Part shown: in pieces, positions 1-50,922 of the stretch
Layout: every line of letters starts with the position of its first letter
Numbering within the stretch: position 1 is the first letter of the stretch
Source: Draconibacterium orientale
GTDB taxonomy: Bacteria > Bacteroidota > Bacteroidia > Bacteroidales > JAIFNL01
DNA length: 50,922 bases
Reading direction: 5' to 3'
Assembly: GCA_022729915.1 (NCBI GenBank)
Contig: DZBP01000004.1
Span: 1 to 50,922 of the forward strand
Position numbers and translations under genes: made by a program
Notes under the pieces: model-generated
What the model was told of the DNA's origin: nothing
The model's database searches: none
What the model saw: the letters and a program-made list of their open reading frames with translations, nothing else

Positions 1-88
1 TTGTATTTTTAAATTCTATAAAATAAAAATAAAGAAATATAAATTTATAAGTAAAAGTTTTTAAAATTCACGAATAATTTATTCATTT

Positions 89-1519
89 ATGAAATTAGAC
101 GATTCAAAAACTAAAATTATTGCCACAATTGGACCAAAATCGAGCGACAAAGAGGTGCTACGAAAAATGTTCTTAGCAGGTGTAGATGTTTGCCGAATAA
201 ACCTTTCGCACGACGTGCATGAATCACAAGCGGCTAAAATTAAGACAATTAGAGAGTTAAATGCCGAGCTTGGTATCAATGTAGCCATTTTAGCAGATTT
301 GCAAGGTCCAAAATTAAGAATTGGCGAAGTAAAAGATAATGAAGTAATTTTGAACGATGGCGATATAGTTGAATTTGTTACAAAAGAATGCATTGGTACA
401 GCTAAGAAACTGTATTTGAGCTATGAAGATTTTCCAAAAGACGTAGCAAAAGGCGACATTGTTTTAATTGACGATGGAAAATTAAAACTAGAAGTAACAG
501 AAAGTAATGGAAAAGATTCGGTAAAAGCAAAAGTAATTTATGGAGGAAAACTTTCTTCAAAAAAAGGAGTAAATTTACCCAATACAAAAATATCACTTCC
601 GAGTTTGACCGAAAAAGATATTGAAGATGCAAATTTTGCCTTAGAGCACAATGTAGATTGGTTAGCGTTATCGTTTGTACGACAAGCAAGCGATGTAATT
701 GAGCTTAAACAAATGATTAAGCGCAAAAAGAAAAATGTACGTGTTATTGCAAAAATAGAAAAACCCGAAGCCATTAAAAATCTCGACGAGATAATAAGAG
801 AGTCAGATGCAATAATGGTTGCTCGTGGTGATTTGGGTGTAGAGATTGATTTTCAAGAAGTTCCGATGCTTCAACGCGAAATAGTAGAGCGCTGTATTGA
901 CGCTTCGCGACCCGTAATTATTGCAACACAAATGATGGAAAGTATGATTACCAATTTCCGTCCGACACGCGCCGAAGCAAGCGACGTGGCAAATGCAGTA
1001 TTGGCAGGAGTTGATACTCTGATGCTTAGTGGCGAAACTTCCGTTGGGCGATTTCCGATAGAAGTTATTGAAAGTATGCACAAAATTATAGAACACACCG
1101 AAAAGAAACGGTATCAATACAACAGAGGCTTACCTCCTAAACCGGGCGACGAGCGTTTTATTTCCGATTCTATTTGTTACAGTGCTTCAATAATGGCAGA
1201 ACGTATTGGTGCAAAAGCAATTATAACTTTCACCGATAAAGGAAAAACAGCTTATCGAATTTCAGGTTACCGTCCGAAAGCCGAAATTTTTGCATTTACA
1301 AATCACCCAGAGTTAATTAGCTCAATGTCATTACTTTGGGGAGTTAGAGCTTTTTATTTTAATAATTTCAATCACATTGATGCTGCTATTGCAAATTCTA
1401 TTGAAATACTGAAAGAGAAAGGATTAGTAAAAGAAGGCGATATGGTAATTCACGTTAGTAGCACTCCTTTGAGCATTACTCGAACTACAAATATGCTCAA
1501 AATAACTAAAGTAGAATAA
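89..1519 (+). CDS. pyk: pyruvate kinase
   Basis: ORF 476 aa; TKIIATIGPKSSD, ILADLQGPKLRIG, VARGDLGVEI, IATQMMESM motifs typical of pyruvate kinase. Confidence 0.97.
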   Translation: MKLDDSKTKIIATIGPKSSDKEVLRKMFLAGVDVCRINLSHDVHESQAAKIKTIRELNAELGINVAILADLQGPKLRIGEVKDNEVILNDGDIVEFVTKECIGTAKKLYLSYEDFPKDVAKGDIVLIDDGKLKLEVTESNGKDSVKAKVIYGGKLSSKKGVNLPNTKISLPSLTEKDIEDANFALEHNVDWLALSFVRQASDVIELKQMIKRKKKNVRVIAKIEKPEAIKNLDEIIRESDAIMVARGDLGVEIDFQEVPMLQREIVERCIDASRPVIIATQMMESMITNFRPTRAEASDVANAVLAGVDTLMLSGETSVGRFPIEVIESMHKIIEHTEKKRYQYNRGLPPKPGDERFISDSICYSASIMAERIGAKAIITFTDKGKTAYRISGYRPKAEIFAFTNHPELISSMSLLWGVRAFYFNNFNHIDAAIANSIEILKEKGLVKEGDMVIHVSSTPLSITRTTNMLKITKVE

Positions 1520-1538
1520 ATTTTTAAAATAAAAATAG

Positions 1539-1570
1539 AAAAAGCCCACAAAATATTTGTGGGCTTTTTT
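1539..1570. terminator. bidirectional Rho-independent terminator between convergent pyk and the permease gene
   Basis: AAAAAGCCCACAAA-ATA-TTTGTGGGCTTTTTT perfect hairpin with A-tract before and T-tract after. Confidence 0.9.
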
Positions 1571-1612
1571 ATTTTATTCTAAAAAAAGTAAATATCTAAA
1601 ACAATTACTCTG

Positions 1613-2776
1613 CTAAAAAAAAGTAATTCCAATATATCCAACAACTAAAGCTATAACCCCGTTTATAAGTTTTGCTACCACAAAACTTTTTTTCGATTCA
1701 GCCAAAAGCGGCAATGCACCATGCCCATCTTGCGAAATAGAACTTGCCAAAAGAATACTCAAAGGAATGGTTCCGGCAACAAACATACTCACAAAAATCA
1801 TGTGAGGACCCGATTCTGGAATAAATCCAATAACTACCGCTGCAACTAAAATCAAAAACATATTGTTTTGAACCCAACTTTCTATATCAATAAATTCTTC
1901 GATATAATGTACAAAAAGTAAGGCACCTAATGTCCATAAAAAGATTTTAAGAAAGTGAGATTTAATTACATGTTTCCAAATATGATGCTCCAGAAAATGC
2001 TCTGATACAGTAGAAACAATAAAAAAAGCAAAAAATGCCAACAAACCAAATGAAAAAGTAATCCATTTTGGGTGTTCGTGATTATTGCCAAACAAAACAG
2101 TTGCCTTTTCTTTGTGAATATCAATTGTTTCATGTTCGTGTCCTTCGTGCTCATCATGTGCATCATGTAGCTGTTTATTTTCGACAACCTCAAGTTTTTC
2201 AGAATGTTCATGCGTTCCACCATGCTCATCGGTAAATAAAAGACTAAATATAAAAAGTCCCAAAACAAACATTAATACAGTCCTTAAAAAAGTAATGTTT
2301 TTAAGCTGCTCGATAATAATTTTGGGCTGGTAAGGTTTGCATTCAATATGTTTATGATGTATTTGAAAATGAGCTTCTTGAGTCTCATCTAAATTGTTTT
2401 TCCTAATAAATAAATTTACTACTAAACCAGAAACTACCGCAATGGAAAATAATCCCAAATGCAGCCAAATAGCCGTTTCGGGAAATAATGAAAGCATTAA
2501 AAATGCTTCATCGCCAGAGGTTGCAATCAAAGCAGCCACTAATGCACCAAAATTTACAATGTTGTGAGTATAAAGCGAAACAACAGTGTAAGTACCTAAG
2601 CAACCGGGAGTTATGCCCATAAATGAAGCAAATACAATCTGTAAAAATTTCGATTTTTGAAATGGTTTACTCCATGTACCTTGAGATTGTGTGTTAATGT
2701 ATTCAATCACTAGCATTACAACCAACACAAAGGCAGTAATCATCAATGTTTGCTTAAAAATATCTACGAACCACAT
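1613..2776 (-). CDS. putative 10TM metal efflux permease (ArsP_2 / putative manganese transporter-like) with His-rich loop
   Basis: 387 aa, multiple hydrophobic segments, ITPGCLGTYTVVSLY and IPESGPHMIFVSMF motifs, central His/Glu-rich loop. Confidence 0.7.
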   Translation of the reverse strand: MWFVDIFKQTLMITAFVLVVMLVIEYINTQSQGTWSKPFQKSKFLQIVFASFMGITPGCLGTYTVVSLYTHNIVNFGALVAALIATSGDEAFLMLSLFPETAIWLHLGLFSIAVVSGLVVNLFIRKNNLDETQEAHFQIHHKHIECKPYQPKIIIEQLKNITFLRTVLMFVLGLFIFSLLFTDEHGGTHEHSEKLEVVENKQLHDAHDEHEGHEHETIDIHKEKATVLFGNNHEHPKWITFSFGLLAFFAFFIVSTVSEHFLEHHIWKHVIKSHFLKIFLWTLGALLFVHYIEEFIDIESWVQNNMFLILVAAVVIGFIPESGPHMIFVSMFVAGTIPLSILLASSISQDGHGALPLLAESKKSFVVAKLINGVIALVVGYIGITFF

Positions 2777-2820
2777 TATATTTTAATATCTGTTTTTTAT
2801 TAAATTAATACTTTGAAAAT

Positions 2821-4278
2821 TTATTGTTTCAAAAGCTGAATAATTTTATTACTAGCGCCACATTCTTTTGCATAATCAGAAAGCGCCTTTCCTTCGAAAT
2901 TCATTTTCTTATCAGCTCCATTTTCAATCAGCAACTTAGTTAAAGCTAGATTATTAGCTTCAATTGCATAAATTAAGCAAGTCTTATTATCACCATCTTT
3001 TTTGTTCAAATTTGCTTTATGCTCAATCAATACTTCCGTTGCAATGTATTTGTCATTTTTTACCGCAAAAATTATTGGAGTTTCACTTCCGTTTGTACTT
3101 TGATTAACATTAGCACCTTTTCGAATCAAAAAAGCAATCAATTCTTCATTATCTGTATCAATCGCTTCTTTCATAGGCGTATCGCCTTTCCAATCGGTGG
3201 TATTTACTTTCAATCCTAATTTAATAAAATAGCCAATTTTAGCCGTATCTTGCACTTTAATTGAAGCAATAAGAGGTGATGAAAAAAACTGCATAGCACA
3301 GTCAATCTTATAGTTACCTCCATTTTTTACAACTTTTTGCACTTGCTCTAAAGTTCCAAATTGAATTGCACCATATACCAAATTGCATGTAAATGGAAAT
3401 GCTCCTTGTATATTTGGGTCTAAACCATTATTTAACAGCAAATTAAATACCTCGTCGTTTTTAAATAAAACGTCAAATTTTAATTCTACCGCCGATAAAT
3501 CAGGTTTCAAAGACAACAGTTTTTTTAAATCTTCTGGTTTTTCCAAAGCATAATTTATGTCGATACGCTTTGGATTTGCACCTAAACCTACTAACTTAAC
3601 AATCAATTCAGTATTCTCAGAAAAAGCCAAATTAGCATTTTTAAGGTTTACCTTGTTTTCTAACAATAAATCAACCATTGCAAGATTATCGTTTTTAAGA
3701 GCTAAATCGATAGGAAAAATTTGGTCTTTACTCGGAATATTGGCTGAAAAACCAAGTTCGAGAAAAAGCTTAACAACTTTAGTATTTCCTTCATTTACAG
3801 CAACATGAAATGCTGTTGTATAGCTAACCCCCGAATTGTATTTCCGCTTTATAAAATACTTAACTATAGGAATATAACTAATATAACGACGCGAAATCCA
3901 AGATTCTTCAATATTATTATTCGGATTAGCGCCTTTGTCAATAAGTATTTTGGCATTTTCGAGTAACTTTTTTTCAGAATACTTCTTTTTTTCTCTAATC
4001 AAACGAATTAGTTCAATATCAATAGAATCCTTTGAAATAATAAGTTTTGTATAATCAGTAGTATCCAAAAATAAATCAGAAACCGAATCCTTTTTTAAAG
4101 AGTCATTTTTTGGGGTATCTTTTTTTGAAGTATCTAAAATACAAGAATTTGAAAAAAATAAAATTAGAACAAAGAATATTAAATATTTCAAGTCAACAGA
4201 ATTCAAACGATTAATGAAATCCATTACCTTAATTAATGTAATTTTACTGAAAATAAATTTTCGTATATTTAACATCAT
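2821..4278 (-). CDS. ankyrin-repeat lipoprotein
   Basis: 485 aa; lipobox-like FFSNSC; repeated ankyrin units (TAFHVAVNEGNTKVVKLFLELG, TPMKEAIDTDNEELIAFLIRKGANVN, TCLIYAIEANNLALTKLLIENGADK). Confidence 0.8.
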   Translation of the reverse strand: MMLNIRKFIFSKITLIKVMDFINRLNSVDLKYLIFFVLILFFSNSCILDTSKKDTPKNDSLKKDSVSDLFLDTTDYTKLIISKDSIDIELIRLIREKKKYSEKKLLENAKILIDKGANPNNNIEESWISRRYISYIPIVKYFIKRKYNSGVSYTTAFHVAVNEGNTKVVKLFLELGFSANIPSKDQIFPIDLALKNDNLAMVDLLLENKVNLKNANLAFSENTELIVKLVGLGANPKRIDINYALEKPEDLKKLLSLKPDLSAVELKFDVLFKNDEVFNLLLNNGLDPNIQGAFPFTCNLVYGAIQFGTLEQVQKVVKNGGNYKIDCAMQFFSSPLIASIKVQDTAKIGYFIKLGLKVNTTDWKGDTPMKEAIDTDNEELIAFLIRKGANVNQSTNGSETPIIFAVKNDKYIATEVLIEHKANLNKKDGDNKTCLIYAIEANNLALTKLLIENGADKKMNFEGKALSDYAKECGASNKIIQLLKQ

Positions 4279-4967
4279 ATTACTTTATAATTTCGTTCAC
4301 CAAAGATTGTACTTCCTACTCTAATCATTGTACTACCCTGATTTATAGCTAGTTCATAATCACCGGACATTCCCATTGATAATTCATTAAAATGAGAATC
4401 GCTAATAAAAAATTCCTTTTTAAGCTTTTCAAAGCAGCTTTTTAAATATGCAAATTCAGAGCTAATTTTAACAATATCATCAGTATAGGTTGCCATTCCC
4501 ATCAATCCTGCTATTTCAACTCCGGCATTTTCGTCTGTTTTTAATTCTTTATAAAAATCTGAAGCTAAAATTGCTCTTAAATCTTCAAAATCGATTCCAA
4601 ATTTTGTATCTTCATCAGCAATATGCATTTGCAATAAACAAGTTATTTTGCGTCCTATTTTTTTTGCCTCTTTATTTATTGTTTCTAGCAATTTCAAACT
4701 ATCTACAGCATGAATTAAATCAACAAAAGGCACAATAAATTTCACCTTATTAGTTTGCAAATGTCCAATAAAATGCCATTGAATATCTTTGGGCAATTCG
4801 TTATATTTTTTTGTAAGTTCTTGTATTTTATTTTCTCCAAAGACACGTTGCCCCACATTGTACGCTTCCAGTAAATCTTCATTGGGTTTCGTTTTTGAAA
4901 CTGCTACAAGAAGAACATTTTCTGGTAATTTTTTCTTAATCTCTAGTATATTTTGGGCTATCGACAT
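4275..4967 (-). CDS. YggS family PLP-binding protein (PLPBP/ProC-associated)
   Basis: LLVAVSKTKP, FGENKIQEL, WHFIGHLQTNK, GMSGDYELAINQGSTMIRVGSTIFGER motifs; overlaps next gene by 4 nt. Confidence 0.95.
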   Translation of the reverse strand: MSIAQNILEIKKKLPENVLLVAVSKTKPNEDLLEAYNVGQRVFGENKIQELTKKYNELPKDIQWHFIGHLQTNKVKFIVPFVDLIHAVDSLKLLETINKEAKKIGRKITCLLQMHIADEDTKFGIDFEDLRAILASDFYKELKTDENAGVEIAGLMGMATYTDDIVKISSEFAYLKSCFEKLKKEFFISDSHFNELSMGMSGDYELAINQGSTMIRVGSTIFGERNYKVI

Positions 4968-5036
4968 TTGAAATTCATTTTATAAGAAACTAATAAAAAA
5001 AGATATATTTATAAAATATTTTGAAAAATAGCTTTC

Positions 5037-5795
5037 TTATATTTCTAATATGTTTTCTTTTTTCAACCACGCTTGTTTTCCATCAGCAATTTTTACTTGA
5101 GTCCATTCGCCAACATTTTCTAGCATTTGTACTTTTGTACCTTCATGCAAAGGAAAAATATTGGTGCCACTTTCAGAGGGTGAACTTTTTAAAGTAACCG
5201 TTGTTTCATAAATAATCGCGTATTTTGTTTTTACTTGATATTGATATTGTTTCTGCGCAAAAACAAAGGTAAGAATTACCAAGAAAAACAAAATAAGTGC
5301 AAAAAAGAACGAAAATTTACGAAAAGAAAGTAATTTTGAGAAAAAGTAAACTCCCAAAAAAACTAAACTTAGCAGAAATAGAAATACACTAAAATATGCC
5401 CAAGTATTAAAACTATACACAGAAATAATAGCTTTGAACCAAGTAGTTAGAAAAAATTCTGGAACAACTTCTATTTTATCAATTATTAGTTTGTTCGCCA
5501 TTTCTAAGTTATACTGAGCATCGTCAAAACCCGGGTTTAATTTCAATGCTCTTTCATAATTTACAATGGCTAGTGCAATTTTATTTGCTTTGTAATAAGC
5601 ATTTCCCAAATTATAGAACAACTCAGGCGACTGATAACCCAATTTTACAATTGAGTTGTAGGTTTTGGCTGAGGCTTCATAATTTTTGGACAAATATAAC
5701 TTATTTGCTTTTTTTATTGAATCTTGTAACGATTCGTTTGCCTTAATTTGTAGAATCGAAAGTAATACAAAAAATAATAAAACTATCCTTTTCAT
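5037..5795 (-). CDS. batE: BatE: TPR + TM + SH3-like domain protein
   Basis: signal peptide, TPR units (ELFYNLGNAYYKANKIALAIVNYERALKLNPGFDDAQYNLEMA), C-terminal bacterial SH3 (LHEGTKVQMLENVGEWTQVKIADGKQAWLKKENI); Bat cluster context. Confidence 0.85.
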   Translation of the reverse strand: MKRIVLLFFVLLSILQIKANESLQDSIKKANKLYLSKNYEASAKTYNSIVKLGYQSPELFYNLGNAYYKANKIALAIVNYERALKLNPGFDDAQYNLEMANKLIIDKIEVVPEFFLTTWFKAIISVYSFNTWAYFSVFLFLLSLVFLGVYFFSKLLSFRKFSFFFALILFFLVILTFVFAQKQYQYQVKTKYAIIYETTVTLKSSPSESGTNIFPLHEGTKVQMLENVGEWTQVKIADGKQAWLKKENILEI

Positions 5796-5893
5796 TTATA
5801 TTTCAAATTTATAATTTTTGTAATTATTCTGGTATTTATAAATATTAATTTTCTTAATAAAATAGTATTTTAGTCATAGAAAACCATCTTTAA

Positions 5894-6367
5894 TTATTTA
5901 TTGTTCAACTTCAAAAATAACTGAGCACATGCTATCGAATCAGCAAGTGCATTATGATGATTATCAAGCCTTATGTGATAAGTTTTGCAAGCTAAATCCA
6001 ATTTCATACCCGACCGTTTATAAGTACAATCCGATTTAAAATCCGGAACATCTAAATTATAGTATCCCAATGTTTTGCGCAAACAATCCATATCAAAAGC
6101 AGCATTATGAGCAACAAGCATTTTATTGCCAATAAAAGCCTTTATTTCATTCCAAAGTTGATTAAAAAATGGTGAATTTGCAGTATCTTCGGGCGTTATT
6201 CCATGAATTTGAATATTTCGATAAAAATATTCATTTCCTGGAGGTTGTACCAATTTATCATAAGTATCAACTATATTTCCTGCTTCCACTTTCACCATTC
6301 CTATTTGGCAGATACTCCAGCGTTTGCCATGAGCAGTTTCTACATCAATTGCTACAAAATCGACCAT
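5894..6367 (-). CDS. DnaQ-like 3'-5' exonuclease
   Basis: DFVAIDVETA (ExoI), VAHNAAFDMDCLR (ExoII), LDNHHNALADSIACAQLFL (ExoIII, HxAxxD). Confidence 0.93.
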   Translation of the reverse strand: MVDFVAIDVETAHGKRWSICQIGMVKVEAGNIVDTYDKLVQPPGNEYFYRNIQIHGITPEDTANSPFFNQLWNEIKAFIGNKMLVAHNAAFDMDCLRKTLGYYNLDVPDFKSDCTYKRSGMKLDLACKTYHIRLDNHHNALADSIACAQLFLKLNNK

Positions 6368-6393
6368 TTTCAGTTATTTTAAAGCTCTAAAAT

Positions 6394-8181
6394 TTACATT
6401 TTTTGTTCCATTGCTAAAATTACCTCACTTGCATCTTTATAAACTTGCTGCATATCAGCTTGTCCGGCAGGTGAATATTTAGCAAATTCGCATTCATCGA
6501 GCACTTTAATAAATTTTTCGGATAAATTTTCTTCAATTTTCTTATTTTTAAATGTTTCTAAAATATTATCACGCGAAAGTTGAGCTTGTGGAATATTCAA
6601 TTTATTGCTCACATAGCCCCACATGGCTAATAAAATTTCATCATAAAAAGCCTCTTTTTTATTTTCTTTTAAAAATTGATTAGCCAATTTTAGTCTTTTC
6701 TGCGAAACCTTGTTTGCTCTCCTGTTTTTCAAGCTTACCATGTCAGAATTTCTTTGAATTTGTTTTCTACGAAGCACAAAAAGTACTAAAAACAAAACCA
6801 ACAAAACAGCATAAGTCATATAAAATTTCAACGTTCCATAAAAAGGATTTCCAGCTTTTTCAATTGAAAAATGATTTTCTTTGATGTGGCGAATATCATT
6901 TCCCATCATCTGAATATCTTTTTTGGTAAAACTAATTGCCTCTTGAGTTCCAGTTCCATCGTCGTCAGATTTTTCAATTGTAAAATTAAAATCACCTGAG
7001 CTTTTTGTTATGTAAGCACCTTTTTGAGGGTCAAAAAATGAAAATTCGACAGCAGGAACAGTAAATTTACCAGCAGTTCGTGGAATAACAAGGTATTCTA
7101 TCGTAGTAGTTCCCTTTGCTCCATCAGCTGTGTTTTTTATGTCGCTTTGAATTTGCGGGTCATAAAGTTCAAAGTCAGGAGGAAAAGTAACTTTCAGAGG
7201 GTCAATAAGTTTCAAGTTTCCATTGCCAGAAATAGTAATGGTAAGTTTTGCAGCATCGTTGGCTTTAAGCTCTGTTTTGTCAAACTTAGCCGAAAACTCA
7301 AAATTTCCAACAGCTCCATTAAAACTCTCAGGCTTATTGTCAGGAAGCGGTTTTACCGTAACTTTTTTTACCGCACTTTTTATTTTTACAATTACATCGT
7401 CATAAGTTGTTCCCCAAAATGAACGACGATCTACTATTTTTCGTACAATAGCCTCAAGCTGAATAGGATCTATAGAAAGGCTTCCGCTTTGTTGTGGAAA
7501 AAGTAACGATTTGTGCAAAACACCCATATCGTACACTTTTCCATTGTAGTTGGCTCTTTGCAACTGAATATTGTTGGCAGTAGGAATTTCTTGCGACCAA
7601 AAACCTTGATACGAAGGCAATTTAATGTCATTAAACCCACGAAGTGTTTCACGAGTATAAATTTGAGCAGAAGCTACTAAGTGTTCACCTTGATACACAG
7701 AGCTTTTGCTCAAATTCAGCACAACAAAAACATCACCTGTTTCATTTTCAGAAGTTTTGTTAGTATTTGAGCCTGAGGTATTTCCAGAAGCTGTATTGCT
7801 TGATGAGCCACTAACCACTTCAATCGTAATCGGACTTGTTTGGTAAGATTTCCCTCCTACCGTTACCTGAGCAGCTCCAATAGTAAATTTTCCGGTTTTT
7901 TTTGGCATCATAAAAAACACATACGAAAATTCAAAACTCTGCTGAGTTTTACCATTAATCATCTGAAAACTACTTGATTGCGAAGTACTTGGACCCGAAA
8001 AATTAAATGCGCTCAAATCGGGTGCTTTAAAGCCCGAAGGCTGAGCATTTACAGTGAAAGTAAGTCGGAATTGTTCATTTAATTCTACTACCTCGTTAGC
8101 TCTAGCCGTGAATTTCACATCTTGCGCCCAAGCCCATGAGCTAAGTGAATAAAGCAAGATTAATGAAATAATTTTTTTCAT
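6394..8181 (-). CDS. batD: BatD: BatD-family aerotolerance protein
   Basis: 595 aa, signal peptide, RANEVVELNEQFRLTFTVNAQPSGFKAPDL opening and C-terminal TM; position between batC and batE. Confidence 0.93.
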   Translation of the reverse strand: MKKIISLILLYSLSSWAWAQDVKFTARANEVVELNEQFRLTFTVNAQPSGFKAPDLSAFNFSGPSTSQSSSFQMINGKTQQSFEFSYVFFMMPKKTGKFTIGAAQVTVGGKSYQTSPITIEVVSGSSSNTASGNTSGSNTNKTSENETGDVFVVLNLSKSSVYQGEHLVASAQIYTRETLRGFNDIKLPSYQGFWSQEIPTANNIQLQRANYNGKVYDMGVLHKSLLFPQQSGSLSIDPIQLEAIVRKIVDRRSFWGTTYDDVIVKIKSAVKKVTVKPLPDNKPESFNGAVGNFEFSAKFDKTELKANDAAKLTITISGNGNLKLIDPLKVTFPPDFELYDPQIQSDIKNTADGAKGTTTIEYLVIPRTAGKFTVPAVEFSFFDPQKGAYITKSSGDFNFTIEKSDDDGTGTQEAISFTKKDIQMMGNDIRHIKENHFSIEKAGNPFYGTLKFYMTYAVLLVLFLVLFVLRRKQIQRNSDMVSLKNRRANKVSQKRLKLANQFLKENKKEAFYDEILLAMWGYVSNKLNIPQAQLSRDNILETFKNKKIEENLSEKFIKVLDECEFAKYSPAGQADMQQVYKDASEVILAMEQKM

Positions 8182-8268
8182 AAATTAAATTATTTTATAA
8201 AATAACGTTTATTTTAAAATTAAAAAACAGATAAAAAAGTAAGATAAAAACGCCAGATTAAAAAAAAA

Positions 8269-9270
8269 TTACCAATCTTTTTCGGTTTTTACTTTAGCTT
8301 TTTTAGCGTTTTGTTCTTTCAATTTCTTTTGCAAGTCTTTTTCATCGTTTTCCAAAGCTTCCAAAATTCTCTTTGCGTCTTCTTTTGAAATGCCTTGAAC
8401 TACAGGTTTTTCTTTGTTATCCGGAACTCCGTCATTGTCCGAATCTGTGTCGCGATAATCAGGGACTCCATCTTTGTCTGTATCTTTTGGATTTTTTGGA
8501 TTTTCACCTGCTTCTTGACTATCTGGAACATCGTCATTATCAGCATCTTGGTCTTGAAAGTCAGGTTTGCCGTCTTTGTCGGTATCACGAGGTTTGCTAG
8601 GGTTATTTCCTTTCTCAGTTTTATCCGGAATGCCATCACTATCTTGGTCTTCTTCCTTATTATCGCCCTCGCTTTTTTTATCCTTATTGTCTTTATTATT
8701 CTTATCGTCCTTTTTTTCTTTATCCTTATCTTTGTCTTTATCGTTTTTATTTTCGCTATTTTCGTCGCCACCTTCGTTTTTTTGCTGCTGCTGTTTTTGC
8801 TGTTCAACTAATTTTTTTTGGGCATAAGCTAAATTGTAACGAGTTTTTTCATCGTTTGGATTTCTTTTTAGGGCTTCTTTGTATGCTTTAATGCTTTGAG
8901 CGTATTGTTTTTGCATAAGCAATGAATTCCCTTTATTATGGTAAACTTTTGCCAAATCGGTTTTTGAAAGATCCTCATTTTCTGTATATTTTCCAAATTC
9001 CGAAGCTATTTGAGAAAAAATAGAATCAGCTTGAGCATATTTTTTTTGTTTGTAAAGTGAATTTCCTAAATTATATTTTGCTTCAAACGAATTTTCATTG
9101 GCATTCAAAGCTTTAATATAATTTGTTTCAGCCTTTGCAAATTCATTCTTATTATAAAATTCATTGCCTTCTCTAATTACCTTACGCTCGGTTTGAGCAA
9201 CTAAATCAGAAATAAAAAAAGCAAATAATATAAACAAAACTATGTTTTTCATTTTAAACAACATATACAT
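8269..9270 (-). CDS. batC: BatC: TPR protein with C-terminal acidic thrombospondin type 3-like repeats
   Basis: TPR region followed by D/E/K-rich linker and DTDKDGxPDxxDxDxDNDxVPDxxE repeats; Bat cluster context. Confidence 0.88.
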   Translation of the reverse strand: MYMLFKMKNIVLFILFAFFISDLVAQTERKVIREGNEFYNKNEFAKAETNYIKALNANENSFEAKYNLGNSLYKQKKYAQADSIFSQIASEFGKYTENEDLSKTDLAKVYHNKGNSLLMQKQYAQSIKAYKEALKRNPNDEKTRYNLAYAQKKLVEQQKQQQQKNEGGDENSENKNDKDKDKDKEKKDDKNNKDNKDKKSEGDNKEEDQDSDGIPDKTEKGNNPSKPRDTDKDGKPDFQDQDADNDDVPDSQEAGENPKNPKDTDKDGVPDYRDTDSDNDGVPDNKEKPVVQGISKEDAKRILEALENDEKDLQKKLKEQNAKKAKVKTEKDW

Positions 9271-9423
9271 TTAAAAAATTGATAATTAACTATTTAAAGT
9301 AAAAAAAATAATTAAAATTGATAAATATTAAACACAAAAAAAACAACAAATGAACTATTTTGATAAAATAATTCAATCCCATTTTAGAAACAAAACCAAG
9401 ATACAATTGTATAATCTAAGGGA

Positions 9424-9996
9424 TTATTTTCTAACAATTGTAACTAAACGCTTCTTGTAATATTCGCTTTCGCTAAGCTTTGTAATAATTATTCCTCCAT
9501 GCGTGCTACGCGTAGAGGCATGAATAAACTCAATGTCGTTATTAGCTATGGAAGAAACAATTGCAACGTGCCCAATGGGGCGCTTAGCAGGGTTTCCGCC
9601 TGCAAAAACAAGAATATCACCAACTACGCATTCTTCTTTCTTCACTTTGGTTTCGATAGTAACAAACTCACGTGAAGAGCGAGGAAGTTTTACGCCAAAA
9701 TTAAGGAACACAAAATTTACAAAGCCAGAACAATCAAAACCAGTAGCCGGCGACATACCGCCATATCTGTATTTTGTACCAAGATATTTTTTGGCAAAAG
9801 TAATAATACTGTCGTTTCTGCTCTTCAAATTGCTTTCAACATACACGTCTTTTACGTCAAAAGTTGGTGTTTGAGCAGCTTTGGCTTCAAATTCAACATT
9901 ATTTGATTGTGAAAATCCAAAATTGGAAAGCAGTACAATCAAAAAAATGCTTAGGTAAAATTTCGTACTTTTCATTTTTATAAAATTTAGTTTCAT
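9424..9996 (-). CDS. NlpC/P60 family cell-wall peptidase
   Basis: KKYLGTKYRYGGMSPATGFDCSGFVNFVFLNFGVKLPRSSREF, GDILVF, IGHVAIVSSIANNDIEFIHAST - Cys/His motifs of NlpC/P60. Confidence 0.93.
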   Translation of the reverse strand: MKLNFIKMKSTKFYLSIFLIVLLSNFGFSQSNNVEFEAKAAQTPTFDVKDVYVESNLKSRNDSIITFAKKYLGTKYRYGGMSPATGFDCSGFVNFVFLNFGVKLPRSSREFVTIETKVKKEECVVGDILVFAGGNPAKRPIGHVAIVSSIANNDIEFIHASTRSTHGGIIITKLSESEYYKKRLVTIVRK

Positions 9997-10103
9997 ACTT
10001 GGAAATTAAAAAAAAGAACCCTGAAATACGAAGTAAATTTTCAGGCAAAAGAAAATTAATTTCCAATTCTAAAACAGTTATTAAGTTTAAGAATTTTGCA
10101 AAT

Positions 10104-11132
10104 CTAATCAAACAAATTGATATTTTTTGTTAATTTGTTTTTTCTTTCTAAAATAAAGAAATCAAAAACTAAAATAAAAAGAACAATCGCCAATAAATAT
10201 TGAAATCTATCTTCATAATCGTCAAAAATATTTGACTCTAATTCCATTTTATCAAGCGCATTTATTTCGTCGAAAACAAGGTCAAGCCCATAATTTGAAT
10301 TATTAGCTCGTACATAAACTCCGTCACTTTCTAAAGCTATTTGTTTCAATATCTGCTCATTAATTTTCGACATAACGATGCTACCGTTGGCATCTTTCTT
10401 AAATTCGTTAGAGCCCTCTTCGAGTGGAATTGGTACTGGCTTAGTGCCTCCCATTCCAATTGTATAAACTCTAATATCTTGTTCCTTAGCTATTTGTGCA
10501 GCCTCGATTGCTTTTTGTTCATGGTCTTCACCATCAGTGATGATAATAATAGCTCTGGTTTTTCCTTCTTCGGCAGTAAAAGATTTAGCGGCAAGCTCTA
10601 TTGCCGAAGCTATATTGGTTCCTTGCTTTGGTACTATATTGGTATTTATAGTTTTAAGGAACATTTTAGTGGCTCTATAGTCGGTCGTGATAGGCACTTG
10701 TACGTAAGCATCGCCAGCAAAAACAATCAGCCCAATTTTGTCGTTTCTAAGTTTGTCAACAAGCTTAGAAATAGCTCTTTTTGAAGCAGATAGCCTATTA
10801 GGAGAAATATCTTCCGAAAGCATACTATTTGAAACGTCAAGAGCAATCATTATCTCAACTCCTTGTTTTTTAACCTCTCTGAGTTTAGAACCAAATTGAG
10901 GTTGCGATAAAGCCAAAATTAGAAAAAAAAGTGCGAGCATAATGAATGCAAATTTAAAGATAGGACGATTTTTAGACAAATTAGGCATAAGTCCAATAAT
11001 TACATTCCAATCGCCAAATTTACGTAATGCCTCTTTTTTTTTGCTCTCGGCATACCAAAACAAGAAAACTAAAATAGGAATTATTGCCCAAAAGTAAAGC
11101 ATTTCGGGGTTTTGAAATCTAAAAATATTCAT
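10104..11132 (-). CDS. batB: BatB: VWA-domain membrane protein
   Basis: MIDAS DVSNSMLS, TNIASAIELA, ITDGEDHE; N-terminal aerotolerance-type TM region. Confidence 0.92.
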   Translation of the reverse strand: MNIFRFQNPEMLYFWAIIPILVFLFWYAESKKKEALRKFGDWNVIIGLMPNLSKNRPIFKFAFIMLALFFLILALSQPQFGSKLREVKKQGVEIMIALDVSNSMLSEDISPNRLSASKRAISKLVDKLRNDKIGLIVFAGDAYVQVPITTDYRATKMFLKTINTNIVPKQGTNIASAIELAAKSFTAEEGKTRAIIIITDGEDHEQKAIEAAQIAKEQDIRVYTIGMGGTKPVPIPLEEGSNEFKKDANGSIVMSKINEQILKQIALESDGVYVRANNSNYGLDLVFDEINALDKMELESNIFDDYEDRFQYLLAIVLFILVFDFFILERKNKLTKNINLFD

Positions 11133-11175
11133 ATTAATTATTTATTTTTTTTGAAAAAATCAAATACCTGAAAAA

Positions 11176-12243
11176 TTATGGAATACTTCTCAAAATAGTA
11201 TTCCTCATTAATATTTCAACACCAATAAACAAAAAAGCAAACAGCGCAAAAATTAAATATTCTTCTTTAATGCTGCTAAATTCTTTCACGTCTATTTTCG
11301 ATTTTTCTAGTTTATCTATTTCAGTATAAATTTCAGCAAGTCCTTTGGTGGTTGTAGCCCTAAAATACTTACCGTCAGTAATTTGTGAAATTTCTTTTAA
11401 AGTTTTCTCATCAATTTTAACTTCAACTTGTTGATATTGAATGCCAAAAGGCGTTTGAAATGGATAAGGTGCAGTTCCAATTGTACCGACACCAATAGTG
11501 TAAACCCTTATACCAAAGGTTTTTGCAATGTCAGCAGCCGAAAGCGGCGCAATATCACCTCTATTATTTTCACCATCAGTAAGTAAAATTACTACTTTGC
11601 TAATTGCTTCACTGTCTTTCAAACGATTAACAGCGTTTGCAAGTCCCATTCCTATTGCAGTGCCATCTTCAATCATTCCACTTTCAATATTCTTAAAAAG
11701 ATTTATAAGAATAGCATGGTCTGTGGTTAATGGGCTTTGCGTGAAACTTTCGCCGCTAAAAACAACTAAACCTATCCTATCGAGTTGTCTGCCCGAAATA
11801 AATTTTATAGCAACTTCTTTTGCAGCCTCTAATCGGTTGGGTCTCAAGTCTTCTGCTAGCATACTACTCGAAATATCCAAGGCAAGCACAATATCAATTC
11901 CTTGAGTAGTTTCGTTTTGCCAATTATCAAATGATTGAGGTCGGGCAATAGCAAATACAAGGGTTACGATTGCCATAACTCTCAAAATAACAAGCACATA
12001 ACGCAAATAAAACTTATAACTCTTTCCCAAGCTTTCAAATGGTTTCAAAGTTGAAAACCGCACTGATGCTTTCAAGCTAGAATGCTTAAAAAAATAATAA
12101 ACAGCCATTGGTATTAAAACCAACAAAAGATAAAATAATTCGGGATTTTCAAAAGTTATTCTATTCCAAAATTCCATAGTTAAATTTCTTTTTTTGTAAT
12201 TAAAATTTAGTGCTAAAAAAATGAAAAAAAAACTAAATATCAA
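11176..12243 (-). CDS. batA: BatA: VWA-domain membrane protein
   Basis: MIDAS DISSSMLAEDLRPNRLEAAKE, TAIGMGLA, LTDGENNRGD; likely true start ATG at 12177 (MEFWNRITFENPELFYLLL). Confidence 0.93.
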   Translation of the reverse strand: MIFSFFFIFLALNFNYKKRNLTMEFWNRITFENPELFYLLLVLIPMAVYYFFKHSSLKASVRFSTLKPFESLGKSYKFYLRYVLVILRVMAIVTLVFAIARPQSFDNWQNETTQGIDIVLALDISSSMLAEDLRPNRLEAAKEVAIKFISGRQLDRIGLVVFSGESFTQSPLTTDHAILINLFKNIESGMIEDGTAIGMGLANAVNRLKDSEAISKVVILLTDGENNRGDIAPLSAADIAKTFGIRVYTIGVGTIGTAPYPFQTPFGIQYQQVEVKIDEKTLKEISQITDGKYFRATTTKGLAEIYTEIDKLEKSKIDVKEFSSIKEEYLIFALFAFLFIGVEILMRNTILRSIP

Positions 12244-13208
12244 GTATTTATTGTTTTAACATTTTCCGAAATCAAATTGGTTTCTTTAGTTTGTTGCACA
12301 AAATTTAGTGTTTTAGAAAAAGCCAAATCATTTTCATCTGGCAATGGTTCAGATTTTGCAAATTTAGCTAAATCGGCATAAGAAAAGATTAGTCGCAACT
12401 CGCTTATTCTATCAGGCTGAATGTCAGTAATTTTCATACAAGCGTCGATAGTTTCAGAACTTGTTTGTTCGGTTGTACTAATTTTGTATCTGTTTTCGAT
12501 GTATTCACGCAAAATATCAGTCAATTCGGTATAATATTGCTTTACATTACCAGATTGCCAAAGTTTTTGTAACTTCAATTTTTCAAGTTTTTCAATTGCA
12601 ATAATATGGAAAGGAATCGCTTTTTTTGGCTTTTCTGTTTGAATTTCAGACGTTTTTTTGCGCCAACGTGTAAAATACAAAACAAGTAAAACAATAGCTA
12701 CGATAGAAATAAATCCGCCAATCAACCAATACTTGTATTCTTTAATAAACTCCTTGAAAGTTAAAGGAGTATCATAAACTGTATAAATATCTTTGACTGA
12801 TTTTTCAGTTGTATCAACCACAATTGTATTTACTTTCAAAAGCAAATCATTTGTACGTAAACTATCTCTTCCATTGGCAAGAAAAACAAAAGGTGGAATT
12901 ATATAATTACCTGAATCAAATGAAGTTACAATAATTTCTTGAGAAAGTAAATAGGTTGAATTTGCTTTTGAAAAAGCGGTATCAATTTCGCCAATTTCAA
13001 CAATTTCAATGCCTTTAACAATTGAATCTTGAAAAATAGGAAATTTAATAGCCTGAACAGCATAAACACTTGCTTGAAGTGTTATTTTTGCTTGCTTACC
13101 TATAACTATTTGTTTGCTATTTATAGAAGCTTTTACTTCTATTTTCTGAGCGTAAGCTGAAAATAATGCAAAATAAAAAATTCCTAAAAATAATATTTTT
13201 TTTATCAT
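12240..13208 (-). CDS. BatD-like single-TM protein of Bat/MoxR cluster (DUF4381-like arrangement)
   Basis: signal peptide, beta-rich extracytoplasmic region, one TM, helical tail (YYTELTDILREYIENRYKI) resembling BatD C-terminal region; 4-nt overlap with batA ORF. Confidence 0.6.
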   Translation of the reverse strand: MIKKILFLGIFYFALFSAYAQKIEVKASINSKQIVIGKQAKITLQASVYAVQAIKFPIFQDSIVKGIEIVEIGEIDTAFSKANSTYLLSQEIIVTSFDSGNYIIPPFVFLANGRDSLRTNDLLLKVNTIVVDTTEKSVKDIYTVYDTPLTFKEFIKEYKYWLIGGFISIVAIVLLVLYFTRWRKKTSEIQTEKPKKAIPFHIIAIEKLEKLKLQKLWQSGNVKQYYTELTDILREYIENRYKISTTEQTSSETIDACMKITDIQPDRISELRLIFSYADLAKFAKSEPLPDENDLAFSKTLNFVQQTKETNLISENVKTINT

Positions 13209-13214
13209 ATTTTT

Positions 13215-14084
13215 TTATCTACTTTTAAACATTTGCATCAAAGGTTTCACATAATCCTGATGAGTAAATAACTCGGCAAAACTAATACCTCTTTTTTTGA
13301 GAACAGTTTTAAGTTCGCTATTTTTCATCATTCTATATTTTTTAAATTGCTTTTGAACTAATTTATCGGAAGTGTCAATCCATTGATATTGACCCGATTC
13401 AGCATCTTTCATCTTAACGAGTCCTATATCAGGAAGTTCAATTTCGCGCAAATCGGTAACTTTCAAGGCAATTAAATCGTGCTTGTAACTAGCTATTTGC
13501 AAAGCTTTTTCGTAGTTTTCATCTTCAAAGTCGGAAATCAAAAAAGCAGTGCACCTTTTTTTAATTACATTGGTAAAATACTTTAGACCTTCTTCTAAAT
13601 TTGTGCCTTTACTTTCTGGAGAAAAATCAATTAACTCTCTAATAATGTGAAGTATATGAGATTTCCCTTTTTTAGGCGGAATAAATTTTTCAATTTTATC
13701 TGAAAAAAAGATAACGCCTACTTTGTCGTTATTTTGAATAGCTGAAAATGAAAGAGTTGCAGCAATTTCAGTAATTAACTCTCGTTTAAACATAAGTTTG
13801 CTTCCAAATTCACCCGAACCACTAACGTCAATTAGCAGAACCACAGTCATTTCTCTTTCTTCTTCAAAAACTTTTACGAAAGGATTTTTATAGCGCGCAG
13901 TTAAATTCCAATCGATGTTGCGAATATCATCACCGTATTGATATTCACGCACTTCACTAAAAGTCATACCACGCCCTTTAAAAGCTGTGTGGTATTCGCC
14001 AGCAAATACTTCGCGTGATAATCCTTTGGTTTTAATTTCAATTTTGCGAACTTTTTTTAATAGTTCGCTTGCTTTTTCTGCCAT
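13215..14084 (-). CDS. DUF58 domain protein
   Basis: KGRGMTFSEVREYQYGDDIRNIDWNLTARYKNPFVKVFEEEREMTVVLLIDVSGSGEFG typical of DUF58. Confidence 0.96.
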   Translation of the reverse strand: MAEKASELLKKVRKIEIKTKGLSREVFAGEYHTAFKGRGMTFSEVREYQYGDDIRNIDWNLTARYKNPFVKVFEEEREMTVVLLIDVSGSGEFGSKLMFKRELITEIAATLSFSAIQNNDKVGVIFFSDKIEKFIPPKKGKSHILHIIRELIDFSPESKGTNLEEGLKYFTNVIKKRCTAFLISDFEDENYEKALQIASYKHDLIALKVTDLREIELPDIGLVKMKDAESGQYQWIDTSDKLVQKQFKKYRMMKNSELKTVLKKRGISFAELFTHQDYVKPLMQMFKSR

Positions 14085-14169
14085 TTTATTTCAATTAAGA
14101 ATCATTAAAAATTGAAAACATTTATTCAATTCGCACTAATTCAATGCTTTTGTTGAAATTACAAAAATA

Positions 14170-15162
14170 CTAAGGTACTTCAACAGCATTTAAAATTTCG
14201 CTAATGATTTCTTCACTTGTAATATTCTCAGCTTCAGCCTCATAGGTTAATCCAATACGGTGTCGCAATACATCATGAGCAATAGCACGAATATCTTCGG
14301 GCAAAACGTAACCTCTACGCTTAATAAATGCGTAAGCTTTAGCAGCTTTAGCCAAATTAATGCTAGCACGTGGCGAACCACCAAAATTGATAAGTTCCTT
14401 GAATTTAGCTAATCCGTATTCTTCGGGATTTCTAGTAGCAAAGACAATGTCAACAATATATTTCTGGATTTTTTCGTCCATATAAACCTCTTTTACAGCA
14501 TCACGAGCACGTAAAATATCTTCTGGTTTTATAACTGAGTTAGCTTTAGGAAAGGATTTCATTAAATTTGCCTTGATAATTTCTCTTTCCTCCTCTTTTT
14601 TAGGATAAGTAATTATCACTTTTAGCATAAATCTATCCACTTGCGCTTCTGGCAAAGGATATGTTCCTTCTTGCTCAATTGGGTTTTGAGTAGCCATTAC
14701 CAAAAAAGGTTCTTCAAGTTTATAAGTTTCTTCTCCTATGGTAACTTGCTTTTCTTGCATGGCTTCTAAAAGTGCCGATTGTACCTTAGCCGGAGCACGG
14801 TTTATCTCATCGGCAAGAACAAAATTTGTAAAAATTGGACCTTTTTTTACAACAAATTCTTCCTTTTTTTGCGAATAAATCATGGTACCCAAAAGATCGG
14901 CAGGTAAAAGGTCGGGGGTAAATTGAATACGACTAAAATCAACGCTAATGGTTTGCGCAAGTGTATTGATAGCCAAAGTTTTAGCCAGTCCAGGAACACC
15001 TTCCAGCAAAATATGACCACCCGTAAGTAAACCTATCAAAAGGCTCTCTGTCAAGTGTTTTTGCCCCACAATCACTTTATTCATTTCCATGTTCACCATA
15101 TCTACAAAAGCACTTTCCTTTTGTATTTTCTCATTAATTTCACGAATATCAACTGATTCCAT
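14170..15162 (-). CDS. MoxR family AAA+ ATPase
   Basis: LLTGGHILLEGVPGLAKT Walker A, ADEINRAPAKVQSALLEAMQE, MATQNPIEQEGTYPLPEAQVDRFMLK. Confidence 0.97.
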   Translation of the reverse strand: MESVDIREINEKIQKESAFVDMVNMEMNKVIVGQKHLTESLLIGLLTGGHILLEGVPGLAKTLAINTLAQTISVDFSRIQFTPDLLPADLLGTMIYSQKKEEFVVKKGPIFTNFVLADEINRAPAKVQSALLEAMQEKQVTIGEETYKLEEPFLVMATQNPIEQEGTYPLPEAQVDRFMLKVIITYPKKEEEREIIKANLMKSFPKANSVIKPEDILRARDAVKEVYMDEKIQKYIVDIVFATRNPEEYGLAKFKELINFGGSPRASINLAKAAKAYAFIKRRGYVLPEDIRAIAHDVLRHRIGLTYEAEAENITSEEIISEILNAVEVP

Positions 15163-15360
15163 CTTTATAAATGCACTTAAAGTTAGTAGTTTTTATTTTA
15201 AAATATTAAATGATTTTGTAAAAAGCACTTGCGCTATTTTTTTTGGAGTAAATATTTTCACAACCAAATAATTATAAAGTACTTAACAGTATAAAATATA
15301 CAATTAAAGTAGGTACACTACCAAATTATATTTTTATATGTTTTGCTCTAAATTCAAATG

Positions 15361-15392
15361 CAAATATAGAATTTTTAATTGGGCAAAGCAAA
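15361..15392 (-). promoter_or_regulatory. putative Bacteroidota-type promoter for the moxR/Bat cluster
   Basis: reverse-strand TTTG-N20-TATATTTG (plus-strand CAAATATA 15361-15368, CAAA 15389-15392). Confidence 0.55.
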
Positions 15393-15426
15393 AAAGCGAT
15401 TAACTATTCAGAAATGTTTAACTTTT

Positions 15427-15458
15427 TTTAAAAAATCTAAAAAAAAACGTTAATTTTG
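15427..15458 (+). promoter_or_regulatory. putative Bacteroidota-type promoter for tilS
   Basis: TAATTTTG at 15451-15458 (matches TAnnTTTG); upstream element only near-consensus (TTTA, N20). Confidence 0.4.
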
Positions 15459-15538
15459 TACGCTCTATTTATCAAAGCAAAGCGGTTAAAAATTTGTAAT
15501 AAAAACGCATTAAAAAACCAAAGTTGAAAAAATAATAC

Positions 15539-16894
15539 ATGTTAAGAAAAATAAAAACATTTGTTCAAAACAATTCTTTATTTGAAACAAACGATAAAAT
15601 ATTATTGGCACTAAGCGGTGGAATTGATTCAATTGTATTGTTGGATTTACTACAAAAAATGAACTGCAACTTTGCAGCCGCTCACTGCAATTTTAACTTA
15701 CGAGGCGAAGAATCAGACAGCGATGAAGCTTTTGTAACTAGTTTATGCGAGAAAAGAAATATCCGTTTATTTAAAATTTCTTTTGCTACACAAACTTACG
15801 CCAATGAAAAAAAAATATCAATTCAAATGGCAGCTCGCGAATTAAGATACAATTGGTTTGAAAAAATATTAAACGATAATCAATTAAAATACATTGCTTT
15901 AGCGCATCATTCAGGCGACGTTGTAGAGACATTTCACATCAATTTGAGTAGAGGAACCGGAATTAAAGGTATAAGTGGAATAAAGGCAAAAACAGGCAAT
16001 TTAATTCGACCATTACTTTTTGCAACTAGGCAAGAAATAATTGATTATCAAACATGTAATCAATTAACTTACAGAGAAGATAGTAGCAATTCGTCAGTAA
16101 AATATGCTCGCAACAAGATACGGCACGAAATTATTCCAAACTTTGCAAAAATAAATCCAGCTTACAACCAAAATATACTAAAAAGTATAGAAAATTTGCA
16201 CGAAGTAGAAAAAATTTATAACCAACAAATAGAAGAAAAACGCAAAGAAATAGTAAAATATGACAATGCATTGTGCAAAATTGATATTACTAAATTACTA
16301 AATACGGCAGCTCCAAAAACATTTCTATATGAGTTTATAAAAGAATTTGGGTTTGAAAGTGAAATTCTAGCACAAATATTTGAATCAATTAATAATCAAT
16401 CGGGTAATGAATTTTTTTCTGAGAATTTCATTCTTTTAAAAAATAGGAATGAATTTGTAATATCAAAAAAAGAAAACAGGCAAAAAGTAGAAGTTTTAAT
16501 TGATGAAAATTGTTCGGTTTTAAAAATAAACGAGTTAAATTTATTTTTATCAAAAATAGACAAAAATGAGAATTTTATTCTAACAAAAAAACAAGAAATA
16601 GCATTGCTTGACTTTGAAAAAATTGAATTTCCAATAAAGTTAACAAACTGGGAAGCAGGAGATTATTTTTTTCCATTAGGAATGAAGAAACGAAAAAAAC
16701 TGTCTGATTTTTTTATTGACAACAAGTATTCTCTTTTTGAAAAGCAACAACAAATAATTTTAAAATCAAACGATAAAATCGTTTGGATACTTGGAAAACA
16801 GATAGATGACCGATACAAAATAAGTGAAACAACAAAAAAAATCTTACAAATTGAAATAAAAACTGATTTTTTTATAAATTTGCAAGAAAAATAA
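15539..16894 (+). CDS. tilS: tRNA(Ile)-lysidine synthase TilS
   Basis: LALSGGIDSIVLLDLL PP-loop, AAHCNFNLRGEESDSDEAFV, ALAHHSGDVVETFHINLSRGTGIKGI, YARNKIRHEIIP. Confidence 0.97.
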   Translation: MLRKIKTFVQNNSLFETNDKILLALSGGIDSIVLLDLLQKMNCNFAAAHCNFNLRGEESDSDEAFVTSLCEKRNIRLFKISFATQTYANEKKISIQMAARELRYNWFEKILNDNQLKYIALAHHSGDVVETFHINLSRGTGIKGISGIKAKTGNLIRPLLFATRQEIIDYQTCNQLTYREDSSNSSVKYARNKIRHEIIPNFAKINPAYNQNILKSIENLHEVEKIYNQQIEEKRKEIVKYDNALCKIDITKLLNTAAPKTFLYEFIKEFGFESEILAQIFESINNQSGNEFFSENFILLKNRNEFVISKKENRQKVEVLIDENCSVLKINELNLFLSKIDKNENFILTKKQEIALLDFEKIEFPIKLTNWEAGDYFFPLGMKKRKKLSDFFIDNKYSLFEKQQQIILKSNDKIVWILGKQIDDRYKISETTKKILQIEIKTDFFINLQEK

Positions 16895-16937
16895 AAGGTA
16901 ATGATTGATTGTTATAGCTAAATATAGTTTTAAACCA

Positions 16938-18854
16938 ATGAAAGCAAATATATTTTTATTAATAATTCTCTTATTTACAACAAAAATTGCTTTTTCTCAA
17001 GCAACTCAAGCACTAAGTAATCGTATAGCTAATTATGACATTGATGTAAGCTTAAATACTGAAAATAAAACACTTAGAGGAAAAGAAATTCTAACTTGGA
17101 AAAACACTTCGCGTGATACGTTAAATGAATTTCATTTTCATTTGTATTTGAACGCTTTTAAATCGAAGCATTCTACTTTTATGAAAGAATTTGAAAATGA
17201 AGTAACAAAAGAAGAAGCAGGTTATATAAAAATTACGGGTATTCAACTAGGCAATGGTGAAAATTTAACTAAAAATATAGAATTCATTGCTTTAGACGAC
17301 AACAATAAATACGACGAAACGGTTGTAAGAATAAAAAGCAAAACTGGAATATTGCCGGATTCTACGATACAATTTGAAATAGATTTTACCGCAAAACTTC
17401 CAAAATTAAGCTTCAGAACCGGCTACGTTCAAGATTATTTTTTCGTGGCACAATGGTTCCCCAAAATAGGAGTTTATGAGCCACAAAATTACCAAGATTC
17501 GAGCAAATGGACTTGGAATTGTCATCAATTTCATGCACATTCAGAATTTTATGCTGACTTTGGAGTTTACAACGTAAAAATAACACTACCAGATAATTAT
17601 ATTGTCGGAGCAAGTGGTTTACTTTGGGACGAAAAGCAAAATGCAAATCAAACTAAAACACTACATTTTAAAGCAAACGATGTAATTGATTTTGCATGGA
17701 CAGCATCACCTAATTATTTGGTTTACACTGAAAAATGGAAAGATACAAACATTTCATTTCTTTATCAAAAAGAACATAAACAACAAATAAACAGACATAT
17801 AGATGCGTTAAAAAGTGCTTTTGAATATTTTGAAACAAATGTTGGAGAATATCCATATCCTTCTATTACTGTGATAGATCCGCCTATTTACGGGCTTGGA
17901 GCCGGAGGAATGGAATATCCAATGTTAATCACCGTAGGAACTGTAAAATTTTTACCTACCGGAATTAAAATGCCAGAGCTCACAACGATACATGAATTTG
18001 GACATCAATATTTTATGGGCATTTTAGCTACAAACGAGTTTGAAGAAGCTTGGCTAGACGAAGGAATCAATTCATATTACGAAACTCGTATAATGGACGA
18101 AATTTACGGGTATTCTAACTCACTAATCGATTTTGCTGGATTAACCATTGGAGATGGTGAAACACAGCGAATTGATTATATAAATTTGGCAAATTTACGC
18201 ATTTCGCCAATCAATAATTATGCGTGGAATTTTCCATCGTACAGCTATGGAACTTTAGTTTATAGTAAAGCAGCCACAATGCTGCAAACTCTTGAAGGGC
18301 TTGTTGGCAAAGAAGTTATGGATAGAGTTATGCAAACCTACTTTGAAGAATGGAAATTTAAACACCCAAAAACAGAAGATTTTATAAAAATAACCAGCCA
18401 AATAATTAAAAAGAAATATGGTAATGATTTTGGCGAAAATATGGACTGGTTTTTTGAACAAACTCTGTATGGAACTGCAGTTTGCGACTATTCGGTTGAA
18501 TCTATCCTCAATTCAGAAGTTGAAAAAGGAGAAGATATTGAAAGTGACGGCGTTATCTCAAAAGTGCGGATTCATCGCTTGGGCGATATGTATTTACCAA
18601 ACGAATTACTCATAGAATTTACTGATGGCAGTAAAATAATCGAAAAATGGGACGGAAAAGCTGCAACAACGGTATTTACCTTTAAAGGGAAAAAAATTAA
18701 ATCGGTACAAATAGATCCTGAAAATAAAATAAAATTAAATATTAATTTTTCAAATAATAGTAAAACTTTGAAACCCAAAACTAGCAGTTTCTGGAAATAT
18801 GCAGAAAAAATTATGTATTGGCTTCAAAATATTATGCAATTATTTGTATTTTAA
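16938..18854 (+). CDS. M1 family metallopeptidase (exported)
   Basis: signal peptide after ATG 16938; GAGGMEYPMLI, TTIHEFGHQYFMGILATNEFEEAWLDEGIN zinc motif (HExxH...E). ORF track start 16905 is TTG. Confidence 0.93.
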   Translation: MKANIFLLIILLFTTKIAFSQATQALSNRIANYDIDVSLNTENKTLRGKEILTWKNTSRDTLNEFHFHLYLNAFKSKHSTFMKEFENEVTKEEAGYIKITGIQLGNGENLTKNIEFIALDDNNKYDETVVRIKSKTGILPDSTIQFEIDFTAKLPKLSFRTGYVQDYFFVAQWFPKIGVYEPQNYQDSSKWTWNCHQFHAHSEFYADFGVYNVKITLPDNYIVGASGLLWDEKQNANQTKTLHFKANDVIDFAWTASPNYLVYTEKWKDTNISFLYQKEHKQQINRHIDALKSAFEYFETNVGEYPYPSITVIDPPIYGLGAGGMEYPMLITVGTVKFLPTGIKMPELTTIHEFGHQYFMGILATNEFEEAWLDEGINSYYETRIMDEIYGYSNSLIDFAGLTIGDGETQRIDYINLANLRISPINNYAWNFPSYSYGTLVYSKAATMLQTLEGLVGKEVMDRVMQTYFEEWKFKHPKTEDFIKITSQIIKKKYGNDFGENMDWFFEQTLYGTAVCDYSVESILNSEVEKGEDIESDGVISKVRIHRLGDMYLPNELLIEFTDGSKIIEKWDGKAATTVFTFKGKKIKSVQIDPENKIKLNINFSNNSKTLKPKTSSFWKYAEKIMYWLQNIMQLFVF

Positions 18855-18889
18855 TAAATTAACTAAATATCATTCTTTTCCACAAAAAA

Positions 18890-20161
18890 ATGAAAATAAA
18901 AGAATCATACATAAGAGGTTGGAAATTAGCAATTCGTACAATTCCAAATACTTACTTACTTTATTTAGCAAATTTTTTGCTTGCACTAATAATCGGTATT
19001 ACATTTGCGACTTCCATTTCATCTAATAGTTTGTTATACAGCAAATTATTTAATAAATTTAGTTATACAGCAATTTTTGAATTTTTGCGTAACTATGAAA
19101 CTTTAATTGATGTTTTAAAATCACAATTTATCCTTTTTACAGGACTTTATCTATTATTGAGTATTTTTTTTACTGGTGGAATTGTCGATAGTTTTTTTAA
19201 AGAAAAATTTAACCAGAGCGAGTTTTGGATTAACTCTAGAAAATTCTTTTTAAGATATTTCAAACAAGCACTTTACATATTGATAATCAAAGCCTTATTG
19301 CTAATTTTACTCATATTTGCTTTATCAATGGTAGTTTCGGATTTGGTAGAAAAAGAATCGATAGAAAATGCCTATATTTTTCCAATAATTTCGCTGGTAT
19401 TTTTATACTTAATCTTGAGTAGTTTTATTTATGTTATATCAGATTATGCAAAGTTTGGAATTTATTTTACTGAAACGGATAAAGTATTGAGTGCAATTTG
19501 GCGAAGTACAAAATATGTATTCAAAAATTTTGGAAAAATATATTTACTTTTCCTATCTCTAATGGTAATTCCAATTGTATTAATAATAAGTAACTTGGTA
19601 ATTTCAATCAAATTAGAAGCTATTAATTATTTTACACTACTATTAATTTTTCTGTTGGGACAATTATTTATTTTTGCACGAATTTTTGCACGAATATGGT
19701 TTTTGAGTGCGCAATATAGCTTATTTACGTACGATTTTAACAAAAAAATAGAAAATAAACGAGCTGAATTTCAAGCTCTTGACGAAAAAGCAGAACAACT
19801 AAGCAAAAGCCAATTTGAGCAAGAAAAATCCGAAATTCGCCAAAATAAAGAAGAAAAAGCGCAAACCGTAATTCAAGGAGTAAATGAAATGCTCAAAAAC
19901 ATTCAATATCAACTTGAAGAGATTGAAAAAGAAGCACGTCCGGAGATAAAAGAGCAACTCATCGAAAAATTAATCCAATCATCAGAGAGTGAGGAATGGG
20001 AAATTTTGGAAGAAAAAGCTGAAGAAAGCAACAAACAAAGAGAATTGAGCAAAGTAATGTCGCTCATAGATGAAATAAAATTAGAAAAAGCTACAAAAAA
20101 CGAGAAAAAAACATTGCAAAAGCCCAAAATAACGGACGATTTGTGGGAATTTGATGATTAA
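18890..20161 (+). CDS. polytopic membrane protein with long charged, probably coiled-coil, C-terminal tail
   Basis: several hydrophobic segments in the first ~285 aa followed by a K/E/Q-rich tail. Confidence 0.6.
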   Translation: MKIKESYIRGWKLAIRTIPNTYLLYLANFLLALIIGITFATSISSNSLLYSKLFNKFSYTAIFEFLRNYETLIDVLKSQFILFTGLYLLLSIFFTGGIVDSFFKEKFNQSEFWINSRKFFLRYFKQALYILIIKALLLILLIFALSMVVSDLVEKESIENAYIFPIISLVFLYLILSSFIYVISDYAKFGIYFTETDKVLSAIWRSTKYVFKNFGKIYLLFLSLMVIPIVLIISNLVISIKLEAINYFTLLLIFLLGQLFIFARIFARIWFLSAQYSLFTYDFNKKIENKRAEFQALDEKAEQLSKSQFEQEKSEIRQNKEEKAQTVIQGVNEMLKNIQYQLEEIEKEARPEIKEQLIEKLIQSSESEEWEILEEKAEESNKQRELSKVMSLIDEIKLEKATKNEKKTLQKPKITDDLWEFDD

Positions 20162-20221
20162 AAATACTTTCGTTCAAACAAAAAAAATAGTATAAAATTT
20201 ATTTTTTTTTGATTAAAAAAA

Positions 20222-20827
20222 ATGACAGAACTGCCATCAAAATATTTGTCTAATACTGTAAACGAATTTGCAAACTTGCCCGGAATAGGCAAAAAAACAG
20301 CACTTCGTTTAGTCTTGCATTTATTAAAACACGAAAAAAAAGAAATTTTACAATTTAGCCACTCCATTAAAGAACTGGCTGAAAATATAAAAAATTGCAA
20401 AATTTGTCATTCCATTTCAGATACTGAGATATGTGAAATTTGTTCAAATCAGAAGCGAACACGCAATACTATATGTGTTGTAGAAAGCATTAGAGAAGTT
20501 TTAGCAATTGAAAATACTCAGCAATACAACGGCTTATATCATGTTTTAGGAGGTATAATTTCGCCCATCGACGGAATAGGTCCAAGCGATTTGAATATAG
20601 ATAGTTTACAGCAAAGAGTTGAAAATGAAAATATTGCAGAAATAATATTGGCTTTGAGTACAACTATGGAAGGTGACACAACCAATTATTTCATACACAA
20701 AAAGTTAGCCGATTCGAACGTAAAATTAACAACCTTAGCTCGAGGAATTTCCTTTGGCGACGAACTGGAATATACCGACGAAATTACGCTTGGTCGTTCT
20801 ATTTTAAATAGAGTAGAATTTCATTAA
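20222..20827 (+). CDS. recR: recombination mediator RecR
   Basis: [17 protein letters not shown] HhH, CxxC zinc region ([21 protein letters not shown]), [27 protein letters not shown]. Confidence 0.97.
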
Positions 20828-20840
20828 ATAAAAAAGCAAA

Positions 20841-22028
20841 ATGCAACTTTCGATTATAATTGTAAGCTACAACGTACGAAATTTTATAAATTTATGCCTT
20901 TCATCAATTAAAAGTGCAAAGCAAAACATTGAATTAGAAATTATTATAGTTGATAATAATTCAGAAGATGATTCCGTAAATTACATAAAAAAGAATTTTG
21001 GTTGGGTAGAACTCATTGAAAATAAAGAAAATATAGGTTTTTCAAAAGCCAATAATCAAGCAATAAAACAAGCCAAAGGTAAGTACATTCTAATCTTAAA
21101 TCCGGATACAATAATAGAAGAAAATACGTTAGTTGATTGCATCGATTTTATGGAAAAAACGAGCAATTGCGGAGCACTTGGAGTAAAAATGATAGGTTTT
21201 GATGGAAAATTTCAACCAGAATCAAAAAGAGGCTTTCCTACACCAGCAGTTTCGTTTTATAAAATGTTTGGGTTTTCAAAACTATTTCCTAATTCAAAAA
21301 CATTTGGTCGTTATAATTTAAGCTATTTACCTGAAAATGAAATAAATAAAATAGAAATTCTGTCAGGAGCATTTATGTTTGTACGCAAAACAACGTTAGA
21401 AAAATCCGGTTCATTTGACGAAGATTATTTTATGTATGGAGAAGATATCGACTTGTCTTATAGAATTTTGCAAAGTGGTTTTGAAAATTATTATTTTCCA
21501 AAAACAAAAATACTCCATTTTAAAGGAGAAAGTACAAAAAAAAATGAAAGCAAATATATTTATACGTTCTACAATGCAATGAAAATCTTTGCAATAAAGC
21601 ATTTTAACACAAAAGAAACAAGATTTTTTTTAATTTTTATAAAGTTTGCTATAAATTTACGCATTCTTTTATCATTGATTAATTTAAAAATAAAAAAAGC
21701 ATTTCGTCGTCAGAAAAAAGAAAATATGAATCAAAAATCGCTTATAATTTCGGAGAAAATGGAATTAGTAGAAATTAAAGAAGCAATAAATGGCGATTTT
21801 GAAAAACAAAATTATTTACATTTCTCAATTAGCAATTTTGAAGAATTTAACCAAATTGAAACATTAAAAAGAGAAATTATACGTATAAATCCAAAAAAAA
21901 TCATAATTTCGTTCTCAGTACAGAAAAAAATGCTGATAGACATTATTCATTCATTATCAGAAGAATACATAGATATAAAACTTTATATTCCATCTGAAAA
22001 AAAATTTTTTTCAACTAAAAATAAATAA
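20841..22028 (+). CDS. family 2 glycosyltransferase (WcaA/rhamnosyltransferase-like) with C-terminal extension
   Basis: LSIIIVSYNV, EIIIVDNNSEDDSV, LILNPDT, SGAFMFVRK, DEDYFMYGEDIDLSYR. Confidence 0.93.
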   Translation: MQLSIIIVSYNVRNFINLCLSSIKSAKQNIELEIIIVDNNSEDDSVNYIKKNFGWVELIENKENIGFSKANNQAIKQAKGKYILILNPDTIIEENTLVDCIDFMEKTSNCGALGVKMIGFDGKFQPESKRGFPTPAVSFYKMFGFSKLFPNSKTFGRYNLSYLPENEINKIEILSGAFMFVRKTTLEKSGSFDEDYFMYGEDIDLSYRILQSGFENYYFPKTKILHFKGESTKKNESKYIYTFYNAMKIFAIKHFNTKETRFFLIFIKFAINLRILLSLINLKIKKAFRRQKKENMNQKSLIISEKMELVEIKEAINGDFEKQNYLHFSISNFEEFNQIETLKREIIRINPKKIIISFSVQKKMLIDIIHSLSEEYIDIKLYIPSEKKFFSTKNK

Positions 22029-22295
22029 AAAGAAAAAAAATTATGAATAATCTACAAATTTATTTATTTTTGTGAAATATTATGCAAAGAGATATTATAG
22101 AGATGTTTTTGAGTAATATTAAGTATTTCATTAATTGTTAATTTTTACGAATAAAAATAAAATTTTATTAACAATTAAAAAATTATTTAACTCATTAATT
22201 GATAACATATTAAAAAGCATTAACGAACGAAAAATAGCAAATTAATTATTTTTTAACTTAAATAATAATATTTAATTTCATATTTTTTTTATAAA

Positions 22296-22329
22296 TTGCG
22301 AAACAAATAAAAATATTTGTTTATATTTG
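22296..22329 (+). promoter_or_regulatory. putative Bacteroidota-type promoter upstream of the PD40/OmpA gene
   Basis: TTG (22296-22298) - N23 - TATATTTG (22322-22329), about 75 nt before the start codon. Confidence 0.4.
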
Positions 22330-22404
22330 TGTAATCAAAACGAAAAAAAAACAAAAACTATAAATACGAAAAAAATTTAATAAAACTTTATAATCTTTAT
22401 TGTT

Positions 22405-24543
22405 ATGAAAAAATTTTATTTCCTAGTTATTTTAATATTTTTAACGGGGAGTTATAGTATTGCAAATTCAGTGCCCAAAGATACAACAATATCTGCTGAA
22501 AAGCGCTTTGCAAAAGCAGAAAGTTATATTGATGCTGGCAATTTTGAAGAGGCTGTTGTAATGTACGAGAGTTTGTTACGCGAAGATCCGAACAGTGCAA
22601 TATTAAATTTTTATTTAGGTTACTGCTATCTAAATATAACGGATAAAAAAGATAGAGCAGCCAAGTATTTAAAAAAAGCTGTTCAAGACATCCCCGAAGG
22701 TGCCGAAAGCGAAACCTATATTAAAGTAATAGGCAAAACAAAGGAATTAGAGGGAGTACCATTGGAAGCTATGTATTTTCTTGGTAAGGCATACCATGCA
22801 AATTACAAATTTCAAGAAGCTCTTGATGTTTATAACAAATTGTTAGTGAAGCTTCCACCCAAAAGTGAAGATTTCGAGAAGGCAGTAAAACGAGAAATTG
22901 TTTATTGCAAAAATGGTATTGAACTTACCAAGAATCGTGTCGAAATGGAAGTTATACCTTTAACAAACTTAAGCTCGGCTTACAGCGATCACAGCCCCGT
23001 GCTTTCGGCTAATGAAGAAACCTTAATATTTACCAGTTTAAGAGATGGTAATAAAGGTAAAGAGACTGCCGACGGTCAGTGGGCAGAAGATATTTATATT
23101 TCGCAAAAAATTGATGGTGAATGGACAGCTCCAAAACCAATAAGCGAGAATATAAATACTAAAGGAAACGATGCAAGTATTTCGCTTTCTGTTGATGGAA
23201 AACAACTTTTTATCTACAAAGATGCTAGTGGTAATGGAGATATTTATTATTCAGAATCAGAAAATGGTCAAACTTGGTCGAAACCTGAAAAATTGAATGA
23301 AAATATCAACACAAAATATAAAGAAACTCATGCTTCAATTTCGGCAGATGGACAATATTTATATTTTATTAGCGATAGAGACAAACAAAAAGAAGAAGGC
23401 AAGTTGTTCAAACAAAAGATAGGTTTTGGTGGTTTAGATTTATATGTTGCCAAAAGACTTCCTGATGGTACTTGGGCAAAAGCTAAAAACTTAGGCAGTG
23501 TTTTGAATACTAACGAGGACGAAGAAGGTGTTTTTGTTCACCCTAACGGAACGTTATACTTCAGCTCAAAAGCTCACAATAGCATGGGTGGTTACGATAT
23601 TTTCTCTTCTACACAAAATGAAGAAGGTGTATGGAGCAAACCCGTTAATATTGGTTTCCCAATTAATACAACCGATGATGATTTGTATTATGTAGTAAAC
23701 CCTGCAAGCAATACAGCTTATTACGCATCAGCTCAACAAAACGTTAATGCTTTGAACAAAGCTGACCTTTATCAAATAGGTTTTGGTGATGGAAATTTCC
23801 AAAATATAGCTCTATATGAAGGAATCTTGAAACTAGAAAATGATAATCCTCTTGATTCAGGAGTGATATATGTTAGAGACCCTGAAAGTGATGAACTAAT
23901 TGGAACCTTTAGACCTGATAAAACTACAGGTAAATATTTTATGTTGCTAAGCCCAACAAAAGATTATCTAATCAGTTATGAAGAATCAGGTTACGAACCA
24001 GCAGTAGATACTTTGCCAGTAGCTCGCACAAATTCGTTTTTGCAAAAAATGAGTGCCAACGATTTAGGTGTAACAACATTGTACAAACCATCAAAATACG
24101 CAGATTATGCAATTGCAATAAACGATATTATGTTTGAGTTTAACAAATTTGTAATCAATGAAGAATTGAACCCTGGTGTTTTTGAAAGTTTAGATAAATT
24201 TGCAGAATATTTATCAAAAGATAAAAGCTTGAACTTGCAAATTGATGGACACTGTTGTAAAATAGGAACAGAAAAATACAATGTAAAACTTTCTGCTCAA
24301 CGTGCAACTTTCGTAAAAGATTACTTGGTAAAAAAAGGTGTTGATGCTAAAAACATAACCATTAAAGAATTTGGTTATAGCACTCCAATAGCAATAAACC
24401 AAAATTCAGACGGTTCATGGAAAGAAGAATCAATGAAATTTAACCGTAGAATTGAATTCAAAGTTACAGGTGAAAATGCACCAAAAGTAAAAGTTGTAAA
24501 TTTACAAGTACCCGATAAATTCAAAGTAAACAAAGAATTATAA
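22405..24543 (+). CDS. exported TPR / PD40 beta-propeller / OmpA-like domain protein (PorE-like architecture)
   Basis: signal peptide, TPR-like N-term, WD40-like PD40 units (SADGQYLYFISDR, HPNGTLYFSSKAHNSMGGYDIF), carboxypeptidase-regulatory-like region, C-terminal OmpA-like domain. Confidence 0.88.
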   Translation: MKKFYFLVILIFLTGSYSIANSVPKDTTISAEKRFAKAESYIDAGNFEEAVVMYESLLREDPNSAILNFYLGYCYLNITDKKDRAAKYLKKAVQDIPEGAESETYIKVIGKTKELEGVPLEAMYFLGKAYHANYKFQEALDVYNKLLVKLPPKSEDFEKAVKREIVYCKNGIELTKNRVEMEVIPLTNLSSAYSDHSPVLSANEETLIFTSLRDGNKGKETADGQWAEDIYISQKIDGEWTAPKPISENINTKGNDASISLSVDGKQLFIYKDASGNGDIYYSESENGQTWSKPEKLNENINTKYKETHASISADGQYLYFISDRDKQKEEGKLFKQKIGFGGLDLYVAKRLPDGTWAKAKNLGSVLNTNEDEEGVFVHPNGTLYFSSKAHNSMGGYDIFSSTQNEEGVWSKPVNIGFPINTTDDDLYYVVNPASNTAYYASAQQNVNALNKADLYQIGFGDGNFQNIALYEGILKLENDNPLDSGVIYVRDPESDELIGTFRPDKTTGKYFMLLSPTKDYLISYEESGYEPAVDTLPVARTNSFLQKMSANDLGVTTLYKPSKYADYAIAINDIMFEFNKFVINEELNPGVFESLDKFAEYLSKDKSLNLQIDGHCCKIGTEKYNVKLSAQRATFVKDYLVKKGVDAKNITIKEFGYSTPIAINQNSDGSWKEESMKFNRRIEFKVTGENAPKVKVVNLQVPDKFKVNKEL

Positions 24544-24564
24544 GAATCTCTTATACATAAACAT

Positions 24565-24597
24565 AAGCCGACAATGAAAAACATTGTCGGCTTTTTA
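24565..24597 (+). terminator. Rho-independent terminator
   Basis: AAGCCGACAATG-AAAAA-CATTGTCGGCTTTTT hairpin with T-tract. Confidence 0.9.
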
Positions 24598-24608
24598 TTT
24601 TTAACGTT

Positions 24609-25139
24609 ATGCTTAAAAACAAAAACATAAACTTAAGAGCAGTAGAACCATACGACGTAGAAACGCTTTACAAATGGGAAAATAGCAGTGATTTATGGCG
24701 CATTTCTAACACAACTGTACCAATTTCAAAACACCAATTAACTCAATTTGTACAAGAAGCATCTTTAGGAATATTCGAAACAAAACAATTAAGACTCATT
24801 ATCGATTTTACCGAAACAAAAAAAACTATCGGTTGCATCGATTTATTTGATTTTGACCCATTTCATAAAAGAGCTGGAGTAGGAATCTTAGTTTTCAATA
24901 AAGAAGATAGACAAAAAAGAGCAGCTTTTGATTCTCTTAATTTGTTGATAGATTATGCATTCAATTTTCTGGAATTGCATCAATTGTATTGCAATATTTT
25001 AATAGACAATGAAGCAAGTTTAAACCTTTTCAAAAAAGTAGGTTTTTCAGTAACTGCGCAAAAAAAAGAGTGGTTCTGGACAGGTAAATATTGGCTTGAT
25101 GAATGGTTCTTACAATTATTAAATCCTAATAGAATTTGA
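24609..25139 (+). CDS. GNAT family N-acetyltransferase
   Basis: LRAVEPYDVETLYKWEN, GVGILVFNKEDRQKRAAFDSLNLLIDYAFNFLELHQLYCNILIDNEASLNLFKKVGFS. Confidence 0.93.
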   Translation: MLKNKNINLRAVEPYDVETLYKWENSSDLWRISNTTVPISKHQLTQFVQEASLGIFETKQLRLIIDFTETKKTIGCIDLFDFDPFHKRAGVGILVFNKEDRQKRAAFDSLNLLIDYAFNFLELHQLYCNILIDNEASLNLFKKVGFSVTAQKKEWFWTGKYWLDEWFLQLLNPNRI

Positions 25140-25156
25140 AAAGTACTGATTAAAAA

Positions 25157-25186
25157 AAGTGCATTACCCTTATAGATAATGCACTT
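25157..25186. terminator. hairpin between convergent genes (probable terminator, best for minus strand)
   Basis: AAGTGCATTA-N10-TAATGCACTT perfect 10-bp stem, A-tract on left flank gives T-tract on minus strand. Confidence 0.7.
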
Positions 25187-25203
25187 ATAATTAGTAAAGC
25201 AAA

Positions 25204-25899
25204 TTAGATTAAAGCATGCTTGCAAAGTTCAAATAAAGATTCTTTCCATGGCGGTGCTGCTCGCATTACTTTAGGGAAAATTTTGTCGCTATTTTCGATT
25301 ATATCCGGATAAATAGAATGTATTCCATCGACACAATCTTTTAAAAATTGAAGAATTTCTTCTTCATTTTCAAATGATTTTATTTCAGCATACCTTCCTA
25401 TTTCAATTCCTTTACCGTCTCTTTCGAGCGTGAAGTAATCTTTTTCTGGAGTATTTGACCAATTTTTTAATTTATCTCTAAAAAAACTGAGGTATTGATT
25501 TCTTACTTCTGTCTGCTCTCCATCGGTTCTTATAAGAACATTCATGCCTATTTTTTCGTACAAATTAATATCGGAATTATAAAAAAAGCCAATATTAAAC
25601 CCAAAAACATAGCCCAAGTTTTCAGTAGAAAACCCTAATCCATAAAAAAACCAGTCTTTAGAGGATTTCTTGTGAGTATATTTTCCTAATTTATCGTTAA
25701 AATATTTCTTCACATCTTGTAAAATAGTTCTAATTTTTTCCTCAGAAACTCTGAATTTCAAACCAGAAAGCATTTTCCTCAATTCACTTCTCAATTTTTG
25801 AGAGTCTTCTTCAGAAAGTTGTAAAACTAAATCTGCAATTTGTTGATATGTAAGGGATATTTGAAAATTTGATTTTTCCATAACATTATTTTTTATCAA
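25204..25899 (-). CDS. uncharacterised protein, paralog of the adjacent 25985-26689 product
   Basis: 231 aa; shares GKYTHxKSSxDWxFxGxxFxxxNLGYxFGxNxGFF, GMNxLxR and RAAPxW blocks with neighbour. Confidence 0.75.
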   Translation of the reverse strand: MIKNNVMEKSNFQISLTYQQIADLVLQLSEEDSQKLRSELRKMLSGLKFRVSEEKIRTILQDVKKYFNDKLGKYTHKKSSKDWFFYGLGFSTENLGYVFGFNIGFFYNSDINLYEKIGMNVLIRTDGEQTEVRNQYLSFFRDKLKNWSNTPEKDYFTLERDGKGIEIGRYAEIKSFENEEEILQFLKDCVDGIHSIYPDIIENSDKIFPKVMRAAPPWKESLFELCKHALI

Positions 25900-25984
25900 T
25901 TTTCACTTTTATAAGTACTAATGAAATACATATTGATATAATAATCTATATTTTATACAATCTATCTATATAAAAAAACATTAG

Positions 25985-26689
25985 TTATTCTAAATTTTCT
26001 TTACAGATATCTACAAAAAGTTCGTCCCATTTTGGTGCAGCTCTAACTACGCCTTCAAACAAACCTGCATTTTCGATAATTGTTGGATAAATTTGGTGGA
26101 ACTTCAATATGCAATCTTGTATATAATCTACAATCGCATTGGGGGAATTAAAATCTTCTATTTTTTTATACCGTGCAACCTCTACACCTTCATCTCCACG
26201 GGCAGGATAAGAATATATTTTTTCATTTTGGTTTGCCCAATCGGCAAGATTAGCTCTAAAAAAATTTAAAATTTTATTTCTAAATTCATTTTCACCTCCG
26301 TTGGAACGTACTAAAATATTCATTCCGGCATAATTAAACATGGTTTGGTCATTTTTTTTAAAAAAACCTACATTGATGCCAAAAATATAGCCCAAGTTTT
26401 TCTTAGTAAAGGCAAAACCAACAAAAGACCAGTCAGTTGAAGATTTTTGATGTGTATATTTTCCTAATTTATGACTTAAAAATGGTCTAACTATTCGCAA
26501 AATATTTTTGATTTTATCTTCATTCAAAGTAACTTTTAATCGATTATTCGTATCATCAACTTCTTCCAAAATTTTTTCTTTATCAGAATCTGGCAACTGA
26601 GAAACAAGTTGTAAAACGGTATTATAATCAACATTCAATTGATAATCTTCTTGATTCATTTTATACTTTTTAAAAAAGAAATTAAACAA
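25985..26689 (-). CDS. uncharacterised protein, tandem paralog of 25204-25899 product
   Basis: 234 aa; same conserved blocks; probably starts at the internal Met (MNQEDYQLNVDYNTV) about 26659. Confidence 0.75.
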   Translation of the reverse strand: MFNFFFKKYKMNQEDYQLNVDYNTVLQLVSQLPDSDKEKILEEVDDTNNRLKVTLNEDKIKNILRIVRPFLSHKLGKYTHQKSSTDWSFVGFAFTKKNLGYIFGINVGFFKKNDQTMFNYAGMNILVRSNGGENEFRNKILNFFRANLADWANQNEKIYSYPARGDEGVEVARYKKIEDFNSPNAIVDYIQDCILKFHQIYPTIIENAGLFEGVVRAAPKWDELFVDICKENLE

Positions 26690-26857
26690 ATAAATAAAGC
26701 ATATAAAAAAACTTTTTAATTCTGAAATAGAATGTCAGTAGCTCATATGTGAGCAAATAATTGCTATAATCTAGTTAAAAAAAAGCTGTTAGTTTGTGTT
26801 TTTGCAAAGCTGTTTCTTTATAAAATTTTAGAAAAAAGATTATAAAACATCAGCACA

Positions 26858-26887
26858 CAAATATACTAAATTTTTAACGAATATCAA
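26858..26887 (-). promoter_or_regulatory. putative Bacteroidota-type promoter for the tandem paralog pair
   Basis: reverse-strand TTG-N19-TATATTTG (plus-strand CAAATATA 26858-26865, CAA 26885-26887). Confidence 0.5.
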
Positions 26888-26920
26888 TACATATTTTACA
26901 TTCTTTTTTTTTTTATAACT

Positions 26921-26975
26921 AAAAAAGGTTTAAAAATATTAAACAGCTAAAAAAAACTGTAAACATTTTTAAACC
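26921..26975 (-). terminator. Rho-independent terminator of the C1 peptidase gene
   Basis: GGTTTAAAAATATTAAACAG ... CTGTAAACATTTTTAAACC imperfect inverted repeat followed on minus strand by TTTTTT. Confidence 0.75.
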
Positions 26976-27030
26976 TAATATAATAATTTTACTCAGACTT
27001 CCATAAAAAATGGTTTTAGAGCTAAAAGTC

Positions 27031-28443
27031 TTATTTAACGTGATCCATCTCTACAATCATTGCAACAACAGTTTTTGATTTCGATTTTGCTTCGAAAGAA
27101 ATAACGCTACCTTCAGAATAATCAATTTCTTCGTTGTTGAATAATTTTGTACCCAAAGCACCTTTTATACGTTCGGCAAATGTTCCGTAACCCGATTCCA
27201 CATCGCCTATAATCTGATAGAAATCAAGAGGTTCTGTTGAATACAGCACACACATATAGTCCGTACCAACGGTATTATCCATTTGAATGTAATGCTGCTC
27301 GTCGGGCAAAGCCACTTCGTTGTCAGTATAGTTTAATGCCGGACTAATTAGTTTGTCATATGGAAACACTGGAAAGATTTTTTGTGTAGCGTCAGTTCCC
27401 AATGCATAAACGTAGGCAGGTTCAGAATTTCGGATAAAAATACGGAAACGAGTTCCTGATTTGTACGAATCTTTCATTTTGAAAACATTGCCTTTTCTAG
27501 TAGCATTCATAGAAACTCCGGTTCCAAGTTCGTAACGAATAGCACCTTTTAGCGATTTTTCTTCTGTTACTACTTTATGTGGGTATCCGCTAGCCATATT
27601 TCCGATTATTTCGTATGCATACTTAGTAAAATCGGCAAAAGTAGAATATTTTATCCAAATATATCCATTATTGCCCCACTCTACTCCCCAAGAGTTTTGT
27701 ATTAAAAATGAACCTCCGGCTTTGTTGTCATCGTAACCTACTACACACATTGCGTGCCCACCGTAGTCGCCAAGGTGAGTTTCGGTGGGTTCCCAAACAT
27801 CTACCGCTTGGTAAAAAGAGTTTGGAACTAGCATTCCGATAACTACCGGATTGTTTTCAGAAAGACTTTTTTTAACAGCCTGAATTTTAAATGCATTTCC
27901 ATCGGTAAGTCCAAAAAGTTTAGCATAATCGGTAATCCGATAATTTTTGGCAGTTGAAAGTAAAGTGCTGTTGATGTTATCGGGACAATTAATGCTCAAA
28001 TCAGAATATCTAACAGCACCTACTGTTTTTAGAATGTTCAAAGCATCGCTCAACGACGACCCCCAAGCACAACTTGCATCACCGTCATCTTTAATGTGTT
28101 TGTAAAGAAATCCGGGAGAAAAGGCATTTTCTGTAATTTTTGCTTTGTCGGTCAAATTTAGCGTTTTGGCTTCAACAATTGTAAGTGCGCAATAAGCACT
28201 AGCCCAACCAACGCAAGTAGAATAACTTCCTTGGCTTAAAGGTGAAGGAGTATAATCAACGAGCGATGCACTTGAAGGCAAACTATTTCCGTACATACTT
28301 CGCACCAAAGGTGCTTTCATTTGAGTGGATTGATAGCCTGTATCGTCATATTTCAAACCTCTTTTGTATTTAGTAGTATCTTTTTGAGCAAAAGAAACGC
28401 TAAAAAGCAAGAGTAGCATCAATAATATGCTAATTTTTTTCAT
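27031..28443 (-). CDS. exported C1 (papain-like) family cysteine peptidase
   Basis: signal peptide; SQGSYSTCVGWASAYCALTI (Cys), GGHAMCVVGYDD (His), FLIQNSWGVEWGNNGYIWIKY (Asn). Confidence 0.92.
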   Translation of the reverse strand: MKKISILLMLLLLFSVSFAQKDTTKYKRGLKYDDTGYQSTQMKAPLVRSMYGNSLPSSASLVDYTPSPLSQGSYSTCVGWASAYCALTIVEAKTLNLTDKAKITENAFSPGFLYKHIKDDGDASCAWGSSLSDALNILKTVGAVRYSDLSINCPDNINSTLLSTAKNYRITDYAKLFGLTDGNAFKIQAVKKSLSENNPVVIGMLVPNSFYQAVDVWEPTETHLGDYGGHAMCVVGYDDNKAGGSFLIQNSWGVEWGNNGYIWIKYSTFADFTKYAYEIIGNMASGYPHKVVTEEKSLKGAIRYELGTGVSMNATRKGNVFKMKDSYKSGTRFRIFIRNSEPAYVYALGTDATQKIFPVFPYDKLISPALNYTDNEVALPDEQHYIQMDNTVGTDYMCVLYSTEPLDFYQIIGDVESGYGTFAERIKGALGTKLFNNEEIDYSEGSVISFEAKSKSKTVVAMIVEMDHVK

Positions 28444-28475
28444 TTTATATGTTTTTAATTTTTTTTAAGTAAAGT

Positions 28476-28750
28476 AAAAATCAATGGTTTTGATGTTTAT
28501 AAATAGTTTCCTAAAAATAGTGTTAGAAATAAAATGCTGTCATTTTGAAAAAAAATCAAAATTTCAATCCGCCTAACCGAGTTTTTTTAGTCTGATAAAT
28601 AAGCACTTACAAGTTTATCGGACAAGCGGTTGTAACCGTTTTTTGGGTCATTTTCTTTTTCTTACACTAAGCTATTAACAAAAATGCTTGTTCTAAATTT
28701 AAGAACGTACTGTTAGTTAAAGCTAAATTTCATAAACCATTGATTTTTTT
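28476..28750. repeat. intergenic segment bounded by a ~15-bp inverted repeat
   Basis: AAAAATCAATGGTTT at 28476-28490 and AAACCATTGATTTTT at about 28735-28749. Confidence 0.4.
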
Positions 28751-28760
28751 AAAAATTTAT

Positions 28761-31289
28761 TTATTTATTAAAGAAGAAATCTTCAAAAATAGATGAATTG
28801 TCCCAAGGAACTTGTTTGCCATCAGATTTTTTATATACATTTCGTCTTACTTCTTTGAAAACATTTTCAATAGATTCGCCTTTTCGTTCAAGAGCTGTCA
28901 AAAATTCTTGTGTATAAAGTCCATTTGAGCCAGAACCATCGGCAGCAACCGAACCGGGTGAGGTAGCATAAGCAATAAATGTGCCTTGTGGTGCGTTGGT
29001 TTGCGCCAAACCGCCTCCCCCCGACGAGCGTGTTGCACTAGCAAAAGGATTGTCTCTACAAGCATCTAATATTATGATATTCATATTATTACGAGCATAA
29101 TCCATCTCGCCGAGTAGTCGTTTGAGATTAACAGCTTCAAGTTCAACGTCTTGTTGTTTTTGAATATCTGCACCTATTGGAATTAAATAGTTTTCGCCAT
29201 CGACTTGCATTCCGTGTCCGGCATAAAAGAACAATCCTGTTCCTTTTTCAGCAGCAAGTTTTTCGCCAAAAGTACGGAAGGCTTTTTTCATATCTGCCTG
29301 ATTTTGGTTCAAAAAAAGCATCACTTCAAATCCAAGTCCTTCTAATTTTTTGGCAATAGCTTTGGCATCGTTTTCGGGGTTTCTCAAAGGCGAAGCGGCA
29401 TAGTTGCTATTTCCAATAATCAAAGCCAACCGTTTTTCGGAACTAGAACTTACGTTTTCAAAAGTTACGGTTCTCTCTTCGGTAGTTGTAGAGCCTGTTT
29501 GGTTTGAAACAGTTACTTTTATTTTATTATCGCCACTTGTGAGTTGAATTTCGCGTTCGATTGTATAATCGCAAGCACTGCTAACTACAGAAAATCCGCG
29601 ATTTGTAGAAGTTTGTTCTTTTCCATTAACATAAACAACGGCTGTAACGGGAGTTGATGATTCTACACACACTTTAATTTTGTAAACATTTGAGCTAGTT
29701 GTAGATGTGTAATATTCAGGAGTTAACCAAGTAACCATTGGTCCTTTGTTTTCTTCTTCGATAGGACCTATATAGTTGTTATCTTTCCATTTACCTGATT
29801 TTGAAGTTCCATCGGTATAATACATAGTTCCAATGCCGGTGTAAGTTCCGTCAACCCAGTCGCCAATATATTTAACGCCGCTTGCCCAAATATAAGTTCC
29901 TTTTCCGGTGCGGTTATCATCAATCCAATTGCCAATATACTTATCGCTATTTGCATAATAAAAAGTACCTTCGCCATTGTATTTTCCACTTTTCCAGTTT
30001 CCAACGTATTTTGCACCGCTTTCAAAGGTATAAGTTCCGTAACCATTATCGCAATTACCAGTAATGCAACCAATATTTCCTTGAGATTTGCCTACAAAAT
30101 TATCTTTTTCCCAAATTCCACTTTGTACAGTACCATCGGCATAATACATAGTTCCCTCTCCGTGGAAATAGCTATCTTGCAACGAACCAACGTATTTTTG
30201 TCCGTTTCTGTAAACAAAAGTACCTTGTCCTGTGAGTTTATCCATTACGTAATTGCCTTTGTAATAATCGTATTCTGAATCGGGGTGATAATTGTAAGTT
30301 CCAAAACCATGTTTGTAATCGTCTTTCCACTCGCCTGAGTATTTTGCTCCATTTACAAAGTAATTGGTTCCTTGACCGTTGCGCTTGCCACTTTCCCAAT
30401 TTCCTTCATATTTTTCGCCCGATTCCCATTTGTAAACACCCCAACCAGATTCACAATCTCCTGAAACACAACCAAATGAATTATTATCATAGGTAGTTTT
30501 GTTGCCTTTATATACGTCATTTTCCCACAAACCATTTTCTATTGTGCCATCGGTGTAATACATTGTACCTTGCCCTGTAAAATAATTTTCTACAAAATCT
30601 CCCACGTATTTTTGTCCGTTTTTCCAATAAAATGTACCTTTACCGTTCATTTTATTGTCCACCCAATCGCCTGTGTACGAACCATATTCCGATTCATTTT
30701 TGTAGATATAGGTACCATAACCAATTTTATTGTCATCAACCCAATCGCCATCGTATTTTGCGCCATTTGCCCAAGTATTTGCACCTCGTCCATTGCGCAT
30801 TCCGTTGCTCCAATTTCCTTCGTACCTTTCACCATCTTCCCAGACATATACGCCATATCCACTAGAGCAATCACCTGTAATGCAGCCGCTTGTAACATTG
30901 TCATTTGACAAATAAGTCCCGTCCTTCCAAGTTCCTTTTTTTATAGTTCCATCGGCATAAACATAAGTAGCTTCACCGTGCTGTTTGCCATTGAGCCAAC
31001 CTCCGGTATATTTATCGCCGCTAGCCCAGTAATAAGTACCTTGACCGTACATCACATTATTTTGGTATTCACCAATATATTTGGCACCATCAGAATAGTA
31101 ATAAGTACCAAAACCATGACGTAAACCAGCTTTCCAGTCGCCAGTATATTTATCGCCTTTCCATTGTCCGGGTCCCCAAATATAAGTTCCGTAACCATCT
31201 TCACAGTCGCCTGAAATACAACCACTTTGCTGTGCAAAAAGGTTCAGAGAAAGGAAGAATATTAAATTGAGTATTATAATTTTCTTCAT
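28761..31289 (-). CDS. exported MORN-repeat protein with C-terminal caspase-like (peptidase C14) domain
   Basis: signal peptide; many MORN units (YxGxWxxGxxxGxGTYxxxxG); KRLALIIGNSNYAASPLRNPENDAKAIAKKLEGLGF, FFYAGHGMQ (His), IIILDACRDNPF (Cys). Confidence 0.95.
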   Translation of the reverse strand: MKKIIILNLIFFLSLNLFAQQSGCISGDCEDGYGTYIWGPGQWKGDKYTGDWKAGLRHGFGTYYYSDGAKYIGEYQNNVMYGQGTYYWASGDKYTGGWLNGKQHGEATYVYADGTIKKGTWKDGTYLSNDNVTSGCITGDCSSGYGVYVWEDGERYEGNWSNGMRNGRGANTWANGAKYDGDWVDDNKIGYGTYIYKNESEYGSYTGDWVDNKMNGKGTFYWKNGQKYVGDFVENYFTGQGTMYYTDGTIENGLWENDVYKGNKTTYDNNSFGCVSGDCESGWGVYKWESGEKYEGNWESGKRNGQGTNYFVNGAKYSGEWKDDYKHGFGTYNYHPDSEYDYYKGNYVMDKLTGQGTFVYRNGQKYVGSLQDSYFHGEGTMYYADGTVQSGIWEKDNFVGKSQGNIGCITGNCDNGYGTYTFESGAKYVGNWKSGKYNGEGTFYYANSDKYIGNWIDDNRTGKGTYIWASGVKYIGDWVDGTYTGIGTMYYTDGTSKSGKWKDNNYIGPIEEENKGPMVTWLTPEYYTSTTSSNVYKIKVCVESSTPVTAVVYVNGKEQTSTNRGFSVVSSACDYTIEREIQLTSGDNKIKVTVSNQTGSTTTEERTVTFENVSSSSEKRLALIIGNSNYAASPLRNPENDAKAIAKKLEGLGFEVMLFLNQNQADMKKAFRTFGEKLAAEKGTGLFFYAGHGMQVDGENYLIPIGADIQKQQDVELEAVNLKRLLGEMDYARNNMNIIILDACRDNPFASATRSSGGGGLAQTNAPQGTFIAYATSPGSVAADGSGSNGLYTQEFLTALERKGESIENVFKEVRRNVYKKSDGKQVPWDNSSIFEDFFFNK

Positions 31290-31421
31290 AGCTAATAAAT
31301 TTTAATAATATAAAGTTTTAAACATTAATATTCAACAAAATAGAGAGTTAAAAAAAACTGAAAATAAAAAAAATCAAATCAACAAATTTGCTCACAATTT
31401 ACAATTATTTTTATTAAAAAA

Positions 31422-31450
31422 CAAAGTTAATTGTCAATAAAAAACGCAAA
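31422..31450 (-). promoter_or_regulatory. putative Bacteroidota-type promoter for the MORN-caspase gene
   Basis: reverse-strand TTTG-N17-TAACTTTG (plus-strand CAAAGTTA 31422-31429, CAAA 31447-31450). Confidence 0.45.
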
Positions 31451-31561
31451 TTATTGATTTTTAATAAATTTCTATATTTTTAAGATAAAAAGTTCTCGAA
31501 AATTTTAGAAATAGATATACGTATAAAACGTAAAAAAAAGAAAATATTATATTTTATCAAA

Positions 31562-32902
31562 TTAAAATTGTTGAAATTTTGATTCAAAATCTTGATTTTC
31601 GTTAATATCAAAAAATCTGTATTGTATCAATAATTCTTTTTCAAATAAATTGCACGTTAATTGATTATATACAACTTGAAGTAAATTAGAGGCTTGCTCT
31701 ACAATTTCCTTCTTTTGGTAAAAATTTTCGTGAGAGAAATTTAAAAATTTTAAAACTCTGAAAGCATTAAACCATTGAAAAAAGCGTGTATCAAAAATCT
31801 TCAAATTGGGACTATTTTCGTTTATTTTCTTTAACTCCGCAAAAAAATCATTTTCGTTTAAAAATTGGAGAATAATTTCTGAAATGGCTTTATTTAGCAG
31901 ATAACTAATCGAATCCATTTCCGTGTTTTTGTAAAAAATATCTTTTGCTTCAAAAAAACTTTTCAAGTCAATAAAAGCCTGAATTTCATAAGTTAAATAT
32001 TGGTCTGAATTGGCTTGAAGCATTTTTTGAATGGCTGCTCCAGTTCCAAAAGGCACTCTATCAGATGGACGAGGCGAAGGAAAAACAGCAGTAGAATTAA
32101 TTTCATGGTAATTTCCGAGCGGGATTATTTTTTGCAAAAAATAGAAATCTTCGCCAGCTTTTCGTCGGTTCATTCCACCTTGCTTGGCATAAATGTTAGC
32201 TCGCACAGCAAAGCTAGAGCCAATGGTATGAAATGCAAAAGGAAATTTTGCAAATTGAAGTGCCTGCTTATAATAGCGTAAATACAATTCATAACGAACT
32301 ATATTTTCATATACTTCTACCTGATATTCAATACCTTCGAGTGGGTGCTCAAAATATATTGAAGCTGCATTGGATTTAGGATTTTGCTTAAAATGCTTTT
32401 CTATTTCGCACAAATAATTTGTTTTGCATGTAGAATCAGCATCAAATCCCAAAATTATTCCATTTTCGTTTTGGACCGAAGCTAATCGTGAATAAGCTTC
32501 GTCCATTCCAATTTTTCTAGCAAAACCAACACCTGCAAATTTTTGTGGCAATTTTTCCACATTGAATGAATGAAATTTAAGTTTTTGAGTAGAATTTTTA
32601 TCAATCCAATCTTGTACCTCAAAAAATGTTTTTCGGTTTTTATCAACTATTAAAGAATTTGTACCTTCTCCGGAATTAACAACAATTATTACCTCTACAC
32701 TTTTATTGGGCAACGCACAATCTTTGAGCGAATTAAGAGTTTTAATAATATCAGGTTCATCAAAACAAGGAATTACGATGCACATATTCAAATCAGAATT
32801 TGGCATATCGTGTATTTGCAATGGATATTGCTGATATTTTAAAAGATACTCGTTCATTTGCACATTTATTTCATTTCGTATTTTCATATAAAATAAATTC
32901 AA
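31562..32902 (-). CDS. family 2 glycosyltransferase
   Basis: MCIVIPCFDEPDIIKTLNSL, VEVIIVVNSGEGTN, GVGFARKIGMDEAYSR, ILGFDADSTC, GEDFYFLQK. Confidence 0.85.
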   Translation of the reverse strand: MNLFYMKIRNEINVQMNEYLLKYQQYPLQIHDMPNSDLNMCIVIPCFDEPDIIKTLNSLKDCALPNKSVEVIIVVNSGEGTNSLIVDKNRKTFFEVQDWIDKNSTQKLKFHSFNVEKLPQKFAGVGFARKIGMDEAYSRLASVQNENGIILGFDADSTCKTNYLCEIEKHFKQNPKSNAASIYFEHPLEGIEYQVEVYENIVRYELYLRYYKQALQFAKFPFAFHTIGSSFAVRANIYAKQGGMNRRKAGEDFYFLQKIIPLGNYHEINSTAVFPSPRPSDRVPFGTGAAIQKMLQANSDQYLTYEIQAFIDLKSFFEAKDIFYKNTEMDSISYLLNKAISEIILQFLNENDFFAELKKINENSPNLKIFDTRFFQWFNAFRVLKFLNFSHENFYQKKEIVEQASNLLQVVYNQLTCNLFEKELLIQYRFFDINENQDFESKFQQF

Positions 32903-32905
32903 CCC

Positions 32906-34213
32906 TTACTTTTGAATATGAATATCGCGCTGCGGAAATGGGATGACAATATTTTTCTGATTAAATTTTCGGTAAATTTCTTTACGCAAATTACTTTTAA
33001 CTACTTGAATAGCAAATCCATTGTTGCTCCAAAATAACAATTCAAAATCGAGAGAAGATTCACCGAAATTCTTTAAAATAACCGAAGGTATTGGTTCCTT
33101 TAAAACCGATTCATTTTCCATTGCACATTCGAGTAAAATTTGTTCAACAAGCTCTACATCACTTCCATAAGCTACTCCCACCGGAACTCTAAAACGGGTA
33201 GTTGAATCCGTTTTTGTGTTGTTAATCACCTTATTAGAAGTCAATTGCGAATTTGGTAGTATAATCGTAACGTTATCAGGAGTTAAGATTTTAGTTGTAC
33301 GTAAATCTGATTCAATCACTTTACCTGTAACTCCATCTACATCAATAATATCGCCTACTTTAAGCGTACTTTCGGCAATAATAACTAAGCCCGAAACAAA
33401 ATCGCTAAAAAGTTGCTGAATACCAAAGCCTAAGCCCACTAAAAGGGCAGCCGAACCAGCGAGTAAAATAGACAATTTAAAACCAGCCGATTCTAAAACA
33501 ATAGCTATTAAAATAATCCACAAAAGATATTTCAAAATACGAAAAATAGAATGACTAGTACCCAAATCTAGCTTTTTATTGCCAACTTGTAACCTTAAAA
33601 AACCATTTAAACCGAGTAAAATCATCTGCCCAATTACAATAATTAACAAGGCAAATATTAAATCTCCAATTGTAATTGGTATTTTATTAATTACAAATAA
33701 TTTATGCTCAGTAAATTGAGTAAAATCTACCAAAATGGCTTTCAAAACAATGCTAACTGTAATAATCCAAAAAATAGTTTGAATAAGCCGAAATGCGCGT
33801 TTAGCAATTCGTTCAGCATCTTCATAATTTAATATAATTCTTCGTTTGATTATCTTAAAAAAGTGAATAATTAAAAGGTTTAGAGTAATAAAAAAAACAG
33901 TATTTAAAATTGACAGCGTATTTATTTCAAAAATTTTATTCTTGAAAAAATTATAATCATAAAATTTTTGAGTATTAATCTCAATTAACAATGAAATACC
34001 TATAACCCAAAGTATTATGGTTAAAAAAACAACTATTTTGACTCTAATTTCTCTCAAAATATATTTTTCGAGTTTTTCATTTAGCAATATTTTTTTTATA
34101 AAAAAGGCTAAAAATAAAACCATTAAAAGTACCGAAGCTGTTAATAAAAAATCGGATAAAGTAAGCTGAATGTAGCTAGACTTGATAAGATAAGTATCCA
34201 ATAATTTCTTCAT
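32906..34213 (-). CDS. MscS family mechanosensitive ion channel
   Basis: LLAGSAALLVGLGFGIQQLFSDFVSGLVIIAESTLKVGDIIDVDGVTGKVIESDLRTTKILTPDNVTIILPNSQL. Confidence 0.96.
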   Translation of the reverse strand: MKKLLDTYLIKSSYIQLTLSDFLLTASVLLMVLFLAFFIKKILLNEKLEKYILREIRVKIVVFLTIILWVIGISLLIEINTQKFYDYNFFKNKIFEINTLSILNTVFFITLNLLIIHFFKIIKRRIILNYEDAERIAKRAFRLIQTIFWIITVSIVLKAILVDFTQFTEHKLFVINKIPITIGDLIFALLIIVIGQMILLGLNGFLRLQVGNKKLDLGTSHSIFRILKYLLWIILIAIVLESAGFKLSILLAGSAALLVGLGFGIQQLFSDFVSGLVIIAESTLKVGDIIDVDGVTGKVIESDLRTTKILTPDNVTIILPNSQLTSNKVINNTKTDSTTRFRVPVGVAYGSDVELVEQILLECAMENESVLKEPIPSVILKNFGESSLDFELLFWSNNGFAIQVVKSNLRKEIYRKFNQKNIVIPFPQRDIHIQK

Positions 34214-34236
34214 AATAAAATAATTACAGTTAAATT

Positions 34237-35313
34237 CTATTTATGTGAATTGATGTTGAATCTATATTTCAAGGAAAAAACATTTGAATAGCTAACCAAT
34301 AAGCTACCAATATCAGTAAGTGCATAGTCGAGTGTAAAACTCTTATATTCAATGCCTAGCCCCAAATTTGGTTGAAAACGTGTTCGTGTTTTTTCAAAAT
34401 CTTGAATTTTTTGAAAATTACCAAATCCTATTCTGAAAAAAATGAACTTTTTGTAAGCAAATTCAGTACCTATACTTGGTGCAAATGTAAAAGTTTTACC
34501 GGAAATTAAAGCATTTTGCTGTCCATCAAAATAAATTTTTGCATCAATTTCAAGGTTGGCTTCTAAATTTTCTGAAAAGATAAAATCACGAGCAACTCCC
34601 AAACTTAAACTTGGCATTGTAATATCTATCGTGTTTTCAGTGAGCGTATTAAGTGTAGAATCAGTTTCAAAAGTTACTTTTAAAGCATCTTCATTTAATT
34701 TCCAAAAATTGAAAGTAGTAGAAACATCATTAGCCATAGCTCCAAAATACCAGTTTTTTTTCCTATACTGCAAAGCTGCATCTAAACCAAAACCGAGAGC
34801 ATTAGCAAATTCTCCTTCGTTTCGATAAATTATTTTAAAATTAGCACCTAAATTTAATCCTTCAACTTTTGTTTTCCTTGCATAAGAAAAAAGAAAAGCA
34901 TAATCAGCTACCGAAAAATTTTTGATTCTATTGTAATCAAAATTCCCATCTTTATCAAACAAATCGAGTGAATTTTGAATATTATCAACACCAGCTCTTA
35001 CCACTGAAAAAGCAACATTACTCATAGTATCAAGCTTATAATTAATACCAAAGTAATCAAATTTGAGTAAGCCAGCAAATTGCTCAGCATGCATAAGTCC
35101 TAACTCCATTTGCTTTTCAGAAAAAAGTAATCCGGCAGGATTCCAAAATACGGAAGTAACATCTGAAATAGTTGCAGCGGTAGAACCACCTAAAGATAAA
35201 GACTTTGCACCAACACCCAAAGTTAAAAAATCGTTGTTATATTTTCTAATTTCTTGTGCAAAAGTAGAAATTGAAATAAATATGAAAAAAATAACAAAAG
35301 TTCTGAATTTCAT
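34237..35313 (-). CDS. PorV/PorQ family outer-membrane protein
   Basis: signal peptide; FLTLGVGAKSLSLGGSTAATISDVTSVFWNPAGL typical start, beta-strand-rich remainder. Confidence 0.85.
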   Translation of the reverse strand: MKFRTFVIFFIFISISTFAQEIRKYNNDFLTLGVGAKSLSLGGSTAATISDVTSVFWNPAGLLFSEKQMELGLMHAEQFAGLLKFDYFGINYKLDTMSNVAFSVVRAGVDNIQNSLDLFDKDGNFDYNRIKNFSVADYAFLFSYARKTKVEGLNLGANFKIIYRNEGEFANALGFGLDAALQYRKKNWYFGAMANDVSTTFNFWKLNEDALKVTFETDSTLNTLTENTIDITMPSLSLGVARDFIFSENLEANLEIDAKIYFDGQQNALISGKTFTFAPSIGTEFAYKKFIFFRIGFGNFQKIQDFEKTRTRFQPNLGLGIEYKSFTLDYALTDIGSLLVSYSNVFSLKYRFNINSHK

Positions 35314-35506
35314 TTATTATGGTTTTTTAGAATATTCACGAATAACAAAGTTAAATTGAGAATATTTTATAATTTTGTAAAAAATTTCTACAAATAAACA
35401 AAATTAAAAGCTGTTTAACAAAATTATAATTTGCTTTTGAACAAAAAGTATAATTAAAAAATTGATTTTCAAGAAAATAAAAACAATTGAACAAAAAACT
35501 AAACTT

Positions 35507-36277
35507 ATGAAATATCTAAAGTGGTTTCCCAATTTTTTAACCTCTATGAGTGTGTTTATGGGCAGTTTAGCCATAGTAACCGCTTTTCAAAGCAATGATT
35601 ATTTAATTTATTCTGCACTATTCATCGCAATAGCAGCTATTTTTGATTTTTCTGATGGTTTTGCAGCTCGTTTACTTAAAGCAAGTTCGGCAATAGGTAA
35701 AGAGCTTGATTCCCTGGCAGATATGGTTAGTTTTGGTATTGCTCCAGCTATTATCATGTACAAATTAATGCGCATTTCGCTTTTCGGAGAAAACGATAAT
35801 ATTTTATTGTCAGATTTAAGTATCAATGATTTAGTTATAATTTTATCGTCTTTTATTATTGCTATATTTTCTGCTTTAAGATTGGCAAAATTTAATATCG
35901 ATACGCGCCAAACTAGTTCATTTATAGGTATGCCAACACCTGCCGGTGCTATATCAATTTTATCGTTAGTTATAGTTTTCCATTATTTTAAAGATAGTTT
36001 CATCTATATAAATATAACATCTTCGATATATTTCTTACTCATTTATACCTTTGTAGTTTCATTTCTGTTGGTTTCAGAACTACCCATGTTTTCACTAAAA
36101 ATAAAAAATTTGAAATTTAACGACAATTCTATTCAATTTATATTTTTAGGTATTTTAATTATTCTTTTTCTAATTTTCAAAAGTCTTGCAATAGTTTTTT
36201 TCATTCCATTATATATTTTTATGTCAATAATCGACAATATTCTTAAAAAAAAAATAAATAATTTGACCTCTAAATAA
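35507..36277 (+). CDS. pssA: CDP-diacylglycerol--serine O-phosphatidyltransferase
   Basis: PNFLTSMSVFMGSLAIV, DFSDGFAARLLKASSAIGKELDSLADMVSFGIAPA (CDP-alcohol phosphatidyltransferase motif), multiple TM; start ATG 35507 (track start 35462 is non-ATG). Confidence 0.94.
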   Translation: MKYLKWFPNFLTSMSVFMGSLAIVTAFQSNDYLIYSALFIAIAAIFDFSDGFAARLLKASSAIGKELDSLADMVSFGIAPAIIMYKLMRISLFGENDNILLSDLSINDLVIILSSFIIAIFSALRLAKFNIDTRQTSSFIGMPTPAGAISILSLVIVFHYFKDSFIYINITSSIYFLLIYTFVVSFLLVSELPMFSLKIKNLKFNDNSIQFIFLGILIILFLIFKSLAIVFFIPLYIFMSIIDNILKKKINNLTSK

Positions 36278-36336
36278 CTGTTTTTCTAAAATAAATCTCT
36301 TAAATTTATTTTCAATAAAAGTATATTTCATTGATT

Positions 36337-38634
36337 ATGAAAAATTTAAAGCAACTATTTTTTTTATTTACTTTTCTTGTAATCGCTTCCAGTTTAATAG
36401 CACAAACGAAGTTGATTGCAAAAATTTGCGATTATTCTACAAAGAAACCTATTCATAATGTGCATATTACAAATTTAAGTAAAAAAATAGTAACAAGTAC
36501 AGACGATAATGGAATTGCACAAATAAATTTAGCTGTAAATGAAAAAAATGCACTCAAAATTAGCCATATAGGCTACAAAGATACAATAATCAACTTTTTT
36601 TCAAAAACAGATTTAAACGAATTAACTATTGAATTACAAATTCTTAGCATAAAGATGCCAGAAGTTTTTGTTTCCGCATCACGTAAATTGCAATTAAAAA
36701 ACCAAACAACAGGAAGTAGCGACATTATAACACGTAAAAATATTGAAATACAGCCAATTACAAATATAGATAATATACTTCAAACCATTTCAAATGTCTA
36801 TGTAAACAGAAGCTGGGGAATTTTCTCAAAAAATGCAAGCGTAACAATGCGTGGAATGGACGGAAAAGATCGGGTATTAATTTTGCTCGACGGAATTCCG
36901 ATGAATAAATCTTCAGGAGGTTCAATCAACTGGCATCTAATAAACCCAGAACAAATAGAACGTATAGAAATAATAAAAGGTCCTGCTTCAGCAATTTATG
37001 GAAATAATGCGATGAATGGAATTATAAATTTGATAAGCAAAAAACCTTCTGAAAAAATAGATTTTTTTATAAATAATTTCGTTGGTTCTTATAATACATT
37101 AGGTGTCAATTTTTACACAGGCGGAAAGCAAAAATTAGCTGAAAACAATTTTTATTGGACCCTCGATGGCTTTTATAGACAAGGCGATGGTTATTTTTAT
37201 TTACCTGAAAATATGAGAGATAGCTATGATGCGAAACTATATTTGCTAGAATATAATTCATCAGCAAAAATAGGATATGAGCTAAATAAACAGCAAAAAA
37301 TAGAAATTTCATATGCATACCAGCACGATAAAAGAGGCTCAGGAAAAAAAATTTATATGCCCGATGGTAGTTTCGATAGCTATTCAACTAACTTATCATC
37401 AATAACTTACAATGGAATATTTCAAGAAACAACTTCGACAGTAAGCTTATTTTGGCAAAATGAATTGTACCAAAAACAAAGCGAAAGTATCAATTCGAGT
37501 GGAAACTACAAGCTTTCAGAAAATCCACAAATAAGTAATGATTTTGGCATTTTATCCAGTATTTCAACACAGTTATCAAGCAAGCATAACTTAACCTATG
37601 GATTTGATTATAAGCAAGCTAACCTACATGCTAAAGAAATTTATAAAACCTCTAGTGATTATATAGAACGAAAAGGGAATTTAATTTTTGGTGGAATTTA
37701 TGCTCAAGACGAATGGTTTTTGACCACAAAATGGCTTTTTACAACAGGTTTCAGGCTCGATTATTCAAAATTTTACAATGGAAACCTTCTAGTAACTAAC
37801 CCAACTAAAGAAACCGGTTTTTTAAGCAATATAGACCAAAATTTTCCTCAAAATGATTGGTTTGCTTTTAGCCCAAAATTTAGTCTAAAGTACTTGTATT
37901 CAGGCAACTTTAATAATTATATCTCAATAGCAAAAGGCTTCAGACCTCCTTCAATAGATGACTTATGTAGCTCACGAAAAATCACAAAAGGTTTTAAACA
38001 AGCAAATCCGAGCTTATTGCCTGAATATCAATATACACTCGAATACGGACTTCAGCTAAAACCAAGCAAAGATTTTAAAATATCTTCAGCTTTATATTTT
38101 ACAAAAGGCTTTGATTTTCAATATTTTGTAGGCACTGGAGATTCAATTGATACGGGCGGAAGTAGCTTAAAACCAATTTTGCGCCGCGAAAATATTTCCA
38201 AAGTAAACGTAATAGGATTTGAAATAGATTTGGCTTACACGCCAAGCAATTTGATTGAAATAAAAGCAAACTACACCTACAATTCGGCAAAGATTATAGA
38301 ATTTAACCAGATAAATAAATACGAAATAAGCCTAAAAAATAATTATTTAATTGAAACTCCTTCTCAGCAAGCTTTTTTTGGAATCAATTCGCGCAATAAA
38401 TGGCTAAATATGAGCCTCATGTACAATTTTATAGGCGAACAATGGGCTGACGAGGAAAATTCTCAAATTATAAATTCATATAATACAATAGACATAGCTT
38501 TTTCAAAAAAAGTTGCCAAAAATATTGAATTATCTATTGATATACAAAACATTACAAATGAAAAATTTATCGATAAAAAAGGTTACGAATCACCCGGAAG
38601 TTTTTTTGTCTTCAATCTTTCTTATAGGCTATGA
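36337..38634 (+). CDS. TonB-dependent receptor with N-terminal carboxypeptidase-like domain
   Basis: signal peptide, CarboxypepD_reg-like N-term, plug (TMRGMDGKDRVLILLDGIPMNKSSGGSINWHLINPEQIERIEIIKGPASAIYGNNAMNGIINLISKKP), barrel ending in aromatic residue region. Confidence 0.95.
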   Translation: MKNLKQLFFLFTFLVIASSLIAQTKLIAKICDYSTKKPIHNVHITNLSKKIVTSTDDNGIAQINLAVNEKNALKISHIGYKDTIINFFSKTDLNELTIELQILSIKMPEVFVSASRKLQLKNQTTGSSDIITRKNIEIQPITNIDNILQTISNVYVNRSWGIFSKNASVTMRGMDGKDRVLILLDGIPMNKSSGGSINWHLINPEQIERIEIIKGPASAIYGNNAMNGIINLISKKPSEKIDFFINNFVGSYNTLGVNFYTGGKQKLAENNFYWTLDGFYRQGDGYFYLPENMRDSYDAKLYLLEYNSSAKIGYELNKQQKIEISYAYQHDKRGSGKKIYMPDGSFDSYSTNLSSITYNGIFQETTSTVSLFWQNELYQKQSESINSSGNYKLSENPQISNDFGILSSISTQLSSKHNLTYGFDYKQANLHAKEIYKTSSDYIERKGNLIFGGIYAQDEWFLTTKWLFTTGFRLDYSKFYNGNLLVTNPTKETGFLSNIDQNFPQNDWFAFSPKFSLKYLYSGNFNNYISIAKGFRPPSIDDLCSSRKITKGFKQANPSLLPEYQYTLEYGLQLKPSKDFKISSALYFTKGFDFQYFVGTGDSIDTGGSSLKPILRRENISKVNVIGFEIDLAYTPSNLIEIKANYTYNSAKIIEFNQINKYEISLKNNYLIETPSQQAFFGINSRNKWLNMSLMYNFIGEQWADEENSQIINSYNTIDIAFSKKVAKNIELSIDIQNITNEKFIDKKGYESPGSFFVFNLSYRL

Positions 38635-39000
38635 TAACTTTTCCATTTTTTTCATCAAATTTCCAAATACTTCATCTAAAGCATTTTGAATGAAAGCATC
38701 ATGCTTGCGATGAAATTCGTCAAAAGCTTCTATTATTGCAATACCTTGTGGCGTTAAAATAGTCTGGCCTCCATCTTTGCCTCCTCTCTGTCGCTGAATA
38801 ATAGGAAAACCTAATGTTTGCTCAATTTCATTGAGGTTATCCCAAGTTTTGCGGTAAGTCAAATTTTCTTTCTTAATTGCATCTATGATAGAACCTGTTT
38901 CGTTAATGGTTTTCAACAAATTACACTTTCCTTCTCCCAAAATACCTTTACTATCTTCAGCTTCGAGCCAAATTTTAAAATTTATTCTGAATTTATTCAT
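38629..39000 (-). CDS. ModE N-terminal-like winged-helix (LysR-type HTH) protein
   Basis: LLKTINETGSIIDAIKKENLTYRKTWDNLNEIEQTLGFPIIQRQRGGKDGGQTILTPQG; no TOBE (molybdate-binding) domain. Confidence 0.88.
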   Translation of the reverse strand: MNKFRINFKIWLEAEDSKGILGEGKCNLLKTINETGSIIDAIKKENLTYRKTWDNLNEIEQTLGFPIIQRQRGGKDGGQTILTPQGIAIIEAFDEFHRKHDAFIQNALDEVFGNLMKKMEKLS

Positions 39001-39036
39001 TATATTGATAAATTTTTATAATAACAATAAAAAATA

Positions 39037-39792
39037 TTAAGGTAAATTTTTAATTCGTATTTCGATAGATTTGTCATCGCTCAGCAATTTCAAAAGCTCA
39101 TTTGTATCTGTTTTTCCAAAATGGTATGGATAAAGAATTTTGGGTTTAAACATACGTGCAGAATTTGCACACATTTCAACACTCATGGTATAAGGTAAGT
39201 TCATTGGCAAAAAAGCAACGTCAATATCTTTGAAATCAGACATTTCAGGAATATCCTCCGTATCGCCAGCTACATAAATCCGTTTATCTGCAAAAGTTAA
39301 AATATAGCCATTTCCATTTCCTTTTGGGTGGTAATGCTCGCCGTTAGAACGTTTATTTACAATATTATAGGCAGGAACTGTTTCTATTTTAAACAATTCT
39401 AAATCGTAATTTTGTCCATTTTGCAAAATAATAATACCGTTTTTTTTATTCAACAAATTGGCACAAATTTGTGTGATTACAAATTTTGTACCTTCTTTCT
39501 TTGTTTTATTCAAAGCCAATGTATCAAAATGATCGCCATGCTCATGTGTAATAAGCACAATATCAGCCTTTGGCAATAAACTATAATCAAATTCCCGTTC
39601 GGTTGGGTCTATCTGAATTACTTTATTTTTATACTCAAACATCAAGCTTGCATGCCCAACAAAGTGCATAATTAAATTACCTTCTGAGGTTTTAATAGTA
39701 TCTTTTTCTATTACTTTTTGGCAGTAAATATTTTCCATAAATGCGAAAAATAAAATAAATAAAAAAGTAGATATAATTAATATTTTTTTCAT
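39037..39792 (-). CDS. exported MBL-fold metal-dependent hydrolase (UlaG-like)
   Basis: signal peptide; FVGHASLMFEYKNKVIQIDP, ADIVLITHEHGDHFD, YVAGDTEDIPEM. Confidence 0.92.
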   Translation of the reverse strand: MKKILIISTFLFILFFAFMENIYCQKVIEKDTIKTSEGNLIMHFVGHASLMFEYKNKVIQIDPTEREFDYSLLPKADIVLITHEHGDHFDTLALNKTKKEGTKFVITQICANLLNKKNGIIILQNGQNYDLELFKIETVPAYNIVNKRSNGEHYHPKGNGNGYILTFADKRIYVAGDTEDIPEMSDFKDIDVAFLPMNLPYTMSVEMCANSARMFKPKILYPYHFGKTDTNELLKLLSDDKSIEIRIKNLP

Positions 39793-39813
39793 AAGTTATA
39801 TTTTTATATTAAT

Positions 39814-40485
39814 TTATTGAGTTTGTTTTTTTGCTTGATGATTTAAAATTACATCAAAATAAGTTGTATCCCAAAAATTGGAAAATTGAGAATAATTAAC
39901 TTCCTTATTTTCAAATTTATAAATATCGGTTTGAAAAACATCTTTAAAAACGTGCCAAATAATTTCGGCACAATACATTTGAGTCGAATCCTTCATGTCG
40001 AAGCTATAATCAAATGGCACTTTTGTACTTAAATAGTACAAACCACGCTGGCTCACTTTGTACAAATCAGAAGTATCGCATTTATTAAATCGAACAATAA
40101 TCACCGAGTTTTGATGACTGGCTGCAACGTAATCATCAAAATTTTGTTTCTGAACACCTTCAAATGTAAAATAAGAACTTGATTCAGAATGAATTACACA
40201 CAAACTATCTGATGTTTTTTGAATAATTCCGCAATGCGAAATTTTATATTTTTCATTAAAAAGATTGACTATATAATCAGAAGCCAGGCCAAAGCCACGT
40301 CGCAAAATTATATCACCATTTTTTAATTTTTGTTTTTCTTGCAATGAAAAAATATAAGAATTAGTCCTTTCCTTTGATAATTCATTTTTATCGTAAAAAT
40401 TCCAGAAAATATAAAACAATAAAACTAAAATTACTAAAAAAAAGGAAAAATAAAGGGCAATTTTCTGTATTTTAAAAGCAATCAT
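39814..40485 (-). CDS. YiiX/YebB-like (permuted papain-fold, NlpC/P60 superfamily) protein
   Basis: N-terminal TM; GDIILRRGFGLASDYIVNLFNEKYKISHCGIIQK, MYCAEIIWHVFKDV. Confidence 0.82.
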   Translation of the reverse strand: MIAFKIQKIALYFSFFLVILVLLFYIFWNFYDKNELSKERTNSYIFSLQEKQKLKNGDIILRRGFGLASDYIVNLFNEKYKISHCGIIQKTSDSLCVIHSESSSYFTFEGVQKQNFDDYVAASHQNSVIIVRFNKCDTSDLYKVSQRGLYYLSTKVPFDYSFDMKDSTQMYCAEIIWHVFKDVFQTDIYKFENKEVNYSQFSNFWDTTYFDVILNHQAKKQTQ

Positions 40486-40636
40486 TCAATAAAAATTCAA
40501 AAGCAAACACAATTTTAAACGTCAAAATTACAATTTATTATTCAAAAAATTATTTTGTTTAGAAAAAAAAATTTAAAATTTTTATTTATCCAAATTTCTA
40601 GTTTATTTTGCCGAAATGCAAATTTAAACAATTCGA

Positions 40637-41386
40637 ATGGAATTCAACAATTTTTTCTACATAGGAATAGACGATACCGATAATGCAGAGACTCGTGGTA
40701 CTGGCTTTAGAGCTAGACAGTTAGCTGCTATTTTAATAGAAAAAAAATTAGCAGATGTGTTTAGCGTTTCGCGGCATCAATTGTTTTTCGACCCCCGTGT
40801 GCCTTTTACTTCACACAATAGCTCGCTTTGTATAGAATTGAAAGCTAATGATTTAGAAGCACTAAAAGAAGTTTCTAAAAAATTTTTGTTAGAAGTAGCT
40901 GCTGAGGGCTCAGATGTGGGTTTGTGCATTGCCCGAAAAGAAAACATTAGCAACGCCGTTATTGAATTTGGAAAAAAAGCCAAAATAGACCTTGTTACGC
41001 AAAAAGAAGCTTACATTTTAGCCGAAAAAAACCAACTTTATTTGGAAGGGTTAACGGGAACAAAAGATGGAATTATAGGCGCGCTAGCCAGCGTAGGGCT
41101 TAGTTTTTTTGGCAACGACGGCAGATGTGTATGGTTAAAAGGAACCGAATTGCGAGAAATAAAAGGAGTTATGAGCATCAGAGAACTTTTACAACAATCT
41201 AATATTGATGAAGTTACTGATGAAAATGGTTTCACAGTTCCTCAAACAGATTTGCTAATGCTTGATGAATGGCTACGACCAATTTTGAAAAATCACAAAA
41301 AGATTCTAATTATAGAGGAGGTAAAAAATGAAAAATACAAGTGGAAACTTAAACCAAAAGACTTTATCAAAAAGCTTTCAAGTTGA
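40637..41386 (+). CDS. TiaS-like protein (COG1571-type, related to archaeal tRNA(Ile2) 2-agmatinylcytidine synthetase), truncated form
   Basis: FYIGIDDTDNAETRGTGFRARQLAAILIE opening, SDVGLCIA, LTGTKDGIIGALASVGLSFFGNDGRCVWLKG resembling archaeal TiaS motifs; only 249 aa with no zinc-ribbon. Confidence 0.65.
   Translation: MEFNNFFYIGIDDTDNAETRGTGFRARQLAAILIEKKLADVFSVSRHQLFFDPRVPFTSHNSSLCIELKANDLEALKEVSKKFLLEVAAEGSDVGLCIARKENISNAVIEFGKKAKIDLVTQKEAYILAEKNQLYLEGLTGTKDGIIGALASVGLSFFGNDGRCVWLKGTELREIKGVMSIRELLQQSNIDEVTDENGFTVPQTDLLMLDEWLRPILKNHKKILIIEEVKNEKYKWKLKPKDFIKKLSS
41315..41321 (+). promoter_or_regulatory. Shine-Dalgarno-like site within the TiaS-like CDS
   Basis: GAGGAGG 6 nt upstream of ATG 41328. 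Confidence 0.7.
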
Positions 41387-41903
41387 AAGCATTGCAAGTA
41401 TATTAGAAGTAATAGCCCTCTTTGGGCTGGGTGCTTTAGCTGTTGTTTTGCATATCAAAATGAAAACACCCTTGCACTTGCCCGGACATCACGGATTAGA
41501 GTTCATGGCACTGCTTATGTTAGGTAGATACGCATCAAAAAAGCCAATTGCTTCAACAATTTCGTCTTTGGGAGCAGGATTTATGCTTTTTTTCCCAATT
41601 TGGGCAGGAAAAGATCCTTTTGCAGGCATGATTTATATGCTTCCGGGCTTTATTCTCGATTTTTTGTACTATAAATTAAAAGAAAACCGCAATTTATTGC
41701 TTGTTGCACTAGTTGGCGGCTTATCTTATGCCATAATTCCGATTGTTCGATTTATAATTATGAGTGTAACTGGATTCAAATACGGAGCTTTACTAAGTGG
41801 CTTGGCATATCCTCTTTTTGCATTTACAATGTTTGGCGCACTAGGCAGTCTTTTTGGAGCTTCGCTCATGAAACAAATTCAAAACAAAATACAACAAAAA
41901 TAA
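41328..41903 (+). CDS. small polytopic membrane protein, ECF transporter S-component-like
   Basis: 191 aa, about 5-6 hydrophobic helices, LHLPGHHGLEFMALLMLGRYASKKPIASTISSLGAG; starts 59 nt inside the upstream CDS. Confidence 0.65.
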   Translation: MKNTSGNLNQKTLSKSFQVESIASILEVIALFGLGALAVVLHIKMKTPLHLPGHHGLEFMALLMLGRYASKKPIASTISSLGAGFMLFFPIWAGKDPFAGMIYMLPGFILDFLYYKLKENRNLLLVALVGGLSYAIIPIVRFIIMSVTGFKYGALLSGLAYPLFAFTMFGALGSLFGASLMKQIQNKIQQK

Positions 41904-41941
41904 ATTTTATTAAAAAAGCCCAATTGACTTTTTTTAGCTAA

Positions 41942-41965
41942 CGAGTTGCTAATTTCAGCAATTCG
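41942..41965. other. intergenic hairpin before the lipoprotein gene
   Basis: CGAGTTGCT-AATTTC-AGCAATTCG, 9-bp stem with one G-U pair. Confidence 0.45.
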
Positions 41966-41994
41966 ATTTCGACAAACTAAAAAAAATAATAAAA

Positions 41995-42870
41995 ATGAAA
42001 AAAATACATTTATTTATAGCCGCATTTGCTTTATTCATTGCATTTACTAGTTGCAAAAACGACAAAGATTATGGTAATCCAACCATCAGTTTCAAAACAG
42101 AAACCATTTATGTAAGCGATGGTGATAGTCTTTTGGCAGGCGAAAAAGCAAAAATTGGAATTAGTGCCAATTTTAATACCAACGACAATATTACAAATTT
42201 CAAAATCAAATTAAAAACTGATACAGAGGTTATTGCATTGGATTCGGGTATTAATTCGGCTAATTTTGAATACGAATATAAATTAACTAAAACACTAGCC
42301 AATTTAGAAACACTGACATTTACTATTACTGATATAGAAGGACATACTGCCGAAATTTCGCTAGATATTCACTTAAAAGCAATTGAATATGGCGAAATTA
42401 ATTATTACACAAATATTATTTTAGGTGCGCAAAACAATACTACCAATGGTGGTTTTTATAGCTTAAGTAATAATACAATTTATAATAAAACAAATGCTGA
42501 AAATAATCAAGCGCTAATTGATTTAGTCTATTATTACAATAGTAAAAATTCAAACGCACTTAGCTCACCAGCAATGAGTTCTGACGGTGAAGTTACTGGC
42601 GTAGATGTATGGACAACTAAAAACGAAACCGTTTTTGCTGCAGATGCAAACCTAACTATCGCAAAATTTAATGCAATGCAACATGATAGTTTACTGTTAG
42701 TTGCAGCATCGCTAGCTTCTGATGCGTGGAAAGCAAAAGCAAAAGCTCTTGCAGTTGGAAATATTTATTATTTTAAAACACACAGTTCAAAGTTCGGTAT
42801 TTTCAAAGTAAATAGCGTGCAAGGAACTGATGCAGGAACAATCGAAATAGAGCTAAAAGTTCAAAAATAA
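41995..42870 (+). CDS. hypothetical lipoprotein
   Basis: signal peptide with lipobox-like FTSC; 291 aa, Ig-like/beta-rich N-terminal half. Confidence 0.7.
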   Translation: MKKIHLFIAAFALFIAFTSCKNDKDYGNPTISFKTETIYVSDGDSLLAGEKAKIGISANFNTNDNITNFKIKLKTDTEVIALDSGINSANFEYEYKLTKTLANLETLTFTITDIEGHTAEISLDIHLKAIEYGEINYYTNIILGAQNNTTNGGFYSLSNNTIYNKTNAENNQALIDLVYYYNSKNSNALSSPAMSSDGEVTGVDVWTTKNETVFAADANLTIAKFNAMQHDSLLLVAASLASDAWKAKAKALAVGNIYYFKTHSSKFGIFKVNSVQGTDAGTIEIELKVQK

Positions 42871-42886
42871 GACTTTACCAATAAAA

Positions 42887-42922
42887 AAAACTTTGCCAAA
42901 ATTAAATTTTTGGCAAAGTTTC
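42887..42922 (+). terminator. Rho-independent terminator
   Basis: AAACTTTGCCAAAA-TTAAAT-TTTTGGCAAAGTTT hairpin. Confidence 0.85.
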
Positions 42923-43138
42923 AATATCTAAAAACAAAAAAAATTTCTTATCCCAATTGACTTTTGTTTTCATTAATATCAAATTTAGAACACTTTCTAA
43001 ATAAATACCAAATTAGTACATAAAAAACCAATTTAATTTGAAATATTTTTTATTCTCATTAATTTACTAAAAATAAACATACAACCCTCAAATATACAAA
43101 CATAAAAGAGTCCAATTCTATCTATTTTTGATAAAAAC

Positions 43139-43169
43139 TTGCAATACAAAAAAATTAACTTTAAATTTG
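43139..43169 (+). promoter_or_regulatory. Bacteroidota-type promoter for the thioredoxin-like gene / aroA / rpiB run
   Basis: TTG (43139-43141) - N20 - TAAATTTG (43162-43169), 35 nt before start codon. Confidence 0.6.
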
Positions 43170-43203
43170 TTATCTATTAAATTAAAAAAAAAATAAAAAA
43201 AAG

Positions 43204-43734
43204 ATGGATATGAAAACTATAAAAATCGCTTTTTTAATAATATTTGTTGTGTTTTCGAAAACACTTTTTTCGCAAGACCTGAGCAACTTGGTAAATACAA
43301 ATTTTCCTGCGAATGTTAAAGAAATGCTAGTATATACTATTGATAATAAGGAAATTAAATTTTCACAAGTACTCGATAGCTTAAAAGGCGAAGTGGTGTT
43401 TGTAGATTTTTGGGCAAGTTGGTGTGGACCTTGTGTAAGAGAAATGAAAGAATCGAAAAATGTACAGAAAACATTGAAAAACAAAAAAGTAGCATATTTA
43501 TTTCTTTCAACCGATGTAGATGATGCCAATTGGCGAACAGGTTTGAAAGTAATCAACATAGATGGCTATCATTTTAGATTGAATCCAGGTCAAAAGTACT
43601 TGATTCAGAACCTTTTTGCAATAAAAGGCATTCCATATTATATAATTTTGGATAAAGAAGGCAAAATAGCTGATCCGCGCGCACCTTGGCCCAGAGAAGA
43701 ACGTTTGATTGCCCTTTTAACAAATTTATTGTAA
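43204..43734 (+). CDS. exported TlpA-like thioredoxin-fold protein
   Basis: signal peptide, VVFVDFWASWCGPCVREM CxxC motif. Confidence 0.95.
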   Translation: MDMKTIKIAFLIIFVVFSKTLFSQDLSNLVNTNFPANVKEMLVYTIDNKEIKFSQVLDSLKGEVVFVDFWASWCGPCVREMKESKNVQKTLKNKKVAYLFLSTDVDDANWRTGLKVINIDGYHFRLNPGQKYLIQNLFAIKGIPYYIILDKEGKIADPRAPWPREERLIALLTNLL

Positions 43735-43756
43735 CTAAAAAAACAAGGATTTATAA

Positions 43757-44992
43757 ATGAATTACAAGCTTCGTTTTTCAGATAAAAAACAAAAAATCAA
43801 AATATCACTACCATCGTCTAAAAGCATAAGTAACAGGCTTTTAATAATTCAAGCGTTGTCCAAAAATAAGATTGAGTTAGAAAATATTTCGACAAGTGAT
43901 GACACAAAGCATTTAATAGAAGCGTTATCTACTGAAAATGAAACAATTAACATTGGACATGCAGGAACTTCAATGCGTTTTTTGACTGCTTTTTTTTGCA
44001 TAATTGGCAAAGAAGTAGTGCTAACTGGTTCTGAACGAATGAAGAACAGACCTATTGGTATTTTAGTAAAAAGTTTAAATTCGCTAAATGCGAACATAGA
44101 ATATTTAGAAAAAGAAGGATTTCCGCCGTTAAAAATAAACAAACAAATTCCAACTTTATCAGAAATAAGTATTGATGGAAGTGTTAGTAGTCAATATATT
44201 AGTGCATTATTACTTATTGCACCAAGTCTTCCAAATGGATTGGAACTTACTTTAACAGGCAAAATAGTTTCAGTTCCATACATAAAACTCACTTTGAGTC
44301 TTATGCAACATTTTGGAATTGTTTGGTCGTGGAATGAAAATGTGATACGGATTGAAAATCAAGAATATAAATCAGAAACTCTTTTTATAGAATCGGATTG
44401 GAGTGGAGCTTCGTATTGGTACGAAATAATGGCTTTGAACAATTTAGAAGCGATAGAGCTTTTGGGATTGAGTAAAAATAGCTTGCAAGGCGACAGTAAA
44501 TTGATTGAACTGTTTGAAAAATTGGGTATAAGTACCGAATTTGGTGAAAATAGAGCCAAATTATACAAAAACAAGAAAAAACTCAATTTTTTTGAATATA
44601 ATTTCAATGAACAGCCTGATATTGCTCAAACATTTGCAGTTACACTCTGCATTTTAAACATTCCATTTCATTTTTGGGGTTTGGAAACCTTAAAAATCAA
44701 AGAATCGAATAGAATTGAAGCACTAATGAATGAATTAGCTAAATTAGGTTTTGAACTAAACGAACCACAAAATGGAGAATTAGCATGGAGTGGGAAAAAA
44801 ACAAAAGTAGCTGAAAATCAACATATTGAAATAGAAACTTACAATGATCATCGTATGGCTTTGGCGTTTGCGCCAGCGAGTATTTTATTTGAGAACTTGA
44901 TAATAAAAGATGCGGGAGTTGTTTCAAAATCGTATCCCGAATTTTGGGAACATATTGAAAATGTGGGATTTATAATTGATGAAATAATTTAA
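43757..44992 (+). CDS. aroA: 3-phosphoshikimate 1-carboxyvinyltransferase
   Basis: LPSSKSISNRLLIIQAL, NIGHAGTSMRFLTAFF, GSERMKNRPIG, DGSVSSQYISALLL, KESNRIEALMNELAKLG, YNDHRMALAFA. Confidence 0.96.
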   Translation: MNYKLRFSDKKQKIKISLPSSKSISNRLLIIQALSKNKIELENISTSDDTKHLIEALSTENETINIGHAGTSMRFLTAFFCIIGKEVVLTGSERMKNRPIGILVKSLNSLNANIEYLEKEGFPPLKINKQIPTLSEISIDGSVSSQYISALLLIAPSLPNGLELTLTGKIVSVPYIKLTLSLMQHFGIVWSWNENVIRIENQEYKSETLFIESDWSGASYWYEIMALNNLEAIELLGLSKNSLQGDSKLIELFEKLGISTEFGENRAKLYKNKKKLNFFEYNFNEQPDIAQTFAVTLCILNIPFHFWGLETLKIKESNRIEALMNELAKLGFELNEPQNGELAWSGKKTKVAENQHIEIETYNDHRMALAFAPASILFENLIIKDAGVVSKSYPEFWEHIENVGFIIDEII

Positions 44993-45009
44993 TTTAAAAA
45001 CTAAAAAAA

Positions 45010-45459
45010 ATGAAAATAGCAGTTGCCTCCGATCACGGAGCTTTTGAATTGAAACAAAAAATAGTTGTGTATCTGCAACAAAAGCAAGGAATCGAGACCA
45101 TCGATTTAGGAACAAACAATGAAAAAGAATCGGTTGATTACCCTGATTTTGCAGGCAATGCGGCAAAAGCCATTCAAAAAGGAGTAGCAGATTTAGCCGT
45201 AATTAGGTGTGGCACAGGCATTGGCATTTCAATAGCAGCCAATAAGTACAAAGGAATTCGTGCAGCACTTTGCCATGATGCGTACACAGCCCAAATGAGC
45301 AAGCAACACAACAACGCCAACATTTTGGTCATGGGCGGGCGTACAACCGGAATAGAAATTGCAAAGCAAATGATTGATATTTGGTTAGTTACAGATTATG
45401 AAAATGGAAGGCACCAACTAAGATTGGATAAAATTTCAGAAATTGAAAAAAGCCAATAA
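45010..45459 (+). CDS. rpiB: ribose 5-phosphate isomerase B
   Basis: IAVASDHGAFELKQKI, DYPDFA, LAVIRCGTGIGISIAANKYKGIRAALCHD. Confidence 0.96.
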   Translation: MKIAVASDHGAFELKQKIVVYLQQKQGIETIDLGTNNEKESVDYPDFAGNAAKAIQKGVADLAVIRCGTGIGISIAANKYKGIRAALCHDAYTAQMSKQHNNANILVMGGRTTGIEIAKQMIDIWLVTDYENGRHQLRLDKISEIEKSQ

Positions 45460-45565
45460 ACGCAAATTTAATAAAGAGAAAAAACTAAAAATTTAATCAT
45501 ACTAAATAAAGTTTTAGCGTATTTTTAAAATAAAAACTTTAAAAAAAAAAAAAAATACAAAAAAA

Positions 45566-45602
45566 ATGAATTTCTCAAAAGTATTACTTTAGAGAAATTC
45601 AT
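45566..45602. terminator. bidirectional terminator between convergent genes
   Basis: ATGAATTTCTC-a-AAAGTA-t-TACTTT-a-GAGAAATTCAT near-perfect palindrome with long A-tract on left flank. Confidence 0.75.
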
Positions 45603-45628
45603 ATAACTAAATAAAATTCAACAAATTA

Positions 45629-46069
45629 TTAATTAGCTTGTTCATTACCTTCAGCTCTAAATAATGAAGTACTAATTAAACCACTGTAAGTTCCGAAAAG
45701 ACCTTCCACAGCAGTAAAAATAATCTTCAAATCATTGAAATTGATATAGTTAAATAAAGCTTTTGCTGAAATAGCTAAAATTAAAATAATAAAATGTGAA
45801 TAAATAATAGCTGTAGTTAGCGAAATATATGATTTTGAAACCTTTACAGCATGTTCGGTGTTTTCTAAGCGAAATCTATTTTCTACCACAAACTTAATCA
45901 TACTACCTAAGTATATGGCTGTAAGCGGAGTAAGCAAGGCTATAAGAGTAAGCAACTCGTCTTCATCAAAACCGGACATGGCATAGAATACAAAAACCAA
46001 AACGTATAAGATTAAATTAGAAACAAACACAAATCGGCTTATTTTATTTCTTAAAGTTGCTAATGTCAT
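45629..46069 (-). CDS. hypothetical small membrane protein
   Basis: 146 aa with about four hydrophobic segments. Confidence 0.6.
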   Translation of the reverse strand: MTLATLRNKISRFVFVSNLILYVLVFVFYAMSGFDEDELLTLIALLTPLTAIYLGSMIKFVVENRFRLENTEHAVKVSKSYISLTTAIIYSHFIILILAISAKALFNYINFNDLKIIFTAVEGLFGTYSGLISTSLFRAEGNEQAN

Positions 46070-46101
46070 TTTATTAATTATTAGTAAGTTATAAAAAAAT
46101 A

Positions 46102-47016
46102 TTATTTAATTAGTTGTTTGTGAATCATAGATTTAATTTTTTCTCTATAATTTTCTAAACTATTTGCGTATTTTATTTCCATATTTTTATAATCGTTTAC
46201 ACTACGAGGAGCTAAAAAAATACCAGAACCGTATTTAGCCATTAAATCATAAGTAAGTATGATGTTATTGTTTTGTTTTTCAGCTTTAATCGAAATTCTT
46301 ATGTATTCAAAATAATCGCGTTCATTTTTTAAAATTTCGTTCTTTAAATCTGTTATTTCAATAATTAAATCATGCTCAAAATCTTTAACAACTTCAACTT
46401 CAGCAAAATACCACCAAGCTCCTTTAGTTTTGTAATATTTTTGCAAAAATAGTTTAATTTCAGAAGTAATTTTATTCAAATCGGCTGATTTTATTTTATC
46501 TTTCTGTTGTATGTATTTGTTTTTCAAGTTAATAACAGGTATAGGAATTTTTTCGGCATCACGAGCTTGCGCTATTTTATCCATCACTACAACTCCCAAT
46601 TCGGAACCTAAAATATCAATTCTAAATAAATATTCCTGTTTTCCGAGTATAATGAGTTGAACAGAATCGGGTGAAACCTCAAGCGTAAAAAACAAATTAT
46701 TGAAAAGATTTTCTTCTAATAAACATTTTCCTTTGCTTTCGTATTCATTTTTAAGCTTTTCCCAAGCTACATTGAGCGAAAAATCGGTTTGCTCAGCATG
46801 AGGATAACCTAAAAAAACAGAAACTTTGTGCTCTTCTACAGTTAAACTATCTACAATTAAAACGTCCCCAAAGCCTTTAGCAGCAAGCCATTCATCGTAT
46901 TCATGTGTTTTAGAACGCAAAAAATCTGAATCTTTTCTCAAATCTGTTTGAGAATAAGCAAAGTAATTTACCAGAGTAAAAAAAATTACAAATAATTGTG
47001 TTTTTGCGCTTTTCAT
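46102..47016 (-). CDS. hypothetical exported protein
   Basis: 304 aa with N-terminal signal peptide; no recognised family. Confidence 0.6.
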   Translation of the reverse strand: MKSAKTQLFVIFFTLVNYFAYSQTDLRKDSDFLRSKTHEYDEWLAAKGFGDVLIVDSLTVEEHKVSVFLGYPHAEQTDFSLNVAWEKLKNEYESKGKCLLEENLFNNLFFTLEVSPDSVQLIILGKQEYLFRIDILGSELGVVVMDKIAQARDAEKIPIPVINLKNKYIQQKDKIKSADLNKITSEIKLFLQKYYKTKGAWWYFAEVEVVKDFEHDLIIEITDLKNEILKNERDYFEYIRISIKAEKQNNNIILTYDLMAKYGSGIFLAPRSVNDYKNMEIKYANSLENYREKIKSMIHKQLIK

Positions 47017-47410
47017 TTGATTTTTTGTAGTTGCAATTAATAATAAAAATTACCCAAAAACTTATATTAAGCTAAATAGTTTTCTAAACTTATGCAAACC
47101 CTATACCAAAAGCTCACTGAAATTTTATAAAAGTATAAATTGTACATTTTTTTTATTAGCAACTTAAATATAGCTGGGAAGAAAAAAAAGTTTCTGAATA
47201 TTTTTAATCTATCAATCAGATTGTTAGTCATTTATTTATTATTAAAAAAAAAAAAACAAAACGATAAAATTTCCTAATAAGGCAAAAAAATTACTTCATT
47301 GAAAAAAATATCTACAATTAAAAAGTGATTAATTTGTTTACTAATACTTTCATAATGAAAAGAATAAATAAATTGATAGAAATGAACTAAGTTCAAAATC
47401 ACGAACAAAC

Positions 47411-47441
47411 TTTGCTAATAGTAAATAAAAAATTAATTTTG
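47411..47441 (+). promoter_or_regulatory. Bacteroidota-type promoter upstream of bamA
   Basis: TTTG (47411-47414) - N19 - TAATTTTG (47434-47441). Confidence 0.6.
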
Positions 47442-47729
47442 CGACTTGTATTTTAGGTGTTTATGTTTTTTTAACAGTGAAAGCGTATTTAAAATATAAA
47501 AAACTTAATACATTTGCGAATTACAAATTGCATGGATTCCATTCAATTTTAAACGCATTTTTTATAAAAAAGTAACATTTGAAAAAAGTTACAAACAAAA
47601 AAATTCTAGTCTGAAAATATCAAGTAAGGAAGGGTTTTAAGTACGTAAAAACAAGCAACTTAGATTGCGCTCAATAACTAAAAAGCCAACTTTGCTGCAT
47701 GAAAGTTTACCATAAATTCAAAAAAAAAA

Positions 47730-50222
47730 ATGAAAGGGTTTAACCCAATTTTTAAAAACAATATGGCAAAAAAATTAATTTTACTGGTAGTTACAATTTT
47801 TACCACCACATTATTATTTTCACAAAAAATTGAGATTAATTATTCAAGTCCCCAAGAGTACGAAATCGGCGGCATCAATGTGAAAGGTATAAAATACTTA
47901 AACACAGAGGTTTTAGTACAACTTTCGGGTTTAAAAGTAGGCGATAAAATAGAAGTTCCGGGAGAGCGATTTTCTAATTCGATTGACAAACTTTGGCGAC
48001 ATGGTCTGTTTTCGGATGTTAAAATTTTAGCTGATAGTGCACGCGATGGTAAACTTTATATTACATTTGAGCTTTTAGAGCGTCCACGAGTATCAAATGT
48101 GTTTGTAACGGGGTTAAACAAAACCGAACGCGAAGATATTGAAGAAATGATAGAGCTTAAACGCGGAGGTCAAGCAACGGACAACTTAATAAACAATACC
48201 AAAATACAAATAAAGAAGCATTTTGCAGAAAAAGCCTATTTCAATACGCAAGTAGATGTAAGTTTGAAAAATGATACCAATATTTTAAATGCCGTAATTG
48301 CTTACGTGCATGTGGATAAAAACAAAAAAATAAAGGTAAATTCGCTAGTTTTTGAAGGTAATGAAGTATTGAGCGACAAAAAACTCAATAAAGCCATGAA
48401 AAAAACAAACGATAAAAACATTAAAAATTTCTTTAGAACAAAGAAATATAAAGAAGAAGAATTTATAGCAGATAAGCAAGCCCTTATAGAAAAATACAAC
48501 GAAAAGGGTTATAGAGATGCCAAAATAGTTTACGATACTGTTTATGCAAACGATGATAAATCATTTAATATTAATATAAAAATAGAAGAAGGGAAACCGT
48601 ATTTTTTTAGAAATATTAGCTGGGTAGGAAATACAAAATACAGCAGTTACCAATTAAGTCGCATTTTGAATGTAAAAAAAGGCGACCCTTACGATGAAAA
48701 TCTTCTTAATGAGCGTATTTCGAGTGATGAAGATGCAGTGAGCAATCTTTACCTCGACGATGGATATTTGTTCTTTCAAATTCAACCCATTGAGTTAAAA
48801 GTAGAAAATGACTCAATCGACCTCGAAATGCGTGTTTATGAAGGCAGACAAGCCACTATAAAAAATGTAACCGTAAGCGGAAATACCAAAACTAACGACC
48901 ACGTGATCATGCGTGAGGTGTATTCGCGTCCGGGTGAGCTGTTCAAAAAGTCGGATATTGTACGTACCATTCGTGAGTTGGCGCAATTAGGACATTTTGA
49001 CCCTGAAAAGCTTAATGTAAATCCGGTTCCAGACCAAGCCAACGGAACTGTTGATTTGGACTACACAGTGGAAGAACGAGCAAACGACCAAATTGAAATT
49101 TCGGGTGGTTGGGGTGCTAATATGATAATTGGAACTATTGGATTGAAATTCAACAACTTTGCAATTAATGACGTATTTAAAAAAGATGCTTGGCGACCTG
49201 TTCCTTCAGGCGATGGACAGCAATTGAGTTTGCGTGTTCAATCCAATGGAACTCGTTATCAATCGTATAGCCTTTCTTTCACTGAGCCTTGGTTGGGTGG
49301 AAAAAAAGCAAATTCTCTTTCAGTTAGTCTTTACAAAACAGTACAAAGTAATGGTTATCAAAAAGATGATTCTAGAAGAGCTGATATGGCAATTGCCGGT
49401 GCCGCACTTGGTTTAGGTAAACGCCTAAAATGGCCCGATGACTACTTTACAATTTATAATGAGCTTAGTTACCAACAATATAACATGAATGAATGGCCTT
49501 ATTTCTTGATGAAAAATGGTATTTCAAACAACTTAAGTTACAAATTTGTTTTTGGACGTAACTCTGTCGATAGCCCACTTTTTCCACGTAGAGGTTCTAA
49601 CATTTCGGTTAGTTTGCAAGCAACTCCGCCCTATTCACTTCTTCGCACCGAAACAAATTACTCAGACTGGGAAGAAGAAGAAAAATACAAATGGATAGAA
49701 TATCACAAATGGACATTCAAATCGGAATGGATAACTAAATTACTTGCTACCAAAGATTTAGTTCTTTACACACGTTACGAACTAGGCTTTTTGGGTTATT
49801 ACAACAAAGACCTACGTTCTCCTTTTGAACAATACCAAGTGGGTGGCGACGGAATGTCGGGTTACAATATGTATGGTTCTGATATTGTTTCACTTAGAGG
49901 TTATGAAAACTATTCGTTAACTCCAGCCGAAGGTGGAAATATTTACAGCCGTTTTACAATGGAATTGCGTTATCCGGTATCTTTAAATCCTCAAGCAACA
50001 ATTTATGCACTCACTTTTATTGAAGCAGGTAACGCTTGGTACAATTTTAAGGATTTTAATCCGTTTAATTTGAACCGCTCTGCTGGAGTAGGTGTACGAA
50101 TTTTCTTACCTATGCTTGGCTTGTTAGGAATTGATTGGGGTTATGGTTTTGACCCGATTCCAGGGAAAGCTAACGATAGTGGGGGAGGTCAATTTCACTT
50201 CGTAATGGGACAACAATTTTAA
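47730..50222 (+). CDS. bamA: outer-membrane protein assembly factor BamA (Omp85)
   Basis: 830 aa, POTRA repeats (INVKGIKYLNTEVLVQLSGLKVGDKI), barrel with SLRGYENYSLTP and FPRRGSNISVSL; alternative start ATG 47763. Confidence 0.95.
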   Translation: MKGFNPIFKNNMAKKLILLVVTIFTTTLLFSQKIEINYSSPQEYEIGGINVKGIKYLNTEVLVQLSGLKVGDKIEVPGERFSNSIDKLWRHGLFSDVKILADSARDGKLYITFELLERPRVSNVFVTGLNKTEREDIEEMIELKRGGQATDNLINNTKIQIKKHFAEKAYFNTQVDVSLKNDTNILNAVIAYVHVDKNKKIKVNSLVFEGNEVLSDKKLNKAMKKTNDKNIKNFFRTKKYKEEEFIADKQALIEKYNEKGYRDAKIVYDTVYANDDKSFNINIKIEEGKPYFFRNISWVGNTKYSSYQLSRILNVKKGDPYDENLLNERISSDEDAVSNLYLDDGYLFFQIQPIELKVENDSIDLEMRVYEGRQATIKNVTVSGNTKTNDHVIMREVYSRPGELFKKSDIVRTIRELAQLGHFDPEKLNVNPVPDQANGTVDLDYTVEERANDQIEISGGWGANMIIGTIGLKFNNFAINDVFKKDAWRPVPSGDGQQLSLRVQSNGTRYQSYSLSFTEPWLGGKKANSLSVSLYKTVQSNGYQKDDSRRADMAIAGAALGLGKRLKWPDDYFTIYNELSYQQYNMNEWPYFLMKNGISNNLSYKFVFGRNSVDSPLFPRRGSNISVSLQATPPYSLLRTETNYSDWEEEEKYKWIEYHKWTFKSEWITKLLATKDLVLYTRYELGFLGYYNKDLRSPFEQYQVGGDGMSGYNMYGSDIVSLRGYENYSLTPAEGGNIYSRFTMELRYPVSLNPQATIYALTFIEAGNAWYNFKDFNPFNLNRSAGVGVRIFLPMLGLLGIDWGYGFDPIPGKANDSGGGQFHFVMGQQF

Positions 50223-50238
50223 GCACTAGTGTTTTTTT

Positions 50239-50269
50239 TTGGAACAAGCATTTTAACCAAATAAATTTG
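50239..50269 (+). promoter_or_regulatory. Bacteroidota-type promoter for ompH/skp
   Basis: TTG (50239-50241) - N20 - TAAATTTG (50262-50269). Confidence 0.55.
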
Positions 50270-50335
50270 AAGCACTTGCTAAAATATACATTTAATAGGT
50301 TTCACTTCAAAGGAGAACCCAAAATAAAAAAAGAT

Positions 50336-50368
50336 AAAAATGGAAGAAACAGAATTTCTACCATTTTT
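50336..50368 (+). terminator. terminator/attenuator-like hairpin in ompH leader
   Basis: AAAAATGG-a-AGAAA-CAGAA-TTTCT-a-CCATTTTT, 13 bp with one mismatch and T-rich 3' side. Confidence 0.65.
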
Positions 50369-50406
50369 ATATTAAATTTTACAACTAAACAATTGAAATT
50401 AAAGTT

Positions 50407-50919
50407 ATGAAAAAAACGATTCTTACTTTGTTTGTGCTTTTTTCAATAATTGCAGTTCAAGCACAAAAATTTGCCTATGTAGATACCGAATATATTTTGA
50501 AAAATATTCCGAACTACGAAACCGCTCAACAACAACTCGACGATATGTCGAAAAAATGGCAAAGCGAAATAGAAGATATTTATGCTGAGGTTGAAAAAAT
50601 GTATAAAGGCTATCAAGCTGAATCTGTTTTGCTTACTGATGAGCAAAAAAGAAAAAAAGAAGACGAGATTATTGAAAAAGAAAATCAAGCTAAAGCGTTA
50701 CAAAAAAAATACTTTGCTCGCGATGGAATGCTTTTCAACAAACGTCAAGAACTTGTAAAACCTATTCAAGATGAAGTATTTAATGCAATAAAAGAATTAG
50801 CCGTTGAAGGAAGCTATGCTTTTATTTTTGATGTTGCAGGCAGCGTTTCTATTCTTTATACTAACCCAAAATACGATTTGAGCGACCAAATTTTAGAAAA
50901 ATTAGGATACAAGAATTAA
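50407..50919 (+). CDS. OmpH/Skp family periplasmic chaperone
   Basis: signal peptide, KFAYVDTEYILKNIPNYETAQQQLDDMSKKWQSEIE, coiled-coil K/E/Q-rich region; directly follows bamA. Confidence 0.93.
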   Translation: MKKTILTLFVLFSIIAVQAQKFAYVDTEYILKNIPNYETAQQQLDDMSKKWQSEIEDIYAEVEKMYKGYQAESVLLTDEQKRKKEDEIIEKENQAKALQKKYFARDGMLFNKRQELVKPIQDEVFNAIKELAVEGSYAFIFDVAGSVSILYTNPKYDLSDQILEKLGYKN

Positions 50920-50922
50920 TTA

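Follow-up and report, generated by a model that had tools for sequence, protein, structure and literature searches.

The DNA analysed here, a window of 50,922 nucleotides from Draconibacterium orientale, encodes a relative of the archaeal enzyme TiaS (TIA) whose gene overlaps that of a small membrane protein (MEM), and both belong to a five-gene cassette that is strongly linked to molybdenum and tungsten (Mo/W) genes. We consider it fairly probable that this cassette, with TIA and MEM as its core, takes up and activates a Mo/W-linked compound and in this way feeds tungstoenzymes of the AOR family. Because the carriers are almost only genomes with tungsten-type enzymes, the cassette probably handles a Mo/W-related nutrient rather than modifying tRNA. 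All five genes, including those of a lipoprotein (LIP), a putative ModE-type DNA-binding protein (MODE) and a TonB-dependent receptor (TBD), are present in the window (Table 1).

Table 1. Positions of the cassette genes and of TilS in the window
Feature	Position	Strand	Basis
TIA, TiaS-TCKD-like protein, 249 aa	40637..41386	+	ORF at exactly these coordinates
MEM, membrane protein, 191 aa, ~6 predicted helices	41328..41903	+	ORF; LPG[HRK]HG motif
AGGAGG, ribosome-binding site of MEM	41316..41321	+	Read from the sequence, within the TIA coding sequence
LIP, lipoprotein, 291 aa, lipobox FTSC	41995..42870	+	ORF; directly after MEM
MODE, ModE-type DNA-binding protein, 123 aa	38629..39000	-	HTH domain only, without molbindin part
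TBD, TonB-dependent receptor, 767 aa	36331..38634	+	Similarity to receptors in other cassettes
TilS	15539-16894		Score above cut-off

Results

Two nested samples were used, the first of 98 relatives, for the most part a single genome for each family in the window's order, and the second of 394 genomes from across the order. TIA was found in 16 of the 98 relatives and in 50 of the 394 order-wide genomes, the latter belonging to 34 families and three weak C-terminal matches being left out; a class-wide sample gave 3 out of 392. Beyond Bacteroidota the distribution is drawn from plasmid records only, and phage records contained no relative of TIA. The usual order at the 50 Bacteroidota loci is ModE-like regulator, TIA, MEM, lipoprotein and TonB receptor, often with a T9SS-secreted protein too. 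Among the 50, MEM occurs at 40 loci, the lipoprotein family at 36, the receptor at 35 and the ModE-like gene at 28, with contig ends falling inside many of the loci. The ModE-like gene usually lies immediately upstream, and the lipoprotein family, which has no Pfam or NCBIfam assignment above cut-off, comes next after MEM, in agreement with an earlier note, made from the window alone, that had tentatively counted the downstream lipoprotein as part of the module. The same note had suspected an undescribed module of two genes; the pair is indeed conserved, but the module is larger, with a ModE-like regulator and a TonB receptor, and is tied to Mo/W.

In the window, TBD has moved to 2 kb upstream of TIA, while in most relatives the receptor gene is directly downstream of LIP; it is 38-43% identical, across 87% or more of its length, to receptors within the cassettes of other genomes. 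MODE matches TIGR00637 with 72 bits (E=3e-20), a score below the 98.5-bit cut-off, and is too short for a molybdate-binding domain. Genes for a metallo-beta-lactamase-fold hydrolase (39037-39792) and a YiiX-like permuted papain-fold protein (39814-40485) separate MODE from TIA, an insertion which, among the loci read, occurs only in the window's genus. At eight other loci (L097, L102, L104, L106, L110, L120, L030 and L126) the ModE-like gene has a gene for a PpnP-type nucleoside phosphorylase (PF06865) nearby or immediately upstream, a weak hint that would fit the handling of nucleotide-bearing cofactor forms. A secreted family (c14) recurs downstream of the cassette (L121, L027, L108, L025, L097 and L099) and has no Pfam or PDB match; its identification as a molybdopterin-binding domain found no support and was rejected.

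The link to Mo/W genes is seen both in gene neighbourhoods and in genome content. In various loci TIA has moeA, moaA, moaC, mogA, mobB-like, ThiF or AOR-family genes or wtpABC as neighbours. The wtpA copies beside TIA exceed the NCBIfam cut-offs for the tungstate protein WtpA (380.7 bits against 355 and 335.8 bits against 242.75); ModE-like and wtpA genes precede TIA in L023, L111 and L121, and wtpABC adjoins it in L121 and L044, both from carriers without MEM. An AOR-family (tungsten-type) gene is present in 16 out of 16 carriers and 24 out of 82 non-carriers of the first sample (p=7e-8), in 49/50 and 105/344 order-wide (p=1.5e-21), and in 33/34 and 81/262 when only genomes outside the first sample are taken (p=1.9e-14), in tests that, like those for moaA, correct only incompletely for phylogeny and anaerobic lifestyle. 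Part of this co-occurrence could come from shared anaerobic ecology. One member of the window's own genus (G002) has neither TIA nor an AOR gene. In addition, moaA occurs in 15 of the 16 carriers (p=1e-5), and within moaA-positive genomes the extra preference for AOR is modest (p=0.037). Since moaA is kept in most of them, the carriers are not simple cofactor auxotrophs. Furthermore, 24 out of the 40 AOR-positive genomes of the first sample are without TIA, which is thus not required for AOR enzymes.

Among the 98 relatives, 32 of the 40 AOR-positive genomes (e.g., G097, G080 and G086) have no match to MoaE, the large subunit of MPT synthase. TIA as a replacement for MoaE was rejected, as MoaE is equally often missing in AOR-positive genomes without TIA. 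The MoaA copies that were read are short (~266-281 aa) but retain the C-terminal CxxC...C, and ThiF/ThiS-like genes are found near AOR.

Residues 7-155 of TIA match the NCBIfam TiaS family (NF040849) at E=2.7e-9, with a score of only 36 bits where the equivalog cut-off is 600 bits, and methanogenesis marker 11 (TIGR03280) at E=2.3e-12, with 46.6 bits, below the cut-off of 255.8. The latter is the top-scoring NCBIfam family and is matched by 13 of 14 TIA members; however, TIA covers only its C-terminal half and is here a protein of Bacteroidota. A profile of the TIA family matches the solved TiaS structures 4rvz, 3amt and 3au7 (~4e-9, positions 1-151). The DDTD motif (12-15) aligns with D8-D9-T10-D11 of TiaS, and T22 aligns with T18 of A. 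fulgidus TiaS, the residue after which the Thr18-Cyt34 kinase domain (TCKD; PF22641) is named. The first ~150 residues of TIA are homologous, with a match above chance level, to the TCKD kinase domain of archaeal TiaS, the resemblance on which the earlier note was built. Invariant in 52 relatives are D12, D13, G21, T22, R46, N61, G145, G148, G162 and R163, so that kinase-like residues (D12, D13, T22 and R46), whose retention the note had proposed to check, are kept. The single-sequence structure models of both TIA (pLDDT 37) and MEM (pLDDT 59) are poor; hence we make no claim about folds and disregard a Foldseek search with the low-confidence MEM model. One genome with a full cassette has, next to a ModE-like gene, a second and divergent copy of TIA in which DDTD reads DDSE (L125, G770:C61).

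The ATG of MEM lies 59 nt inside TIA just behind its ribosome-binding site, and the overlap is dual-coding; where a locus has both genes, they almost always overlap, by 44-80 nt. Of the 98 genomes, 15 of the 16 with TIA also have MEM, whereas the 82 without TIA have none, a spurious short match in G005 being discounted. The pair extends to an actinobacterium, a Pimelobacter plasmid of which carries TIA and a divergently oriented gene for a 196-aa remote homologue of MEM (hmmsearch E=5e-7; hhalign 39.6, whereas 25 other membrane proteins scored at most 19.4 and 60 shuffles at most 22.6), and the pairing that had been put forward for the two families is well borne out. Searches of MEM against Pfam, NCBIfam and PDB sequences gave zero matches. 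Basic residues occupy positions 46 and 54 of MEM in every member that is not gapped there, and all 42 members have R or K at position 141, which would fit an anionic substrate.

Where MEM is missing (G500, G581, G758, G598 and G043), another transporter is often found next to TIA: a 574-aa-type ABC transporter follows it in three of these carriers (L122, L123 and L031), and in G500 TIA occurs with wtpABC. On two plasmids of the haloarchaeon Natribaculum, TIA adjoins a FecCD-type ABC importer, and no Mo/W marker was seen among the haloarchaeal TIA neighbours. Taken together, MEM and the 574-aa-type, WtpABC and FecCD-type transporters make an inner-membrane transporter beside TIA a recurring theme. 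On the Natribaculum luteum plasmid the TIA frame (L095:10001-10681) is open, but the PLSDB table has no gene there.

Discussion

We propose that TIA may be an ATP-using phosphotransferase acting on a small molecule, because of its homology to a kinase domain and the conservation of the corresponding residues. The ModE-type regulator would control the cassette, and the TonB receptor and the lipoprotein would capture a scarce anionic Mo/W-related compound at the outer membrane, which might be a metal-ligand complex, the pyranopterin cofactor or one of its breakdown products. MEM would then pass the compound through the inner membrane, and TIA would phosphorylate or otherwise activate it with ATP in the cytosol, so that it would be trapped and would supply cofactor for AOR-family tungstoenzymes. 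We infer the direction of transport, the reaction of TIA and the substrate, and import followed by phosphorylation is suggested by analogy. The conserved pair supports the earlier idea that TIA may work with an uptake protein, but not the ECF label that had been given to the partner.

The metal branch of this scheme could also stand alone, with tungstate or molybdate taken up either free or bound in a metallophore complex, TIA freeing, modifying or recycling the carrier ligand, and pterins having no part. This seems quite possible, given that several genomes have TIA between wtpA and wtpB or next to wtpABC, that metal chelates are typical substrates of TonB receptors and FecCD-type transporters, and that in one AOR-positive genome without TIA (L050) a wtpA-type gene alone occupies the slot beside the ModE-like gene. 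However, genes for metallophore biosynthesis were not seen around the cassette, a kinase domain is no obvious tool for metal release, and several cassettes lie within moa/moe operons.

A second alternative, which we regard as doubtful, is that TIA performs a cytosolic step in the maturation of the tungsten cofactor and shares its operon by chance with an unrelated uptake system. In G391, two in-frame stops interrupt what is left of MEM next to TIA and wtpABC, which are intact, while the congener G267 has the complete cassette, and in G027 TIA occurs with mobB-like, moeA, moaA and moaC genes while MEM lies elsewhere. It is difficult to reconcile a chance association, however, with the restriction of MEM to genomes that have TIA and with the recurrence of the pair in an actinobacterium, or a maturation step with the many AOR-positive genomes that do without TIA. 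Within the preferred scheme of uptake and activation, it would be tempting to see the cassette as a salvage route for the Mo/W pyranopterin cofactor, or for forms of it that are dephosphorylated or carry a nucleotide: the receptor and lipoprotein would bind the pterin outside the cell, MEM would import it and TIA would (re)phosphorylate it. We rate this specific version as unlikely; if true, it would provide the first example of a TiaS-type kinase with a small-molecule substrate and of a bacterial system that scavenges this cofactor.

That TIA modifies tRNA like TiaS, either another tRNA or tRNA-Ile2 as a back-up for TilS, is very improbable. The homology to the TCKD is real and includes the equivalent of T18, but the FLD, OB and zinc-ribbon parts that bind tRNA are missing, TSHNSSA replaces the TiaS motif TRGNGA, the partners of TIA are transport and Mo/W genes, and the window has no tRNA gene. 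The earlier note had rightly described TIA as short and without a Cys4 zinc-ribbon: the match to TiaS ends at residue 155, the window protein has only three Cys, and no Cys is conserved in the family. The ferredoxin-like domain family PF08489 has no member in the whole window genome (G000). TilS, which the note had also recognised, makes an agmatine-dependent modification of C34 in tRNA-Ile2 by TIA unnecessary, and the suspicion that TIA was repurposed and is not the decoding enzyme agrees with all of these points.

Equally hard to sustain is the view that MEM serves an ordinary ECF transporter as its S-component, with TIA as a bystander: MEM resembles S-components in size and number of helices (~6, at low confidence), and the earlier note had called it ECF-S-like, but it has no family match and pairs strictly with TIA, and EcfT/CbiQ is missing in the window genome and in 15 of the 16 carriers, which makes such a transporter unlikely and leaves the ECF-S-like look of MEM as a resemblance only. 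EcfT/CbiQ also showed no association with TIA in a comparison across the 98 genomes, and BioY, sought as a profile reference for MEM, is not found in these genomes.

The cassette shares features with several known systems. TIA resembles the archaeal tRNA-Ile2 agmatidine synthetase TiaS in its N-terminal ~150 residues, with the DDTD motif and the T18-aligned residue, but differs in having its own ~90 C-terminal residues and in being a bacterial protein encoded within a transport operon. Bacteroidota take up cobalamin by pairs of a TonB receptor and a lipoprotein of the BtuB-BtuG type; in the cassette the receptor likewise adjoins a lipoprotein, but here the lipoprotein has no assigned family and for the inner-membrane step there is a small protein of no known class, which pairs with a TiaS-like domain. 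In several genomes TIA and a ModE-like gene occur in one operon with the tungstate ABC transporter WtpABC, whereas the usual cassette has no ABC components and includes a further stage at the outer membrane.

Tungsten enzymes are prominent in gut and anaerobic communities (PMC13328260, PMC11980592). In the literature searched, we found no paper linking TiaS with tungsten, and the main text of a 2026 classification of tungsten oxidoreductases mentions neither TonB nor TiaS (PMC13328260). As far as we found, the acquisition of tungsten or its cofactor across two membranes in Bacteroidota is undescribed, and the combination of genes in the cassette, with a TiaS kinase domain among them, appears to be so too. 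Its parts are of known kinds, except for MEM and the lipoprotein. The cassette offers co-inherited candidate genes for every stage, from the regulator and the outer and inner membranes to the cytosolic enzyme. It also shows, as far as homology goes, that a TCKD-type kinase domain exists outside tRNA modification, and it may bear on the function of methanogenesis marker 11.

Elsewhere in the window genome, near moaA and moeA, a gene at positions 8952-11504 of L040 (G000:C218) encodes an 850-aa protein with an N-terminus that by eye is of the 2Fe-2S type, and which is probably xanthine-dehydrogenase-like.
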